The position numbers were made by a program, and so were the translations under genes. Below the pieces are notes generated by a model. The model was not told the DNA's origin, ran no database searches, and saw nothing but the letters and a program-made list of their open reading frames with translations. Source: Candidatus Gastranaerophilales bacterium (GTDB lineage: Bacteria; Cyanobacteriota; Vampirovibrionia; Gastranaerophilales; Gastranaerophilaceae). From it: DNA of 64,000 bases. How positions within the stretch are numbered: position 1 is the first letter of the stretch; each line of letters begins with the position of its first letter. The stretch is from assembly GCA_944326475.1 (NCBI GenBank), contig CALVEC010000005.1, positions 62,001-126,000 of the forward strand. Reading direction: 5' to 3'. This document shows positions 1 through 64,000 of this stretch, piece by piece.

Positions 1-396
1 CTCTACCGAGTTTACCAAGCATACCCATGCAATCCGGAGTTGCAATCAAAGTATCAAATTCAAACCAGCCGCCTGAAATTTTTTCGATAACTTCTTCAGC
101 ACCTGCTTCATCTGCGCCTGCTTCTTTTGCTTCTGTAGCTTTTGCACCTTTAGCAATAACACAGACTCTGACTTCTTTACCGAGACCTGCCGGAAGTACA
201 ACGGTAGAACGGATTTGCTGGTCTGCACGTTTTACATCAATACCGAGGCGCATGTGGCATTCAACAGTTTCATCGAATTTTGCAAGCGCATCAGATATCT
301 CTTTTAATTTTTCAATAGCTGCAGCTGCCGTAGCGGGCTGTTCAAAGCCTTCAAGCATTTCCTGCATCTTTTTTTGTTTTTTAGTTAATTTACTCA
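1..396 (-). CDS. rplA: 50S ribosomal protein L1 (3' end outside window)
   Basis: Only the N-terminal 132 codons are present; the gene runs off the left edge. L1 binds 23S rRNA at the mobile L1 stalk and in many bacteria represses its own operon by binding its mRNA. The translation starts [10 protein letters not shown] and carries the L1 signatures around residues 70-80 (VVLPAGLGK) and a later [13 protein letters not shown] stretch that matches the core of the family. An AGAAAGGG Shine-Dalgarno sequence precedes the ATG. It lies 105 bp downstream of rplK as the last visible gene of a secE-nusG-rplK-rplA cluster, the usual bacterial order. Identity is secure; the missing end cannot be assessed. 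Confidence 0.95.
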
Positions 397-501
397 TTTT
401 TTTCCCTTTCTGTGGTCTAACGGGGTTTTTTCTCATATTCGGGCAAACTCGAACTATAAAAGTATTAAGTCTTACCCTTCTATGTCCCCTTCCACTAATT
501 A

Positions 502-927
502 TTAGCCTTCTACAGTAACGCCCATTGCTCTGCAAGAGCCTTTAATCATCTCTACTGCAGCTTCAAGGGTAGTTGCATTCAAGTCTTCCATTTTTGTTTT
601 TGCAATTTCTTCAAGCTGAGCCTGTGTGATTGTTCCGACTTTTGTTTTATTCGGAGCAGCAGAACCTTTTGGAAGGTTAATAGCTTTCTTGATAAGAACT
701 GCAGCCGGCGGGCTTTTTGTCACGAATGAAAAACTTCTGTCTTCATATACGTCAATAACTACAGGAATAATATATCCTGCCTGGGATTCTGTTTTAGCAT
801 TGAACTGCTTGCAGAAATCCATGATGTTTACACCGTGTTGACCCAATGCAGGACCGACCGGCGGTGATGGATTAGCTTTTCCGGCTTCGATTTGAAGCTT
901 GATTTTTCCAACGATTTTCTTTGCCAT
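502..927 (-). CDS. rplK: 50S ribosomal protein L11
   Basis: L11 forms the GTPase-associated centre with 23S rRNA and L10/L12 and is needed for RelA activation on stalled ribosomes. The 141-residue product is the normal full length. It starts [20 protein letters not shown] and has the [19 protein letters not shown] loop in the N-terminal domain, then the C-terminal RNA-binding domain ending in [15 protein letters not shown] strong AAAGGAG lies six bases before the ATG. It follows nusG by 84 bp and precedes rplA. Nothing odd. Confidence 0.98.
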
Positions 928-1011
928 TTTTTTCTCCTTTCGTGGTCTAGCGGGATAGCGCCTTACGCCGCCTTAATCCCTTCCACATTTATTTGTGTTT
1001 TCGGCAGTGCC

Positions 1012-1656
1012 TTATACTTTTTGTATCTGTTTGTATTCAAGCTCGACAGGCGTTTCTCGACCAAAGATTGAAACACTTGCTCTGAGTTTTGACTTGTCGG
1101 GATAGACTTCAGTAATGTCACCGATAAAGTCTGCAAACGGTCCGGAAATAATACGAACCTTGTCGCCGACCTTAACGTCGAGTTCGATTTTAACAGACTG
1201 GGTTTGTGATCTGTGGATGATTTTTTTGATTTCGGAATCTTTAGCCGGGATAGGCTTTTTCGACGAGCCGACAAATTTAGTAACCCCGGCAGTATGTCTG
1301 ACAACATACCAGCTGTCATCATCCATAATCATTTCAACAAGGACATATCCCGGGAAGATTTTTTCTTCTCTGTCCTGTTTCTTACCGTCTTTAACTTTCG
1401 TGATGGTTTTTTGAGGAACTTCGATACGGAAGATTTTTTCTCCCATATTCATGTATTCAACACGTTTTTCGAGGTTGACCTTAACTTTGTTTTCGTGACC
1501 CGAATAAGTATGAACTACATACCATCTTTTTTGCGGAGCCTTGTTAGATTTTGAGCTGTTTTTAAACTCGGCATCTTTTTGCTCAAGAAGCTCTTGTTTT
1601 TCATTAGCTTCATTATTATCCGCTTCATTCATAAATTCATCTTTTTCTTTAGCCAT
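1012..1656 (-). CDS. nusG: Transcription termination/antitermination factor NusG
   Basis: NusG binds RNA polymerase across the clamp and links it to Rho or to ribosomal protein S10. The NGN domain begins near residue 44 (RWYVVHTYSGHENKVK) and includes the conserved FPGYVLVEM and GVTKFVG segments; the KOW domain (GDKVRIISGPFADFIGDI) fills the C-terminus. The first ~43 residues are an extra, highly charged, Glu/Asn/Lys-rich stretch without sign of fold, which many NusG proteins lack. AGGATAAATAA before the ATG supports this start, so the extension is probably translated. It lies 48 bp downstream of secE in the conserved order. Confidence 0.97.
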   Translation of the reverse strand: MAKEKDEFMNEADNNEANEKQELLEQKDAEFKNSSKSNKAPQKRWYVVHTYSGHENKVKVNLEKRVEYMNMGEKIFRIEVPQKTITKVKDGKKQDREEKIFPGYVLVEMIMDDDSWYVVRHTAGVTKFVGSSKKPIPAKDSEIKKIIHRSQTQSVKIELDVKVGDKVRIISGPFADFIGDITEVYPDKSKLRASVSIFGRETPVELEYKQIQKV

Positions 1657-1704
1657 TTATTTATCCTGCCATCTAATCGGCTGTCCCTTAACGGGTCGCC
1701 ATTC

Positions 1705-1935
1705 TTAACTCAAATGTAATAATTTCAGAATGCCGCTGAAAATTGAATCCATCAAAAGGATTGCTACTGTGAAAACGAAAGTTACAACAATAACGTATAG
1801 TGTTTCCACAAAGACTTGCTGTTTCTGCGGCCAGCTGATTTTTCCCCATTCAAGCTTAACGCTTTTGAGGTATGCAATGAAATCATCTTTCATATTGTTA
1901 TTAACCTGATTTTTGGTTTTGGTTTGGTTTGCCAT
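1705..1935 (-). CDS. secE: Preprotein translocase subunit SecE
   Basis: SecE clamps SecY in the SecYEG channel. The 76-residue product has a hydrophilic N-terminus, the conserved amphipathic helix (LKSVKLEWGKISWPQKQQV) and one C-terminal transmembrane helix, the single-helix form usual outside enterobacteria. The reading frame remains open upstream, but that extension would be translated from the tRNA-Trp gene. The chosen ATG is preceded by AGAGG at good spacing, so the start is placed here. It sits between tRNA-Trp and nusG. Confidence 0.95.
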   Translation of the reverse strand: MANQTKTKNQVNNNMKDDFIAYLKSVKLEWGKISWPQKQQVFVETLYVIVVTFVFTVAILLMDSIFSGILKLLHLS

Positions 1936-1961
1936 TTTTACCTCTGTTTTTAATTTAGAAA

Positions 1962-2034
1962 CGCGCCCTGAAGGACTCGAACCCTCGACATCCGGTTTTG
2001 GAGACCGACGTTCTACCAACTGAACTAAGGACGC
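1962..2034 (-). tRNA. trnW: tRNA-Trp (CCA anticodon)
   Basis: Folding the 73 bases by eye on the minus strand gives all four arms: a 7-bp acceptor stem (GCGTCCT with AGGGCGC, one G-U pair), a 4-bp D stem (GTTC/GAAC) with AGTTGGTA loop, an anticodon stem with loop CTCCAAA (anticodon CCA, tryptophan), and a T arm with TTCGAGT loop. The discriminator base is G and the 3' CCA is not encoded. It lies between rpmG and secE and is presumably processed from their shared transcript. Confidence 0.96.
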
Positions 2035-2057
2035 TTTTCTAATTAATATAGTTAAGC

Positions 2058-2225
2058 TTACTTAGTTTCTTTGTGAACGGTGTGTCTGCCGCAGAATGAA
2101 CAGTATTTTTTCAATTCCATTCTTTCTTTAAGGGTCTTTTTGTTTTTAGTAGTGGTGTAGTTTCTGTGTTTGCAGTCTTCGCAAGCGAGAACAACCATTT
2201 TGTCATTTTTGCCTTTAATGCCCAT
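2058..2225 (-). CDS. rpmG: 50S ribosomal protein L33
   Basis: A 55-residue protein matching L33: [20 protein letters not shown] in the N-terminal half and [15 protein letters not shown] at the end. Both CxxC pairs are kept, so this is the zinc-binding (C+) form. The frame is open 13 codons further upstream, but AAGG seven bases before the internal ATG and the family length favour the shorter start. It is the first gene of the rpmG-trnW-secE-nusG-rplK-rplA cluster. Confidence 0.95.
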
Positions 2226-2274
2226 TTTGTTACCTTTTCTATTTAATATTCTGATTTTTTTCAAGTAAAAACTA

Positions 2275-2354
2275 TAGAATGTAACTTCTTTCCCTACATT
2301 CTACTGCTTTTTTCTGGTCTTTCTTTCATTCTACAATAAACATTTTATTTTCAA
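2275..2354 (-). promoter_or_regulatory. Putative rpmG promoter and leader hairpin
   Basis: On the minus strand a TTTGAA/TTGAAA -35-like element (2349-2354) and TAGAAT (2328-2333) lie 15-16 bp apart, a tolerable but short sigma-70 spacing. Between this site and rpmG, a perfect 9-bp inverted repeat (arms 2275-2283 and 2295-2303, TAGAATGTA/TACATTCTA, 11-base loop) would form a hairpin in the mRNA leader. It could be an operator or leader structure; no T-run follows, so it is not an obvious terminator. The rest of 2226-2464 shows no gene. Confidence 0.35.
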
Positions 2355-2464
2355 AGCAAAAATTTATAAATCTTAATCTTTTGGCAAAAACAAAAGATAT
2401 CAGACACTTTAGAAAGTAACTGACTACGGCGTTAACAGCTCGGGTTGCAACCTGCGGCAGGAGT

Positions 2465-3763
2465 CTACGCATTTTCATTTTTCAATGCTGCAAATTTAGC
2501 CTGCATAGTCGGATTGTTTCTCGTAAGCCGTTTTATACTTAAATCTTCAGCCTTGTTGTTTGCAAGCCGCAGATTATTTTCTGATGAAAGCAGCGCCTCT
2601 TTTGTTTTTTGCAGGCGGTCAATTATCTTGTCAATTTCATCAATTGCAGTCTTAAATTTTCTGCTGGCAAGCTCATAATTCTTTGCAAACTTTTCCTTAA
2701 ACTCGTTCATTTCAGCCTCAAAGTTAGATATATCTATATTTTGAGACTTAATAACCGCAAGTTCCTTTCTATATTCAAGCGAATTTAAAGCGGCATTTCT
2801 CAGAATTGTGATAATCGGGATAAAAAACTGAGGTCTTATAACATACATTTTGGGATAATGGTGCGACATATCGACAATACCGCTGTTATAAAGCTCATTT
2901 TCAGGTTCAAGCAAAGACACAAGCACTGCATATTCACATTTTTTTTCATTTCTGTCTTTATCCAGTTCTTTCAAAAAATCCGTATTTTTCTTTTTGGCAG
3001 AAGTTGTGTCAGTCTCGTTTTTCATCTCAAACATTATTGAAACAAACTCATTGCCGTCCCCGTCACTCTCTCTGAATATGTAATCGCCCTTGCTGCCTGT
3101 TTTTACGTCGTTATCTTTTTCAAAATAGGCTTTTTGAAATCCCGTAGCGCGAAGTCTGTTAAATTCAACCTCGCAATGCTGCTCCAGACTTTCGCCGACC
3201 ATTTTGGTCGAAAGTTTAAGTTTATAGTCTTTAAGCCTGTTGATTTCTTCATCCTTAAATCTAAGCTCTGTTTCGTATTTGTCTTTGAGCGAATTTTCCT
3301 TAAGCTGATATTCCTTTTCGCAAAGCTCTTTTTCGTTGTTAAGTTTGGTAATACTGTTTTCCTTTTCGTTGAGTTCAGTATTTTTTTGACTAAGCAGCTT
3401 ACTGATTTCAAGCTCCTTATCCTTATTGAAGGAATCCAGTTTATTTTTCAACTCGGCAATTTCTTTGTCTTTTTCTGCGATAGTTTCTTTAATTGCAGCT
3501 TTTTGTTCAATTTCCCCGGTTTCAATTTCCGACTTCAAGCCGGCAATCTCTGCCTCCTTTTGATTCAATTTTTCTGTAAAAATTTTTTCCGTTTCAAGCT
3601 TTGCAAGCTGAACAGCATTATTTTTGTCGGTTTCAAACTGATTTTCCCTGGATTGAATCTCTTTTGTAAATTCTTTATCTCTAACCTGTTTTACAATAGC
3701 TGCATATCCTGATTCATCAACCTGAAAAACCTCACCGCATTTTGGACATCTTATTTCCTGCAT
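2465..3763 (-). CDS. DUF2130 family zinc-ribbon coiled-coil protein
   Basis: This 432-residue protein has a short N-terminal zinc-ribbon-like CPKCGEVF motif (residues ~6-13), a long Glu/Lys-rich coiled coil (~30-200), and the C-terminal DUF2130 domain beginning near [19 protein letters not shown] and including GDYIFRE and [10 protein letters not shown]-type acidic motifs that recall nuclease-like folds. The family is widespread but uncharacterised. The frame extends six codons upstream, but AGAAAGG lies eight bases before the ATG used here. It stands alone, divergent from the gene at 4010, with 246 bp between them and no gene in that gap. Confidence 0.85.
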
Positions 3764-4009
3764 AGACAAAACCTTTCTCATACTTCATGTTTCAGTATAT
3801 CCGTGAATATCCCCTACGTCAACTTTTTCAGAAATCGGACACTCGGATAAAAGCAGGGCTGATGAAAACTTTTCTAAAATCGTATATTTTTTAAATAGCG
3901 CAATAAGCAGAAGGTAATGGGTATCCGCTCTACGGTGCATATTCCGTTTATATTACGGAGCAGCCGGTTATTACAGCGCTAACAGGCAATCAAGAGAGGA
4001 GTCAGAGAT

Positions 4010-5029
4010 ATGTTTAAAAAAATCACATTATTTTTTATTTTAATATCGGCGCCGCTGCCTTCACTCGCATATCAAATCCGGACATACTCACCGGTACAAA
4101 CAATTGCTCCATATTACGGACCTGTCGTAAATCCTTCGATGATGAGACACAACCGGCGATTCTTAAGGCGTCCGGCAAGAATTGTGCCGGTATCGCCTAT
4201 TACCCGCACACCGATTGCAAGAACCGTTGTACCTCCGCTTTTGCCGCCATCGGCAGCGTATCTTCCGTCCGTGACAACATCTTCGCAAAAAACTGTAATA
4301 ACCCCGAGAACACAGACAATCGCGCCGTTGGAACCGGTTAAGGATGATACGGTATTTGAAGCAGAGACACCCCAAATAACAACAAACAACGCTGAAAATT
4401 ATCCCAAAATAACCGCACTCGAAAACACTATTTTTCGCAAAACCTATGAAAAACAAGACATTTATACAAGGCTGAAACGGCTCGAGAAAAAACTTTTCAG
4501 ATGTACTTTTGACAATATGGCACTCTCGGACAGAATGGAGAACATTCTGAACAATGTAGACCCTGCAGTAGTATACGATATTAATCAGCGTGACCTTGCA
4601 AAAATCGAAACAAAAATTCTGGGCAGAAGCTTTGAAGGCGAAAGCACGGACGAAAGAATAACCAGACTTGAAAAAGAAATGCTCGGAGCAATGCAGGGCG
4701 GCAATCTGAAACAGCGTTACGAAACGGTAAAAAGCGCAGCGCGTCATTACAACGCTTTTCCGGCATATACAGCCTCAACCCCTCAAAATAACTACACAAT
4801 GTACAACAACTACCGCAAACCGCGGCGCAACATACTGAGTTTTCTGTTTGATATGATGTCCACAGGGTTTGGCGCAGGACAGATGACGGGTTACACACCG
4901 CCGGTATTTTCACCATACGACAACTTTCAAGACAGCAGCGGGATTCAAGACTATTATATGGGAAACCGCGGCGGATATTACAACAACAGAAACATGGGAA
5001 ACGGATCTACTGTAAGAATTTTAGACTAA
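4010..5029 (+). CDS. Secreted protein with repeated LE-x-RLxRLE helical motifs
   Basis: Function unknown. A clear signal peptide (MFKKITLFFILISAPLPSLA) precedes a Pro/Thr/Arg-rich region (~25-125). Then come repeated helical segments of the pattern LE..IF.KTYEK...RLKRLEKKLF (residues ~140-165) and IETKILGRSFEGES..ERITRLEKEML (~200-227). The C-terminal ~90 residues are rich in Asn, Tyr, Gly and Pro. From memory, LE.kvfg..y....RL.RLE repeats recur in secreted proteins of cyanobacteria and Melainabacteria; no enzymatic motif is visible. AGAGAGGA precedes the ATG. It converges on the giant FliD-like gene with stop codons overlapping by four bases, so it may be a surface partner, but that is only positional inference. 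Confidence 0.7.
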   Translation: MFKKITLFFILISAPLPSLAYQIRTYSPVQTIAPYYGPVVNPSMMRHNRRFLRRPARIVPVSPITRTPIARTVVPPLLPPSAAYLPSVTTSSQKTVITPRTQTIAPLEPVKDDTVFEAETPQITTNNAENYPKITALENTIFRKTYEKQDIYTRLKRLEKKLFRCTFDNMALSDRMENILNNVDPAVVYDINQRDLAKIETKILGRSFEGESTDERITRLEKEMLGAMQGGNLKQRYETVKSAARHYNAFPAYTASTPQNNYTMYNNYRKPRRNILSFLFDMMSTGFGAGQMTGYTPPVFSPYDNFQDSSGIQDYYMGNRGGYYNNRNMGNGSTVRILD

Positions 5030-8000
5030 ACAATCGGATTAAAGCCGGGGTTATTCTGGTTAATAATTACACGCGTCAAAGATTCGTTATACTGCCTGTT
5101 GAGTTTTGTAATAAGGTCATTTATTTCAGAATACTGCTCCTGCAGCTTCGACAAGAAGTCCATAAGCTCTTTCTGGCTCTGTGCAAGAGCTTCATCCCCT
5201 CCATAGAGAGAAAGTTCGCTTTCAAAACGGGCAAGCTGCCCTTTGCTTATGGAAAGCTCGTCTTTGAGAGCGTTACGCTGGCTTGTAAGCGTTCTTATTG
5301 AGGAATTAAAATAGCCGCTTACAGGCTTGAGGGAATCATCGAGAGTGTCTTTAACTCTGACAAAAGCCCCGGCAACAGTGTGGTCAATCGGATCTCCGGT
5401 GTCGTCACCGATAAGAAGCTCCGAAACATTTTGCGGATTTGAAAGAAAAGCGCTGTAGAACTCATCGCGATTTACAGTGATTGAGACTCTGCCGGCGGGT
5501 GATGCTGTAGAACCGGACATATTCACTACAATACCAATATCCGCAAGCGCTTCCTGAATATCTGTTCTGTTGCCTATGTCAGAAGTAAAGCAATCTCTGA
5601 TTCGTCCGAGCAGTGCAGTAAATTCAGCATCTCCGACAATATTTGTTGATTGAGAGAGAGTCATTGAAACATTAAATTTTCCGACAAAATCAAGCAGCTT
5701 CATGTAGGTCTCATCTAGCGAGAGACTGCCTATGTTTATCGTTCCCGTGCCTGTTTCTTTTATGGTAATTGTAATAGCGGCAGCAGCATCGTCAGCAGTG
5801 ATTTTTCCGTTTTTATCAAGCTTAATAACATTTGATTCCGTTTCGTAATCCGTGCCGTTCAGATTAAATATTGCATTGTAGCCGTTTTGCTGGGTTGCAA
5901 TATTCATTGCATTTCCGTTTGTAAATCCTACAATATCCGTTAGATTTGAGGAACCGGCTTCAACTTGTATGCGGGCGTTTGTTTTTTTTGCATTTGAGGT
6001 AAGCACGATTCTGTTGTCAATAAACTCTGCTCTAACGCCGTTTTCGTCCGTCGTCAGAAATGCACCGTTGATTTTGTTGACAAGATCGGCTATAGTATCG
6101 GTCTCAGAGACAGTTATGACTGTATTATTAATTTTGAAGTTTCCTGCTGCAACGCCGAGAGTGCTCAACAGGACGTTGTCATTGCTGACCTGCAGCCTGT
6201 CACTTTTTATAACAGTACTCGTTGCGTCGGTGCCGCTAACTGTTTGCGCTCCCTGAGACAGCGTACCGCCTGAGGTGAAGCCGATTTTGTTTGTAAAATC
6301 ACTTGTACCTTTAGTTATAGCAATACCTCCGTCTGTCTCGGAAGAATCTCGTGTCAGAACCATTTTGCCGGTTGTTGCGTCGATACCGGCAGTTATACCA
6401 ATGCCGGAAGCTGTTATTGCTGCAGCAATCTCCTGCACGGTATCGCCGGAAGAAATCTCTATCCTTCTTGTATCCGTGATATTACCGTTTTTGTCAGTAA
6501 GTGAGATAAAGAAGTCGCCGGAAGTGTACCCGAGAAGCGACGCATTCTGGGCTGTTTTTGAAGATGTCAAGGTCGAGAGAACACCGTTTTGAGCCGATTG
6601 TATCTGTGCTCCGCTCTGCGTAAAACCTGTAACCTCTGCAAAATTAGAAGTTCCGTCTTTTAAAGATATTTCATAAGCACCCGCAAGTTTAGCCTTTAAT
6701 ACAAGATTTGTTCCGTAGGGATCAACTTCTGCAGTGATTCCGAGATCTGAATTTGTGATTTGAGCGGCAATTTCCGCAAGCGACTCGCCGCCTGCAAGAT
6801 TAAATGTGTGAGTTTTAACTGTACCGTCAGGATTTTTTACGGTTATTTCAAAATCGCCGGCACTAAAGGTTATTCCGCTGTTCAACCCGGTTCTTGAACC
6901 TGTAAGAGTTGAATAAACATCCTGCTGTCCGGTCACACCGACTGCTTCACCGCCGATTGTACCGGCAGTAAGCCCGAGAATACGCGCATAGTCTGTATCT
7001 CCGTCATCAATACGAATTGTTGCGCCGTTTTCGATTGTTGTTGTTATTTCTATTTGTCCGGAACTGTTCAAAGACGCACGATAATCACTCTGTGTGCTCG
7101 AATTGATAAAATCAAGCACGTCTTGTATAGTGGTTACTCCTTTTTCAACGTTTACATTAAGCGTTCTGTGACCCGCTGCTGAAATGGAGAAGCTTCCCGC
7201 GGTCATATTATTAAACGACTGTCCGGCACTCAATCCCGACACAGAGCCTGTGATTTTCGACAGTCCGTAAGAGCCGTTGTCTGTAACACCGGCAGCAGAC
7301 CAGGTGTTGCCTGTCAACCCGGTTAATTTGTGGAAATCAGATGTTCCGGACACTATTAAATCTGCGCTGTTTTGACCGGTTGTTTTGATATAAAGCGCAC
7401 CGTTTTCATCCATACCGGCTTCAAAATTTCCATTCTGATTAATTTTATCAATGACATCCTGAATCCGGTCTGTAGCAGAAACATTAACGGTTTCTGTTAC
7501 AGAACCTGCCGTAAGTATGAGTGTACCGGCTTGCATACCGCCAAAAACGTGATCTGCATCAAGGTTCTGCATAGAACCTGTAAGCATTGATTTACCGGAG
7601 GTAAGGGTTGTTGCCGTAAAATCAGCGTCAGTTGTAGCGCCTGTAGTCGACATACCAGCCATAGTAACAAAGCCGGAGGAGTCATTTTGGAAAGTAATTT
7701 CAGACGCGTATTCACCGTTTAATTCAATGTGTATACGACCTTTTCCGGTTGTATCGTCCACATCGACCTTAAATACCATAGCACTTGTGTCCAGACGGTT
7801 TGAACCGGTAACATCAGAGGCTTGATAGCCCGATTCTGCATTGATGATTGCCTGTTTCATCTTGTTTAAGATAGTGTCAACACTGTCCGATGAAGAAACA
7901 TTCACAGTGTAAGAACGCTTAGGTCTGTACACAATATCTCCGTTCGGCGTCATTGTAGTTGTTTCACCCAGAGTAAAAGTAAACGAGCCGTTTTTCAAGC

Positions 8001-11000
8001 CTGTAAATACTGTACTGCCCTTCATTCCGTCAATACCGGTTCCGCCGGAACCGCCTGCACCATAAAAGACAAACAATCCGTGGTCGCCAACTTCCGTCTG
8101 TACAGAAGCGCCTTCTGTTTTTGCTGCACCGACAAGTCCGACTCTGGTTGTGAAATCAGACTCAGACACTATAATACTTTGAGCATTTTGACTGTTTGCC
8201 TGAATAAAGAATCTGCCGTTACTGTCTATGCTTGCAGTATATTTTCCGCCGGACTGAATGTTTATGTTATTTATAATTTCATTAAGGCTCTGACCGTTTG
8301 TTACAGATATTGTGACACTGCTTGAACCGTCGCTTATTGTGAAGGTTGACGAATTTAAACCGCCCAAAACATGTTCGCCGTGCAGCCCGTCTACAGAACC
8401 TGTAAGTTTAAGGTAACCGTGGCTTTCTTCGGTAAAAGTTCCCATATGGGTAGTCGTTTCACTGGCAGTCGACAGTCCGAGACGTTTCACAAGCTCGCTG
8501 CCTCTTGCGTCAAGCCCGCTAAAAGTAATCTGTTCAGCTTTGTTGCCGGCAATACTTATCTTAAACTGATGGGTAGAATTGTCAAAAGTAATGTTGAAGC
8601 CCTCAATACCTGCGTTTATGGCAGAAGTTTTTATAGCGTTAACAATATCATTGACAGTCATATTGCGACCGACTTCGACATCAAAGCTTTTCGCTGCAAC
8701 ATTTATTGTATTATTTGTTTTGTCGCTGAGAGTGATACGGAAAGAGCCGTCACCGTCTCCGGCTATTGAGTCATCTATTGTAAGGTCGGAAGAACCCAGT
8801 AGTCCGTCTATTGCAGCACTTGTATATTCCATTGTACCGAATGAGCCGAGCGTCAATGTGCCTTCTCCGAGTTCTTCCGATTCTCCGGACAAGCCCAGTA
8901 TTCTTGCGAAGTTAGACTCTGAAACGGTTACTGCGGCAGATGAGTCGGTTAGAGATTTTATCCAGAATCTGCCGTCTTCAATTCCTGCGTCGTATTCACC
9001 GGTGTCTTTGATTTTTTGAATTATTGAATCAAGGCTCTCATCGTCTGTGACAGTTATGTTTACCGACGCTCCGCCGCCGGAGATTGTCACGGTTTCTTGT
9101 GCCGTATTAAGACCGCCCTGAATGTTGCCCAAAACGTGAGTTGCGTGAAGGTTATCGGTTGAGCCTTTTAGTTTTGACAAACCATCCGAGAGCTTTGTAC
9201 TTGTGAAATTGGCGTCGTAGACCACATCATCTTGTGCCAGACCCGCTCTTTGCACAAATCCCGAGGTATCATCGGTAAACGAAAGTTCGTATAAAGCATT
9301 GTCTGTTGCCGTTATACTTATTCTGTTGTTTTTAGCGTCAAAAACAGCGTTAATACTGGAATTAAGAGCATTTATTCTGTCAAGAACAGTCTGCACGGTA
9401 TCTCCGGCATGGACTTCAATCCATTTTGCGCCGTCTGTGGTATTTATGTTAAATCCGCCGTCTGTTATGCCGGAGAGAGCAGTGTTCGCAGTTAAGCCGT
9501 TAATTGAACTGCCGGTGAAGCTAAAAGAGCCGTGCGAACCGGTTTCTTCATATAGTTTTACAAAATAGTCCGTACCGTTGTTTGTAATGCCCGGTTCTGT
9601 CGGTGCACCCGGGAACACTGGCGGTGTATACCCCTCAGGCTCTGTAGCAATACCTGTCAAGGAGGCAAAATTTCCGGAAAGGTCTGTTATAACAAGTTTA
9701 TCCTGAGTTCGGGATTCGACAGCGGAGGTTATGACAATACGTCCGTCAGAATCGAGTCTGTAGGTGAGTTTATCTTCTGTTAAAGGCAGCATATTCAAGT
9801 CGGGAGCATCTGTGTTGAAATCAAAAAGTCCTGTGCCGTCTTTTTGGTTTGCAAGCTCAACGAGCCTGTTCATAATGGTTTCTATACTCTCGTTGCTATT
9901 GTAATGTACATCTACGTTTTTTCCGTTTATGGACACTCTGAATGTCCCGCCTTGCAAGCTTCCGACAACGCTTGTGTCTTTATAGCCGCCATTGGCACTT
10001 GTAACTGTACTTTCACCGACTTTATCCGGCATGGGGCGTTCAATAGTGCCGGTGAAAGACGTATCCTGCCACGAAGTTGAGGCGTCGGTTAAACCGTAAT
10101 ACTGTGCAAATCCGCTTGTATCCTGGATTCTTACTGCACCCAGCTGTCCTCCGTATGTAATCTGTATTTTTCCGTCAGCAGTAAACGAGGCAGTATACCC
10201 ATTGATTTTATTGATTTCCACACCATTAGGAGTAATGATATCTTTAGCAATCATGTCGTTTATTTTTTTCATAACGGCGTCAAGTCCGTCTGTTGCAAGA
10301 ATTTCTACATTACCTACAGCCACATACCCGTCTGCTGTCTGGGTTACAAAGGTAAGCATTCCGTCCTTTTGACCGCTGAAAGGTCCGATATTGGTCTTGC
10401 CGACAGCAAGTGTTCCGTCGGTAATCATTCCGTTAACACTGACAGAGCCTGTAATACTGCCGTTGTTGTAGATATAAACATCTTTGGGACTGTCAATTTC
10501 TTCGTTTACAGAACGCTGAGCAAGCTCGGTCGGATTTTCTCCCAGTCCATAGAAATATACAAACGCACTGCTTCCGCTGACTCTAAACTCATCCATGCCT
10601 GCACCGTAAGTGATTTCAATTCTGTCGTTCACAATCTGCGCAGAAATCGTCGTATCCCAGTTGACGTTTGACACATCAGAGGGCGGCGCGTAGTTCACTG
10701 TCATACTGTTAATCTTGTTTAAAACCGTCTGTAAATCATCGTTTGCACCTACAGTAACCGAGGCAATTTTCGTACTGCCGTTGTAAAAATCGATAGTACC
10801 CTCCTGCCCGAAAATTGCGTTTCCGTTCACTTCTGACAGGTCTGTCGCACCCGTCAGTACGCCGTTTCTATCGTAAGTTACAATGTCTTTTGAAGGGGTG
10901 ATAGCCGTGTCATAGTCTTCGTATTGAGAGGTTCCTGATGCCGTAAGCCCGTAGTATGAAGCAAAAGCGCTGTCGCCTTTTACCGAAAAATCCGATATAG

Positions 11001-14000
11001 CGCCACAGTAGTTGATTTTTATTCTGCCGCTTGAATCAATTACAGCGTTGAGTTTGTAGCTGACATTTTCACCCGGAAGGTCGTCAGGAACATCAAACGT
11101 AAGCGTTGTTGAGTTGATTTTGTTCAAAACAGCCTGCAAATTGTCTCCGGCATCAACTTTTACGAATCCGATTTTTTCCGTGCCCGAGTAGAACTCTATA
11201 AAGCCTGCCTGATTGGCAATTGCGCTGCCGTTCGAGTCGTAAACATTGACAGAACCGGTAAGAGAACCATCTGTATAAACATATTTATTATTAATAATTG
11301 AAACACCGCCAGGGGTATTTGTTGCCATTGCAACCGTGTAGTTTCCGAAGCCTGTGAGTCTTGCCATATCTCCTGTTGCAGAGACAGTGTGGCTGTTGCC
11401 GTAGGTTTTAATACTTATTTTACCGGTTGTTTGATCAAAAGTTATTTCCGGTTTACTAATGACATATCCGTCTTTGGAAAGCTCCTCACCGTAGGCGTCT
11501 GCCTGTGTTTGCAGCTCGGATAGAACCTGTGACAAGGTTTTTCCCTGTCCGTTCACGGTAATTGTCCGGGTGCCGTTTGAGCCGTTTTCAAAAGATATAC
11601 TTATTGTGCCGTTAACAAAAGTTGTATCTGCTGTAAGTTTGTTTTTATTTTGGGTCAAGTATTCAAAGGTGCCGTTCTCAACGGTTGTTGTCGGCGCAAA
11701 GTTTTGCGCAACGCCCGATGTATAAGCAGAAAAGCCGGTTACACGGGCAAAATCTCCGTCCGCCGTTATAGAGTGGTTGGTATAATTTGTTTTTATAACA
11801 ATCTGCTCGTTCACATACTCGGCATAAACATAGTTTTTACTGTAACCGTCAACGCTGTCAACGCTCGGACCGGACTGACCCGCCGCATTTATTTCCGCGA
11901 CAACTTCTTCAACTGTTTTTCCTGTTGTATCTATTGTAAATGAAGCATTTTGACCGTATCCGTCATCATGAGTTATTGTTATACTGCCGCCGACAAATGT
12001 CGTGTCTTTATTCAACCCCATCTCACTTTTTGTCAGGAAGGAGTGTGTGCCGTCAGAAACTGTGTAGGAACCGTCCACATAAGTCGCTGAACCGACTGAA
12101 TAGCTTGCAAATCCGGTTACTCTTGCAAAATCACCTGTTGCCTGTATATCCAGCGGATTGTCTACTGTGTTTTCAAGCATTTTTATTCTGAAATAGCCTG
12201 TTTCAAGGTCTGCAGTAACACCGGCAAGTCCTAAATTATTTACCTCGTTAACAATCTGTTCGATAGTTTTATTGGTTGTGTTTATGGTGTTGCCGCCAAT
12301 TTGCAGCGTACCGCTAATTATTGTAATGTCACCCGTAACTTCGTTGCCGCCGGAGAGCGTCGGGTGGAGTTCATAAGTAGAGTTACCGCCGGTAACTGTC
12401 GCAAAATCAAGAGTATAGTTGGCAATACCGGCAATACGACCGAAATCACTGCCCTGAACGCCTATACTTATGGAGTCAGAACCGTAAGAGGTCGACTTTA
12501 TGGTGAATCTCCCGTTTGAAGGGTCGATATAAGCCTCAAGTTCAAGTCCTAGTTCTTGTGCACGGGCTGTAATTTGCTCGGCAACGTTTTGAACCGTACC
12601 GGTTATATCAACATCAAAAGTCGTAGTAACAGGGGTGTTCCAACTGTGAACGTCATTTACTAAAGTTATGGTAACTTTTCCGTCAGTAACCTGTTCCGTG
12701 CCTTTTAAGTTGTCAACAACACCTGAAATATAGGAATGCGTCTGTCCTGTTGTTGTGCCGGTATTGTCGTCGCCATAGGCAATATAAGCACTCAAGCCGG
12801 TAACTGCGCCAAAATCTCCGGTGCCTGATACAGAGAATGAAATGGTGTCAAATTCGCTTGCAGTATTTGCATTTGTCTGTTCAAGCACGAATCTTCCGTC
12901 TGCATCCAGGTATGCACGTATCTGTGTTGTAGATGTTTCAGCGTTTATTGCATTTATAGCGTCTTCAATCGTGCCGGAGAGGGTGATAGTTTTTACGGAG
13001 GAGACAGCGTTGTTTGTGCCGCCTTCCGTATTTACACCGGTAGTCGTAGAGGTAATTATACCCTGCAATGTGAGTTGAACACTGCCTGTGAGCTGTGAAT
13101 CGTATTTAAGTCCGGTGACACCGCCCGTGACTTTTGCAGCCTGTTTTTCGCGTACCGTATAAGAACCGTCTGTCGTAGTGTGAGTACCTATACCGATTAC
13201 TCGTCCGAAGTCGCTGTTCGTCATGTCGACTGATATATTGTAATCGCCGGCAATATCTGATTTAAACTCAAATTTTCCATTTGTAATTGAAGCTGTTACA
13301 GAAATTCCGGCAGCAGCAAGCTGTTGATTAATTGATGTAATGGCGTCAGCAAGTGTTCCGTCAGAAACCCGAATATCTACGGACATATTTATGCCGGCAG
13401 AATTTTGGGCATCTGCCTTTGTTATTGTAAATTTAAAGGTACTTTCAAGAACTTCATTAACCGGATCAACATCTCTTGAACCGGTCAATGTAGTGTGTGA
13501 CTGACCTACAACATTTCCTGTGTCAGCCTGTCCGATTGTAGTGTAATCGCCAAACCCTGCCACACGGGCAAAGTCCCCGTCACCAGAGACCGCAAAATTT
13601 ATCGTATCGCCTTCTCCTGCAGTGTTTGCGTCAGTCTGGCGCAGTACAAACTGTCCGTTTTCAAGCAAAGCTTCAATTTTGGTAACGTGTTTAAGGTCGT
13701 TAATGCTGTCTATTGCATCCTGGACAGAGATATAGCCGTTGCCGTCTTTATCGGTAAATGTTATGGTTTGAGCAACAGAGGCAAGTGCACCCGAGCCTTG
13801 CTCAGTATTTACGCCGGTGTAAGAGTTGCTTCTTGACATCCATAATTTAATTGAATTTGTTCCGATGAGTTCGTCGTAAGAGTTCAGACCGCTTGTTGCG
13901 CCTACGTATTTAGCAGGGTCTTTTCTCAGGTGTGAAATACTGCCGTCCAGTGTTGTACTGCTAGCCATGCCTGCAACCCGCCCGAAATCGCCCGTAACTC

Positions 14001-16968
14001 CGTTTACGGTATCAACACTGAGGGTTATTCTAAACGGACCCGAGTCGCGTGAGACAAACTGGAGTTTATCGTTAACAATTTCCGCTTTTACGTACCAGTT
14101 TTCACTGTTAATCGTATTCATTGCGTCTTCAAGTGTTCCGTCTTTTAAAAGGAAGGTCTTTTCAACATTTACGCCGGCGTCATTTACAAAACCAAGGGTT
14201 ATTTGCGATTCTGTAATTTCTGTTTCTTTTGAAACAGTGTTTTGTCCTACAAGTTTGCTGTAGGTGTAGTTTGTGTGTTCGCCGTTTGAGGGAGCCGCAC
14301 CGACGGTGTAAGAGCCTAATCCCGTAACACGACCAAAGTCGCCGACTCCTATAATTTTAAACGATATACTCGGGGTTGTATCGGAGACTGCACGCAAAAC
14401 AAACTGTCCGTCATCGTTTAAAAGCGCCTCAACTCCGGTTATATCCTTGTTTGTGTTAATAGCAAGCAAGGCAGCGCCCACACTGGCGCCAAGGTCAATT
14501 ATAACGGAGCCGAACTGAATTTTTGAACCGGCAAGTACCTGAGAATATTCGTCCAATCCGGTTATTGCCCCTGTAACTGTAGCGTGTTCCTTCTCAACAT
14601 GAGAATTTGTACCTGTTACGGTTGTGTAAGTTCCGGTACCTACAACCCGCCCAAAATCGCCCGACTGAACAGCAAAGCTAATACCGGCAGAACCGGCGTT
14701 TGTGTTTCGCAATACAAACTTTCCGTTTCCGTCAATAAACGCTTCAACACCGGTCGCAGCAGAGTTTGCGTTTATTGTAGAGATAGCGCTTGAAATGGTA
14801 CCGCTGAGGTTTATATCTTTACCGTTAATAGTCACAACGCTGTCTAAAATCCTATCGGAATTGCTCACTGTTTTTGTTGCAGTAAAGGTCGTCTTAGAGC
14901 TGCCGTATTTTTCCTCCTGACCGGCAGAAACCTGGTATCCGATAATACCTGTCGTTTGCCCGAAATTCCCGGAAATATCAGTCACAGAAATAGGCAGAGA
15001 ACCGTTCCTCATCTCTGTAAATACGAGTCTGTCGTTTTCAATTGAAGCAGTAATCTGGGTTATGTCGGATTTTGCGTTAATTTGATTGATAGCGCTCTGG
15101 AGCGTGCCTGCACTAATATCTATCAGTGTTCCGTTAAGATTAATGGTTGAATCCTCAACCATAGTAGAATTATCCACCTTTTCAGAACCGGTTAGTGTGG
15201 TTTTTGAGCCGAGTTGACCGATTGTCGCTGCTGCAGCAGCCGAACTTTCGGTTGTAAAGCCGGCTATCGCACCAAAATTACTCGTACCGCCTTCGACAAA
15301 AAGCCCCTCACTGCCGGTCATTTTGTTTCTGAGTACAACATGTCCGTTGTCTGCGTCAAACTCGGCAATAACACCGGTTTGGTCTGTGTAGTCGTTGATT
15401 TTTTCAATAGCTGCGGCAAGAGTGCCTGCATCAAGCTCTATAGTGGTATCGTTTATTTTAAAAGAACCTGCCGTAACCTGAACATTTGAGGGGTTTACAA
15501 TATTTTTTATACCTGTTAACGTCGTAAAATACTGCGCGTCAAGTTCGGGATTTAAAACGCCGGTTGAGGTCATTTTGTCGGTGAGTCCGACTTTGCTTGT
15601 AAAATCTGAGTTTCCGGACTCGACTGTTATACTGTAGCCGGCGCCTTTTACGTTATTTTTTATAACAAATCTGTCATTTTCAACAGCAGCAGTAATGTCC
15701 AATGAAGATGCATTAATTTTAGCAATAACATCATCAATCGTATCTCCGGCGGCAACATTTATTACATCCTGTGCTGTTACTCCGTTTAATGTTTTTCTGA
15801 TTACAAACGAACCTTCTTCAAATCCGCCGTTTATAGCCGCTATTGAGTTACTTCCGGAAAGTACCTGAACAGAGCCGTCCGAGCCGAGAACAAGATTGTC
15901 CTCTATCATTTTTCCGCCCGTTGTAAATCCGATAACGTTTGTAAAATTACTTGAGCCTTTGGCTATCTCTATTAAAACGTTACCGGTTCTGTTTGCAACA
16001 AGGGTTATTTTATTTTCGTCTAAAATTGCTCCTACGCCGTATTTTTCATCTCCGTTAATCTCTGTAAAAAGGTCATTTATTGTAGTGTTTGAGTCGATTG
16101 TAAGTTCGTTCCCGTTTATGGAAAAAGTGCCTGTTGAAATAGTAAGTCCTGTCTTTTCACCAAAATTTGTACTCTGGTCGTGCAAATTCATAGACTTTAC
16201 ACCCTTGGAGTCAATATATAACTGTCCGTTTTCGATTCCTGCGCCATATCCGTCAGCCTGCAGTGCATTTATGACGTCGCCAAGTGTAGTATTGCTGTTA
16301 ACGGAAATTGAGGTGTTGCCGATGTTAAAGACCCCGCTTTTGATTCCGAGCTGTGACATCGTCATGGACTCGTCAAGGTCGTTTCTTGTCGTTGTAACCC
16401 GTGTACCGCTGTAATTTCCGGCGTAAAGGTCTGTGATTTTTGTATTAAGGCTGATGTTTTCACCTTTCAAAATATCGCTTATCGCTTTTGTTGCAGTGGC
16501 AACTTGCGTAACCTTATAATCAATCTTTTGGGTATTAACACTGTTGCCGTTAAGTACAACGTCAACAACATCAGGGTTTGTGTTTGTAAAATCGAGAACA
16601 CCGGAGGTCGTAGTTGAGTCTTTTACACTCTTTAAAAAGTCGTCTAAGGATGTAACCGTCTTTGAATACTGGTTTTTCAAAGAATTTAGAGTGGTAATTT
16701 TCGAGTTGTGCGTGTTTATTTGAGAACTTATTGTATTTATTGTGGACTGAAGGTTAATAATTTGCGAGTTATAGTAGCTGTTGAGCTGGTAAATCTCAGA
16801 GCCTGTCGTATAAGCGCCCGAGGCAACCTGATTGAACATATCTTCAATTGCAGCTTTTTGCTGATACAAGCTGCCCAAAGACTGCTGCTTTTGAGTCAGC
16901 ACATTATTAATCATTGCGCTGATTGAGGAGTTTCTTGCAGTAGTGAGTCCGTTAATTATTATACTCAT
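5026..16968 (-). CDS. fliD: Giant FliD-like flagellar cap/hook-associated protein, 3,980 aa
   Basis: FliD (HAP2) normally has ~450-700 residues and forms the cap under which flagellin polymerises. Here one open frame encodes 3,980. The N-terminus (1-~190) resembles FliD: coiled-coil segments, then DFTNTNPDVVDVVLNG and KVTQVATATKA, matching the family's 'Y.V.V.QLA' region. The C-terminus (~3,690-3,980) also fits FliD: LGRIRDCFTSDIG, LADIGIVVNMSG, FYSAFLSNPQNVSELL and a final coiled coil. Between them lie about 29 tandem domains. It is rich in Asn, Thr, Gly and Ser, with very few cysteines (I noticed two), typical of exported flagellar proteins. The chosen ATG overlaps a small upstream frame. 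No interruption is seen, so it is not a broken gene. It might instead be a FliD-derived adhesin. FliD-family membership is firm; the role is inferred. Confidence 0.8.
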   Translation of the reverse strand: MSIIINGLTTARNSSISAMINNVLTQKQQSLGSLYQQKAAIEDMFNQVASGAYTTGSEIYQLNSYYNSQIINLQSTINTISSQINTHNSKITTLNSLKNQYSKTVTSLDDFLKSVKDSTTTSGVLDFTNTNPDVVDVVLNGNSVNTQKIDYKVTQVATATKAISDILKGENISLNTKITDLYAGNYSGTRVTTTRNDLDESMTMSQLGIKSGVFNIGNTSISVNSNTTLGDVINALQADGYGAGIENGQLYIDSKGVKSMNLHDQSTNFGEKTGLTISTGTFSINGNELTIDSNTTINDLFTEINGDEKYGVGAILDENKITLVANRTGNVLIEIAKGSSNFTNVIGFTTGGKMIEDNLVLGSDGSVQVLSGSNSIAAINGGFEEGSFVIRKTLNGVTAQDVINVAAGDTIDDVIAKINASSLDITAAVENDRFVIKNNVKGAGYSITVESGNSDFTSKVGLTDKMTSTGVLNPELDAQYFTTLTGIKNIVNPSNVQVTAGSFKINDTTIELDAGTLAAAIEKINDYTDQTGVIAEFDADNGHVVLRNKMTGSEGLFVEGGTSNFGAIAGFTTESSAAAAATIGQLGSKTTLTGSEKVDNSTMVEDSTINLNGTLIDISAGTLQSAINQINAKSDITQITASIENDRLVFTEMRNGSLPISVTDISGNFGQTTGIIGYQVSAGQEEKYGSSKTTFTATKTVSNSDRILDSVVTINGKDINLSGTISSAISTINANSAATGVEAFIDGNGKFVLRNTNAGSAGISFAVQSGDFGRVVGTGTYTTVTGTNSHVEKEHATVTGAITGLDEYSQVLAGSKIQFGSVIIDLGASVGAALLAINTNKDITGVEALLNDDGQFVLRAVSDTTPSISFKIIGVGDFGRVTGLGSYTVGAAPSNGEHTNYTYSKLVGQNTVSKETEITESQITLGFVNDAGVNVEKTFLLKDGTLEDAMNTINSENWYVKAEIVNDKLQFVSRDSGPFRITLSVDTVNGVTGDFGRVAGMASSTTLDGSISHLRKDPAKYVGATSGLNSYDELIGTNSIKLWMSRSNSYTGVNTEQGSGALASVAQTITFTDKDGNGYISVQDAIDSINDLKHVTKIEALLENGQFVLRQTDANTAGEGDTINFAVSGDGDFARVAGFGDYTTIGQADTGNVVGQSHTTLTGSRDVDPVNEVLESTFKFTITKADAQNSAGINMSVDIRVSDGTLADAITSINQQLAAAGISVTASITNGKFEFKSDIAGDYNISVDMTNSDFGRVIGIGTHTTTDGSYTVREKQAAKVTGGVTGLKYDSQLTGSVQLTLQGIITSTTTGVNTEGGTNNAVSSVKTITLSGTIEDAINAINAETSTTQIRAYLDADGRFVLEQTNANTASEFDTISFSVSGTGDFGAVTGLSAYIAYGDDNTGTTTGQTHSYISGVVDNLKGTEQVTDGKVTITLVNDVHSWNTPVTTTFDVDITGTVQNVAEQITARAQELGLELEAYIDPSNGRFTIKSTSYGSDSISIGVQGSDFGRIAGIANYTLDFATVTGGNSTYELHPTLSGGNEVTGDITIISGTLQIGGNTINTTNKTIEQIVNEVNNLGLAGVTADLETGYFRIKMLENTVDNPLDIQATGDFARVTGFASYSVGSATYVDGSYTVSDGTHSFLTKSEMGLNKDTTFVGGSITITHDDGYGQNASFTIDTTGKTVEEVVAEINAAGQSGPSVDSVDGYSKNYVYAEYVNEQIVIKTNYTNHSITADGDFARVTGFSAYTSGVAQNFAPTTTVENGTFEYLTQNKNKLTADTTFVNGTISISFENGSNGTRTITVNGQGKTLSQVLSELQTQADAYGEELSKDGYVISKPEITFDQTTGKISIKTYGNSHTVSATGDMARLTGFGNYTVAMATNTPGGVSIINNKYVYTDGSLTGSVNVYDSNGSAIANQAGFIEFYSGTEKIGFVKVDAGDNLQAVLNKINSTTLTFDVPDDLPGENVSYKLNAVIDSSGRIKINYCGAISDFSVKGDSAFASYYGLTASGTSQYEDYDTAITPSKDIVTYDRNGVLTGATDLSEVNGNAIFGQEGTIDFYNGSTKIASVTVGANDDLQTVLNKINSMTVNYAPPSDVSNVNWDTTISAQIVNDRIEITYGAGMDEFRVSGSSAFVYFYGLGENPTELAQRSVNEEIDSPKDVYIYNNGSITGSVSVNGMITDGTLAVGKTNIGPFSGQKDGMLTFVTQTADGYVAVGNVEILATDGLDAVMKKINDMIAKDIITPNGVEINKINGYTASFTADGKIQITYGGQLGAVRIQDTSGFAQYYGLTDASTSWQDTSFTGTIERPMPDKVGESTVTSANGGYKDTSVVGSLQGGTFRVSINGKNVDVHYNSNESIETIMNRLVELANQKDGTGLFDFNTDAPDLNMLPLTEDKLTYRLDSDGRIVITSAVESRTQDKLVITDLSGNFASLTGIATEPEGYTPPVFPGAPTEPGITNNGTDYFVKLYEETGSHGSFSFTGSSINGLTANTALSGITDGGFNINTTDGAKWIEVHAGDTVQTVLDRINALNSSINAVFDAKNNRISITATDNALYELSFTDDTSGFVQRAGLAQDDVVYDANFTSTKLSDGLSKLKGSTDNLHATHVLGNIQGGLNTAQETVTISGGGASVNITVTDDESLDSIIQKIKDTGEYDAGIEDGRFWIKSLTDSSAAVTVSESNFARILGLSGESEELGEGTLTLGSFGTMEYTSAAIDGLLGSSDLTIDDSIAGDGDGSFRITLSDKTNNTINVAAKSFDVEVGRNMTVNDIVNAIKTSAINAGIEGFNITFDNSTHQFKISIAGNKAEQITFSGLDARGSELVKRLGLSTASETTTHMGTFTEESHGYLKLTGSVDGLHGEHVLGGLNSSTFTISDGSSSVTISVTNGQSLNEIINNINIQSGGKYTASIDSNGRFFIQANSQNAQSIIVSESDFTTRVGLVGAAKTEGASVQTEVGDHGLFVFYGAGGSGGTGIDGMKGSTVFTGLKNGSFTFTLGETTTMTPNGDIVYRPKRSYTVNVSSSDSVDTILNKMKQAIINAESGYQASDVTGSNRLDTSAMVFKVDVDDTTGKGRIHIELNGEYASEITFQNDSSGFVTMAGMSTTGATTDADFTATTLTSGKSMLTGSMQNLDADHVFGGMQAGTLILTAGSVTETVNVSATDRIQDVIDKINQNGNFEAGMDENGALYIKTTGQNSADLIVSGTSDFHKLTGLTGNTWSAAGVTDNGSYGLSKITGSVSGLSAGQSFNNMTAGSFSISAAGHRTLNVNVEKGVTTIQDVLDFINSSTQSDYRASLNSSGQIEITTTIENGATIRIDDGDTDYARILGLTAGTIGGEAVGVTGQQDVYSTLTGSRTGLNSGITFSAGDFEITVKNPDGTVKTHTFNLAGGESLAEIAAQITNSDLGITAEVDPYGTNLVLKAKLAGAYEISLKDGTSNFAEVTGFTQSGAQIQSAQNGVLSTLTSSKTAQNASLLGYTSGDFFISLTDKNGNITDTRRIEISSGDTVQEIAAAITASGIGITAGIDATTGKMVLTRDSSETDGGIAITKGTSDFTNKIGFTSGGTLSQGAQTVSGTDATSTVIKSDRLQVSNDNVLLSTLGVAAGNFKINNTVITVSETDTIADLVNKINGAFLTTDENGVRAEFIDNRIVLTSNAKKTNARIQVEAGSSNLTDIVGFTNGNAMNIATQQNGYNAIFNLNGTDYETESNVIKLDKNGKITADDAAAAITITIKETGTGTINIGSLSLDETYMKLLDFVGKFNVSMTLSQSTNIVGDAEFTALLGRIRDCFTSDIGNRTDIQEALADIGIVVNMSGSTASPAGRVSITVNRDEFYSAFLSNPQNVSELLIGDDTGDPIDHTVAGAFVRVKDTLDDSLKPVSGYFNSSIRTLTSQRNALKDELSISKGQLARFESELSLYGGDEALAQSQKELMDFLSKLQEQYSEINDLITKLNRQYNESLTRVIINQNNPGFNPIV
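5930..16160 (-). repeat. About 29 tandem flagellin-IN-like domains inside the giant FliD gene
   Basis: Residues ~270-3,680 repeat a domain of about 120-125 residues (~365 bp). Each unit has a hydrophobic strand (F.IN...I), a [T/S]-[I/L]-..-[V/I]-[I/L]..IN helix, a strand pair ending G.F.[L/I], and a closing motif ..DFGRV.G...YT or a variant. I counted 29 closing motifs by eye. Three subtypes cluster: DF(G/A)RV-x-G..xYT (~770-1,870), FxxYYGL (~2,010-2,290), and more divergent units at both ends. This pattern suggests local duplication followed by drift. The units resemble the flagellin hook IN motif (PF07196). Confidence 0.85.
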
Positions 16969-17075
16969 GCCAATCCGCCCTTCCGATTAAAACAAGGAAG
17001 GACTTTCACAGCACAAATACCCGCGCAAAACACAACAATACCTTTTGCACGGCAAAAACCAGCACTATTCTTCAT
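16965..17075 (-). other. Possible 36-codon leader ORF overlapping the giant gene's start
   Basis: An ATG-initiated frame of 36 codons ends in a TGA that overlaps the fliD ATG as ATGA, the geometry of translational coupling. It begins MKNSAGFCRAKG and ends NRKGGLA. There is no convincing Shine-Dalgarno sequence before its ATG, and the peptide has four cysteines, unlike the downstream protein. It may simply be an open stretch in the ~165-base leader. Confidence 0.2.
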
Positions 17076-17141
17076 TTTTGCAAATGAATTTAAATCCATA
17101 CGGACCTGTTTATTTTTAATCAACTCTACTACGACATAAAC

Positions 17142-17170
17142 AGTATATCATATTGACATCATCCGTGCAA
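17142..17170 (-). promoter_or_regulatory. Sigma-70-type extended -10 promoter for the giant fliD gene
   Basis: On the minus strand TTGCAC (17165-17170) and TATACT (17142-17147) are separated by exactly 17 bp, with TGA directly before the -10 hexamer (extended -10). The predicted start near 17135 gives a leader of about 165 bases. No sigma-28 GCCGATAT element is visible in this 260-bp gap, unlike the site at 36086. The rest of 16969-17228 holds nothing but the small leader frame. Confidence 0.6.
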
Positions 17171-17228
17171 CATGTATTGGATTAATTTTTTTTGCATGTT
17201 TGTCGTGCGGGAATTTTGCCGGACAATA

Positions 17229-18650
17229 TTAAAATCGGAAGTCGCGTTCTCCGGCTTCAATTTTAACCAGGTCTTGCGCAACTGTCGATTTTATTTTTTC
17301 GCCGCTTTCAAGAATTTCCATCTCGTGTTTAATAAATTTCTCGCCAAGCGCCTTAGTTTCGGGAGATGCATAGTCTTCAAGGTATTCTTTCAGAGTGATA
17401 ATAGCGTTCGGATGGCAGAAGTTATGTATCTGCTGGTCTTTACAAACCTCCATAAAACGCTCTCCCGTACGACCGGCTCTGTAACAAGCAGTACAAAAAC
17501 TCGGCAAATACCCGAGTTCCATAAGCCATTTAATAACATCATCGAGCGGTCTTCTGTCGGATACATCAAACTGTGAAGAATCCTCCGAGTCAGGCATCGG
17601 TTTAAAATAACCGCCAACGCTGGTTTTTGAGCCGCCTGACATTTGAGAAATCCCAAGACTCAACAATCTTTTTCTGCATTCTTCTGATTCTCTTGTTGAA
17701 ACTATCATACCGGTATAAGGTGCAGCTATACGTATACAGGCAACAATTTTTGCAAATGTATCATCGTCAATACCATTGTCAAAAGCCTCAGGATCTATAT
17801 CATCAGCTTTTTTGATACGAGGAACACTTATTGCATGGGGACCAACACCAAATGCAGCCTCAAGATGCTCTGCATGCATCATAAGTCCCGTAAATTCATA
17901 CCTGTATGATTCTAGTCCGAACAGAACGCCGAGACTCACATCGTCAATACCCGCCTCCATTGCTCTGTCCATAGCCTCCGTGTGATAAGCATAATTGTGT
18001 TTTGGACCGGTAGGATGTAATTTTTCGTACGATTCTTTGTTATAAGTCTCTTGAAAAAGCACGTATGTTCCGATTCCCGCTTCGTGCAGTTTTCTGTAAT
18101 TTTCAACGCTTGTTGCCGCTATATTAACGTTTACACGGCGGATTGCACCATTTTTATGTTTTACGGAATAAATAGTTTTTATTGACTCTAAAATATATTC
18201 TATCGGATTGTTCACTGGATCTTCGCCGGCTTCTATTGCAAGTCTTTTATGCCCCATATCCTGCAGTGCAATTACCTCGTTTCTGATTTCCTCCTGTGTA
18301 AGTTTTTTTCTGGGAATGTGTTTATTCTGGTGGTGATAAGGGCAGTAAACACAACCGTTTACGCAGTAATTAGACAGGTAAAGCGGCGCAAAAAGGACTA
18401 TTCTGTTGCCGTAATAATCCTGCTTTATTTCCATTGCAAGGTTAAAGATTTCTTTGTTCTTCTCCTCTATGTCACAGTCCAGCAATACAGCAGCCTCTCT
18501 GTGCGTAAGACCTTTTTTAAGTCTTGCTTTTTCGAGAATTTTTTCTATCAATTCTCTGTTATTCTTGTTTTTTTCTGCATATTCCAAAGTTTCGAGAATT
18601 TCTTCATTATTGATAAATTCTTCGGCTTTATGTGATTTTGGGTTATACAT
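17229..18650 (-). CDS. hydG: [FeFe] hydrogenase H-cluster radical SAM maturase HydG
   Basis: HydG cleaves tyrosine with S-adenosylmethionine to make the CO and CN ligands delivered as an Fe synthon for the hydrogenase H-cluster. The 473-residue length fits the family. The radical SAM cluster motif is Cys96-x3-Cys100-x2-Cys103 (CVNGCVYC), followed by PYHHQNKHIPRKKL. The C-terminal auxiliary-cluster motif is present as CTAC, YRAGRTGERFMEV and a later NFC (around residues 385-415), which separates HydG from ThiH. GGAGAGGTGGA gives a very strong ribosome-binding site. No hydE, hydF or hydrogenase gene is in this window. It implies an anaerobic H2-metabolising cell. Confidence 0.96.
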   Translation of the reverse strand: MYNPKSHKAEEFINNEEILETLEYAEKNKNNRELIEKILEKARLKKGLTHREAAVLLDCDIEEKNKEIFNLAMEIKQDYYGNRIVLFAPLYLSNYCVNGCVYCPYHHQNKHIPRKKLTQEEIRNEVIALQDMGHKRLAIEAGEDPVNNPIEYILESIKTIYSVKHKNGAIRRVNVNIAATSVENYRKLHEAGIGTYVLFQETYNKESYEKLHPTGPKHNYAYHTEAMDRAMEAGIDDVSLGVLFGLESYRYEFTGLMMHAEHLEAAFGVGPHAISVPRIKKADDIDPEAFDNGIDDDTFAKIVACIRIAAPYTGMIVSTRESEECRKRLLSLGISQMSGGSKTSVGGYFKPMPDSEDSSQFDVSDRRPLDDVIKWLMELGYLPSFCTACYRAGRTGERFMEVCKDQQIHNFCHPNAIITLKEYLEDYASPETKALGEKFIKHEMEILESGEKIKSTVAQDLVKIEAGERDFRF

Positions 18651-18673
18651 AATAAATCCACCTCTCCAATAAC

Positions 18674-18679
18674 ATTATA
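18674..18679 (-). promoter_or_regulatory. Extended -10 element of hydG
   Basis: Perfect TATAAT on the minus strand preceded by TGA (extended -10), 24 bases upstream of the hydG ATG. No good -35 hexamer is seen at 16-18 bp. The predicted transcript would start almost at the Shine-Dalgarno sequence, leaving a very short leader. Confidence 0.5.
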
Positions 18680-18814
18680 TCACGAGGGAATTTTATGAAA
18701 CACTTTTTATCAGGTATAAATCGATTAACAATTTGTTACAATTGTATTTTTATATACTTATTATATATTGTATATTTCTTAAGTATATAATAATTCTATA
18801 TTAGTTATATTTCT

Positions 18815-18984
18815 TTGACTTATTTGAAAACCACACTTACAAAGAGGAAAGCAATTCTTATTTTTAAAACAACTTAAATAATATATAAGAGATAAATAAA
18901 AATCAAATAAAAAATAAATAATCGTTTAGATTAATATAATGGAACGGGAAAAGGTATTTTGAGGCTATAAAGCCTCTTTTTTTT
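18815..18984 (+). ncRNA. Candidate short plus-strand transcript (small RNA) with terminator
   Basis: The 356-bp gap between hydG and the gene at 19007 is very AT-rich and has no plausible gene. On the plus strand TTGACT (18815-18820) and TACAAA (18838-18843) lie 17 bp apart. A good intrinsic terminator follows at 18961-18984 (GAGGCT-ATAA-AGCCTC then eight T). Both flanking genes are on the minus strand, so the terminator has no protein-coding client. A transcript of about 135 bases is possible. The terminator is firm; the promoter and RNA are speculative. Confidence 0.3.
18961..18984 (+). terminator. Rho-independent terminator, plus strand
   Basis: Six-base-pair stem GAGGCT/AGCCTC with ATAA tetraloop followed by an uninterrupted run of eight T on the plus strand. 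The minus strand lacks a T-run, so it does not act for the flanking minus-strand genes. Confidence 0.7.
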
Positions 18985-19006
18985 GCTTAAAAAATGATGT
19001 ACAAAA

Positions 19007-19681
19007 TTAAATTTCTTTTTTTATTTCATTTTGCAGTCTGTTAGCCTGTGTTAACTGGTTAACAAGGAGTTTGTAACGCTGTTCGTTTTCCCCGAAAGGA
19101 GTATTTGATGTAATCAGTCCGTCCACGGATTTATTTATTCTGTCAAGCCTGTTAAGGGTTTCTTTAGTTCTTAAAAAGCCTGCAACAGGCGAAAATGCGT
19201 TTATTATTCCGGAATTTTTAATTAATGATTTAATTTTCAAAGCAATCTCTGATTTTACGGAACCCGGAAGCTGTTTTAAATTTACAAATTTTTGTTTTTT
19301 GTCAAATCCATTGGATTTATACTCCCGCTGCAGCTTTTCTAATTTTTTCTCCGCCATCAGCTTACGTATAAAAACATCCTTCGTTCGCATTGTATCCCGG
19401 AGAGTTTCCGCCAACTGCAACTCCTCAGTCAGAGTTGCTATTGTTTCTTCAGTTTTCTTAATTTCAGCTTGAAGCTTTAAAGCAGGGTCTTCAATTTTTT
19501 GCACGGAAGTTTCCTCAAAAAGCGACGAATCATAATCGTTAAGCCTTTTTTTAAAAGGAGAAACAGCAGGCATAACGCTATTTATCGGTGTAGTTTTATT
19601 TGCCGATAATAAAAAATTACCTGACATATTATTTTCCGAAAGAAATTTTTCTATGTTTTTCTTCTTTTCCAAATCATCCAT
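19007..19681 (-). CDS. Hypothetical coiled-coil protein
   Basis: Not recognised. The 224-residue product is hydrophilic, with a probable disordered N-terminus (~1-65), a coiled coil (~68-125, rich in Glu, Lys, Leu), a short hydrophobic stretch (GIINAFSPVAGFL) and a helical C-terminus. There is no signal peptide. It is the last gene after dacB (59-bp gap) and may be transcribed with it. The ATG has no Shine-Dalgarno sequence and lies in one arm of an 11-bp inverted repeat; an alternative start at 19627 (MSGNFLLS) has GGAAA upstream and would avoid this. Confidence 0.6.
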   Translation of the reverse strand: MDDLEKKKNIEKFLSENNMSGNFLLSANKTTPINSVMPAVSPFKKRLNDYDSSLFEETSVQKIEDPALKLQAEIKKTEETIATLTEELQLAETLRDTMRTKDVFIRKLMAEKKLEKLQREYKSNGFDKKQKFVNLKQLPGSVKSEIALKIKSLIKNSGIINAFSPVAGFLRTKETLNRLDRINKSVDGLITSNTPFGENEQRYKLLVNQLTQANRLQNEIKKEI

Positions 19682-19701
19682 AGAAATATTATGGATGATT
19701 T
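19671..19701 (-). promoter_or_regulatory. Perfect 11-bp inverted repeat covering a start codon
   Basis: Arms 19671-19681 and 19691-19701 (AAATCATCCAT/ATGGATGATTT) with a nine-base loop. On the minus-strand mRNA the ATG of the 224-residue gene is buried in the 3' arm. No T-run follows on that strand, so it is not a terminator for dacB; on the plus strand a short T-run follows. Confidence 0.45.
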
Positions 19702-19740
19702 TTTATCAAATGTTGCCCTGCATATTGCGTATTTTTGTAT

Positions 19741-21099
19741 TTATCTGTTATAAATCTCAGTAACTATAGCATCTTCAAGTTTTTTAGCCTCAACAGAATC
19801 TCCCGGATAATTTTGTATCAAAATAGCAAAACTGTATTTTTCATTTGATTTTGAATTGACATATCCGGTCAAAACGCTTACACCGCTAATTGTACCTGTT
19901 TTTGCACGGACAGACTGGCTTATATTAAGCATTCTGTCACTGAGCGTTCCCTCAACCGGCTTTGCCATTAATGCACCAAAATCTTCAAAATTGTCTCTTG
20001 AATAAATTTTGTTCAATGCAGAAGTCATCCAGTCAGCAGTAATTAAATCATTTCTGGAAGCGCCTCCGCCGTCAACTATGCTCGGTTTTGTTTTTGAGTC
20101 GACATCTTTGTAATAATTATTAAAAAAGTCGATACCTGCAGCAGTTGTGCCCTGTCCGTCAGTAAATTTTGCCCCCATTGTTTTAAGAATCATCTCTGTA
20201 TATAGATTATTGCTGTCTTTTAAAACCGTTGAAATCATTGTGTCTAGAGGTTTGCTGACATGTTCAAGTATAAGCTCTGTGTGCTCCTGCATCGGTGCAA
20301 CTTTTATAGCACCTTTCGGAGTAACCTTCGCAGATTTCAATGCTTCCTGCAGACAAGTTTTGAAATTTCTTTCCAGTTGATTTACCGGCAGTTGAATCGT
20401 CACAGGAGTTTTAATCGTACCTTTTAAGTAGGTCATATCGCTTTGAACCCACGGCTGACGAACAACCTGTATATCGTTTTTATCCCCGTTTTTCAGAAGA
20501 TTAACGAGGGTAAACTGATAGTTTGATTTATTTTTTATTTCCGGAAAAGCATTGTTTTTAGAAGGTTTTACGGAAATATTTATAATGTTTCCGTTTATTG
20601 TAAACGGAGAATATTTAGGCAAATATTTGCTGGTGTCATCGTCCCACATCCAGCCTGTGCCCCACTGAGCGCTGTCAAAAACAGTGGCATCAACAACAAC
20701 GTCCTTCACCTGAAATTTGTATTTTGACTGCAACTCTTTGAACAATTTCGTCAAATCAGCAGTTGTAAGCGTCGGATCTCCGCTGAGTTTGAGGTAAATG
20801 TTATTGTTTTTATCTTTAAAAAGCTGCGTACGATATTGAAAATCACCGCCAAGCTGGTCATAGGCAGCCGCCATCGTAAAAAGTTTCAGCGAGGATGCGG
20901 GATGGAGGTATTTGTTCTGGTTGTACTCATAGAGAGTTTTACCGTTTTTTGCATTTTTTATTGACACGGAAACCGTTGCTGTTTCATCCAGCGGCGATTT
21001 TTTTATGATTGACTCAAAGTCTTTAGCCATAACAGTTTGTACAGTAAAAAACGCAAACATAACAGCACAAATCGTAAACAGTTTTGTAAATTTATTCAT
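19741..21099 (-). CDS. dacB: D-alanyl-D-alanine carboxypeptidase/endopeptidase (PBP4, class C)
   Basis: A periplasmic low-molecular-weight penicillin-binding protein that trims or opens peptidoglycan cross-links. The 452 residues start with a signal peptide (cleavage likely after ~25, VMA). The serine-hydrolase motifs are all visible: Ser69-x-x-Lys72 (ASSLKLF), SxN near 298 (DSNNLYTEM) and KTG near 395 (RAKTGTISG). The long insert between the first two motifs is typical of PBP4. Its start overlaps the nitrilase stop by eight bases, so it is translated from the mtaB-nitrilase operon. Confidence 0.92.
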   Translation of the reverse strand: MNKFTKLFTICAVMFAFFTVQTVMAKDFESIIKKSPLDETATVSVSIKNAKNGKTLYEYNQNKYLHPASSLKLFTMAAAYDQLGGDFQYRTQLFKDKNNNIYLKLSGDPTLTTADLTKLFKELQSKYKFQVKDVVVDATVFDSAQWGTGWMWDDDTSKYLPKYSPFTINGNIINISVKPSKNNAFPEIKNKSNYQFTLVNLLKNGDKNDIQVVRQPWVQSDMTYLKGTIKTPVTIQLPVNQLERNFKTCLQEALKSAKVTPKGAIKVAPMQEHTELILEHVSKPLDTMISTVLKDSNNLYTEMILKTMGAKFTDGQGTTAAGIDFFNNYYKDVDSKTKPSIVDGGGASRNDLITADWMTSALNKIYSRDNFEDFGALMAKPVEGTLSDRMLNISQSVRAKTGTISGVSVLTGYVNSKSNEKYSFAILIQNYPGDSVEAKKLEDAIVTEIYNR

Positions 21100-21922
21100 A
21101 GAGCTTAATCTCCTTTACATTAAATGTCTCAAAATTCTGGTCTCTGCGGTCTTTTAAAAGAGGGAAATCTTCTCTTAATTTTTTTAGCCTGTCTAAATCA
21201 AGTTCAACTTCAAGGCATCCTTCCTCCTCTAAAAGTGTGTATTCAACATCGCCCCAGGCGTCAGCAACAAGCGAATGCCCGAGATTATACTCATTTTCTT
21301 TAATCTTCCCGCATTGATCTGCAACAACCATATAACATTGATTTTCAATTGCCCTTGCCCGATGCATTATCAGCCAGTGCTCAAGCTTGTTCCTGTTCCA
21401 GGCTGCGGAATTTATAAAAATTTCAGCACCGTGTTTCGAGTATTCACGGTATATTTCAGGATACCGGATGTCGTAACAAACACTCAACCCGATTTTTGCC
21501 CAACCTGTATCAACAAGCATGAGAATATTACCCGGAGTAACATACTTGTTTTCTTCAGAACCTTTGTGTGAAAAAAGGTGCATCTTATCATACAGCGCTC
21601 TGAGATTTCCGTACTTATCAATAACAGGGCACGTGTTTCTGTAATCGTTTTCAGAGACTTTTCTTATAAACGAACCGCCAAAAACTGTCGCCTGAAAATC
21701 AAGCGCAATCTGTTTTAAAAAATCCAGAGTTTCACTGTTTTCAAGAGTTTCAGCGTTTTGTTTAAAAGTTTCACAACACCAGCCGCAAGCCCATACCTCG
21801 GGAAAGGTTATAAAGTCAAAACGTTTTCCCTCAAAAGGGGCAAGCAGCCTTGAAACATTATCAATGGTTGCTTGTTTGTTACCGATTATAGCGCTGTTTT
21901 GAACAATTAATCCCTTTATCAT
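21092..21922 (-). CDS. Carbon-nitrogen hydrolase (Nit2/omega-amidase-like)
   Basis: A 276-residue nitrilase-superfamily amidase. The catalytic triad is readable: Glu in FPEVW (~41), Lys in YDKMHLF (~113) and Cys in SVCYDIRYPE (~148). HLF after the Lys and the RYPE after the Cys point to the Nit1/Nit2/YafV branch that deaminates alpha-keto acid amides or repairs deaminated metabolites; the exact substrate cannot be read from sequence. Its ATG overlaps the mtaB stop as ATGA and its stop overlaps dacB, so all three are tightly coupled. Confidence 0.88.
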   Translation of the reverse strand: MIKGLIVQNSAIIGNKQATIDNVSRLLAPFEGKRFDFITFPEVWACGWCCETFKQNAETLENSETLDFLKQIALDFQATVFGGSFIRKVSENDYRNTCPVIDKYGNLRALYDKMHLFSHKGSEENKYVTPGNILMLVDTGWAKIGLSVCYDIRYPEIYREYSKHGAEIFINSAAWNRNKLEHWLIMHRARAIENQCYMVVADQCGKIKENEYNLGHSLVADAWGDVEYTLLEEEGCLEVELDLDRLKKLREDFPLLKDRRDQNFETFNVKEIKLYE

Positions 21923-23220
21923 CCCTCTATTATATTACAAAATAAATTACCTGCCTCAAATTTAAGAATCTTAACGTTTTGAATTGTATTGCAAAGATTT
22001 TTGTCAGCAGAGTCCAATAGCACATTCAGATAATTTCTGGTAACCCCTTTTAAACATCCTGTTTTTTTATCAAGTCTTTTTTCTATGAGTATTTCAGCCG
22101 TTTGACCTATATTTTTTTCAATAAATCGCTCTGTTTTTTCACTGCCAAGTACATGCAAAATTTCTGCCCGTTGTTTTTTAACAGAAAGAGGCAGTTGCTC
22201 CTGCATTTGCGCTGCTTTTGTATTTTTCCTGATTGAATAGGGGAAAACATGTATTGCAGAAAGTTCTGCAGTCTTTAGGTTTTCAAATGTTTCATCAAAA
22301 TCACTCTCGCTCTCACCCGGAAATCCGACTATCACATCGCACCCGATAAACGGATTTTTAAACAATGAATTTAGTTTTTCTATAAGCTCCAAGCACATCT
22401 GCGCCGTATAATGCCTGTTCATTGCCTTTAGAGTCTTTGTATTCATAGATTGCAAAGACAGATGAAAATGCGGGCAAAATTTTTCAGACCGGGAAAGGAA
22501 ACAAAGCAGTTCATCCGTTATCTCCAGAGGATTAAGGGACCCGAGACGGTAACGAACAATATTGCTCTCCTCAATTGCCGCAAGCAAGTCTTTTAGATTC
22601 GGCGCCCCTGACAAATCCGCACCCCACTGCCCTATGTGTATTCCCGTTAATACAGCCTCTTTTATTCCCTGCCCGGTGTATATTGCAAGCTGACTTAAGA
22701 TATTTTCGACAGAATTACTTCTGCTTATGCCTCTGGCAAACGGGATTGTGCAATAAGTGCAATAATTATTACAGCCGTCTTGAATTTTTAAATATCCGCG
22801 TGTTTTTGAATACTCATGCACAAACTGATTGTTGAATTTTTTAATTGTAAAAATATCGCTGACAGAGCTTTCTTTTGCATTCAAAGCTTCCACAATACAA
22901 AATTTGTCATCATTCCCGAGGATAATATCAGCATATCTGAGCTTATCAAAATCTAAACCGCTTAGCTGTGCAACACAGCCGGTTAACACAGTCAAAACCT
23001 CCGGACAGTTAGTTTTTTCGTGCCTTAAAAGTCTCAAAGCATCAATATCAGCATTTTCCGTGACACTGCAAGAATTTAGAATATATATTTGCGCTTCATT
23101 GTGTTTATATGTCTGTTCATAACCAGCAGAGCAGAGCTTTTCTGCAATAACTGCGGATTCAAGCTGATTAGCTTTACAACCCAATGTCTTTATATAAAAT
23201 TTTCGCTTCTCAAAATTCAT
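21919..23220 (-). CDS. mtaB: tRNA t6A37 methylthiotransferase MtaB
   Basis: MtaB adds a methylthio group to t6A at position 37 of ANN-decoding tRNAs, using two [4Fe-4S] clusters. The 433-residue product has the N-terminal UPF0004 domain with its cysteines (LGCKANQLES, NSCSVTE, TGCVAQ), the radical SAM motif CNNYCTYCTIPFARG, and a C-terminal TRAM-like region. TLGCKANQ with a later IPFARG.SRS distinguishes MtaB from MiaB/RimO. The frame opens 12 codons earlier, but the chosen ATG at 23220 starts MNFEKRKFYIKTLGCK and fits the family; neither start has a good Shine-Dalgarno sequence. Confidence 0.93.
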   Translation of the reverse strand: MNFEKRKFYIKTLGCKANQLESAVIAEKLCSAGYEQTYKHNEAQIYILNSCSVTENADIDALRLLRHEKTNCPEVLTVLTGCVAQLSGLDFDKLRYADIILGNDDKFCIVEALNAKESSVSDIFTIKKFNNQFVHEYSKTRGYLKIQDGCNNYCTYCTIPFARGISRSNSVENILSQLAIYTGQGIKEAVLTGIHIGQWGADLSGAPNLKDLLAAIEESNIVRYRLGSLNPLEITDELLCFLSRSEKFCPHFHLSLQSMNTKTLKAMNRHYTAQMCLELIEKLNSLFKNPFIGCDVIVGFPGESESDFDETFENLKTAELSAIHVFPYSIRKNTKAAQMQEQLPLSVKKQRAEILHVLGSEKTERFIEKNIGQTAEILIEKRLDKKTGCLKGVTRNYLNVLLDSADKNLCNTIQNVKILKFEAGNLFCNIIEG

Positions 23221-23249
23221 GTAAAAAAAATTAACATAAAAATTAAAAG

Positions 23250-23278
23250 TTAACAAAAAATTTTTTTTGTAATATAAT
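23250..23278 (+). promoter_or_regulatory. Sigma-70 promoter for the 23303-25293 gene pair
   Basis: TTAACA (23250-23255), an exact 17-bp A/T-tract spacer, then a perfect TATAAT (23273-23278) on the plus strand, 24 bp before the ATG. The A5T8 tract in the spacer may bend the DNA. Confidence 0.65.
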
Positions 23279-23302
23279 GGTCATGTAGGGAACAAAAACG
23301 GC

Positions 23303-24112
23303 ATGATCATTTCAAAAATTCAAAAAAACGATTTACTGAATGCACCGCAGCAAAAAACTGCCGGGTTTGGTCACAGCCGTAAGAAGTCAGAAAAACACCG
23401 TTCGTCTGATGAAATGTTTGCAAATATGTCAGACCTCGATTTATACAGAACTGCATCTGTATTACCTAATGAAAGATATAGAAAAGTTAAAAATAATGCT
23501 GCCGGCACTTTGTTTGTCGGCATTCCTGTGTTAGACACACTGGCTGCAGGTATAGTTCAAAAAGGCGGACTTGCTTCAAAATCAAAAGAAATGATTAAAC
23601 GAGCAGGAATCTGGGGCGCAGTTTTCAGCGCCGCAGCCGGACTTGTATTACTGAAACACAAGGTAAACAAAGAATCCGCCGCGCTTAACAATATTGACAG
23701 AAACCATCCCGTGCTAAGAACCTGTATGGATATGACATTTGCAGCAGGTGTTTTGCTCACGGCATCTGCTCTTGCTCAAAAAGCAGGCAGTTTTATTAAC
23801 AAAAACTACGGCAAAACTATTGAAAAGATTAAAGCACCCATCAGAAATTTTGTGAATAATTCTAAAATTAACAAACGAATTGTTACCCCGTTGGATAATG
23901 CACTCACCAAAGCGGCAAAAGGCAACCGTGCACCGCTTAATATTGCTGCTGCATACACTGCACCGGTTTTACTTGCCGGACTTGTTACACGTCTTTTTGC
24001 AGAAGACAGCAGCAGACAGATTAATATAAAAACTAACTATCAAACATTAAAAAATCTCCAGACGCTTGTTAGAAATTCTGCAGACAAATCGGACAAAGCT
24101 GAGACTGTTTAA
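23303..24112 (+). CDS. Hypothetical membrane-associated protein
   Basis: Not recognised. The 269 residues begin with a polar N-terminus carrying an AGFG motif at ~21-24. At least three hydrophobic segments follow: ~67-87, ~100-118 and ~143-160, plus a fourth near 214-233. There is no cleavable signal peptide. An AGGGA sequence lies ten bases before the ATG and a strong promoter at 23250. It is followed after five bases by folP, so the two are probably co-transcribed, though no functional link is evident. It resembles in style the hypotheticals at 46982, 47661 and 57121. Confidence 0.65.
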   Translation: MIISKIQKNDLLNAPQQKTAGFGHSRKKSEKHRSSDEMFANMSDLDLYRTASVLPNERYRKVKNNAAGTLFVGIPVLDTLAAGIVQKGGLASKSKEMIKRAGIWGAVFSAAAGLVLLKHKVNKESAALNNIDRNHPVLRTCMDMTFAAGVLLTASALAQKAGSFINKNYGKTIEKIKAPIRNFVNNSKINKRIVTPLDNALTKAAKGNRAPLNIAAAYTAPVLLAGLVTRLFAEDSSRQINIKTNYQTLKNLQTLVRNSADKSDKAETV

Positions 24113-24117
24113 ACATT

Positions 24118-25293
24118 ATGAGTGTTTTTAAATTAAATTTTATAGCTCCCTCTACAGAAGACTTTAAGAAAATTGGAGTGGATAAGGCTTATGTTGATTT
24201 TGCAATCAAGCAGCACGAGTTTCGTACAGTTAAAATTTCCGACCTCTCCTGTGCCCAGGCTAATATACTAAAACAAACAGCAATCGCTTGCGGCACGGAC
24301 TGTGCAGTACACAGAGAAACAATTACCGGCAAAATTGAAAAAACAGACTGCATTCTCTCAGGCACAATGAGAGAATTTGAAAAAATCTGCGAAAAACTCT
24401 CAGGACAGCCGTTGAAATTAAAAATTCTGGCAGAGGAAATTAAAAGATTTGTGCTTGAACCACCAGGTGTTTTTTTTATTAATAAAAAACGTTTTGAACG
24501 CTCAAAATGTTATATAATGGGTATTTTAAATATAACACCGGATTCTTTTTCAGACGGAGGAAAGTATTTTGATAAAGAAAAAGCACTAAAACACGCAGAC
24601 GAACTCATCCAAGACGGCGCCGACATACTTGACATCGGCGGAGAATCAACAAGACCTTACGCTGAGCCAGTGACTGCAGATGAAGAAATTGAAAGAGTTT
24701 TGCCTGTTATTATAGCAATAAGGGCAAAATACCCGCATTTTCCGCTAAGTATCGACACAAGAAATGCAAAAACCGCGAAAGAAGCGATTAAAGCAGGAGC
24801 CGATATTGTAAACGACGTATCAGCAGGACTATGGGACGGAGATATGTTTAAAACCTGCGCGGAGCTTGGAGTTCCGATAATTTTGAATCACTCGCAGGGA
24901 ACACCTGAAAACATGCAGGACAATCCCTTGTATGAAAATTGCACGGAGGAAGTATTTGAAAGTCTGATTACACAGGCGAAAAAAGCGGAAAACGCAGGAA
25001 TCGGACTTATAATAATCGATCCCGGATTGGGATTCGGCAAGACAAAAGAACAAAATTGGGAAATTATTAAAAACATAAAGCGGTTTGTTACTCCTAAATA
25101 CCCGCTTCTGGTCGGTCATTCCAGAAAAACATTCTTGAAAGAAACCTTTAATACTGAAGATATAGATGAATTAGATAATGCAACCGCTGTTGTTTCCGGC
25201 AGACTTGCGCAAAACGGTGTGAATATTATACGCGTACACAATGTAAAAGCACATAAAGCCTTAAAATATTTACAAAATAATTTTTCAGACTAA
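24118..25293 (+). CDS. folP: Dihydropteroate synthase
   Basis: FolP condenses p-aminobenzoate with hydroxymethyl-dihydropterin diphosphate in folate synthesis. The TIM-barrel catalytic part starts near residue 130: GILNITPDSFSDGGKYFD (diphosphate loop), DIGGESTRP, IDTRNAKTAKEAIKAGA, NDVSAG, DPGLGFGKT and GHSRKTF. The first ~125 residues are an extra N-terminal domain without recognisable motif; a comparable extension occurs in some DHPS proteins of anaerobes. Its 3' end overlaps the convergent asparaginase gene by nine bases. Other folate genes are not in the window. Confidence 0.95.
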   Translation: MSVFKLNFIAPSTEDFKKIGVDKAYVDFAIKQHEFRTVKISDLSCAQANILKQTAIACGTDCAVHRETITGKIEKTDCILSGTMREFEKICEKLSGQPLKLKILAEEIKRFVLEPPGVFFINKKRFERSKCYIMGILNITPDSFSDGGKYFDKEKALKHADELIQDGADILDIGGESTRPYAEPVTADEEIERVLPVIIAIRAKYPHFPLSIDTRNAKTAKEAIKAGADIVNDVSAGLWDGDMFKTCAELGVPIILNHSQGTPENMQDNPLYENCTEEVFESLITQAKKAENAGIGLIIIDPGLGFGKTKEQNWEIIKNIKRFVTPKYPLLVGHSRKTFLKETFNTEDIDELDNATAVVSGRLAQNGVNIIRVHNVKAHKALKYLQNNFSD

Positions 25294-26256
25294 AAACTGG
25301 GGAACAAACTCACCCACATACTCCCCGCTTTCCGTCAGTACCGTTTTAGGATAGATATTAATAAGTTTGTCAATTTCAGTTTTATCAGCCCAGCCCAGCT
25401 GCCTCAACAACTCTATAGCTATTAAAATTCTTGCATTCATATTTGCATCAAGAACTTTTATAACAACAGATTCTTCTGTGGCAGTATTAACCATGCACAA
25501 AAGACCGCCTGCACCGGCTTTTGCTGCAATATTTCCGGTGTTTGCAATTATGTCAGTGTCCTGTCTGTCATATCCCCCGACCATATAAGGATTTTCAAGC
25601 ATTGCATTTTTTATATCAATATATTTTTCCGAGCAAAACAGATTCAAAAAACCAATCGCCTGTTCTTCAAGCGGTAATGCCCAATTTGGCGCACCACATC
25701 CGTCTCTTGTCGCCGGAAGCTCAGAGTCAGTCTCGCATAACTCCTGTATTCGCCTATAAATCAATTTTTGCAAAGGATGGTCAAAATCAAGATAGGTATC
25801 AACATCCCAGCCGTTTTGCCCGCACAAAAGGAGCATTAATGTATGTTTGCCCGAACAGTTATTGTGAAGCGGAGAGTAGGTTGTAAATTTTTTCTGTTCA
25901 TCTTTGTTCAACGGCGGAACAGCAGGACACTTGAGATTCTCCTCGGTTAAACCTGCTCTATTCAAAAGTCCTCTTAAAAGTTCAAGATGAACAGGTTCTC
26001 CGGTATGCGACCCGCAACACAGAGCAATTTCCTTTTCTGACATTGAGTAATATTTTTTTGTATCAAAATCAGCAATCAGTGATGCCTGCATAGGTTTTGC
26101 GCAGGAGCGTTGAAAAAACGGATAGCGATTAGGATTACCGATTGTTTTTATATTTTTGTACCTGTCGCACAACACGACAAAACCTGAATATTCAAGCTCG
26201 GTTAATCCGTTTCTTGTCTGTGTTAAAAGTACTTCGGGATAATAATTTATCTGCAT
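25285..26256 (-). CDS. Asparaginase (Asparaginase_II / PF06089 family)
   Basis: This 323-residue cytoplasmic protein belongs to the 'L-asparaginase II' family that is unrelated to the E. coli AnsA/AnsB fold. Diagnostic segments are RSCAKPMQASL (~50), CCGSHTGEPVH (~80), YSPLHNNCSGKHTLML (~127) and RDGCGAPNWALPL (~184). It probably hydrolyses asparagine to aspartate and ammonia; biochemical data for this family are sparse, so the substrate is an annotation by family. Its ATG overlaps the upstream gene's stop (TAATG), indicating one operon with the 26256-27023 gene. Confidence 0.88.
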   Translation of the reverse strand: MQINYYPEVLLTQTRNGLTELEYSGFVVLCDRYKNIKTIGNPNRYPFFQRSCAKPMQASLIADFDTKKYYSMSEKEIALCCGSHTGEPVHLELLRGLLNRAGLTEENLKCPAVPPLNKDEQKKFTTYSPLHNNCSGKHTLMLLLCGQNGWDVDTYLDFDHPLQKLIYRRIQELCETDSELPATRDGCGAPNWALPLEEQAIGFLNLFCSEKYIDIKNAMLENPYMVGGYDRQDTDIIANTGNIAAKAGAGGLLCMVNTATEESVVIKVLDANMNARILIAIELLRQLGWADKTEIDKLINIYPKTVLTESGEYVGEFVPQFLV

Positions 26257-27023
26257 TATTTGTTCTTATTCTGCAGGTTAAATACTGCTCTCAACTTATC
26301 TTTCAAAATCTGATTTTCTTGTGCATATCTTTGAAGTTGCATCTTCATCTGCTGCATTTCAATATTCATCCTGCTTTGTGCAGTATCGTCGCTTTGTCCG
26401 GATGACGGACCTGCTGCAGCACCGCCAAAAACGAACCTTCTTTTGCTGTCGTCTTTTATAAGAATAATTTTAGCAATTGCTTCTTTGGTTAAAAAGCCCT
26501 GCTCAATCAAAACCTCTCCGATAGGCACTGTTTTTCCGGAAGAAGCATTCAGCTCCTTCTGGCGTCTCATTGCAGTGTCAAGCTGCACAACATCAATAAG
26601 TCTTGCCCTCTTTGCGTATTCGCCAAGTCTTATTTCTCCGCTCATATAGTATATAGAAGCGCTTACCGCATCATTTACCGGCGGTTTTATGTATTCCAGT
26701 TTTATTGCTTCACTTAAAAGTTTTGAAACATCTTCAAGCGTCATAAAATTGTCTATTGCTATATCCACAATGCGCTTTTTTACAAAAGTAGACTGTAATA
26801 ATTTATACATATTAGGCTCATGACCGCGCTCATGCGTATCAAACTCTTTTTTGCCCTTAAACGTAAGCTCCGGCACATACAAAGTATACATGTCATCGGT
26901 TTTTACATCAGCTTTGAAATCCAACTTTTCTTCAAAAGAGCTTAACAAATCGATAAAAAGCGCTTCCTGAACCCAAAACGGGGCACTCAATATTGTTTCA
27001 ACAAGATTTTTATAACTTCCCAC
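26256..27023 (-). CDS. Hypothetical protein with GspE-N/MshEN-like helical motif
   Basis: Function unknown, 255 residues. The centre (~130-198) carries two copies of the LGE..-x-x-L..-x-Q helical pattern (EIRLGEYAKRARLIDVVQL, then PIGEVLIEQGFLTKEAIAK) seen in the N-terminal domain of type II secretion/pilus ATPases, where MshEN forms can bind c-di-GMP. A C-terminal coiled coil (~215-245) follows. There is no ATPase domain. The start is GTG, supported by AAGGTG five bases upstream. It is translationally coupled to the asparaginase gene. Confidence 0.6.
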   Translation of the reverse strand: MGSYKNLVETILSAPFWVQEALFIDLLSSFEEKLDFKADVKTDDMYTLYVPELTFKGKKEFDTHERGHEPNMYKLLQSTFVKKRIVDIAIDNFMTLEDVSKLLSEAIKLEYIKPPVNDAVSASIYYMSGEIRLGEYAKRARLIDVVQLDTAMRRQKELNASSGKTVPIGEVLIEQGFLTKEAIAKIILIKDDSKRRFVFGGAAAGPSSGQSDDTAQSRMNIEMQQMKMQLQRYAQENQILKDKLRAVFNLQNKNK

Positions 27024-27032
27024 AATAACACC

Positions 27033-27061
27033 TTAAATATACTATCTACCTGTGTTATAAT
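27033..27061 (+). promoter_or_regulatory. Extended -10 promoter for the 27104 gene
   Basis: TATAAT (27056-27061) preceded by TGT (extended -10) with a weak TTAAAT -35 at exactly 17 bp. It lies 43 bp before the ATG in the divergent gap. Confidence 0.5.
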
Positions 27062-27103
27062 ATCATAAATAATGGCACTAAAAATACTATAAAGGGATGA
27101 AAT

Positions 27104-27550
27104 ATGGGCATAGACGGTTTTTCGATGGCAAATTTAACTGGGGTAAACAGAAACATGAGCTCTCAGCAAATGGCAAACGAAGCAGATGCCGTCGCAAGAC
27201 AGGCTACAGAGAATGAAATTGCCGACGTTGACGGTATTTCAAAAAAGCAAAAAGCAGGAAGAAAAGATCCGGACGCAGCTTTTAACGGAAGAATGGTGCT
27301 TATAAAAGACGAAGAACAAAACAAAGAAGAAGAACAAGAACAGGAAGAACCGCCTAAAAAAGCAGAAAAAAAAGAAAAAGAACCATCAGATGAAGATATA
27401 TCAAAATATCATTTCAGATTTAACAGCGAAGGTATGATAGAAATATGCGAAGGTGATAAAGTAGTCGGCACAATATCTCCGGAAGCAGCCGCACGTGCAC
27501 TTACAAATATTCAGGATTTTTCAGGCGGAATTGTAAATAAAAAAATCTAA
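27104..27550 (+). CDS. Hypothetical charged protein
   Basis: Not recognised. The 148 residues have a polar N-terminus, a strongly charged Glu/Lys linker (~92-118, long E/K runs) and a small C-terminal domain (~122-148: YHFRFNSEGMIEICEG, then DKVVGTISPEAAARAL) that looks like a folded beta-alpha module. No signal peptide or membrane segment. AAAGGGATGA precedes the ATG. The 192 bp between it and gatC contain no gene. Confidence 0.6.
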   Translation: MGIDGFSMANLTGVNRNMSSQQMANEADAVARQATENEIADVDGISKKQKAGRKDPDAAFNGRMVLIKDEEQNKEEEQEQEEPPKKAEKKEKEPSDEDISKYHFRFNSEGMIEICEGDKVVGTISPEAAARALTNIQDFSGGIVNKKI

Positions 27551-27672
27551 AATAGCAGATAAGAGACCAACCGGTGCCGCAGTTGACGTTTTGTTGCCGC
27601 TTATCACGAATTTTCCCGTGCAAAATTACAATAAAATCGCTCGCTGAATGAAAAGTCATAATTTGTAACGAA

Positions 27673-27696
27673 CATGGAAAAATAAACAATTCCATG
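27673..27696 (+). other. Inverted repeat in the gatC leader
   Basis: CATGGAA (27673-27679) and TTCCATG (27690-27696) form a 7-bp stem with a ten-base A-rich loop about 47 bp before gatC. No T-run follows. It may be a leader hairpin; significance is uncertain. Nothing else was seen in 27551-27742. Confidence 0.3.
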
Positions 27697-27742
27697 ATAC
27701 AAATATGTAAGGACAACTCGCATTTAAAAATGGAGACAAAAA

Positions 27743-28024
27743 ATGATTAGCATAAAAGACGTTGAACACGTTGCAAAATTAGCAAGACTGGAGTTGACAG
27801 ACGAGGAAAAGCAAAAATTCACAAAACAACTTGGTGCAATCCTTGAATACGCTCAACAAATGAATGAAATAGATACAACAGGAGTTGAACCTATGGCGCA
27901 TGCAATTCCGGTTGTAAATGTAATGAGAGAGGATGTGCCGGTATACAGACAGACAAAAGAAGAACTTATGGCAAATGCGCCGGTTGAAGAAAACGGATTC
28001 TTCAGAGTTCCAAAAATTAATTAA
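27743..28024 (+). CDS. gatC: Asp-tRNA(Asn)/Glu-tRNA(Gln) amidotransferase subunit C
   Basis: GatC is the small scaffold of the GatCAB complex that amidates misacylated Glu-tRNA-Gln or Asp-tRNA-Asn. The 93 residues fit the family: [19 protein letters not shown] at the start, then [24 protein letters not shown] and a C-terminal REDV..[14 protein letters not shown]. GGAG precedes the ATG. gatA is encoded separately at 34386 on the other strand, and gatB is not in the window. Confidence 0.96.
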
Positions 28025-28056
28025 AACATAAACCGGGAAAGAATAAGGGGTATAGT

Positions 28057-29667
28057 ATGACAACTAAGTATATTTTTGTAACAGGAGGCGTTGTATCATC
28101 ACTGGGGAAAGGTATAGTCGCTGCATCACTCGGAAAACTTCTCACAGCAAGAGGGTTTTCAGTTGTAATCCAAAAATTTGACCCTTATATAAATGTTGAC
28201 CCGGGCACTATGAGTCCGTTCCAACACGGTGAAGTGTTTGTAACAGACGACGGAGCTGAAACTGACCTTGACCTCGGTCATTATGAAAGATTTACGGACA
28301 CAAACCTCGGACGGATTAACAATGTTACCTCAGGATACATTTACCAGACAGTTATAAAAAAAGAACGCAAAGGCGAATATCTCGGTGCCACAGTACAGAC
28401 AATCCCCCATATTACAAACGAGATAAAATCAAGAATGAAAAAAGCGGCAACCCAGTTTAAGCCGGATTTTGTAATAATAGAAGTTGGCGGAACCATAGGA
28501 GACATTGAAGGACTGCCGTTTATTGAGGCAATCAGACAGTTCCGTTCGGAACTCGGCTACGGCAACAGTATTTCTATCCACGTTACGCTTGTTCCTTACC
28601 TGCCGACATCAGGGGAACTTAAAACAAAACCCTCACAGCACAGTGTAGCTGTTTTGAGAAGCTATGGTATTCAGCCGGAAATACTTGTTTGCAGAACATC
28701 AAAACCTATTCCTAAAAAAGAAAAAGAAAAGCTTGCTCTGTTTTGCTCAGTACCGATTGAGGCAGTTATCGAATGCAAAGATTTGAAGTCAATTTACGAA
28801 GTGCCGCTTGCACTTGAAGCTCAGGAAATGGCGCAAGTTGTGTTAAAACGATTGCAACTCCTGGATAAAAAACCTCACCTTGAATCCTGGATAAAGCTTG
28901 TAGACAACATAAAAAATCCGAAAAAAACTTTTAAAATAGCTATTGCCGGCAAATACACAAAACTCTCGGATGCCTATATATCGGTTGTTGAATCGCTAAA
29001 ACATGCCGGATACAAACACAGTGCACAGGTCGAAATCAAGTGGATAAACTCAGAGGATTGTGTTGATTATGCAAAAGCAAAAGAAGCTCTGAAAGATGTT
29101 GAGGGACTGGTAGTTCCCGGAGGTTTCGGAGTACGAGGAATCGAAGGCAAACTCAATGTAATCAGGTATGCCAGAGAAAACAATGTACCGTTTTTGGGTT
29201 TATGTCTCGGCATGCAATGCGCAGTTATTGAATATGCAAGAAATGTTGTCGGTTTAAAAAACGCAAACAGCACGGAATTTGATGAAGGAACACAGTATCC
29301 CGTTATCGACATAATGCTTGAACAAAAACATATAGACGGTCTCGGCGGAACAATGAGACTCGGAAAATATGAATGCAAACTAAAAAAAGGAACAAAAGCC
29401 TACAAAGCTTATGGCAAAGAGGTCATAGACGAAAGACACAGACACAGATACGAGGTCAACAATGAATACAGGCAGCAGATTGAAGACGCAGGACTCGTCT
29501 TCTCCGGTCTGTCACCTGACGGCACACTGTGTGAAATAGTCGAATATCCGAAAAATGACTGGTTTGTAGCCTGTCAGTTCCACCCTGAATTTAAGTCCAG
29601 ACCGGAACATGCACACCCGCTTTTTATCGGATTTATGAACGCTGTAAGCCAGAACCACAAAGAATAA
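28057..29667 (+). CDS. pyrG: CTP synthase
   Basis: PyrG aminates UTP to CTP using glutamine and ATP. The 536-residue length is standard. The synthetase domain begins [18 protein letters not shown] and contains [21 protein letters not shown]; the C-terminal glutamine amidotransferase domain has VPGGFGVRG, the nucleophile region [14 protein letters not shown] (Cys ~380) and the His/Glu pair [17 protein letters not shown] precedes the ATG. It is 32 bp after gatC and 12 bp before surE, likely one transcript. Confidence 0.98.
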
Positions 29668-29679
29668 CAGGAGAAAAAT

Positions 29680-30471
29680 ATGAAAATTCTTATATCAAAT
29701 GACGACGGAATTGTTGCAAACGGAATCAGAGCTTTGACAGAAGCTCTCAGCAAAGAAAATGACGTATATGTAATAGCTCCGGACAGAGAGCGCAGTGCGG
29801 CAGGTCACTCGCTGACTTTGCACACGCCGCTAAGAGTTGAGGAACTCGATCCGAAATTCGGCGCAAAAAGGAACTGGGTAACAACAGGTACACCCGGAGA
29901 CTGCGTAAAAATCGGACTAAGCGCAATTCTCGGTCCGGACGAAAAACCCGACCTGGTTATTTCCGGTATTAACCACGGTCCAAACCTCGGTGCAGACATT
30001 TTATACTCCGGTACGGTAAGCTGTGCACTAGAAGGTGCAATGCTTGGTTATCCGGCTATTGCAACCTCCCTTGCCGGTTTAACTTGCGAACTTGAAAATT
30101 TCAAATTTGCCGCTGAATTTATGGCAAAATTTGTTAAAAAAATTAAGGATATAAACCTTCCGCCAAAATGTATTTTGAATATAAATTTCCCATCCTTAAG
30201 CGGTGAAGACGTAAATGGCGTTGCTATTACAAGACTCGGCACAAGAATGTTTACAAGCGATTATGACAAAAGGCTTGATCCCCGCGGAAAAACGTATTAT
30301 TGGCTAGCCGGTCAACTTATCCAGTATGACGAAAATGACGGCACGGATATAAATGCGCTCCGTATGAATAAAATTTCAATAACTCCCATTACTTTTGAAA
30401 TGACGCTCGAAAATATCATGCCTGATTTGGAAAAAGCATTTTGCAAAGACGGAGCCTGCGACTGGTTTTAG
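29680..30471 (+). CDS. surE: 5'/3'-nucleotidase SurE
   Basis: SurE is a metal-dependent nucleoside monophosphatase with stationary-phase survival roles. The 263 residues start MKILISNDDGIVANGI, giving the metal-binding Asp8-Asp9, followed by the Ser loop RSAAGHSLTLHTPLR and the NHGPNLGADILYSGTV motif (metal-binding Asn ~95). AGGAG lies six bases before the ATG. The last ~15 residues are unusual, containing two cysteines (FCKDGACDWF). Confidence 0.95.
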   Translation: MKILISNDDGIVANGIRALTEALSKENDVYVIAPDRERSAAGHSLTLHTPLRVEELDPKFGAKRNWVTTGTPGDCVKIGLSAILGPDEKPDLVISGINHGPNLGADILYSGTVSCALEGAMLGYPAIATSLAGLTCELENFKFAAEFMAKFVKKIKDINLPPKCILNINFPSLSGEDVNGVAITRLGTRMFTSDYDKRLDPRGKTYYWLAGQLIQYDENDGTDINALRMNKISITPITFEMTLENIMPDLEKAFCKDGACDWF

Positions 30472-30499
30472 TCTGTGCACTGCCGGAAAAATTAACCAC

Positions 30500-30528
30500 T
30501 TGCTTTAATCCGAAAAAAGTTATAAAAT
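30500..30528 (+). promoter_or_regulatory. Sigma-70 promoter for the CxxC protein
   Basis: TTGCTT (30500-30505) and TAAAAT (30523-30528) separated by exactly 17 bp on the plus strand, 95 bp before the revised ATG. Confidence 0.5.
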
Positions 30529-30622
30529 GTGAGGAAGTAAGTACTAAATCAATAGTAAGAGTAAAAATTTTGCATTGGTGGCTATTTACGTGTTATTTAC
30601 AGCAAAACAAGGAGAAGTAGAA

Positions 30623-30901
30623 ATGTATCAAGATGAAAAGCTCGTCTGCGAAGACTGCGGAGCTGAATTTGTATTCACAGCTGGAGAGCAAGAATTTTAC
30701 GCTGAAAAAGGTTTAGTCAACAAACCCAAAAGATGTCCGGAATGCAGAAAAAGCAGAAGACAGCATAACAGAAAGAAAATGTTTGACGTTATTTGTTCAA
30801 AATGCGGCTGCCAAACCAAAGTTCCGTTCAAACCGACATCCGGAAAAGATGTTTATTGCAAAGACTGCTATCAGGCAATGAAATCGGAAGTACAAGTTTA
30901 A
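30623..30901 (+). CDS. Small double zinc-ribbon protein (CxxC-x17-CxxC type)
   Basis: A 92-residue protein with two zinc-ribbon units. The first is CEDCG...RCPEC (residues ~9-38); the second is CSKC-x17-CKDC (~59-82), matching the CxxC-x17-CxxC domain known from uncharacterised bacterial proteins. A basic helix between them (RKSRRQHNRKK) suggests nucleic-acid contact; that is inference. The frame opens 16 codons earlier, but AAGGAG directly upstream of this ATG decides the start. It has its own promoter and terminator, so it is a monocistronic unit. Confidence 0.85.
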   Translation: MYQDEKLVCEDCGAEFVFTAGEQEFYAEKGLVNKPKRCPECRKSRRQHNRKKMFDVICSKCGCQTKVPFKPTSGKDVYCKDCYQAMKSEVQV

Positions 30902-30908
30902 AATGCAT

Positions 30909-30935
30909 AAAAAACGCCCTGTTGGGCGTTTTTTA
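30909..30935. terminator. Bidirectional rho-independent terminator
   Basis: Stem ACGCCC/GGGCGT with a TGTT loop, preceded by six A and followed by six T, so it can act on both strands. It closes the CxxC gene and, from the other side, the histidine kinase gene ending at 30959. Confidence 0.9.
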
Positions 30936-30958
30936 TTACTTATATAAACAACTATCTT

Positions 30959-32644
30959 TCAGGCAAGATTTAACTTCAAAACAACGCTAAACTCATTGCT
31001 TTGAAGTGACACTAGTTCAATACTTCCCCCCATCGCAAGCACAAGCCCCTTCACAATAAAAAGCCCCAGACCTGTTCCTCTTGTGGTTCTTGTTGTTGTG
31101 TCATCCACCCTTATAAACTTCCCAAACAGCTTATTTAAAACCTCAGGCGGAATATAAGGCGCCTCGTTTGTTACCTTAATCACTGCTTTTTGCCCCTCCG
31201 TTACCGCACTAATTGAAATAGGTGTATCGTCTTCCGAATATTTAATAGCATTATCAATAAGATTAATCAGAACCTGCTCAAGCCTGTCATTATCTGCAAG
31301 CACAAGCGGAAAATCGTGCGGTATATCAATCACAAGCTCCCTCGACTCGTGGTTTTTAACAGAAATCAGTGAATCGTTAAGCGACTCAATCAAATTAACC
31401 GGGTCTTTTTTTAGCTTAAGCCTTGCCCCCTCAATATCCGGTATAACAAGTAAATCCTCAACCATTCGACTCAGACGTTCGGTCTGATTCTTTATGATTT
31501 TCAAGGATTTTTGCTTCGTTTCCTCGTCGAGGGTTATATCCTGTCTTAAAAGCCTTGAGGTGTAGCCTTTTATACTCGTCAATGGTGTCCGAAACTCATG
31601 ACTTACCGCATCTACAAGATTTGCGCGAAACTCGTCAAGTTTTTTAAGCTCCTTGTTTTTGTGCTTAAGTTCCCGGTATGACATGTTGATTTCAGTAATC
31701 ATCTTATTAAACTCATCCGCAAGAAAAATGATTTCATAAGGTGTAAAAACACTGGTCAATAACCTTATTTTGCGGTTATAGTTTCCCATGGAAAGCGCCA
31801 TAACAGCCTTGAATAGCTGACGTATATTGATGTAGAGGTAATAAGTATATAGTCCAACGACAGATATTATAAAAAGGGCTGAAAGAAAAAGCGCAGCCAG
31901 AATTTTGTATCTTGCGGTATTGATGGTAGTTTTTGTAATCTGGTGTGTGGTATTCACTATCACAATAATCTCCGGGCTTATCATTTTGAAATAAGCAAGC
32001 GGCTGGTTTTTGACTTTACCAAAAATCACGGAGTCATCTGTTTTCAAATCCTTTGGAAGTGCATAAGTCACCCTATTAAAATCTTTTTCATCAAAATTAT
32101 GCGCAGCAATTAGTTTTTTATCCTTGTTCAAAATATAAATCTGCCTGTCATCGTCTTTAAAAATGTTAAAGACTTTATTTTTAAACTGATTCAGGTCAAT
32201 ATTTGCATCAAGATAGATTTTGTCATTGATTTTTTTAAGCATTTTAATGGAGCTGCCATGCTCGTCAAGATAAACAATCTCATCGGTTTTCCCAAAAGAG
32301 ATATCGTCTTTCATCTCTTTAACATCTATCGAATCAAAGATATTTGTATGCAAAAGCAAATCCTTCAAATAAACATCTTTTGCATAGTCTGTTTTTATAT
32401 ACTTTAAAGCAAGTACAATCTCATCTATTTCATCGCTGCCGGAAGCAAGAAAAGTTTTTATGTTAGAGGCAATAGACTCTGAAATAGTGAGTGCTGAGTA
32501 TTGCAGCTCGTTTCTGACCGCATGCTGGTTGACGTTGTTGATAATAATTGCACTGACAATCATAGGCGCAAGCACTGCAAGCAGTATAACAACTATAATC
32601 TGCTCAACAATTTTAAATCTTTTTATTGCCCTTGCTTTTTTCAT
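30959..32644 (-). CDS. Membrane sensor histidine kinase
   Basis: A 561-residue two-component sensor. Transmembrane helix 1 is at ~13-35, a ~210-residue extracytoplasmic sensor with Cache-like secondary structure follows, then transmembrane helix 2 (~247-270) and a HAMP-like linker. HisKA carries the phospho-accepting His ~350 in SHEFRTPLTSIKGY. The ATPase domain has N-box NLIDNAIKYS, a somewhat degenerate F region, and G-box GTGLGLFIVKG. Its ATG overlaps the response regulator stop (ATGA), so they form a cognate pair. The signal is unknown. Confidence 0.93.
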   Translation of the reverse strand: MKKARAIKRFKIVEQIIVVILLAVLAPMIVSAIIINNVNQHAVRNELQYSALTISESIASNIKTFLASGSDEIDEIVLALKYIKTDYAKDVYLKDLLLHTNIFDSIDVKEMKDDISFGKTDEIVYLDEHGSSIKMLKKINDKIYLDANIDLNQFKNKVFNIFKDDDRQIYILNKDKKLIAAHNFDEKDFNRVTYALPKDLKTDDSVIFGKVKNQPLAYFKMISPEIIVIVNTTHQITKTTINTARYKILAALFLSALFIISVVGLYTYYLYINIRQLFKAVMALSMGNYNRKIRLLTSVFTPYEIIFLADEFNKMITEINMSYRELKHKNKELKKLDEFRANLVDAVSHEFRTPLTSIKGYTSRLLRQDITLDEETKQKSLKIIKNQTERLSRMVEDLLVIPDIEGARLKLKKDPVNLIESLNDSLISVKNHESRELVIDIPHDFPLVLADNDRLEQVLINLIDNAIKYSEDDTPISISAVTEGQKAVIKVTNEAPYIPPEVLNKLFGKFIRVDDTTTRTTRGTGLGLFIVKGLVLAMGGSIELVSLQSNEFSVVLKLNLA

Positions 32645-33354
32645 TCGACCTCATCTTTGAACGGTGTAAGTTTATAGCCTACATTTGTAACAGTATGCAA
32701 AAACCTGGGATTTTTTGTGTCTTCTTCTATTTTTTGACGCAGACCGCCCACATGAACCCTTACCATTCTTACATCTTCATCGGAATCATATCCCCAGACC
32801 TCGTCTAACAGAGTTGCAAGAGATACAGGGTTGTTAAAATGCTGCATAAGACAATACAAAATTTCAAACTCCGTCGGCGTCAGCTTAATTTTTTTGTCAA
32901 CAACAATAACCTCCAGAGAATCCGGAAAAAGCTCTATATCTCCGACTTTCAAAATTTCATTTTTTAAAACAGTTTCCTTGTTAGTATCAGTTTTTCTTCT
33001 TAACAGCGCACGCACACGAAGCAGCACTTCCTGAATATCAAACGGTTTCACAAGGTAATCGTCCGCGCCGCAGTCAAACCCCTGTGTTTTATCGTCAATT
33101 GTACCTTTTGCCGTCAAAAGCAGCACCGGCAGGTCAGGTTTTGTTTTTCTGATATTTTTACAAACATCATAACCGTTCATCTTTGGCATCATAACATCCA
33201 GCAGCACTATGTCATAATAATTGTTAAGCGCCTTATTTAGACCCTCCATACCATTTGAAGCAGTATCAACAACATAACCGCTTTGCGCGAGGTCAAACTC
33301 AAGAAGCTCTCTTATTTCATTATCATCATCAACTATAAGAATTTTTCGCTGCAT
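32641..33354 (-). CDS. OmpR/PhoB-family response regulator
   Basis: A 237-residue DNA-binding regulator. The receiver domain has the acidic pair in VDDDNEI, the phospho-acceptor Asp in IVLLDVMMPKMNGYD (~53), TAKG and KPFD. The winged-helix effector includes KLTPTEFEILYCLM and the recognition region VRVHVGGLRQKIEED. The frame opens 13 codons earlier, but the ATG at 33354 sits behind a G-rich Shine-Dalgarno sequence and gives the family N-terminus MQRKILIVDDD. It is transcribed ahead of its kinase. Confidence 0.94.
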   Translation of the reverse strand: MQRKILIVDDDNEIRELLEFDLAQSGYVVDTASNGMEGLNKALNNYYDIVLLDVMMPKMNGYDVCKNIRKTKPDLPVLLLTAKGTIDDKTQGFDCGADDYLVKPFDIQEVLLRVRALLRRKTDTNKETVLKNEILKVGDIELFPDSLEVIVVDKKIKLTPTEFEILYCLMQHFNNPVSLATLLDEVWGYDSDEDVRMVRVHVGGLRQKIEEDTKNPRFLHTVTNVGYKLTPFKDEVE

Positions 33355-33497
33355 TTTACCACCCCCGGTGAATTTTAGTTTTTTATGTTCCAATTTACGT
33401 ATAAGCTGATGTGCCGTCCTATCTCAGTTTGACAGAAGCGAGCCGAACACATTTCGTTTGACTGATTTTTACCGAAAGCCCAATAGGTGTCAGGCTG

Positions 33498-33525
33498 AAA
33501 AAGTCCCCTGTATTTAACAGGGGAC
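33498..33525 (-). terminator. Rho-independent terminator of the TPR/NHL gene
   Basis: Perfect 8-bp stem GTCCCCTG/CAGGGGAC (33503-33510 with 33518-33525), seven-base loop, then five T on the minus strand, eight bases after the stop codon. Confidence 0.92.
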
Positions 33526-33533
33526 TGATTATT

Positions 33534-34370
33534 TTAATACAATTTGTATTTTATAACGGTATTGTTTCCCTGTTCTGAGATATACATATTGTTACCTTTA
33601 ATAAGCAGGTAATACGGGTTTGTTATTCTGTTCATAAAGATAACGATTTGTCCTGATTTATTAATTTTAAGTATATTGTTTTTATTGTAGTTTGCAACAT
33701 AAAGGTTGTCTTGAGAGTCAACGGCAAGTCCTATCGGTCCGTTAATCATAGGGCTTTTTGAATAAAGCTGTGTCTGACCGTTCGGTGCAACTTTGTAGAT
33801 GCTGTTGTCGGAGTAACTGGCGACATACAAATTACCCTTTGAGTCCATAGCGACACCGGTAGGACCGGAAAATCTGTTTATAACAGTTTTGTTAGCTTCT
33901 TTTGCTGTGGAAGTAGCTGATGCAATCTTTTTTGCCTCTGCTTTTTCTGCGCTTGTTTGAATTATTGTTTTAAGCTGCGCAGCTTGCTGTGCATACTGAC
34001 TGTCTGCCGGTATTTTGTTTGCATAGAGGAGTGCTTTATCAAAACTGCCTGTTCTGTTATACAGTTCAGCAAGCTTCAACACCGATTCCATATCATTCGG
34101 GTCAAGTTCCGTAACCTTTGTGTAATAAATTATCGCAGTTTGATAGCTTTTCAGGTACTCAAACAGAGAAGCAAGGTTATAATATCCGTCTACGAGCGTC
34201 GGGTCTTTAGCGACAGCTTCTTTAAATGAATCGATTGCTTTTGTATACTCGCCTTTTGCATAATAGTCAAGACCGTCGTTGTAATACATTCCGCCTTCAG
34301 AGACAGCTGCGTATACTGTAGCTGCGGAAGTACATAATAACATTGCGCATAAAACTAAAAATTTCTTCAC
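33534..34370 (-). CDS. Secreted TPR and NHL-repeat protein
   Basis: A 278-residue exported protein of unknown role. A signal peptide (~1-21) is followed by three tetratricopeptide repeats (~27-130: YYNDGLDYYAKGEYTKAIDSF and two more) and then three NHL-type beta-propeller blades (~168-278: GPTGVAMDSKGNLYVASY and GPIGLAVDSQDNLYVANY). Three blades cannot close a propeller, so it may oligomerise or be an open fragment. The start is GTG with AGGAG eight bases upstream. It lies 15 bp after gatA and ends at a strong terminator. Confidence 0.82.
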   Translation of the reverse strand: MKKFLVLCAMLLCTSAATVYAAVSEGGMYYNDGLDYYAKGEYTKAIDSFKEAVAKDPTLVDGYYNLASLFEYLKSYQTAIIYYTKVTELDPNDMESVLKLAELYNRTGSFDKALLYANKIPADSQYAQQAAQLKTIIQTSAEKAEAKKIASATSTAKEANKTVINRFSGPTGVAMDSKGNLYVASYSDNSIYKVAPNGQTQLYSKSPMINGPIGLAVDSQDNLYVANYNKNNILKINKSGQIVIFMNRITNPYYLLIKGNNMYISEQGNNTVIKYKLY

Positions 34371-34385
34371 TTTTTTTCTCCTAAG

Positions 34386-35858
34386 TTACGCTAAACTTAC
34401 AGCTTTTTTATGGTATTCTGTTGCCGTTTCAAATTTGTATGCGGCATTTAACAGACGTTCTTCAGTCAATGCGGGCGACAGGAGCTGCAACCCTATCGGC
34501 ATACCGTCAGAATCAAAACCGCAAGGCAGACTCATACCGGGGATTCCGGCAAGGTTTGCACTGATAGTTCCGATGTCTGTGAGATACATGCTGAGCGGAT
34601 CTTCAATTTTCGAGCCGATATCGAACGCTGTGTTCGGGCATGTCGGCGACAAAAGCACATCCGCCTTTTCAAATGCTTTGTCAAAATCTTGTTTAATAAG
34701 CTGTCTTATCTGCTGCGCCTTTTTGTAGTAGGCATCATAATATCCTGAACTCAGCGCGTAGGTTCCTAGCATAATACGCCTTTTAACCTCGTCTCCAAAA
34801 CCTTCTGCTCTTGTTTTTGTGTACATTTCAAGAAGATTTTTCGCTTGTTCCGTTCGGTGTCCGTATTTTACGCCGTCAAATCGCGCCAGGTTTGAGCTGG
34901 CTTCTGCAGTTGCAATAATGTAATACACACCGATTGAATGCTTCAATAGCGGCAGAGAAATTTCAACAATCTCTGCGCCGAGTTCTTTGTAGGTCTGCAT
35001 TGCCGATTCAACAGCTTTTTTGACATCATTATCTAACCCGTCAGCAAAAAGCTCTTTTATGTACCCGACACGAAGCCCTTTAATGTCTTTGTTCAAGCTT
35101 TTTGAATACTCAGGAACCGGAAGATTAAGCGATGTTGAATCCCATTTATCGTATCCGCTTATAGCTTCCAAAAGCAGAGCAACATCTTCAACGCAACGCC
35201 CGAATGGTCCTATCTGGTCAAGAGATGATGCAAAAGCAATAAGTCCATATCTGGAAACACGTCCGTATGTAGGTTTCAGCCCGACAATTCCGCAAAAACT
35301 TGCAGGCAGTCTGATACTTCCGCCTGTGTCAGAGCCTAAAGCCAGAGCAGCTTCATAACTTGCCACAGCAGCAGCAGAGCCTCCGGAGCTTCCGCCAGGA
35401 ACTTTGTTCGGGTTCCAGGGATTTCTGACAATTTTAAAAGCAGAATTTTCATTTGATGAACCCATTGCAAATTCATCAAGATTTGCCTTGCCGATTATCG
35501 GTATCAGGTTTGATTTTAGTTTTTCCGTAACAGTCGCATCATAAGGCGACACAAAATTTTCAAGAATTTTACTCGATGCCGTAGTTTTGTAACCTTTGTA
35601 ATTTATGTTATCTTTCAGAGCAAGCGGAATACCTGCGAGTTTAGGCAATTCTTCGTTTTTTGAAATCTTTTCATCAACATTTTTCGCAGTTTCAAGCGCT
35701 TTTTCTTTGCACAAAGAATTGTATGCACCGATTGCATCATCATGTTTATCGATATTTTCGTATGTTGCGTTAACCAGCTCAACAGCTGAAACTTCTTTGT
35801 TCAGCAGAGCCTCTCTCTGTTCTTTTGCTGTCTTTTTCAGCAGTTCGGTAATGTTCAT
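34386..35858 (-). CDS. gatA: Glutamyl-tRNA(Gln) amidotransferase subunit A
   Basis: GatA is the glutaminase of GatCAB. The 490 residues contain the amidase-signature triad: Lys in LALKDNINYKG (~75), Ser in PGGSSGGSAAAVA (~150) and Ser in GSDTGGSIRLPAS (~174). LDEFAMGSSNENSAF is typical of GatA. The frame opens eight codons earlier, but GGAGAGG lies just upstream of this ATG (MNITELLKKTAKEQ). gatC is 6 kb away on the opposite strand, so the complex is not encoded as one operon. Confidence 0.96.
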   Translation of the reverse strand: MNITELLKKTAKEQREALLNKEVSAVELVNATYENIDKHDDAIGAYNSLCKEKALETAKNVDEKISKNEELPKLAGIPLALKDNINYKGYKTTASSKILENFVSPYDATVTEKLKSNLIPIIGKANLDEFAMGSSNENSAFKIVRNPWNPNKVPGGSSGGSAAAVASYEAALALGSDTGGSIRLPASFCGIVGLKPTYGRVSRYGLIAFASSLDQIGPFGRCVEDVALLLEAISGYDKWDSTSLNLPVPEYSKSLNKDIKGLRVGYIKELFADGLDNDVKKAVESAMQTYKELGAEIVEISLPLLKHSIGVYYIIATAEASSNLARFDGVKYGHRTEQAKNLLEMYTKTRAEGFGDEVKRRIMLGTYALSSGYYDAYYKKAQQIRQLIKQDFDKAFEKADVLLSPTCPNTAFDIGSKIEDPLSMYLTDIGTISANLAGIPGMSLPCGFDSDGMPIGLQLLSPALTEERLLNAAYKFETATEYHKKAVSLA

Positions 35859-36085
35859 ATTTGCCTCTCCGTAGATTTTCATATTGCCGACCGGCTGCTT
35901 TATTTAATTTTTTAATTTCCATCAGCCTTGATAAGCTTTTTGTCCGGGCTTACCGTCTTTTGGTTTTTTCTTCTGCAAGCCAAACCGTGTGCAATTATAT
36001 GGATAATTATACATTAAAAATACACAATTAATTATAACTCTCATTCAAATTATGTAAACATTTGTAAAATTTTTCTTCAAAATAT

Positions 36086-36113
36086 TAAAGATATCCCTGA
36101 AAACAGCCGATAT
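36086..36113 (+). promoter_or_regulatory. Sigma-28 (FliA/SigD)-type flagellar promoter
   Basis: TAAA (36086-36089), a 16-bp spacer, and GCCGATAT (36106-36113), a perfect match to the SigD/FliA consensus TAAA-N14-16-GCCGATA[A/T]. It lies 32 bp before the ATG at 36145, at the right distance for a start site near 36120 and the AGGAG that follows. The remaining gap (35859-36085) is AT-rich, holds TATAAT-like hexamers for gatA on the minus strand, and has no gene. Confidence 0.75.
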
Positions 36114-36144
36114 AAATAATAAGAATAAGGAGTATCACCGAAAT

Positions 36145-36825
36145 ATGGGACTGTCAGCATCACAAGCAAGATATTTACAATTAACGGCAAGAAAAAGCAA
36201 CGTAGAGTTTGAGGCGCAGCAGACGACTCAGGCAAAAATGATGCTTGCAAATGAGATTGAAGGTGAAGCAAAACTCTGGAATGAAAAGATGAACACAAAG
36301 CATCTTTACTATGCAAAAGACGGCATAGCCGGAAATACAGACAATCTCCCCAGATTAACCTACCAGGCAGTAACCTCTCAGCCGGCAGACGGCGGACTCG
36401 GCATGCGGGTCGTAGACGCTTCCGGCAGAATGGTTGTGGCATCCCTGCCCAATCCGCTTCCTGAAGGCAAAACGGAAAACGATTATGTTATTGATCCAAA
36501 ATGCAATCAGGCGGACTATTTTGAGGAACAGCTCTTTAACTGTAACTGGAGAATGCAAGAGGCAAATCTCTTTGCCAACGGTCAATGGACAGATGTTTCA
36601 GTAGACGGCAGCGCCTATATTTATCAGGGAATTGATGATGAAGAAATGGCTGCCGGGCTTGCAGAATACGAATCAAAGGTTGAGCGCCTCCAAAATCAGG
36701 ACAAACAGTTTGATATGAGGCTTGACCAGTTGAAAAACGAACAGCAGGCTATCGAAACAGAAATGGAATCAGTCAAAAAAGTTATAGACAAAAACATTGA
36801 AGAAACATTCAAAACTTTTGCTTAA
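36145..36825 (+). CDS. MGLSASQAR-type protein under a flagellar promoter
   Basis: Function unknown, 226 residues. The N-terminus MGLSASQARYLQLTARKSNVE is a recognisable helical start that I associate, from memory, with many paralogues in Gastranaerophilales-like genomes. A less conserved middle (~60-165) follows, then a C-terminal coiled coil (~168-226, ending IETEMESVKKVIDKNIEET). The helical ends flanking a variable middle recall flagellar axial proteins, but no known flagellar family is matched. No signal peptide. The sigma-28 promoter 32 bp upstream argues for expression with late flagellar genes. Confidence 0.7.
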   Translation: MGLSASQARYLQLTARKSNVEFEAQQTTQAKMMLANEIEGEAKLWNEKMNTKHLYYAKDGIAGNTDNLPRLTYQAVTSQPADGGLGMRVVDASGRMVVASLPNPLPEGKTENDYVIDPKCNQADYFEEQLFNCNWRMQEANLFANGQWTDVSVDGSAYIYQGIDDEEMAAGLAEYESKVERLQNQDKQFDMRLDQLKNEQQAIETEMESVKKVIDKNIEETFKTFA

Positions 36826-36827
36826 TT

Positions 36828-37835
36828 TTACAAAGCACCCTGATTTGAACTTTGAATGTTTGGAATAAATGTTTTTACATTTCCTTCAGCAAAGAAATTT
36901 TTAGGTTCAATAATCATTTCAATCCTGTCTGCTTCAATTGTTCTGCCTTGATTTGTGATTTTTGAACGACCGACAAAAACAACTTTGTTGGGTTTATTAG
37001 TTTTGGGGTCAGGATAAACACTTGCTTTGGGTCCTTTTGCGTCATAGTCCTGATAAATAACGTGAACATCACCGGCTGCCATCATGACATTTGTTTTCTT
37101 GTCATACTGCTGACGATTAGACCAAACCTGAATACGCGTATCATCCATACTTACGTCGCTGTATGCATTGCCGATACCAAAGGCTTCTTCCGTAACAGCG
37201 TCGTAGATAAATTTATCCGCAACAATAATACTGTCTTTTTGTTTTAGTTTTCCGTGCCCTGTGAGTGTAATCTTTTGCAAATCACCATCTTTATTCATAT
37301 TCGCAACTGCTGTGTCAGAGAATGTTTCAACATCTTTGTAAAATATAATTACACTGCCTTTTGCAGTCAAAACCTTTGAATTTGAGTCATATTCCTGAGA
37401 ATCTGCAGTGATAATTGCAGTAGGTTGTGCATTTTCGGTAACGGTTGTTTGTGTATTACCTTCTGCTTTAACTTTTTTACCGATTAAAGACATTTTTATA
37501 ATATTTGCTTTAATCTCATTTGTTTTACCTTTTTTAACCTGTATGACATAAGGCTGGTCAAAGAAAGTTGCATCTTTAAGTTTTTTAGTCTGGGGGTCAA
37601 TATTCACCTCTGCTCTTTTACCCATGACTGTTAAATCTTCGTATTCAACTTTTACATTGCCTTCAAATTTTGCCTTGTTTTCCGCCTCTTTAAAAGACTG
37701 TTTGTCAGCCTGAATTTTCAAATCGCCTGCAAGAACAAAAGCAGAGCTTGTTGCAACCAACACGGCAGTAAGAATAAGCAGTCTTATATTTTCTATCTTT
37801 AACAGCTTTCTGAACTTGTTATTAAAGCTTTCCAT
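36828..37835 (-). CDS. lptA: LptA/OstA-like LPS transport protein
   Basis: LptA-type proteins bridge the periplasm for lipopolysaccharide transport to the outer membrane. The 335 residues have an N-terminal hydrophobic signal/anchor (~18-38) and at least two OstA-type beta-jellyroll stretches (~40-130 and ~140-320), with repeated [A/G]..NV.V.Y-[E/K]DL motifs. It is about twice the length of E. coli LptA. ATG at 37835 is preferred over TTG one codon upstream because AAGGGG is seven bases away. It overlaps lptC by 14 bases. Confidence 0.82.
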   Translation of the reverse strand: MESFNNKFRKLLKIENIRLLILTAVLVATSSAFVLAGDLKIQADKQSFKEAENKAKFEGNVKVEYEDLTVMGKRAEVNIDPQTKKLKDATFFDQPYVIQVKKGKTNEIKANIIKMSLIGKKVKAEGNTQTTVTENAQPTAIITADSQEYDSNSKVLTAKGSVIIFYKDVETFSDTAVANMNKDGDLQKITLTGHGKLKQKDSIIVADKFIYDAVTEEAFGIGNAYSDVSMDDTRIQVWSNRQQYDKKTNVMMAAGDVHVIYQDYDAKGPKASVYPDPKTNKPNKVVFVGRSKITNQGRTIEADRIEMIIEPKNFFAEGNVKTFIPNIQSSNQGAL

Positions 37836-38403
37836 CAAAATTCCCCTTGTTATATAATACGGTTTTTGAGCGACCTATGATTTTTAAAGTTTTCATATTG
37901 TTAGTCAATATCGCTTTATCACTGAATGTCTTTATCTCTCCGGAACGTCTAATCATAACATCACCTTGCGCAGTGATATCTTCATCTTTACCTTTCCAGA
38001 CAAATCTGTCCGCTTTGACTTCCGTTCCATCCTTGTAAATAAAATATGTGTCATCATAAAGTATAACTTTTTTAGTCGTTTCTTCAAAAGTGCCTTTTGT
38101 TGAGACCATACTGAGTACAACTTCGCCTTTATCGTAAAAATTGCCGATTAAGTCATAAAGTATTGCCACTTTATTTTTATTGTCATAATAACCTGACTCA
38201 GCGTAAAGTTCCCAATACTTTTCATCATTTTTTGTTTCTGTAATGATTAGGTTTTTTATGTTGAGTTCCTGCTGTTCACCGGCATTTTGCAGAACTTCTT
38301 TTTTGAAGTTCTTTGTAATTACTCCCGCAGCTATAAACGCCCATACACAGCCTATCACTATCAATGATAATATTACAATGTATGCTATTTTTCTTTTTTG
38401 CAT
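37822..38403 (-). CDS. lptC: LPS export protein LptC
   Basis: LptC anchors the LptBFG complex and passes lipopolysaccharide to LptA. The 193 residues show one N-terminal transmembrane helix (~6-30) and a single periplasmic OstA-like beta-jellyroll (~55-190: GYYDNKNKVAILYDLIGNFY, FVWKGKDEDITAQGDVMI). Gene order lptC-lptA with overlap is common. The start has no clear Shine-Dalgarno sequence but gives the expected topology. The pair is good evidence for an outer membrane. Confidence 0.82.
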   Translation of the reverse strand: MQKRKIAYIVILSLIVIGCVWAFIAAGVITKNFKKEVLQNAGEQQELNIKNLIITETKNDEKYWELYAESGYYDNKNKVAILYDLIGNFYDKGEVVLSMVSTKGTFEETTKKVILYDDTYFIYKDGTEVKADRFVWKGKDEDITAQGDVMIRRSGEIKTFSDKAILTNNMKTLKIIGRSKTVLYNKGNFDGKL

Positions 38404-38561
38404 AAAAAGATTTTAGCATGAAGCAATTACCAATTCTAAAATATGTAACAAATTATTGCAAAGAATCTTAAAGATTTCCATTATTTGTCAATTTATTTTT
38501 CTTTTTTACTTTACTGTATTATAATTGTTTCCCGCGATTATATTACTAAGGAAGTTACAAA

Positions 38562-39947
38562 ATGATTAAAATTGTCGGTCAAATCCCGTTAAAACAATTA
38601 GTCAGAGCTACAACAAGCAAAGTAAAAGCTGTTGCCGCTAAATTAGAACCAACTGCAAAACTGCCGGAAGCATTAAAAACAGATGTTGCTGAAATAGCAG
38701 GCACCCCAAAAACGATAAGCACCCAAAATGCAGTTCAAGCAGCTGCGCCTGTAATTGAACAGTCCATGCCCGATGCAACTCTTAACAAAATTCTTACCCA
38801 GCTCGGCGAAAAAAAACTTTTTAATAAAGAAATACTTGCTTTCTTAACAAAAGACCGCAGTGAAACAGGCGAGCAGCTTTTTAACCCGGTGCAAAGAAGT
38901 ATTATTTCCGCTGCCGTAAAGAAGGTTAACAGGCTAAAAAATATCGCTCATAAACTTGCCGATGACGGGAAACGCGCAGAGAAAGAAGCTTATGAAGAAA
39001 TCAAAGCACTTTTTGGACCGAAATACGGCAACAATATTGAACACCGTGCAAAAAGTAAAGAATCTACTTTTGACAAACTCGTTAATCATACCAGAGAAGA
39101 AATAGACAAATTCAGAAATGAACTTTACAAAGAACATTTCAAAGGAAACTATAAAAAAGCATCAGATGCCGATAAACAAAAATTTTATGACATGATTATG
39201 AGCGGAAAAATAGAAATGACACCGAGTCAATGGAAAAAGCTCGAAAAAATCTTTGCCCGCACAAAACAGGAATTTAGAAATTCCAGAGATATAGTTATGG
39301 ACCAGGTTGGCACAAGGCTTCTTTTGCCGACTGGAAGCAAAAAAGAAACAGAAGAAGTTACTGAAATTATCGAAAAAGCAATCAAAGCGCAAAAAATCAG
39401 AATAACCAGAGTCAGCAACTACTCAAAAGACGGCATTAAACCCTATGTTTCAAACAAAAGAATTGCCGGCTGGCAAGAACTTGACCACCGTATTCCGACA
39501 CTGGTCAATTATGACAAATCAAAAGACAACGGGTATACAACTTTTCAAATGAATATTATCCATAAAAACGGTATACTCGGTGAATTTCAGATGAGAAGCA
39601 GAAGAATGAATATAGTCTGCAACGGTGAACACACGTTTTATGACTTACTTGAAAATAAAGATATTACAAAAGGAGTTCCGGAACTTAAAGAATACTACGA
39701 AAAATCAGGTGTACTTGAACTTGTTGAAGAAATAAAGAAAAACTCTGTAACATTCAACAACTACATGACCTACATAAGAGATTCGTACAAAAAGACAAGG
39801 GACACAGCGCTTGGTGCAGAATATCCCATGCCGGTACTTTCAAATTACATAGATCCGAAATATGAACTTTTGAGTCTTGAAAACCTTTGCCGCATGGCTG
39901 ATGAAGTGCTTCAGATTCAAAAGAAATATCCTCAGGTTTTTGGTTAA
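38562..39947 (+). CDS. RelA/SpoT-like nucleotide synthetase domain protein
   Basis: A 461-residue protein whose middle carries the conserved series of the RelA/SpoT synthetase domain (PF04607): RAKSKESTFDKL (~166-177, the R.K...S...K ATP-binding set), VMDQVGTRLLL (~245-255, catalytic Asp), DNGYTTFQM (~322, replacing GYRSIH), GEFQMRS (~341, the E.Q.R motif) and EHTFYDL (~358). There is no HD hydrolase, TGS or ACT domain. An extra ~70-residue helical insert separates the first two motifs, and ~150 residues precede the domain. AAGGAAG supports the start. It could make (p)ppGpp or pyrophosphorylate another target such as tRNA, as toxSAS toxins do. The next gene follows after 19 bp. Confidence 0.72.
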   Translation: MIKIVGQIPLKQLVRATTSKVKAVAAKLEPTAKLPEALKTDVAEIAGTPKTISTQNAVQAAAPVIEQSMPDATLNKILTQLGEKKLFNKEILAFLTKDRSETGEQLFNPVQRSIISAAVKKVNRLKNIAHKLADDGKRAEKEAYEEIKALFGPKYGNNIEHRAKSKESTFDKLVNHTREEIDKFRNELYKEHFKGNYKKASDADKQKFYDMIMSGKIEMTPSQWKKLEKIFARTKQEFRNSRDIVMDQVGTRLLLPTGSKKETEEVTEIIEKAIKAQKIRITRVSNYSKDGIKPYVSNKRIAGWQELDHRIPTLVNYDKSKDNGYTTFQMNIIHKNGILGEFQMRSRRMNIVCNGEHTFYDLLENKDITKGVPELKEYYEKSGVLELVEEIKKNSVTFNNYMTYIRDSYKKTRDTALGAEYPMPVLSNYIDPKYELLSLENLCRMADEVLQIQKKYPQVFG

Positions 39948-39966
39948 TAACATAGGAGCAATATAA

Positions 39967-40392
39967 ATGGAAATTGGTTTTAACACTATCGGAAACAAAT
40001 TTAAAACATCCTTCGGCATCAGAAAACAGGACGAGGTCGACAAATCATTTGAAAAAGCGGTTGATGAACTTCTGGAAAAGACATTCTCCGACAAAAAAGC
40101 AAATATTCCTGAATGCGGAAATTTTTCACCCGTTTATGTCGATATAGACAGCCCGATTGACGATTCCTCCGTCAAAAATGTCAGACTTCAAATAGAACCC
40201 TCTGTTTACGATTCCAGAACAAGAAAGCTTACTGTCATAACTACCATTGACGAAGATGACAAATCCTGCTCAATGCTGGCAACAAAGGGAAATAATTTTG
40301 CAATGAAAGCAGTATTAAAAGATAAATTCGGGCTTTATGAGCTTGTAAAAAAGACTGTTGAACAGACAATGCCTGCGTTTGAAAAGGATTAA
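39967..40392 (+). CDS. Small hypothetical protein paired with the RelA/SpoT-like gene
   Basis: Not recognised. The 141 residues start MEIGFNTIGNKFKTSFGIRK, with an SFG motif near residue 16, then an acidic alpha/beta protein without signal peptide or membrane segment. AGGAGC lies seven bases before the ATG and only 19 bp separate it from the upstream synthetase gene, so they are co-transcribed. It may be a regulator, antitoxin or unrelated structural protein; the sequence alone does not say. Confidence 0.65.
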   Translation: MEIGFNTIGNKFKTSFGIRKQDEVDKSFEKAVDELLEKTFSDKKANIPECGNFSPVYVDIDSPIDDSSVKNVRLQIEPSVYDSRTRKLTVITTIDEDDKSCSMLATKGNNFAMKAVLKDKFGLYELVKKTVEQTMPAFEKD

Positions 40393-40434
40393 TTCCCCGC
40401 TCAAACGGCACTGAGTCGTTATAAAGTGCTGCTT

Positions 40435-40641
40435 TTATGTATACTGCTTAATATAGTCTGAAATATTATAGTCACCATATTTAAACGTATACGGCTGGAA
40501 ATTGTATTCAGGCGTTTCATAAGCCTTATTTGTTGATATCATATAGATTCTGTTGTGCGTGAAAAGATAAGAATTAGCCTCGGCATAATCGACCATTCTT
40601 TCTTCCAGCTTATCTATTTCTTCTAAAATTTCTCTGAACAT
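40435..40641 (-). CDS. Small hypothetical protein (68 aa)
   Basis: Not recognised. A hydrophilic N-terminal helix (FREILEEIDKLEERMVDY) is followed by a tyrosine-rich tail. AGGGA is well placed before the ATG. It lies between convergent and divergent genes with its own short gap on each side. It is short, so expression is uncertain, but composition and the ribosome-binding site favour a real gene. Confidence 0.5.
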   Translation of the reverse strand: MFREILEEIDKLEERMVDYAEANSYLFTHNRIYMISTNKAYETPEYNFQPYTFKYGDYNISDYIKQYT

Positions 40642-40738
40642 ATTTTATCCCTATTTTGACTGACATAATATATGTCGGCATTTTCTTCCAAGACTTTAGT
40701 TTTTTTAACATATTTTTACATAACTACACGTTAATAAA

Positions 40739-40747
40739 TGCTAGAAT
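40739..40747 (+). promoter_or_regulatory. Extended -10 promoter element of rpiB
   Basis: TGC directly followed by TAGAAT on the plus strand, 28 bp before the rpiB ATG; no convincing -35 at standard spacing. It is another TGN-TATAAT-type element in this window. Confidence 0.4.
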
Positions 40748-40774
40748 TAGTAAAAGACAAAACAAGGAGTTTCT

Positions 40775-41206
40775 ATGGAAAATCTGATAATCGGATGTGA
40801 CCACGGCGGTTTTAATTTGAAAAATAAAATAATAGAACACCTCAAAGAAAAGAGGTACACAGTTGAAGACATAGGAACTTATTCAACAGAATCTTGCGAC
40901 TATCCGATAATTGCGAAAAAACTTGCACAAAAAATATCCGATGGCGTTTACAATAAGGGGATTCTCGTTTGCGGAACCGGTTTAGGGATGAGCATTGTTG
41001 CAAACAAATTCAAAGGTGTTCGTGCTGTTACCTGTACAGACACTTGCTCTGCACGCATGTCACGCTCGCACAATGATGCAAACGTACTCTGTCTTGGCGA
41101 AAGAATAACGGGTGAATATCTTGCCCTTGACATTGTTGACATCTGGCTTTCTTCTGAATTTTCAGGAGGAAGACACCAGCGCCGCGTGGATATGTTTGAA
41201 AATTAA
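40775..41206 (+). CDS. rpiB: Ribose 5-phosphate isomerase B
   Basis: RpiB interconverts ribose 5-phosphate and ribulose 5-phosphate in the pentose phosphate pathway. The 143-residue length is standard. It shows GCDHGGFNLKN (~8), the catalytic-loop CGTGLGMSIVANKFKGVRA with the active Cys ~67, and SRSHNDANVLCLGERI. AAGGAG precedes the ATG. Galactose-isomerase-like LacA/LacB relatives are less likely given the RSHNDANVL motif. Its 3' end overlaps the convergent REC/STAS gene by four bases. Confidence 0.96.
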   Translation: MENLIIGCDHGGFNLKNKIIEHLKEKRYTVEDIGTYSTESCDYPIIAKKLAQKISDGVYNKGILVCGTGLGMSIVANKFKGVRAVTCTDTCSARMSRSHNDANVLCLGERITGEYLALDIVDIWLSSEFSGGRHQRRVDMFEN

Positions 41207-42084
41207 TTTGACAATTTACCAATCGCAGCATCAACGCTGGAGTAAATCGGTATAACTGTATCTAAAAACGCATCAGACAGTGCATTTCTTAACGGGTCTG
41301 AAATTTTCACCAGTGAAAATGAACCTTGTTTTTCCTGACACATTCTGTACAATTCAGCGAATGCACGTGTAAATTCTTCATCAAATATCTTTATATTTTC
41401 CATATTGAAAATAATATTCACATATCCCATATAAAGACTCGTTGTAACGTCTTTCATTATTGTATCAATATGTTTTTGGCAGTTGAATTTATTGAGTGTA
41501 TAGCAGCAAATATTGTCATTGATGGAGTATTTCAAAAAGTCTGTGCTGGTTTTTGTACTCAGTGTATTTGTTATATATTTGAGAATTTGATCATGCCAGT
41601 TAACATTTTTCGGTATAAACTCATCAATGCCTAATTTATAGCATTTTTCCACAAGATTCTGGTCGTCTGTGCCTGACATTACAATAATTTTGTTAACACC
41701 TTTGGTCTCGCGAATTTTTATACATTCATCAATAAGTTCAAAGCCATCCTCTGAATCAGGCAAAAACAAATCAACAACAATATAATCAAATTTTTTCTTC
41801 TTTAACTCGGCAAAAGCTTCCTCTTTGTTGCGGGCAACAGTAGGCTTTACACCTATACGTTTCAAAAGCTGGTTAAACTGGTATATAGAAAGCTCAAGGT
41901 CGTCAACAATCAACACGCTTAAATCACTGGCACCGGCAAAAGATTCACCGCTTGAAAAAGAAATAAGTTTTCTTTCTATTGCAATAAGCGCTTTGTTAAT
42001 ATCTTCACTTGAGATATTGTCTCTATCAAGCTCCAGTTCTGCTAATTCTAATAATTTGTTGATTTGTTCTTTATTGAGTTCCAT
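41203..42084 (-). CDS. Response regulator with C-terminal STAS-like domain
   Basis: A 293-residue protein with a helical N-terminus (~1-50), a receiver domain (~54-170) and a C-terminal domain. The receiver keeps the acidic pair (IVDDLEL), phospho-acceptor Asp ~105 (YIVVDLFLPDSEDG), VMSGTDD and PKN, so it should be phosphorylated. Residues ~185-293 have the SpoIIAA/STAS pattern (VNIIFNMENIKIFDEEF, SFSLVKISDPLRNAL, PIYSSVDAAI). This architecture suggests a partner-switch output rather than DNA binding; no kinase partner is adjacent. It lies 35 bp after trmD and may be co-transcribed with it. Confidence 0.78.
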   Translation of the reverse strand: MELNKEQINKLLELAELELDRDNISSEDINKALIAIERKLISFSSGESFAGASDLSVLIVDDLELSIYQFNQLLKRIGVKPTVARNKEEAFAELKKKKFDYIVVDLFLPDSEDGFELIDECIKIRETKGVNKIIVMSGTDDQNLVEKCYKLGIDEFIPKNVNWHDQILKYITNTLSTKTSTDFLKYSINDNICCYTLNKFNCQKHIDTIMKDVTTSLYMGYVNIIFNMENIKIFDEEFTRAFAELYRMCQEKQGSFSLVKISDPLRNALSDAFLDTVIPIYSSVDAAIGKLSN

Positions 42085-42119
42085 TGACGATTGACCTTTT
42101 ATCCTTTAACTTAACAATA

Positions 42120-42866
42120 TTATTCTGTTTCGGAAAATAAAACCTCATTCAAAAGTTTTAAATCTTCTATATTATTACAGTTTTTTTGAAATTTTGCAAA
42201 TAAATCCGGTCTTTTTTTCCTGGTAATGAGCATCTGTTGTTTACGCCGCCACCCGTCTATAAGTGCATGATTTCCCGAAAACAGAACCTCAGGCACCTTC
42301 ATACCACGGTATTCTCTCGGTTTTGTATACTGAGGGTGTTCCAAAAGCCCGTCAGAAAAAGAATCCTTCAGTGCTGAATCCATTTTTCCCAAAAAGCCTT
42401 CTATATTTCTTGATATTGAATCAATCAAGCACAAAGCCGGAAGTTCCCCGCCTGTCAAGACAAAATCACCAATGGAAACCTCGTGCGCATTTGTATACAG
42501 CTTTATTCTTTCGTCAAACCCCTCATAATGACCGCAAATAAGAACTATATGTTCTTTTCGGGCAAGTTCTGCCGCCTTTTTCTGGTTAAACGTCTTGCCC
42601 TGAGGTGAAAGAAGAATCACCTCAGTATTCTCTGTCTTCTTTATGCTGTCAAACGCATCAAAATATGGCTGGCACATTAGTACCATGCCGGCTCCGCCGC
42701 CAAACGGAGTATCATCGACTTTTTTGTGTTTATCAAGCGTGTAATCCCTCGGATTTACAGTGTTAACGTCTATTATCCCGTTATTAACAGCTCTTGCAAT
42801 AATACTGTGAGAGCATGCCTGTTCTATCATTTCAGGAAATAATGTAAGCACATCAAACTTCATCAT
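42120..42866 (-). CDS. trmD: tRNA (guanine-N1)-methyltransferase
   Basis: TrmD methylates G37 in tRNAs that read codons starting with C or with GG, preventing frameshifting. The 248 residues start MMKFDVLTLFPEM and contain the SPOUT knot: DTPFGGGAGMVL, LLSPQGKTFNQKKA, ICGHYEGFDERI and IGDFVLTGGELPAL. The ATG overlaps the rimM stop as ATGA. Confidence 0.97.
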   Translation of the reverse strand: MMKFDVLTLFPEMIEQACSHSIIARAVNNGIIDVNTVNPRDYTLDKHKKVDDTPFGGGAGMVLMCQPYFDAFDSIKKTENTEVILLSPQGKTFNQKKAAELARKEHIVLICGHYEGFDERIKLYTNAHEVSIGDFVLTGGELPALCLIDSISRNIEGFLGKMDSALKDSFSDGLLEHPQYTKPREYRGMKVPEVLFSGNHALIDGWRRKQQMLITRKKRPDLFAKFQKNCNNIEDLKLLNEVLFSETE

Positions 42867-43375
42867 CCGTCCAGCCCGTCAATCATTTTTACAATAACTA
42901 CACCGTTTTGTATATCAACCTCCGGCACAAGCTCCTTTACAAAAGGCACCATAAAAACAGTCCCGTCCGGCTTTTTTACGGACAACAAACTCGACGCCCT
43001 GTTTTCTCCGACATCATTAACAATTCCGATATTATTACCTTCTGTATCCTTTACAACAAGCCCGATTAAGTCATTTATCAAAAATTCGTCATCATCTAAA
43101 CCTGACTTAATATCAGCTTCTTCGACATGCACGAACAAACCTTTTATCGGCATAACATCATTTATGGAACTTATTTCTTTAAACTTTACTATTGCAAAAT
43201 TCTTATGGAATCTGACTGACTCCACTGTAAAAGGTTTTTTTTCATTATTTTGAAATATAAAAACAGTGCTGAGATTTTTTATCAAAGACTCATTGCCTGA
43301 GGTATATCCCATTTTAATTTCGCCTTTGATGCCATGAAAATTCAGGATTTTCCCGACAGAAACAAGTTTACTCAT
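42863..43375 (-). CDS. rimM: Ribosome maturation factor RimM
   Basis: RimM assists maturation of the 30S head and binds S19. The 170 residues begin KLVSVGKILNFHGIKGEIKM, the family signature, followed by the RimM N-domain and a PRC-barrel C-domain (LINDLIGLVVKDTEGNNIG; VPFVKELVPEVDIQNGVVIV). It overlaps both neighbours by ATGA junctions, forming the conserved rimM-trmD pair. Confidence 0.96.
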   Translation of the reverse strand: MSKLVSVGKILNFHGIKGEIKMGYTSGNESLIKNLSTVFIFQNNEKKPFTVESVRFHKNFAIVKFKEISSINDVMPIKGLFVHVEEADIKSGLDDDEFLINDLIGLVVKDTEGNNIGIVNDVGENRASSLLSVKKPDGTVFMVPFVKELVPEVDIQNGVVIVKMIDGLDG

Positions 43376-44322
43376 TGTTCTTCTGTTGTTTCAACCGTCT
43401 CTGCAGCACTCTTTTCTTTTTTTGAAGTTTTCTTTGCTGCTTTTTCTTCTACAGGTGCTTCTTCTTTTTTTGCCTGGTTTTTAAATTCAGCCGGTGCATC
43501 TTCCCTGTCCTGATTCCAACGGTCAAGACCCATCTGTTTTCTAATAAGTCCGATACCGACGTGAACACGCCATTCGTCAATTTTCAGCTGCGCTGCAAGA
43601 ATTTTATGGCATCCGATTGGCGGAAGCGGCAACAGCGGCTCGTAAAGCGCCTTTATAGCCATAAGCTGGTCAGGAGACACTGCAAGCTTTCTTTTCGGAT
43701 AAGATAATTTCGGCAGCATCATCTTCTGACGCACAAGATTTATACCAAAAAATACTTTTCTGGGCTCAAGTCCGATTTTTTCTCCGATAACTTCATGTGC
43801 ATCAGGATTCGGCAAAGGAAGCATCTTTTTGTATAGTTCTTCTATCTGCAGCATTTGTTCTTTTGTAACAAGAAGCTGCTTCGGCGGTTTTTTCTGCATC
43901 GGTCTGCCGCCGGGTCTTTGCGGACGTCTGTTGTTCTGCGGTCTTTGATTTCTGTCATACGGTCTTGAAGGTCTGTGAGAACCGCCTCTGTTATCCCGGT
44001 TGTATCCGCCTTCGCTTCTTTCGTAAGGTCTTGACGAACGCTGACCGCCGTAAGAACGCTGCTGAGGATACGGACGATTATAAGACCGTTGTCCGTCATA
44101 TCGCGATTGTGAATATGGTCTGTCTTCTCTTTTCTCTCTCGGCTGTAATGATTCAGTTGAGTATGAATTGTAAGAACCTTGATAACTTTCGCTGTTTCTG
44201 TTATCTGAATTTGCTTCAGCTTCTGATTTTTTCTCTGGATACAGGCAATTTGGGCATATTACCCGTTTGGGGTTTTTGGTTTCAAATTCCGCTCCACATT
44301 TAGTACACTTATTTACATACAT
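43372..44322 (-). CDS. Zinc-ribbon, RG-rich protein with tandem helical repeats, in rimM-trmD operon
   Basis: Not a family I can name. The 316 residues have an N-terminal zinc ribbon (CTKCGAEF...VICPNC, ~6-27), a long Arg/Tyr/Gly/Ser/Gln-rich low-complexity region (~45-150), then two copies of a ~50-residue unit (~158-208 and ~222-272). The units share Q..-I..-LY...LPLP....H..I, then V..GI.L[I/V]R..M.L. A Lys/Glu tail follows. This composition suggests RNA binding. It is translationally coupled (ATGA) to rimM, occupying the position often held by rpsP or a KH-domain gene. Confidence 0.72.
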   Translation of the reverse strand: MYVNKCTKCGAEFETKNPKRVICPNCLYPEKKSEAEANSDNRNSESYQGSYNSYSTESLQPREKREDRPYSQSRYDGQRSYNRPYPQQRSYGGQRSSRPYERSEGGYNRDNRGGSHRPSRPYDRNQRPQNNRRPQRPGGRPMQKKPPKQLLVTKEQMLQIEELYKKMLPLPNPDAHEVIGEKIGLEPRKVFFGINLVRQKMMLPKLSYPKRKLAVSPDQLMAIKALYEPLLPLPPIGCHKILAAQLKIDEWRVHVGIGLIRKQMGLDRWNQDREDAPAEFKNQAKKEEAPVEEKAAKKTSKKEKSAAETVETTEEQ

Positions 44323-44475
44323 ATCTTCGTTTACCCTTTTAAGTGAAAGGCTATTTTTAAAAAATTAGCTCCTCGGTCTTAATCTAAATTGTAAAATAAT
44401 AAAATAGTTCATGAATATCTTTTATTCTAAACTCAAAATCTTTAGATGGCAAGCATTTTATAAAATTTTTTTAAA

Positions 44476-44913
44476 TTATTTGCTTAAAATGATTGTCACA
44501 GGTCCGTCATTGGACAGTGAAACCTCCATCATAGCACCAAATTTGCCGGTTTTAACAACAAGAGAACTTTCTTTCATTTTTTTTATAAATTCCTCATAAA
44601 TTTTTTCCGCTCTCTCCGGCAATTCAGCTCTGTCAAAACCCGGACGGGTACCTTTTTTGCAGTCTGCCGCCAGGGTAAACTGTGATACTATAAGGATTTC
44701 ACCGTGTATGTCGATTAAAGACCGGTTCATTTTCCCATTTTCATCCTCAAATATTCTCAAATTCAGAATTTTTTTTGCCATCCATTCCATTTTTTCCCGT
44801 TCGTCATCTTTTTCAACCCCGAACAGAACCAGTATTCCCTGATTTATGGAAGAATATAACTCTCCGTCTATTTTAACGGAGGCATGCTTAACTCTTTGTA
44901 ACACTGCTTTCAT
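44476..44913 (-). CDS. dtd: D-aminoacyl-tRNA deacylase
   Basis: Dtd removes D-amino acids (and glycine mischarged on tRNA-Ala). The 145 residues begin MKAVLQRVKHASVKIDGE and hold the catalytic SQFTLAADCKKGTRPGF segment (~77) and the C-terminal cross-subunit loop as NDGPVTIIL. AGGT lies upstream of the ATG, which is inside the 3' end of the Maf gene (26-base overlap). The gap 44323-44475 downstream is AT-rich and carries the promoter/leader of the zinc-ribbon operon, with an imperfect hairpin but no gene. Confidence 0.97.
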   Translation of the reverse strand: MKAVLQRVKHASVKIDGELYSSINQGILVLFGVEKDDEREKMEWMAKKILNLRIFEDENGKMNRSLIDIHGEILIVSQFTLAADCKKGTRPGFDRAELPERAEKIYEEFIKKMKESSLVVKTGKFGAMMEVSLSNDGPVTIILSK

Positions 44914-46852
44914 TTATATAACCTATATTTCTTTCTAATGTCTTAATCGCTTCTTTACACTTCTTTTCAGTTTCAAAGTAGTAATTTTTCAAAAGCCCGA
45001 GAGCTTCCTCCTGCACTTTAGTATCGGAAACATCTTTATTCTCTCTTAAAAACCATTTTATCCCTGCATTTTCTTCCGTTGCAATAAGCCTGTAGAGAAT
45101 ATTCTTATTATAACAGTTGTTTGTAATGTCACAATAAAGCTCAATTGCTTTTTTAAGGGTGTTTAGAGCTATCTGTGTTGATTTTTTGTGTCTCAAGTGT
45201 TCAAGATTGATAATTTTTACGTAAGACTGCCCTGTCTCAAGCATTGGCAGGATTTTTTCAATCTGTTCTTTTTCTGATATCATATTTGTTTTTAACGTCT
45301 TCATATCCGGCAGCTCGGGTTTAACCTGCGCCAATACACTTTCAGCGTCAAAAGTTTCTCCGGTCATATAAGGCATAACAGCATCCTTCAACGGAATGTT
45401 TTTAAAACCTTTTATATTAGCACCGCCCGTTGAAGCATTTATTAACTGATTTTTACCGTTATTTTTTGAGGCAAATTCTTCAAAATATTTAATAAACATG
45501 GCATACCCGCTTTGGGTAGGCAGTTTGCCCCCGTTTTGACCGTCAACAAGAGTCAAGCCCTTAAGCAGTTTTTCAAGATTTCTGTTAACTATTTCATCGA
45601 GAGTTTCTTCGCTGTAATATTTTTTTTGCGCTGCGCAATATACATCTCTGAATTTTTCATAGTCTTTAGGTAATATCTTATATTCTCCTGTTTTTTCATC
45701 TTTAATACATTCCAAATCCTCAAACGGCGAGCCTTTTGCATAACATTTGCCGTCAACAAACGCTAAATCCTGCCCAACTAAAATCAACGGGTCGCACCCC
45801 ATAAGTTTTGCAGCAGACAGTGCTTGATAAGAAACAGTACCTTTTGCTTCAAAATCACCTGGTTTTTTGTTTTTAAGTTTTTCAAACCAGTGATTTGATA
45901 CTGTTTCGTACGAAACACTCATAATATATCTTTTAAAATCCGCTTCAAATAATGCGCTATAGTGCGTAAACGGCTCAATTATAATTGTTACGTCTTTGTT
46001 ATTAGGAAATTTATAATGATGAAGTGTATTTAATTTTTCAATTAAAACAACAAAATCAGGAGTTATTCCATTTTCATACAACGCCTTATACGCTGCCCCG
46101 ATACAAAATATCAGAGCATGCCCTTTTGCTTTTTTCAGAGTTTCTATATTTTTTGCAAGTGAGGGTCCTGCGGAAACAATTATTGCCGGCTTCCCTTTAA
46201 AAATATCTTTATAATTGTCTATTTCAGGAGTGAACAACCTTCTCAGCAAACCGCAATACGTCATGTACAGAAATTTATAGGCAGTTGTTGTGTGAAATCT
46301 GTAATTAAATGAATAAATGCTGTGAAGCGTATTATAATCGTTCACAAACTGCATATATTCAGTTTTTTTATTGTATTTGTAATAGTCAATACAAGACACA
46401 TCCGTAGTCGTTTTGTATCTGAAAAACAATTCAAAAGCTATCTTTAGTTCTTCCATATCTGATGCAATAAAGAAATTTTTAGCACTAAGTTGTTTTTCAA
46501 AATCAACAATCTCAAGAACAACCCTGATAAGTTCAATATCCGGCTCATACACAACAACGGCACCGCTTCCGTGTTCAAGATAGTAATCAGGCATATATCC
46601 CAACCCGAGTCCGTATATTATATGAATTTTGTTTGCACTGTCTGCTCCGAGTTGATTAAATATCTTTTGGGCTTCTGCTTCAGCGCCGTTTACGGAATGT
46701 ACAAGCATTCCGTTTATTGCCAAATTATATTCACCCGCGAGGTTTGTCTTTAACTCGTATGAATTTCTTATCTCACCTAAATTTCTGATTTTTCCGGCAA
46801 GACTCTTATTCATTTTGTCAATTAATGACAAATTTTTTTCTAAAATTTCCAT
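44888..46852 (-). CDS. Maf-type motility-associated glycosyltransferase (DUF115)
   Basis: Maf proteins transfer nonulosonic acids such as pseudaminic or legionaminic acid to flagellin. The 654-residue protein has the central MAF_flag10/DUF115 domain: FKGKPAIIVSAGPSLAKNIE (~224), FCIGAAYKALYENGITPDFVVLIE (~250-275) and LILVGQDLAFVDGKCYAKG (~365). N-terminal IHIIYGLGLGYMPDYYL and VVVYEPDIELIR match the family's first domain. GGGGAAG precedes the ATG. A sigma-28-like element lies just upstream. No nonulosonic-acid synthesis genes are in the window, so the sugar is unknown. Confidence 0.87.
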   Translation of the reverse strand: MEILEKNLSLIDKMNKSLAGKIRNLGEIRNSYELKTNLAGEYNLAINGMLVHSVNGAEAEAQKIFNQLGADSANKIHIIYGLGLGYMPDYYLEHGSGAVVVYEPDIELIRVVLEIVDFEKQLSAKNFFIASDMEELKIAFELFFRYKTTTDVSCIDYYKYNKKTEYMQFVNDYNTLHSIYSFNYRFHTTTAYKFLYMTYCGLLRRLFTPEIDNYKDIFKGKPAIIVSAGPSLAKNIETLKKAKGHALIFCIGAAYKALYENGITPDFVVLIEKLNTLHHYKFPNNKDVTIIIEPFTHYSALFEADFKRYIMSVSYETVSNHWFEKLKNKKPGDFEAKGTVSYQALSAAKLMGCDPLILVGQDLAFVDGKCYAKGSPFEDLECIKDEKTGEYKILPKDYEKFRDVYCAAQKKYYSEETLDEIVNRNLEKLLKGLTLVDGQNGGKLPTQSGYAMFIKYFEEFASKNNGKNQLINASTGGANIKGFKNIPLKDAVMPYMTGETFDAESVLAQVKPELPDMKTLKTNMISEKEQIEKILPMLETGQSYVKIINLEHLRHKKSTQIALNTLKKAIELYCDITNNCYNKNILYRLIATEENAGIKWFLRENKDVSDTKVQEEALGLLKNYYFETEKKCKEAIKTLERNIGYINESSVTKS

Positions 46853-46869
46853 AACTTCCCCGTCTATCG

Positions 46870-46897
46870 ATATCTCCGAATTGTTGCACCGGCTTTA
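46870..46897 (-). promoter_or_regulatory. Sigma-28-like promoter candidate of the Maf gene
   Basis: On the minus strand TAAA (46894-46897), a 16-bp spacer and GGAGATAT (46870-46877), six of eight matches to GCCGATAT with the same spacing as the site at 36086. It ends 17 bp before the ATG and lies so close that the leader would be very short. A TATGAT hexamer further upstream is a sigma-70 alternative. Confidence 0.35.
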
Positions 46898-46981
46898 ACG
46901 GCTGTTTATAAATATCATACCACAGTTAAAAATTTTCATGCGGCAAGCTGCCAAACAAGTGCTCTGCGCTTATCTCGTAAA

Positions 46982-47641
46982 TTATACACTTTGATTATTA
47001 TTTGAAGTCAACGGCATTTTAATATCAACAAAATCAGGCACTATATTTTTTGCGGCACGAAGTTTCTGATATTGCAAAGAAAGCGCCTTTTTCTGTTCAC
47101 TATCCGCATTTTTTGCAGCCGCATTCATCTGGTTATAAAGCTCTTTTTCAACCTTATTCCCTCTTATGTATAAATCCATCTCTTTTTCTTTTTTAAAAGC
47201 ATTAATTTTACCGTTATACATAGCTTTGGGTGCATTAAATGCAGTGTATGCAACAGCAAGAGCTCCTATAAATCCGGCAAAAACGAGCGCCATCGACCCA
47301 ATATACATAAGAGGAAGCAAGGCTCGCTTTGTTTTACTCTCATTTTGTTTTGCAATTTTAAGGCTTGCATCAAAAAGTGTATCAAAAGCAAATCCCTCTT
47401 TTGAAAGATAATACAAAGCGTAAAAGCCGAAGCCCAAACCTGCCGTTACGGTGGCTCTTAAAGCATCAAGTTGTTCATATCCTTTTTTTATCGGATTTTT
47501 ATTGTCCTCAACTTCTGTTTTTGCAGCCATTTTATCCGCATTATTCAGGGAATCGTACTTTCTTGCAACCGCAGGCTTGCTGTTTGAAGTATCTGATGAC
47601 TTAAACGCAGTATAATTTTTTCCTACAGGAATAATTTTCAT
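46982..47641 (-). CDS. Hypothetical membrane protein, INAFxxEKEMD family (paralogue 2)
   Basis: Not recognised. 219 residues: a polar N-terminus MKIIPVGKNYTAFKSSD, predicted membrane segments at ~65-83 and ~112-142, then a conserved-looking stretch INAFKKEKEMDLYIRG (~155) and a helical C-terminus. The motif and the MK.(I/L).VG start are shared with the upstream gene at 47661, so the two are paralogues. They lie 19 bp apart and are likely co-transcribed. No signal peptide or catalytic motif is seen. Confidence 0.65.
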   Translation of the reverse strand: MKIIPVGKNYTAFKSSDTSNSKPAVARKYDSLNNADKMAAKTEVEDNKNPIKKGYEQLDALRATVTAGLGFGFYALYYLSKEGFAFDTLFDASLKIAKQNESKTKRALLPLMYIGSMALVFAGFIGALAVAYTAFNAPKAMYNGKINAFKKEKEMDLYIRGNKVEKELYNQMNAAAKNADSEQKKALSLQYQKLRAAKNIVPDFVDIKMPLTSNNNQSV

Positions 47642-47660
47642 AACAACCCGCTTTTCTGAG

Positions 47661-48161
47661 TTAGTTGGACGGATTCATCGTATTGAAAAGCAATGCGGCA
47701 GAACGGTTAGCTGTCTGTAGTTTAAGGTTGTCATCGAGTTTTTTATCCAAAGACACCCCGGGGTCTAACACTTCTTTGTGTACTTCCTCCGTAAGATTTG
47801 CCTTAAGCGCCTTGTCTCTTGAGAAAATATCCATTTCTTTTTCACGGGCAAAAGCGTTTATTGCCGTATGATAAAGCTTAGACGGCAGCGTCAAAGCCAG
47901 TGCAATCACTGCAGCAGCCACACCGGAAAGTACAGGAATTTTTGCACCTTTAACCGCAGGAATACAAGATGTAAGCCCGCCGACAACCGCTCCAACTACG
48001 GCAGAACCGCCCAGCGCACCTAAAATAGCAAGATTTCTTTCAGTTTTACGAGAAATAGGATTTTCATACGCCGGAGCTTCTTGCTTTTGAGCTTCTTTAA
48101 AATTTTTGTTTAAATAAATGTTTTGTGTGTAACCCTTTGAACCTACGTTTAAAACTTTCAT
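47661..48161 (-). CDS. Hypothetical membrane protein, INAFxxEKEMD family (paralogue 1)
   Basis: Not recognised. 166 residues: polar N-terminus MKVLNVGSKGYTQNIYLNKN, two hydrophobic segments rich in Gly/Ala/Val (~42-66 and ~74-92), then INAFAREKEMDIFSRD (~104) and a polar C-terminus. AGGAG lies seven bases before this ATG; a GTG one codon upstream is too close. It is the first gene of the pair; TTTAAA and TAATAT 17 bp apart upstream could be its promoter. Confidence 0.65.
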   Translation of the reverse strand: MKVLNVGSKGYTQNIYLNKNFKEAQKQEAPAYENPISRKTERNLAILGALGGSAVVGAVVGGLTSCIPAVKGAKIPVLSGVAAAVIALALTLPSKLYHTAINAFAREKEMDIFSRDKALKANLTEEVHKEVLDPGVSLDKKLDDNLKLQTANRSAALLFNTMNPSN

Positions 48162-48298
48162 CACTGCTCTCCTAAATTATTTAGACTGATAATATTTTTA
48201 TATTACAACCTTTTACATAAGTTTTAAACCCCGTAAAATTTTTTTTTGCGGGTATTTTTCCGTTTTTTATAAAAAATTTACAAAGAATGTTTCCTCAA

Positions 48299-49366
48299 TC
48301 AGTCTCTGACAACCTTTTTTAAACCTTTGGGTTTGTCCGGATTTTTTTTCAAAATAGCTGCTATCTCACAGGCTATAAGCTGCAAAGTAATAAGTGCACC
48401 AAAAATTGCTTTGATTTTTTTGCCGGTCTTAATATAAATATTATAATCTCCGCAGTCAACATCTTTTATACTGCTGATACAGATAATTTGCGGGTTATAA
48501 TCATCTCTTATTTTTTGAAGATTTCTTTTGGCTGATATTTCATTTTCGTCATCAATTATGGCAATAACAATAGCTTTCTCATTCAATACGGCAACATGCC
48601 CGTGCATAAACTCACCGAAAGGATACGCAGCAACATTTAAATACGAAGTTTCTTTTATTTTAAGGGCACCCTCTTTTGCAACCGGATAGTAGGTTTTGTT
48701 GCCGAGAATAACAATATTGCGGTATTTAGAAATCATTTTTGCCGCTGTTTTTATTCTGTCAAAATCTCCTATTATACGTTCAAGATAAAGCGGAAGGCGT
48801 TTGAGAGCGTGAATTTCCCGCTCTATGCTCTGCGCTTTGGAAAATTTTATTTTAAGTATAATCAAAATCAGACAGAATAGTTGTGCACAGAGCGCTTTAG
48901 TTGATGCAATACTCTTTTCTTCGCCGGCATCAGAAAGTATACGATAATCGCTGAGATTCCAGAGTGTTGAATTTTCCGCATTTGTGATACAAAGCGTTTT
49001 TCCGCCCAGTTCTTTAATTTTTTTAATCGCATGCAGCGTATCCGATGTTTCTCCTGATTGTGAAATAAAAATAAAAAGAGTTTCAGGCGTAACAAAATAA
49101 TTTTTCTGCAAAATAAACTCGCTTGAGTACTCGTATTCACACGGAATGCATAGCATTTCTCTGAAAAGAGGCGCAGCTATAGCCGCACAGTTGTAAGAAG
49201 AACCGCTGGCAGATATAACTATATTATTAATATTCAACGGTAAATTCAGCGTAACAACATCCTCTGAATTAATGCAGCGGTTTATAAGATTCTTAACAAC
49301 CGCAGGCTGCTCGAAAATTTCTTTCAGCATAATTGAGTTTGATACATTATTTTCGGGATTATCCAT
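48299..49366 (-). CDS. SIS-domain sugar-phosphate isomerase/deaminase (GlmS-C/NagB-II-like)
   Basis: A 355-residue protein with two SIS domains like the isomerase half of GlmS but no glutaminase domain. Visible motifs are MLKEIFEQP (~14), ISASGSSYNCAAIAAPLF (~50), FIFISQSGETSDTLHAI (~96), SIASTKALCAQL (~155), VILGNKTYYPVAKEGALKIKE (~220) and FGEFMHGHVAVL. The C-terminus NPDKPKGLKKVVRD resembles deaminase-type rather than amidotransferase SIS proteins, so glucosamine-6-phosphate deaminase is possible. The upstream 71 codons of the open frame are hydrophobic and lack a ribosome-binding site; AGAGGTG before this ATG decides the start. Confidence 0.82.
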   Translation of the reverse strand: MDNPENNVSNSIMLKEIFEQPAVVKNLINRCINSEDVVTLNLPLNINNIVISASGSSYNCAAIAAPLFREMLCIPCEYEYSSEFILQKNYFVTPETLFIFISQSGETSDTLHAIKKIKELGGKTLCITNAENSTLWNLSDYRILSDAGEEKSIASTKALCAQLFCLILIILKIKFSKAQSIEREIHALKRLPLYLERIIGDFDRIKTAAKMISKYRNIVILGNKTYYPVAKEGALKIKETSYLNVAAYPFGEFMHGHVAVLNEKAIVIAIIDDENEISAKRNLQKIRDDYNPQIICISSIKDVDCGDYNIYIKTGKKIKAIFGALITLQLIACEIAAILKKNPDKPKGLKKVVRD

Positions 49367-49466
49367 AAACACCTCTTTTTTTATATTTTTACATATTTTA
49401 CACCAAATTTCTACAGTTTTTAGTAAAAAATGCATAAAAAATGACAAAAGAACCGTTTTATACAAT

Positions 49467-49865
49467 ATGAAAATTTGTAAAATGGTAGACAGCTTCTCAA
49501 ATATAAGCTTTAATAAAACTATGACAGATGATATCAGCAATAAAGTAATTAACATATTTAAAAAACATACAAAGAACAAACAAGCCGACTCAAAGGAAAA
49601 AGTGAAAACTTTTGCGGGATTCAGTTATGTACGTCTGGACACTGACGTAAACGGATATCCATTTAAAGAAGAAAATCTTCTGGATTATGCAAAAGATTGT
49701 CACTACATAGTAAAGGTAATGAAAGAGAAAAACGGCGGAGTCTCTTTGTACAGCTACAATGTTCCGAACGACAAACTCCTTGATTTTCTGCTTATGTTCA
49801 GAAATAATGAGTTAAGCGGAACAATAATTGAAATTGACAAATTTTTACCAAAAGATTTAGCGTAA
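49467..49865 (+). CDS. Hypothetical protein (132 aa)
   Basis: Not recognised. The product is a small hydrophilic protein with a helical N-terminal third (DDISNKVINIFKKH) and an alpha/beta remainder (VKTFAGFSYVRLDTDVNGYP, GTIIEIDKFLP). The frame is open further upstream, but that part lies antisense to the SIS gene. ATG at 49467 or 49482 is likely; neither has a Shine-Dalgarno sequence, and a TACAAT just upstream hints at a nearly leaderless transcript. In the 102-bp gap to the next gene there is a small CTTCCG-AAA-CGGAAG hairpin (49887-49901). Confidence 0.55.
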   Translation: MKICKMVDSFSNISFNKTMTDDISNKVINIFKKHTKNKQADSKEKVKTFAGFSYVRLDTDVNGYPFKEENLLDYAKDCHYIVKVMKEKNGGVSLYSYNVPNDKLLDFLLMFRNNELSGTIIEIDKFLPKDLA

Positions 49866-49967
49866 AATTGTCAAAAAGCTATTTGCCTTCCGAAACGGAA
49901 GCTTCCCGGATTCCAAGCAACAACAGCGCTATAATTTGTCCGGTCAAGGAAAAGGTTAAACAAGAAG

Positions 49968-52463
49968 ATGAACAAGATTGATGAAAACACACTCGACGGA
50001 CTGCTTACAGAGGTAAACAAGCCATATCAGTACATCGGGCACGAAATGTTCTCATATAATAAAAATTTTAAAAATGCCGAAGTTACATTCGCTATAGGAT
50101 TTCCGGACAAATACGAAGTCGGCGCAAGCAATCTCGGGCACAGGGTTTTGTATGAACATATAAATTCGCTTGACGGAGTTTTGTGCGACAGGTTTTATGC
50201 ACCGGATACCGATTTTAAAGAGGTGCTGAAGCAGCATGGACTATGTCTTTACGGACTTGAATCAAAAGTATTTTTAAAGGATTTTGATTTTGTAGGCTTT
50301 TCTATTCAATACGAACTCTGCTATCCTACAGTTCTTGCGCTTCTGGATATGGCAGAAATACCGGTAAATTCTAAAGACAGAACAGACAATGACCCGATAA
50401 TTCTCTCTGGCGGTCCTTGCGCCTACAACCCTGAACCCTTGAAGGATTTTGTAGACGCATTTTTGATTGGAGACGGCGAGGAAATATTTGATGAGATTTT
50501 TGACATTTACAAAAAATCAAAAGGTCTCGGACGAGCTGAAATTTTAAGAAGAATCTCGGATGTAGAGGGTGTTTATGTACCCTCAATAAAACTTGATAAA
50601 GAGGTAAAAAAACGGATTTATGATTTCAGGATGACATCCGCCCCGACAAAGCACCCGGTACCGTTCTCAACATCTATCCACGACAGAGCAGTTGTTGAAA
50701 TAAGACGCGGATGCGGACGTATGTGCCGTTTTTGCCAGCCCGGACACGTGAATTTACCAATCAGAGAAAGAAAAGCGGAAGACATTATAAAAGTCACAAA
50801 AGAACTTGTTAAAAATACAGGCTATGACGAATTTTCACTGCTTTCTTTATCTTCAAACGATTACACAAACATTGAGTCGGTGCTTGAGGAATTAACATGC
50901 CACTTCCACTCAAAAAAAGTCTCGGCATCACTACCCAGCCAGCGTATTGACCGATTTAACATAAGACTTTCAAATCTTGTCAGAGACGTAAGAAAAACGA
51001 CGGTGACTCTCGCGCCGGAAGCCGGTTCGCAACGATTACGGGATGTTATCAATAAAAATCTTACGGAAGAACAGATAGTAAACACAACACTGGACTGCTA
51101 CCTGAACGGGTATGACACGATAAAATTCTATTTTATAATGGGGCTGCCGACAGAAACCTACGCGGATATTGATGAAATGATAGAGCTTTTGGGCAAAATA
51201 AAGCAAAAAGCAAGAGAACTCAAAAAAGAACAGGCGCTTAGAGACGATTTAAAACTGAATTGCACGCTCTCTATATTTGTACCCAAACCGTTTACCCCCT
51301 TTCAATGGTGCGGACAAAACTCGCTTGAAGATTTAACAGAGAAAATTCACTACATTAAGGACAAATCCCGTTCTCTCAAAGGAGTTCGCATAAAAATTCA
51401 CGACAAATACATTTCTCAGATGGAAGCAGTGCTGACCCGCGGTGATGATTCGCTTTGCAGATACATTTACGCACTGTACAAAGCCGGATGTTATCTGGAT
51501 ACGTGGGATGAAAATTTTTCTTACGAGAAATGGAGAGAAATTGCAGACAACGAGCACATACCGATTCGAGCACTGGCGCAAAAGGAATTTGACCTGGATG
51601 ACATGCTGCCTTGGGATTTTATAGACACAGGAATAAAAAAAGATTGGTTCATTAAAGAGTACAAAACCGCAATGCAAAACGCCACAAGCGTTCCATGCGA
51701 GACAAAATGTTCAAATTGCGGTATCTGCAGCTCTTTTCACGTCAAAAAACAGCTTGACGAACCTTATTCTCCAAAGCTTGAAAAAACACCCGAGGCAGAA
51801 ATCGAGGCAAAAAAATACCGTGCAACAATAACTAAAAAAGGCTATCTTAAATATCTGTCCCACCTTGATTGGCAAAATACACTTATGAAAGCTCTTTTCA
51901 GGTCAGGGCTTAATATAGTTTTCACAGAAGGCTTTAACCCCATACCAAAGATATCACTCGGCGTTGCACTGCCATTGTTTGTGGAGAGCGAAGGTGAATT
52001 TTTCGAGTTTGAACTTAGAGAAAATAAAACCCCTCTTGAAATTCAGGACATCCTTAACTCTGTCTTGGATAAAAATGCACAAATTATTAAAATTTGTGAA
52101 ATTGATAAAAAGTCGAAAAGCCTTGACGTACTTACTCAATGGGCACGATACGAGTTTAGTTTTAAAAATAAGGGTATTCCCAATTCTCAAAATTTAGGGT
52201 ATATTAAAAATGAACTTACTTCAGAGAAAGAAATTTATCTCAAGAAGAAGACAAAAAAAGGTATAGACAAATTAATATGCATTAATAAATCAGTAAGAGA
52301 CGCGGAGATATTGGACGACAAGCTCTATATCACGCTCAAAACAGGACAGAATCCGGACATTCCGTCTGTTCGCGCTGACGAATTAATAAAATTTTTCTAT
52401 CCTGACGAAAAGTTTAATATAAAACGTCTCAAATTTTTTGATGAAAATATGACGGCGTTGTAA
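49968..52463 (+). CDS. Radical SAM protein (TIGR03960) fused to DUF2344/TIGR03936 domain
   Basis: An 831-residue fusion often found next to rng/rne. The N-terminal part (~1-600) has a B12-binding-like Rossmann region, then the radical SAM core with EIRRGCGRMCRFCQPG (CxxxCxxC near residue 249) and the SLSSNDY and TLAPEAGSQRLRDVIN segments. A CxxCxxC-like cluster (CETKCSNCGICSSF, ~572) closes it. The C-terminal DUF2344 domain (~610-831) begins YRATITKKGYLKYLSHLDWQ. The reaction is unknown; linkage to ribonuclease G suggests RNA or ribosome modification. The next gene follows after 35 bp. Confidence 0.87.
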   Translation: MNKIDENTLDGLLTEVNKPYQYIGHEMFSYNKNFKNAEVTFAIGFPDKYEVGASNLGHRVLYEHINSLDGVLCDRFYAPDTDFKEVLKQHGLCLYGLESKVFLKDFDFVGFSIQYELCYPTVLALLDMAEIPVNSKDRTDNDPIILSGGPCAYNPEPLKDFVDAFLIGDGEEIFDEIFDIYKKSKGLGRAEILRRISDVEGVYVPSIKLDKEVKKRIYDFRMTSAPTKHPVPFSTSIHDRAVVEIRRGCGRMCRFCQPGHVNLPIRERKAEDIIKVTKELVKNTGYDEFSLLSLSSNDYTNIESVLEELTCHFHSKKVSASLPSQRIDRFNIRLSNLVRDVRKTTVTLAPEAGSQRLRDVINKNLTEEQIVNTTLDCYLNGYDTIKFYFIMGLPTETYADIDEMIELLGKIKQKARELKKEQALRDDLKLNCTLSIFVPKPFTPFQWCGQNSLEDLTEKIHYIKDKSRSLKGVRIKIHDKYISQMEAVLTRGDDSLCRYIYALYKAGCYLDTWDENFSYEKWREIADNEHIPIRALAQKEFDLDDMLPWDFIDTGIKKDWFIKEYKTAMQNATSVPCETKCSNCGICSSFHVKKQLDEPYSPKLEKTPEAEIEAKKYRATITKKGYLKYLSHLDWQNTLMKALFRSGLNIVFTEGFNPIPKISLGVALPLFVESEGEFFEFELRENKTPLEIQDILNSVLDKNAQIIKICEIDKKSKSLDVLTQWARYEFSFKNKGIPNSQNLGYIKNELTSEKEIYLKKKTKKGIDKLICINKSVRDAEILDDKLYITLKTGQNPDIPSVRADELIKFFYPDEKFNIKRLKFFDENMTAL

Positions 52464-52498
52464 AATAAAAGTTTTTAAAGTTTGATAAGGAATTTTTT

Positions 52499-54319
52499 AT
52501 GAAAAAATCAATAGTTATTGCAGAGCGCGACAACATCGCAGCCGTATTTGAGGATGACAAAATTACCGAATTTTTTGTTCACCGCGGAGATATACTTCTT
52601 GGCGATGTTTATCTGAGCAAGGTTGAAAATATTCTTCCCAGTATTGAAGCTGCTTTTGTGAACGTCGGCTCGGACAAAATGGGATTTCTGCACGCTGCTG
52701 ATGTTATAGGCAAAGGCGGACTCCAGGACAAACTTTCTCCAAAACAAAAGCTTATGGTTCAGGTTGTTAAAGAACCGACAGGGCACAAGGGTCCGAGAGT
52801 TACGACATCAATCAGTCTGCCGGGAAGATTTCTGGTGCTTATGCCATATGAAACAGGCGTCAGCGTCAGCAAAAAGATTTCAACAACAAAAGAAAGAGCC
52901 AGACTAAAATCGATTGTAAACCTTTTAAAACCTGTCGGTGTCGGGGTTATCATCAGAACAGAAGCAGAAGGTCAGACAGAAGCTGAAATTCAAGAGGACA
53001 TGGAAATACTGCTTGAAAAGTGGAACACTATTGTTACACAGGCAGAGATGGTTTCAGCTCCCAATCTTTTGTACCGCGACCAGGATTTGCTCTACCGTGT
53101 AATCAGAGAAGCTTGCGATGAAGACGTAAAAGAGATTGTTGTAGACACTGCTTTTGCGCTTCACAGAACACAGCAGCTTATACAAAACTGGAACCTCAAC
53201 AAAGACATTGATATTTCGCTCTACAAAGGTACGGAACCGCTGATTGTGGCATCAGGAATCCAAAAAGAAATAAGAAATGCACTGCAAATCAAGGTAAACT
53301 TACCCTCAGGCGGTTACCTGTTTATTCAAACAACGGAAGCTCTGACTGTTATAGATGTTAACAGCGGCAAATTCATAAGCTCTGCAACGCAGGATGAAAC
53401 TATTCTAAAAACGAATAAAGAAGCAGTAACCGAGATTGCAAGACAGCTCAAACTCAGAAATATCGGCGGTATGATAATCATTGACTTTATAGATATGCTT
53501 AGCCGCGCAGATAAGCTGTCAATTCTTCAGGAACTTGAGCTTGCTATTGAATCAGATAAAGCAAAACCGCAGGTAGGTCAGCTTTCTGACCTTGGACTTG
53601 TTGAAATGACAAGACACAGACAAGGACAGAGCCTTGATGAAATATTTACGAAAAAATGCCAGGCTTGTCAGGGCACAGGTCACGTTATTGAAGAATTTAC
53701 CTTCTCAACCTCTGTTGCAGAGGGTGAATACCGTTCAAAAGCTGCAAAATTAAAAATTCCTGTCGGACAGGTTAAAAACAAGAATAATAAAAAAGACAAC
53801 AACGTCTTTAACCATCAGCATTCACAGAGCGCAAATCCTTCACTGACAGCAAAAAGACAGAATGACAAGAAACAGAAAAATTCCGAAAATACGGAATTTA
53901 CGCCGGATGATGCAGTTCAAAAAATAAAAGAAGCATCGATTACACCGGAACTATCCAGTACTGTAAATATTCAAAATGTTTCAAAAGAAGCAAAAGAAAA
54001 ACACTTCAAAAACAATCGCGGAAAGAAAAACGTATTTAATATACTCGATGAAATTGAAGGATCCGAAAATACAACTGAAGCAGCATTAAGCACAGAACAG
54101 CCGCAAAATACGCAGCAAGAAACAGAGGCTGTGCAAGCTCCGGAAGCTGTAGACTCTGCAACAGAAGCACCTGTTGAACACAAACAGGAACAAAATGCAG
54201 CGGAAGAAGATATCCAGGTTGAAAAACCGAAACCCAAAAGAAATACAAGAACAAGAAAGCCAACAAGACCGAGAAAAAGAACGACTAAAAAAACAGAGGA
54301 AACACCGACAAATGAATAA
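52499..54319 (+). CDS. rng: Ribonuclease E/G family endoribonuclease
   Basis: A 606-residue single-strand RNA endonuclease for rRNA processing and mRNA decay. The N-terminal catalytic half has the S1 domain (HRGDILLGDVYLSKVENILPS), the 5' sensor, and DNase I-like Asp residues in TVIDVNSGKF (~282) and IIIDFIDM (~326). A Zn-link CQACQGTGHV (~391) follows. Residues ~410-606 are disordered, rich in Asn, Lys, Glu and Pro, ending in a basic RTRKPTRPRKRTTKK patch that probably binds RNA or partners. The long tail makes it look RNase E-like in layout. It overlaps the next gene by eight bases. Confidence 0.93.
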   Translation: MKKSIVIAERDNIAAVFEDDKITEFFVHRGDILLGDVYLSKVENILPSIEAAFVNVGSDKMGFLHAADVIGKGGLQDKLSPKQKLMVQVVKEPTGHKGPRVTTSISLPGRFLVLMPYETGVSVSKKISTTKERARLKSIVNLLKPVGVGVIIRTEAEGQTEAEIQEDMEILLEKWNTIVTQAEMVSAPNLLYRDQDLLYRVIREACDEDVKEIVVDTAFALHRTQQLIQNWNLNKDIDISLYKGTEPLIVASGIQKEIRNALQIKVNLPSGGYLFIQTTEALTVIDVNSGKFISSATQDETILKTNKEAVTEIARQLKLRNIGGMIIIDFIDMLSRADKLSILQELELAIESDKAKPQVGQLSDLGLVEMTRHRQGQSLDEIFTKKCQACQGTGHVIEEFTFSTSVAEGEYRSKAAKLKIPVGQVKNKNNKKDNNVFNHQHSQSANPSLTAKRQNDKKQKNSENTEFTPDDAVQKIKEASITPELSSTVNIQNVSKEAKEKHFKNNRGKKNVFNILDEIEGSENTTEAALSTEQPQNTQQETEAVQAPEAVDSATEAPVEHKQEQNAAEEDIQVEKPKPKRNTRTRKPTRPRKRTTKKTEETPTNE

Positions 54320-54722
54320 TTTTTCAAAAAAAGTTGTTTCTGTTTTGTTAACTATAGCAGTATCAGGCGGGCTTGCGTTTTTGCAGCTTAAACCTGCTAT
54401 TGCGCTTGATTTTCCGGCACCGAACCCGCCGGCTGAAACGGTTGCACAGCCGGCTAAAACAACCCAACATGAGCAGAACAAAACACCCGTCGTCGGGCAA
54501 CAACAAAAGCCAAGTGAAGGCAAAATCGTTCTCGGAAAGTTTTTTACAACAATGCTATGGGTTGTAGGCTCTTGCGCAATACTGTTTTTAATACTCCTGC
54601 TATTTAGAAAACGTATCGGAGGGATGAACATGTCAGTTCAACGCCCCATGTCTAAAGAGCAGGATTTAAACTCACCATCGACAGTCGACGAGGCAGTAAA
54701 GCTTTTTATTGAGAAATTTTAA
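54312..54722 (+). CDS. Hypothetical membrane protein downstream of rng
   Basis: Not recognised. 136 residues: an N-terminal signal or anchor helix (~6-28), a Pro/Gln/Thr-rich periplasmic linker (~32-70), a second transmembrane helix (~78-98) followed by RKRIGG, and a short cytoplasmic tail with VDEAVKLFIEKF. The start is placed at the ATG overlapping the rng stop, with AGAGGAAA upstream in rng; the open frame before it is an out-of-frame reading of rng. A link to RNase localisation is possible but unproven. Confidence 0.6.
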   Translation: MNNFSKKVVSVLLTIAVSGGLAFLQLKPAIALDFPAPNPPAETVAQPAKTTQHEQNKTPVVGQQQKPSEGKIVLGKFFTTMLWVVGSCAILFLILLLFRKRIGGMNMSVQRPMSKEQDLNSPSTVDEAVKLFIEKF

Positions 54723-54748
54723 ACCTCAAAAATCATGCAGCAGTGTAT

Positions 54749-55327
54749 TTATAAACACCCTTTTGTAGATGGGATTTTACCGGTATCATTTTTTTGTGCA
54801 GCCTGAGATATTGCACGCGCAAATGATTTAAAAGCTGCTTCTATGATATGGTGTGAATCGGCGCCTGATAACTGCTTTATGTGGATTGAAACTGCTGCAT
54901 TTTGTGCAAAGCTAGTGAAAAAATGCGGAACAAGGATAGTCTCAAAATCAGAAACTCTTTCGCATTTTATATCAAGCTCAGTTGTGGAAAATGCTCGACC
55001 TGAAATATCAACGGCACACAAAACAAGCGCCTCATCCATAGGCAATATGCACTGCCCGTAACGATTTATACCGGACTTATCTGCCAGGGCTTCTTTAAAC
55101 GCACATCCCAGAGCTATTGCTGTGTCTTCAATGAGATGATGATTGTCACCGTCTTTAGATTTTGCACTAAGCTTCAGGTCAAAACCGGAATGGCATACAA
55201 ATTGTTCAAGCATGTGCTTAAAAAAAGCACACCCGCAATCAATCTCCGAACAGCCCCTGCCGTCCAAACAAAGCTCTGCAGTAATTTCTGTTTCGTTTGT
55301 CGTTCTTTTTATAACACCATTTCTCAT
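54749..55327 (-). CDS. hisB: Imidazoleglycerol-phosphate dehydratase
   Basis: HisB converts imidazoleglycerol phosphate to imidazoleacetol phosphate. The 192 residues contain both metal-binding repeats: DNHHLIEDTAIALG (~61) and DSHHIIEAAFKSFARA (~156), with PMDEALVLCAVDISGR and the C-terminal PSTKG. It is the monofunctional form, without a phosphatase domain. The ATG overlaps the stop of the HisC-HAD gene as ATGA, so the two are coupled. Confidence 0.97.
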   Translation of the reverse strand: MRNGVIKRTTNETEITAELCLDGRGCSEIDCGCAFFKHMLEQFVCHSGFDLKLSAKSKDGDNHHLIEDTAIALGCAFKEALADKSGINRYGQCILPMDEALVLCAVDISGRAFSTTELDIKCERVSDFETILVPHFFTSFAQNAAVSIHIKQLSGADSHHIIEAAFKSFARAISQAAQKNDTGKIPSTKGCL

Positions 55328-57009
55328 TTTATAAAATCTCCGAGTTGATTTACACTGTTTAAAACAAATTTTGCACCGTTATTTAGCAGCAAATCCGCCT
55401 GCTCACGGGTATGAGCAACGCCAAACCCGGTAATTCTGAACTCTTTAGCACATTTTACGTCATCAACGGTATCACCGACATACAGCATTTTTCCTGCAAA
55501 GACGGATGTTCTAATCTTTTCAAGCCCGAGAGTATCAGGTTTTTGGCGTTCTTTAGGCACATCATTCATTGTAACTATCTTTGAAAAATATTTCAAAATA
55601 TCAAATTTTTTCAACGTAAACTCAGCTTCTACACGTGGTCTTCCGGTAAACACCGCCAAAATATAACGTTGTGAAAGAGTTTCTAGCAGAGTTTTGTCTA
55701 TAATAAGGCTTTCATCGTTTATACACCCCTTGCCGTCATTCCAGTACATCTGCTGGAATTTTTCAACGATATCATCATAAGGCACCCAGGTGCCTGCGGA
55801 TTTCAAAAGGTGATATGTCAAATCCCAGTCATTGTTAAGTCCGCCAAGATTTTTTGCAGCTTTTATATCCTCCTGGGAGATTTCACGTTTTGTAAAATAC
55901 TTATAAGTCTCAGCAATCGCAAGTCTGTATGAATTTTGAACATCGACAAGCACACCGTCCATATCAAAGACAATAACGTCTCTGGTCGTTATTAAGCCAG
56001 CTAGTTTTTTTGCAGCTTCAAACGCTGGCAGAGTAATGCGAAGCGCACCAAGTTCATCATATTTTTTAACTATAATTCGGTTTTTCAAAAGCACATTGTA
56101 AACATAATCCGTCTTTTCCCCAAACTCCGCGAGTATAAAATTTGCGTGCGAGTCATATACCTTTACTTTTAGCTTTTTAAATTCCTCTGTCAAAAATTTT
56201 TTTGATTTATTTAACTCCGCCTTCATTTTTTGAAAATGTTGGTCGTCAGAAACTGCAGCAATTGCCGCTTTTGCAGCAACGGCATTCACATTGTAAGGGC
56301 TGAGCATTTTTTTTATGTTTAGAATATTTTTCGAGTCAGATACAACAAAACCCAGGCGCAATCCTGCTAAAGCATAATCTTTAGACATAGACTTAACAAC
56401 AGCAAGGTTTTTGTAAGTTTTTACAAGCTGAATACACGAATAATCAGAAAATGCACCGTATGTTTCATCAACAACGACCAATCTGTCTTTAAAATGCTCA
56501 AGAATATATTTTATCTGTTCAGGTGCAATCACAGTTCCTGTCGGGTTATTCGGAGATGTAAGCCAGATTATTTTTGTATTTTGTTTTACTGATTTCACAA
56601 AACTCTCAAAAGGGAATTCCCAGCGTTTTTCGTATGGAACCTCAACATACTCGCAACCAATTTGTGCAGCATAAATTTTCGGCATCGAAAAAGCCGGCGT
56701 TATTGTAAGCATAGAGCTTTGCTGTGTCATATAGGTGTTAATCAATGCAAATATTGCCTCGTCAGCACCGTTTGTAATTACTATTGATGATTTTGAAACA
56801 TCGTATTTTTTGCACAAAGCGTCGTAAAGTCCGCCATAGTACGGATAGTGTGATATTTCATCAATAGTAATATTTTTAATTGCATTCAAAACCTTTGGAG
56901 ACGGACCTATGTAGTTTTCGTTGGAGTCAAGCTTCATCGCCCATTTTTCAGGATAAGCAGGTACGTCATAAGTTTTCAAATTTTTAAGCGTGTTTTTTGG
57001 TTCAATCAT
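55324..57009 (-). CDS. hisC: HisC aminotransferase fused to a HAD hydrolase
   Basis: A 561-residue fusion. Residues ~1-345 are a fold-type I PLP aminotransferase of the histidinol-phosphate type: LDSNENYIGPSPKV, the NNPTGT loop, VVDETYGAF and the PLP lysine in KSMSKDYALAGLRLGF. Residues ~350-561 are a HAD subfamily IA phosphatase with all four motifs: FDMDGVLVD, FTGRPR, a Lys near KPDTLGLEKI, and YVGDTVDDVKCA. The HAD half may be the histidinol-phosphate phosphatase that follows HisC in the pathway; HisB is encoded next. The open frame extends 34 codons upstream, but the ATG at 57009 gives the family N-terminus. Confidence 0.88.
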   Translation of the reverse strand: MIEPKNTLKNLKTYDVPAYPEKWAMKLDSNENYIGPSPKVLNAIKNITIDEISHYPYYGGLYDALCKKYDVSKSSIVITNGADEAIFALINTYMTQQSSMLTITPAFSMPKIYAAQIGCEYVEVPYEKRWEFPFESFVKSVKQNTKIIWLTSPNNPTGTVIAPEQIKYILEHFKDRLVVVDETYGAFSDYSCIQLVKTYKNLAVVKSMSKDYALAGLRLGFVVSDSKNILNIKKMLSPYNVNAVAAKAAIAAVSDDQHFQKMKAELNKSKKFLTEEFKKLKVKVYDSHANFILAEFGEKTDYVYNVLLKNRIIVKKYDELGALRITLPAFEAAKKLAGLITTRDVIVFDMDGVLVDVQNSYRLAIAETYKYFTKREISQEDIKAAKNLGGLNNDWDLTYHLLKSAGTWVPYDDIVEKFQQMYWNDGKGCINDESLIIDKTLLETLSQRYILAVFTGRPRVEAEFTLKKFDILKYFSKIVTMNDVPKERQKPDTLGLEKIRTSVFAGKMLYVGDTVDDVKCAKEFRITGFGVAHTREQADLLLNNGAKFVLNSVNQLGDFIK

Positions 57010-57120
57010 AAGAAAATACACAGATTTTTCTGCTATAATTTTCAAGTTTACCAGTTTGCAGACTATATGTAAAGAAAAATCAGGAAATAGCTCTTTACTG
57101 ACATTAGGCAATATTTAGTA

Positions 57121-57939
57121 TTACTTAGTTTCAAGCATTGTTTGTTTCATACTGATACCGAGCAGCACACCGGAAATGAGATAAGTCATCCAGGCAATAA
57201 AATAGTTCTTTTTCAGCGGAGCAAGATTAATTTTATTGCCATAAATCTTTTTAGCTTCAGCAGCAGCTTTTATTCCGCGCAACGACGCCAGCCCTTCCTC
57301 CGCTATAGTAGGGAGAAATGCAGCAAACCCAATTTTTCCGGCGTTTCTTTCGATAAAGGTTTTTCCGTCTTCGCTGCTTCTCGGACAAAACATGTTTGCA
57401 ATAATAAGTGCTGTAGGCAAACTGGCCAGTTTAAAACGGGAATTTTGCAGAAAACGCATAAACTTGCCTTTTGTGGCGTTAATTCCGTGACCTATCTCGT
57501 GAAGAATAAGATAAGGCTTATTTTTAGGCGCAACAGCCAGTTTCAACCTGTCTTGATAAAAAGCATTTGACCCTTTTGCAACGCTTTCAAACATACCAGG
57601 TGCGTTAAATTTCTGCTCAAAGAGATGTTTATTTGCCTCATCAACATAACCGAGAGTGATTTGAAGATTATTCTTTTTTGCCATATCCGTTGCAATATTT
57701 TTTATAATATCGGGTTCGGCAAAATTCTTGCTCATTTTAAGCTTTGCAGAGCACCACTGAGAAAGTGACGCCAGCGACATCGCAATAATCTGCATTATTG
57801 CAGCACTGCCGATTGTCTCAGCAGGGCTTGAACCGACCTGACCGGCGCCGCCTGAAGTTTCAAAATAAGGATTTAGTCCAAACGCCTGTCTGTTATATGA
57901 GTATGATGTGCTGTTTATTTTAGGTTCAATATTCAACAT
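57121..57939 (-). CDS. Hypothetical membrane protein with HExxH metallopeptidase motif
   Basis: A 272-residue protein with an AFG motif near residue 20, a hydrophobic segment (~46-60), a soluble region, then LHEIGHGIN (HExxH, ~147-151) and a downstream EEGLASLRG (~212) that could give the third zinc ligand as in gluzincins. Further hydrophobic stretches are at ~168-185 and ~248-262. No named family is recognised, although the layout recalls integral-membrane metalloproteases. GGAAA precedes the ATG. It lies 111 bp upstream of hisC with no gene between. Confidence 0.68.
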   Translation of the reverse strand: MLNIEPKINSTSYSYNRQAFGLNPYFETSGGAGQVGSSPAETIGSAAIMQIIAMSLASLSQWCSAKLKMSKNFAEPDIIKNIATDMAKKNNLQITLGYVDEANKHLFEQKFNAPGMFESVAKGSNAFYQDRLKLAVAPKNKPYLILHEIGHGINATKGKFMRFLQNSRFKLASLPTALIIANMFCPRSSEDGKTFIERNAGKIGFAAFLPTIAEEGLASLRGIKAAAEAKKIYGNKINLAPLKKNYFIAWMTYLISGVLLGISMKQTMLETK

Positions 57940-58068
57940 AATATTTTTCCGGAATCTATTTATTTACAGAAATGTCAAAAGCTTTTTATTAGTTGATTAT
58001 TATAAAATAAAATATAAAAAAAATTGCTAGTTTGAAGATATTTTGTATAAAAAGTTTAAAATTTTTCA

Positions 58069-58157
58069 TATAGTCAACTGACTCCGATAATTTATTGAAC
58101 ATATGCATAAAACAAGTTCAATCTTTGTGTTGTAACACAGGCACACGCAACAAGTAC
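58069..58157. repeat. 89-bp intergenic repeat, copy A
   Basis: Aligned by eye without gaps to 62684-62772 with 78 of 89 identical positions. It starts TATAGTCAACTGAC and ends CGCAACAAGTAC. Internally ATTGAAC and GTTCAAT can form a 7-bp stem. A weaker match continues to about 58190 (TTCAGACAT). It sits in the 271-bp gap between the HExxH gene and the transporter gene, which otherwise holds only AT-rich sequence. Confidence 0.8.
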
Positions 58158-58210
58158 ACCGCTTCTGTAAACGAGGTCAATTTCAGACATTAACTAAACC
58201 CATATATTCA

Positions 58211-59797
58211 TTAAGCCTGATTTTCCTGTTTTTTTGATTTTTGCTTATTCTCGTTAAGGAAAAAGACAAACGGGAGAATGAAAACAACCGCAACTGCAAA
58301 ATATCTGAAGGTTTCAACATATCCCCAAAAAGTTGCCTGCTGCTTAAGCAGACCGTATATCTGAGTTTGCGCCATATAAGTAGCATTCTGTAAATCAGTC
58401 AGCGGCAAGAATGAAGATGTCATAGACTGCAATCGTTCGAGATATACATTATTGCCTTCTGACAAAAATTTAACCATAGTCATCTGGTGCACCTGAGAGA
58501 ATCTTGAAATCATTGTGGTTGCAATAGATGTACCAATTGCTGCGCCGACATTTTTCACAAGGTTTTGAAGACCTGCAGCGTTTGTCTGGTCTTCATTATT
58601 GAGTGTTGCGCAGGAGATATTGGAAAGCGGCACCATTGTTAAAATCATCCCCACTCCGAACGTAAAATTAGGTATGGCAATATTCGCAAGTGCAATTGAT
58701 GTATTTATTTCGCCAAACATCATGCTGCCCGCAGCCAGAATAATCAGTCCTATTATTACAACCGGTTTTATACCAAGCTTAATAACCATAACTCCGGACA
58801 AAACCGATGCAATAAGACATCCCGCCCCGCGGGGCATCATTGACAAACCGCTTAAAAATGCAGTATATCCCATCATAGACTGGAGCATCGACGGCAAAAT
58901 AGAGGATGATGCCATCATAACCCCCATAAGCACAACCTGTCCCATTGTACCTATTAAGAAATTGTGGTTTTTAAGTATCGACAGGTTAATAAGCCCTGTT
59001 TTCGTTTTGTTCTTTTTAATCTGTATACAAACAAAAATAATCAGACAAATCATTGAAAAAGTAAACAATCTGCATATCCAAGCAGCATTAAACCAGTCAT
59101 TGTCGTTGCCTTTTTCCAGCACAACCTGCAAACTCAAAAGCCACAAAGCCATAAAAGCAAACCCTGAAAAATCCATGGTCACGCCTTTTTGTTTTCTGGA
59201 GTACGGCGGTTCTTCTATATATTTAACCGAAAGATAAAAGGTAATAATACCGATAGGTATGTTTATAAAATAAATCCAGGGCCAAGAGTAAGACTCGGTA
59301 ATCCATCCGCCGACAGCCGGTCCCATAATAGGCGCAAGTACAACACCGAGACCAAATACAGCCATTGCAGACGGAAGTTTTTCTTTCGGGAAGATTTCAA
59401 AAATTATAGCCTGAGCAATAGGCATAATTCCTCCACCGCCAATTCCCTGCAGGATTCTTGAAAAAAGCATCATCGGCATGGTTGTGGATATTCCGCAAAG
59501 TATTGAGGCAATGGTAAATATTGCCAGACTCAACAGGAAATACTGTTTTCTGCCTATAAGTTTGCAGAAAAAATCAACTGTCGGAATAATGATACCGCTG
59601 GCAACAAGATAGCTTGTAATAATCCAGGTTGACTCATTCTGGCTTACAGAAAAACTCCCCGCCATATGAGGCAGTGCAACGTTAGATATCGTCTCATCCA
59701 GTGCAAACATAAAGATAGAAAGCATTATAGGTATCATTGCAATCCACGGATTTATCTTAAAATGCCATTCCTCGGCTTTAGAGACAGCTACAGCCAT
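58211..59797 (-). CDS. DHA2-family multidrug efflux transporter (EmrB/QacA type)
   Basis: A 528-residue proton-driven exporter with 14 predicted transmembrane helices. DHA2 signatures are FMFALDETISNVALPHM in helix 1 (acidic residue in motif D1) and motif A LIGRKQYFLLSL; LQGIGGGGIMPIAQAIIFEIFP and motif C-like GLGVVLAPIMGPAVGGWITE follow. GGGGGAG gives the start MAVAVSKAEE; a Met two codons upstream is less likely. No EmrA membrane-fusion partner is adjacent. Substrate unknown. Confidence 0.92.
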   Translation of the reverse strand: MAVAVSKAEEWHFKINPWIAMIPIMLSIFMFALDETISNVALPHMAGSFSVSQNESTWIITSYLVASGIIIPTVDFFCKLIGRKQYFLLSLAIFTIASILCGISTTMPMMLFSRILQGIGGGGIMPIAQAIIFEIFPKEKLPSAMAVFGLGVVLAPIMGPAVGGWITESYSWPWIYFINIPIGIITFYLSVKYIEEPPYSRKQKGVTMDFSGFAFMALWLLSLQVVLEKGNDNDWFNAAWICRLFTFSMICLIIFVCIQIKKNKTKTGLINLSILKNHNFLIGTMGQVVLMGVMMASSSILPSMLQSMMGYTAFLSGLSMMPRGAGCLIASVLSGVMVIKLGIKPVVIIGLIILAAGSMMFGEINTSIALANIAIPNFTFGVGMILTMVPLSNISCATLNNEDQTNAAGLQNLVKNVGAAIGTSIATTMISRFSQVHQMTMVKFLSEGNNVYLERLQSMTSSFLPLTDLQNATYMAQTQIYGLLKQQATFWGYVETFRYFAVAVVFILPFVFFLNENKQKSKKQENQA

Positions 59798-59930
59798 AAA
59801 CACTCCCCCGCTTTCTCATCTATAAAATTGTTTATAAAAAAATTTAAAAATAAAAAATTTTAAAAAGCAAGTTTATTTTGCAGCGGCAAATCATACTATA
59901 TGTAAAACTTTTGACCGGAATATCTATAAA

Positions 59931-59966
59931 TATAAAAACAGACGCTGCTTTTATTACAGCGTCTGT
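59931..59966 (-). terminator. Rho-independent terminator of clpB
   Basis: Perfect 10-bp stem ACAGACGCTG/CAGCGTCTGT (59938-59947 with 59957-59966), nine-base loop, then a T-rich run on the minus strand, 20 bp after the clpB stop. Confidence 0.93.
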
Positions 59967-59986
59967 TATGTTTACAGGAACAAGAG

Positions 59987-62590
59987 TTAGTGAAACACAA
60001 TCTCGTCGTTTTTTGCGTCAATTGTGATGGTGTCACCCTCTTTAAATTTTTGGGCAAGAATATCTTTTGCAAGCGGGTTTTCAACCATCTGGCGTATTGT
60101 ACGTTTCAACGGACGTGCACCGTATACGGGGTTAAAACCGCGTGTCGCAAGGAGTTCTTTTGCCTCGTCTGTTATTTCCAGTTTTATATCCTTATCGGCA
60201 AAGAGTTTTTTCAATCCCGTAAAATAGATATCCACAATCTGTGACAACTGGTTTAACGTCAAAGCTTTAAAGAAGATTATTTCATCTATTCTGTTTAAAA
60301 ATTCAGGCTTAAATTGAGCTTTCATAAGCTCCATAACCTTTTCTTTCGTGTCATTAAACTCGCTGTCTGAAATCATTGAGTTGAGACTGTTTTCAAGAAT
60401 AATAGAGCTGCCGATGTTGCTTGTCATAATGATTAGCGTATTCTTGAAGTCAACCGTTCTGCCCTTTGAATCAGTCAGTCTGCCGTCATCAAGGATTTGC
60501 AGCATTATATTAAACACATCAGGGTGTGCTTTTTCGATTTCATCAAAAAGTATAACAGAATAGGGTTTTCGCCTTACAGCTTCCGTAAGCTGACCGCCTT
60601 CATCATATCCGACATATCCGGGAGGCGCACCGACAAGTCTTGCAACAGAATGTTTTTCCATATATTCTGACATATCAATACGAACAAGTGCGTCTTCGTC
60701 GTTGAACAAAAATTCCGCAAGCGATTTTGCAAGCTCGGTCTTACCGACGCCGGTCGGTCCGAGGAAAATAAAAGAACCAATAGGTCTTTTCGGATCTTTT
60801 AAGCCGGAACGTGCACGTCTTATCGCATCAGACACGGTATTTACGGCTTCATCCTGACCGATAACTCTTTTATGGAGGTAGTCTTCCATTCTTAAAAGTT
60901 TCATCATTTCACTTTCAACAAGTCTTGACACCTCAATACCTGTCCATTTGCTAACAATTTCAGCAATATCATCCTCATCAACTTCTTCTTTAAGCAGCGT
61001 GTGTTTTACATTCTTTTCACCTTTTTGTGCAGCCTGGAGCTGTTTTTGCAGCTCAATAAGTTTTCCGTACTTTAATTCCGCAGCTTTCTCAAGATCTGTG
61101 TCTCTTTCTGCTTTTTCAATCTGAACTTTTACTTTTTCAATTTCTTCTTTGAGCTGTGCTTCATTTGTGATGGTACTTTTTTCTGCTTCCCACTGGGTTT
61201 TTAAAACAGAAATTTTTCCGTCAAGCTCATCGATTAATTTTGTCAAAGCATCAATTTTGTTAGTATTTTCATCAGACGGATCTTCTTTTTTTATAGCCTG
61301 ACGCTCAATTTCAAGCTGCATCTTCTGTCTTACAAGCGAATCCAGTTCCTCAGGCATTGAATCTATTTCAATTCTCAAAGAAGAAGCCGCCTCGTCAATA
61401 AGGTCAATAGCTTTATCAGGTAAGAATCTATCCGTTATATATCTATCGGAAAGCTTTGCCGCAGCAACAAGAGCGGCATCTTTTATTCGTATTCCGTGGT
61501 GAACTTCGTAACGTTCTTTCAAACCTCTCAAAATGCTTATTGTATCTTCAACAGAAGGCTCGTTGACCATAACGGGCTGGAATCGTCTTTCAAGCGCCGG
61601 GTCTTTTTCAATATATTTTCTGTACTCGTTTATTGTAGTAGCGCCGACCGTTCTTAGCACACCTCTTGCTAAAAGCGGTTTTAAAAGATTTCCGGCATCC
61701 ATGGAACCTTCAGTTGCACCCGCACCTACAACAGTGTGCAATTCATCGATAAATAGTACAATTTGTCCGTCAGAAGCTTCGACTTCTTTGAGCACTGCCT
61801 TCAAACGTTCTTCAAATTCACCTCTGAATTTTGCACCGGCAACAAGCGCCCCCATATCCAGCGCAATAAGCTGGGTATTTTTAAGACTCTCCGGTACATC
61901 GCCTCTTATTATTCTCTGGGCAAGCCCTTCAACAATAGCCGTTTTACCGACACCGGGTTCACCTATCAATACAGGATTGTTTTTTGTACGTCTGTTAAGC
62001 ACCTGAATAATACGTCTTACCTCCTCGTCTCTGCCGATTACAGGGTCAAGTTTGCCCCGCTTTGCAAGGTCGGTGAGATTTGTTGAATACTTTTCAAGAG
62101 CTTTATAATTTTCTTCAGAATCTTTAGAGTCCACTTTATTATGCCCCCTTATTTTTTTCATTGCATTAAGGATTTTGTCCTTCGTTACACCATTTTTGTC
62201 AAACAATGCTTTTATCTGTGTATTTGACAGCTCAGGTATGGCAAGCAGTATATGCTCTATACTTATAAACGAATCTTTAAGCTTTTCTGCTTCGTCTTTT
62301 GCTATATCAAACAGTTTTATAGTGTCGTTTGAAAGATATAACTGCTGCGTCGGAGCAGGGTTGCTTAAAGTCGGTCTGTTGTTTATTAAAGACATAAGAG
62401 CATCTCTAAAACTTGGATTGTCAAGCTTCAATTCTCTCAAGTAATCTTTTGAGATGCCGTCTCTGTCCTCCTCCATGGCAAGAACAATATGTTCCGGCTC
62501 CATTTGAGTATTTTGAAATTTCGACATAAGCTGCTGTGCCGAAAATAATATTTCCTGAGCATTATTCGTTAATCTGTTAAAATCTATCAT
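59987..62590 (-). CDS. clpB: ATP-dependent disaggregase ClpB
   Basis: ClpB rescues aggregated proteins with DnaK. The 867-residue protein has the double Clp N-domain (~1-145), NBD1 with Walker [10 protein letters not shown] (~205) and Walker B LFIDELHT, the long coiled-coil M-domain (~400-525), and NBD2 with GPTGVGKTE (~605), ILFDEIEKA and sensor motifs [11 protein letters not shown] and GARPLKR. The M-domain separates it from ClpA/ClpC. AAGGGGG precedes the ATG. No CIRCE or sigma-32 element was recognised upstream. Confidence 0.97.
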
Positions 62591-62683
62591 TATGCCCCCT
62601 TATTTATTAACTGTTTTTATATTTACATTTTAAGGACACTTTTGAAAATATCAGAAAAAATTAATCATTATTTAATAATTTAA

Positions 62684-62772
62684 TATAGTCAACTGACCTC
62701 GATAACTTATTGAACGGGTGCATAAAGCAAGTTCAACCTTTGTGTTGAAAAACAGGCACCCGCAACAAGTAC
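62684..62772. repeat. 89-bp intergenic repeat, copy B
   Basis: Second copy, same orientation as copy A and 88% identical. After CAAGTAC this copy has about 50 extra bases (to ~62818) before the similarity resumes at ACCACTTCTACAAGC and TCTCAGACAT (to ~62853). It lies in the 305-bp gap between clpB and cysE, upstream of clpB and downstream of cysE. No gene is seen in that gap. Confidence 0.8.
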
Positions 62773-62895
62773 ATGGGGTCACTTCCTCAAAATGACAGAC
62801 TCGGTACCACTCACACTCAGTGTACCACTTCTACAAGCAGTCACTCTCAGACATTTTTTTAAAGACAGATATAGCTTTTTAAAACACAAAACAGC

Positions 62896-63558
62896 TTAAC
62901 AGTCGGTTTTTTCACCTACAGGCATGTTTAGCTTGTCTTTTATCTCCTGTACTTCGTATGTAAGTCTGTTCAACTGGCATTTTACCGGGTCCGGGATTCT
63001 GTTATGCATAAGTATTCCGCCGACCATAAGTTTTTGATGTACAACCCTTCCCGGGACACCGACTACCGTGCTGTTTTCAGGCACATCATCAACAACCACG
63101 GAACCCGCGCCGATTCTCGTATTTGAACCGATAGTAAGATTGCCAAGCACTTTTGCACCTGCGCCGACAATGACATTGTTACCCAAGGTAGGATGGCGTT
63201 TTCCGTGTTCTTTGCCGGTACCGCCTAATGTTACACCCTGATAAATCAGCACATCATCGCCAATTATCGTAGTTTCACCAATTACAACACCCATGCCGTG
63301 GTCAATAAAGAACCTGCGTCCTATTGTTGCGCCCGGATGGATTTCAATACCCGTAAAAATTCTGCTCCAGTATGAAATAAGTCGGGGAATTATCGGTATT
63401 TTCCAGTAGCGCAGCTTATGTGCAATTCTATGTGCAATTAGAGCGTGAAGCCCCGGATAACACAGTAAAACCTCCAGAAGATTATCCGCTGCCGGGTCTT
63501 TTTCGTAAATTGTTTTTATGTCTTCTTTAATTTGGCTTAGTGCGCGTTTTATAAGCAT
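62896..63558 (-). CDS. cysE: Serine O-acetyltransferase
   Basis: CysE makes O-acetylserine, the acceptor for sulfide in cysteine synthesis. The 220 residues hold an N-terminal helical segment and a left-handed beta-helix of hexapeptide repeats: [26 protein letters not shown] with the catalytic Asp-His, then [18 protein letters not shown] and [13 protein letters not shown]. It is the short form without the long N-terminal domain of E. coli CysE. AAAGGAT precedes the ATG. It is 12 bp after cysK. Confidence 0.96.
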
Positions 63559-63570
63559 TTTTTATCCTTT

Positions 63571-64000
63571 TTAATTTTCAAAAAGCTTTGTAGAAATGTA
63601 TCTTTCTCCGTAGTCACAAATTATACTAACAATTAATTTGCCTTTATTCTCCGGTCTTTTGGCTAACTCCAGAGCACAAAAAACATTTGCGCCGGAGGAG
63701 ATACCGCAAAGTATTCCTTCTTCTTTTGCAAGACGCTTTGCAATATTTATTGCATCAGCTTCTTTCACAGTCATAACTTCGTCCACAACAGACAGGTTAA
63801 GGTTTTTCGGAATAAAATTTGCCCCGATTCCCTGAATGCCGTGAGCGCCGGATTGTCCTTTGGTCACTAGCGGGCTGTCATAAGGTTCTGCGCCTACTAT
63901 CTTTATATTTTTATTATACTCTTTAAGTTTTTTCCCAACTCCCGAGAGTGTTCCGCCGGTACCAAAGCTTGCGGTAAAAATATCAATCTTTCCGTCTGTA
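63571..64000 (-). CDS. cysK: Cysteine synthase (5' end outside window)
   Basis: Only the C-terminal ~143 residues are present. They contain the PLP phosphate-binding loop TASFGTGGTLSGVGKKLKE, VGAEPYDSPLVTKG, GAHGIQGIGANFIPKNLN, and the later GILCGISSGANV, all characteristic of O-acetylserine sulfhydrylase. The Met at ~63867 is internal, not the start. With cysE directly downstream it makes a cysteine-synthesis pair whose products form the cysteine synthase complex in many bacteria. Confidence 0.95.
   Translation of the reverse strand, partial: TDGKIDIFTASFGTGGTLSGVGKKLKEYNKNIKIVGAEPYDSPLVTKGQSGAHGIQGIGANFIPKNLNLSVVDEVMTVKEADAINIAKRLAKEEGILCGISSGANVFCALELAKRPENKGKLIVSIICDYGERYISTKLFEN

Follow-up and report, generated by a model that had tools for sequence, protein, structure and literature searches.

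A giant FliD-family paralogue with 29 tandem head domains in a Candidatus Gastranaerophilales genome, and its putative display at the flagellar tip

We report that gene A, found on a 64,000-nucleotide stretch of DNA from a Candidatus Gastranaerophilales MAG (G000; the whole stretch is the window referred to below), encodes a 3,980-residue protein that we infer from homology to be a giant paralogue of the FliD family, a kinship that suggests, at one remove, a cap function. In the reading we prefer, to which we give a probability of about 0.55, the protein would be exported by the flagellum and assembled at its tip through its D0-D1 ends, where it would display a chain of domains, likeliest as an adhesin. 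The features, in window coordinates, are:

5026–16968, minus strand: gene A, encoding a giant FliD-like protein of 3,980 aa and ~418 kDa (intact frame; orthologues in three further species)
16399–16968, minus strand: N-terminal D0/D1-like half, residues 1–190, mostly helical in a weak model (hhalign; structure model)
5920–16395, minus strand: array of 29 Flagellin_IN-type units, residues 192–3683 (Pfam Flagellin_IN; repeat HMM; structure model)
5098–5880, minus strand: FliD_C region, comprising the second half of D1 and D0, residues 3697–3957 (PF07195; hhalign; FliD profile)
17132–17149, minus strand: promoter-like element GATATACTGTTTATGTCG, common to gene A and the giant gene B (exact-match search; conservation)

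The frame runs for 3,980 codons from an ATG start with zero internal stops, in agreement with the 11.9-kb open frame of 3,980 residues described in the earlier note. Pfam Flagellin_IN (PF07196) matches 13 stretches of the protein (E = 9e-51), and a repeat HMM trained on protein A resolves 29 units across residues 192–3683, with E-values from 3e-12 to 4e-22; the same note's estimate of about 29 tandem flagellin-IN-like domains is right. Head domains of this Flagellin_IN type are one of the features by which a FliD is recognized. The last 852 residues, modelled with AlphaFold2, form separate beta-alpha-beta units with poorly predicted linkers between them (pLDDT 69, pTM 0.28), and at such a pTM the model does not fix how the units are arranged. 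The best fold matches in the PDB are FliD proteins of the Salmonella, Campylobacter and E. coli caps; the global TM-scores are low, as is expected for a flexible chain. Additionally, fold comparison of the protein A models returns weak matches to adhesin repeats.

A second feature of FliD proteins, the FliD_C region, is likewise present. It is missed when hmmscan is run on the whole of protein A and recovered when the ends are scanned alone, the last 310 residues giving 34.2 bits against PF07195 (cut-off 25.4, E = 2e-8). A profile of normal FliD C-termini matches the window at 5122–5952 (E = 2.9e-23), and hhalign pairs the C-terminus with the normal FliDs of the order at 99.3% (E = 2.5e-20). 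When the sequences of solved structures were searched with the C-terminal profile, only coiled-coil matches came back, and fold comparison was needed. From these comparisons we can conclude that the C-terminal half is, at the level of sequence, a FliD homologue. Pfam FliD_N (PF02465) reaches 12.5 bits on protein A, under its cut-off of 24.8, and hhalign of the N-terminus against normal FliD N-termini gives 97.7% (E = 1.6e-12), with residues 73–185 aligned and 1–72 unaligned. The N-terminal model is built of helices (pLDDT 63, pTM below 0.3), and its best PDB match is H. pylori FliD (E = 1.9e-6). Profile alignment supports a remote homology of this half to FliD. The FliD match proposed for both ends in the earlier note therefore stands in Pfam terms at the C-terminus, whereas at the N-terminus it fails by FliD_N and is supported, as remote homology, by hhalign only. 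Two other identities were rejected: a flagellin would carry Flagellin_N and Flagellin_C ends, and both (PF00669, PF00700) are absent from Pfam scans of the whole protein and of its ends; for FlgL (HAP3), NF005187 gives 20.8 bits against a cut-off of 337, over short stretches inside the array.

Gene A is found in four species, with products of 3,980, 3,981, 3,980 and 3,980 aa that are 81–92% identical and align with 0–1 gap columns (four MAGs), and the repeat HMM counts 29 units in all four orthologues. Nonsynonymous divergence is 5–12% and synonymous sites are saturated, a saturation that makes the dN/dS of 0.03–0.06 a rough value only. Judged from these alignments, gene A is evidently kept under purifying selection, and its 29-unit arrangement is evidently old, fixed and free of recent duplication. 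It is hardly credible that such a gene is an assembly artefact or a decaying pseudogene. Misassembly is possible in long repeats, and paralogue C, described below, is reduced in G000 to a remnant, a 358-aa ORF with FliD_C (L013, G000:C11:63652-64728, plus strand) that is preceded by the same neighbour as the 6,203-aa gene in G002. However, gene A has the same length and stays in register and in frame in four MAGs, which rules out an assembly artefact; its units are distinguishable from each other because their mean pairwise identity is only ~24%, and nonsynonymous change is far lower than the saturated synonymous change. The rise in G+C noted earlier over the gene is real (mostly 42–46%, against mostly 32–42% in the adjoining kilobases), but the normal fliD of G000 stands at 42.6% and the orthologues at 41–43%, and we therefore dropped the idea of a foreign origin. 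The ends of gene A and of a 339-aa plus-strand ORF with no Pfam match (window 4010–5029) share four bases.

Melainabacteria, including the Gastranaerophilales order, are flagellated (PMC3787301). The genome of gene A provides the setting that a FliD requires, as it encodes flagellin and the flagellar export gate (23 Flagellin_N matches, FlhA, FliP); gene A itself lies outside a flagellar gene cluster. The second, normal-sized fliD that the earlier note advised looking for is present in the same genome (473 aa, G000:C1:34927-36348). Protein A has few cysteines and is without a hydrophobic N-terminal signal, as is the normal FliD.

By homology, gene A does not stand alone: it belongs with other giant paralogues, namely B, C, D and a separate g25/g56 clade. 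Family f1 contains giant FliD paralogues, about 1,300 to 11,051 aa long, in genera g1, g6, g25, g30 and g56, and these reach ~20 times the length of a normal FliD; the named genomes with relatives are Candidatus Gastranaerophilales MAGs, and in one other bacterium a D-type giant precedes fliD. In the same genus as A, paralogue B measures 7,267, 8,903, 11,051 or 3,012 aa depending on the species (up to 1.15 MDa per subunit in G002), and paralogue C measures 6,203 aa in G002. Genus g6 has further giants, among them paralogue D (5,922 aa in G008), and wider searches of genera g25, g30 and g56 returned frames of about 1,300 to 6,600 aa. A and B are divergent neighbours in three species and lie on different contigs in G000, and D is directly upstream of the normal fliD in three genomes. 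In one profile-search sample, 21 of 21 genomes with a giant (a frame of at least 1,000 aa) also hold a FliD of 475–639 aa, and the matching frames outside family f1 measure 504–799 aa; a few genomes in a wider search list a giant alone. Protein A coexists with normal FliD rather than substituting for it. A small C-terminal tree places the A–D giants in one clade (support 1.0) and those of g25/g56 in a second, together with a normal FliD (0.92), and because these clades are separate there seem to have been at least two origins of giants in family f1. The giant FliD set is apparently undescribed, as no earlier description was found in the literature searched, which took in few of the subscription journals. 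G011 encodes a 787-aa FliD_C-like protein (L072, G011:C13:28415-30778, plus strand; 22.9 bits, below cut-off), with a normal FliD elsewhere, that is possibly a mid-size form; a 1,076-aa frame weakly matching FliD_C in G011 proved to be unrelated.

The element GATATACTGTTTATGTCG is present in exactly two copies in the 2.14 Mb genome, one lying 164 bases upstream of A, the other 111 bases upstream of B. It is kept upstream of both genes in three further species, and D too is preceded by a variant. In front of B it overlaps the inverted repeat TATATCA-ATG-TGATATA, and both contain TATACT. We read GATATACTGTTTATGTCG as a shared, regulated, putative promoter of A and B.

Protein A could be FliD-derived and exported by the flagellum, and then be released or laid on the filament or cell surface, a secreted giant adhesin or matrix protein with no part in a cap, and the presence of a normal FliD, which could do all the capping, and the divergence of the A–D clade N-terminus from FliD_N would accord with this. 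We nevertheless consider it unlikely: across A–D neither polymerisation half has been lost and both are conserved, and the fetched ends of the g25/g56 giants score 57–65 bits with the canonical Pfam FliD_N and 124–130 bits with FliD_C; a released protein would have no need of the fully canonical ends found in the g25 giants.

A different export route would be a second, apparently non-flagellar type III system with protein A as its substrate. G000 encodes two full FlhA-type and two FliP-type proteins (L104 on C20, L103 on C9, L113 on C33, L114 on C3), and a FliF-like and an ATPase gene lie beside the second FlhA. The second FlhA type is also present in sampled genomes that are without the flagellar one, and so has the appearance of a second, widespread type III system. 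Such a route for the giants is very improbable, since the sampled genomes with this system that are without flagellar FlhA and FliD have no giants; where the second FlhA type occurs alone, with no normal FliD, weak matches are frames of ~265–409 aa. Membership of the giants in the second system was tested on this distribution and is unsupported. Protein A is homologous to FliD, coexists with normal FliD and is absent from the sampled second-FlhA-only genomes, which together argue that it is a flagellar protein. The giant-bearing G170 and G294 show no match to the flagellar-type FlhA, which the incompleteness of these MAGs may explain.

Composition offers a further link to the flagellum. In B, C and D the IN units are interrupted by stretches of about 300–2,800 aa. 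Those of C contain GLUG motifs by Pfam (E = 1e-36), and those of B and D have a GLUG-type pattern by eye, the scanned piece of D falling under the Pfam Glug threshold. GLUG is also found in one flagellin of the genome of paralogue C (E = 2e-13), and the motif occurs in G000 flagellins as well. That these motifs are common to shaft and cap-type proteins fits a role on the flagellum exterior.

Several flagellins are themselves unusual. A 1,435-aa flagellin of G000 (L074, G000:C6:99789-104096, minus strand) has many GNGNDT-type repeats between its flagellin ends and is convergent with giant B, and a 3,244-aa flagellin-like frame in G019 (L082, G019:C28:13787-23521, minus strand), well over the usual flagellin size, has similar repeats. 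Other G000 flagellins are split (L076, L077, L078, L079 and L081, on C16, C2, C4 and C14): an N-terminal ORF of ~165–173 aa ends near STLSGGGG, and a second ORF of 445–585 aa with GLUG and Flagellin_C follows or overlaps it, intact sisters being 603–667 aa long. Insertion of a dispersed repeat is suspected in the split genes.

Under the tip-assembly reading, protein A would be exported unfolded via the flagellar type III apparatus, and its D0-D1 ends would mediate assembly at the distal tip, in a mixed cap, in an alternative cap, or on some flagella only. The array would be displayed outside the tip as a flexible beaded loop that leaves the cap and returns to it. Because the array sits between the D1 halves, and a single subunit has to bring these together, a loop is more probable than a free arm; the long radial arm per subunit envisaged in the earlier note is unlikely on topology, as both ends of the array would have to come back to the cap. 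By our own estimate, at an assumed ~4 nm per domain, the loop would have a contour of ~115 nm and a reach of ~55 nm. Normal caps, by comparison, are pentamers measuring about 13 nm in width and 17 nm in length (PMC12221982). Adhesion to gut surfaces is the likeliest role for the array, with GLUG-type stretches added in B, C and D, and since no binding domain was identified in protein A this role would rest on analogy; mucin binding by FliD is known from P. aeruginosa (PMC8306008). A shield or decoy function at the tip, directed against host immunity or flagellum-specific phages in place of adhesion, seems improbable: the range of B, from 3,012 to 11,051 aa across species, is what would be expected of an exposed, changing surface, but the fixed length and strong conservation of A are an ill fit with diversifying selection. 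More broadly, and more tentatively than for protein A itself, it is possible that family f1 has evolved, at least twice, giant-FliD tips with looped chains of tens of domains, which would be an undescribed long-range tip organelle.

A lineage in which paralogues of 3,000–11,000 residues supplement a normal FliD would demonstrate that the flagellar tip is open to remodelling as a long organelle for adhesion or protection. The giant FliDs would be, to our knowledge, the largest type III export substrates, and passage of an 11,051-residue chain through a ~2-nm-wide channel would stretch the known limits of this export. The comparative set, in which A is fixed, B and C are variable and there are at least two origins, allows the role of cap head domains to be tested. 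Furthermore, the giants would bear on how uncultured, gut-dwelling relatives of cyanobacteria establish themselves in their hosts.

Three known systems invite comparison. Type I secretion giant repeat adhesins (the ice-binding adhesin, LapA-like proteins) resemble protein A in being long strings of similar beta domains expected to extend far from the cell; they differ in their domains, their ends and presumably their export route, and no adhesin domain was identified in A. Giant flagellins, of over 1,000 aa (PMC6248924), share with A an enlarged outer region between the conserved polymerisation ends of a flagellar protein. They build the filament, whereas A is FliD-derived and is without a Flagellin_N or Flagellin_C match. 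An ordinary FliD has a few hundred residues and two to four head domains. The closest counterpart is FliD/HAP2 itself (Salmonella, Campylobacter, H. pylori), which A resembles in C-terminal homology, probable remote N-terminal homology, a Flagellin_IN-type head and fold matches to FliD caps. H. pylori FliD has the extra head domains D4 and D5 (PMC8306008), and in place of the usual D2-D3 head protein A has 29 serial head domains, in a chain of 3,980 aa that exists beside the normal 473-aa FliD of the same genome.
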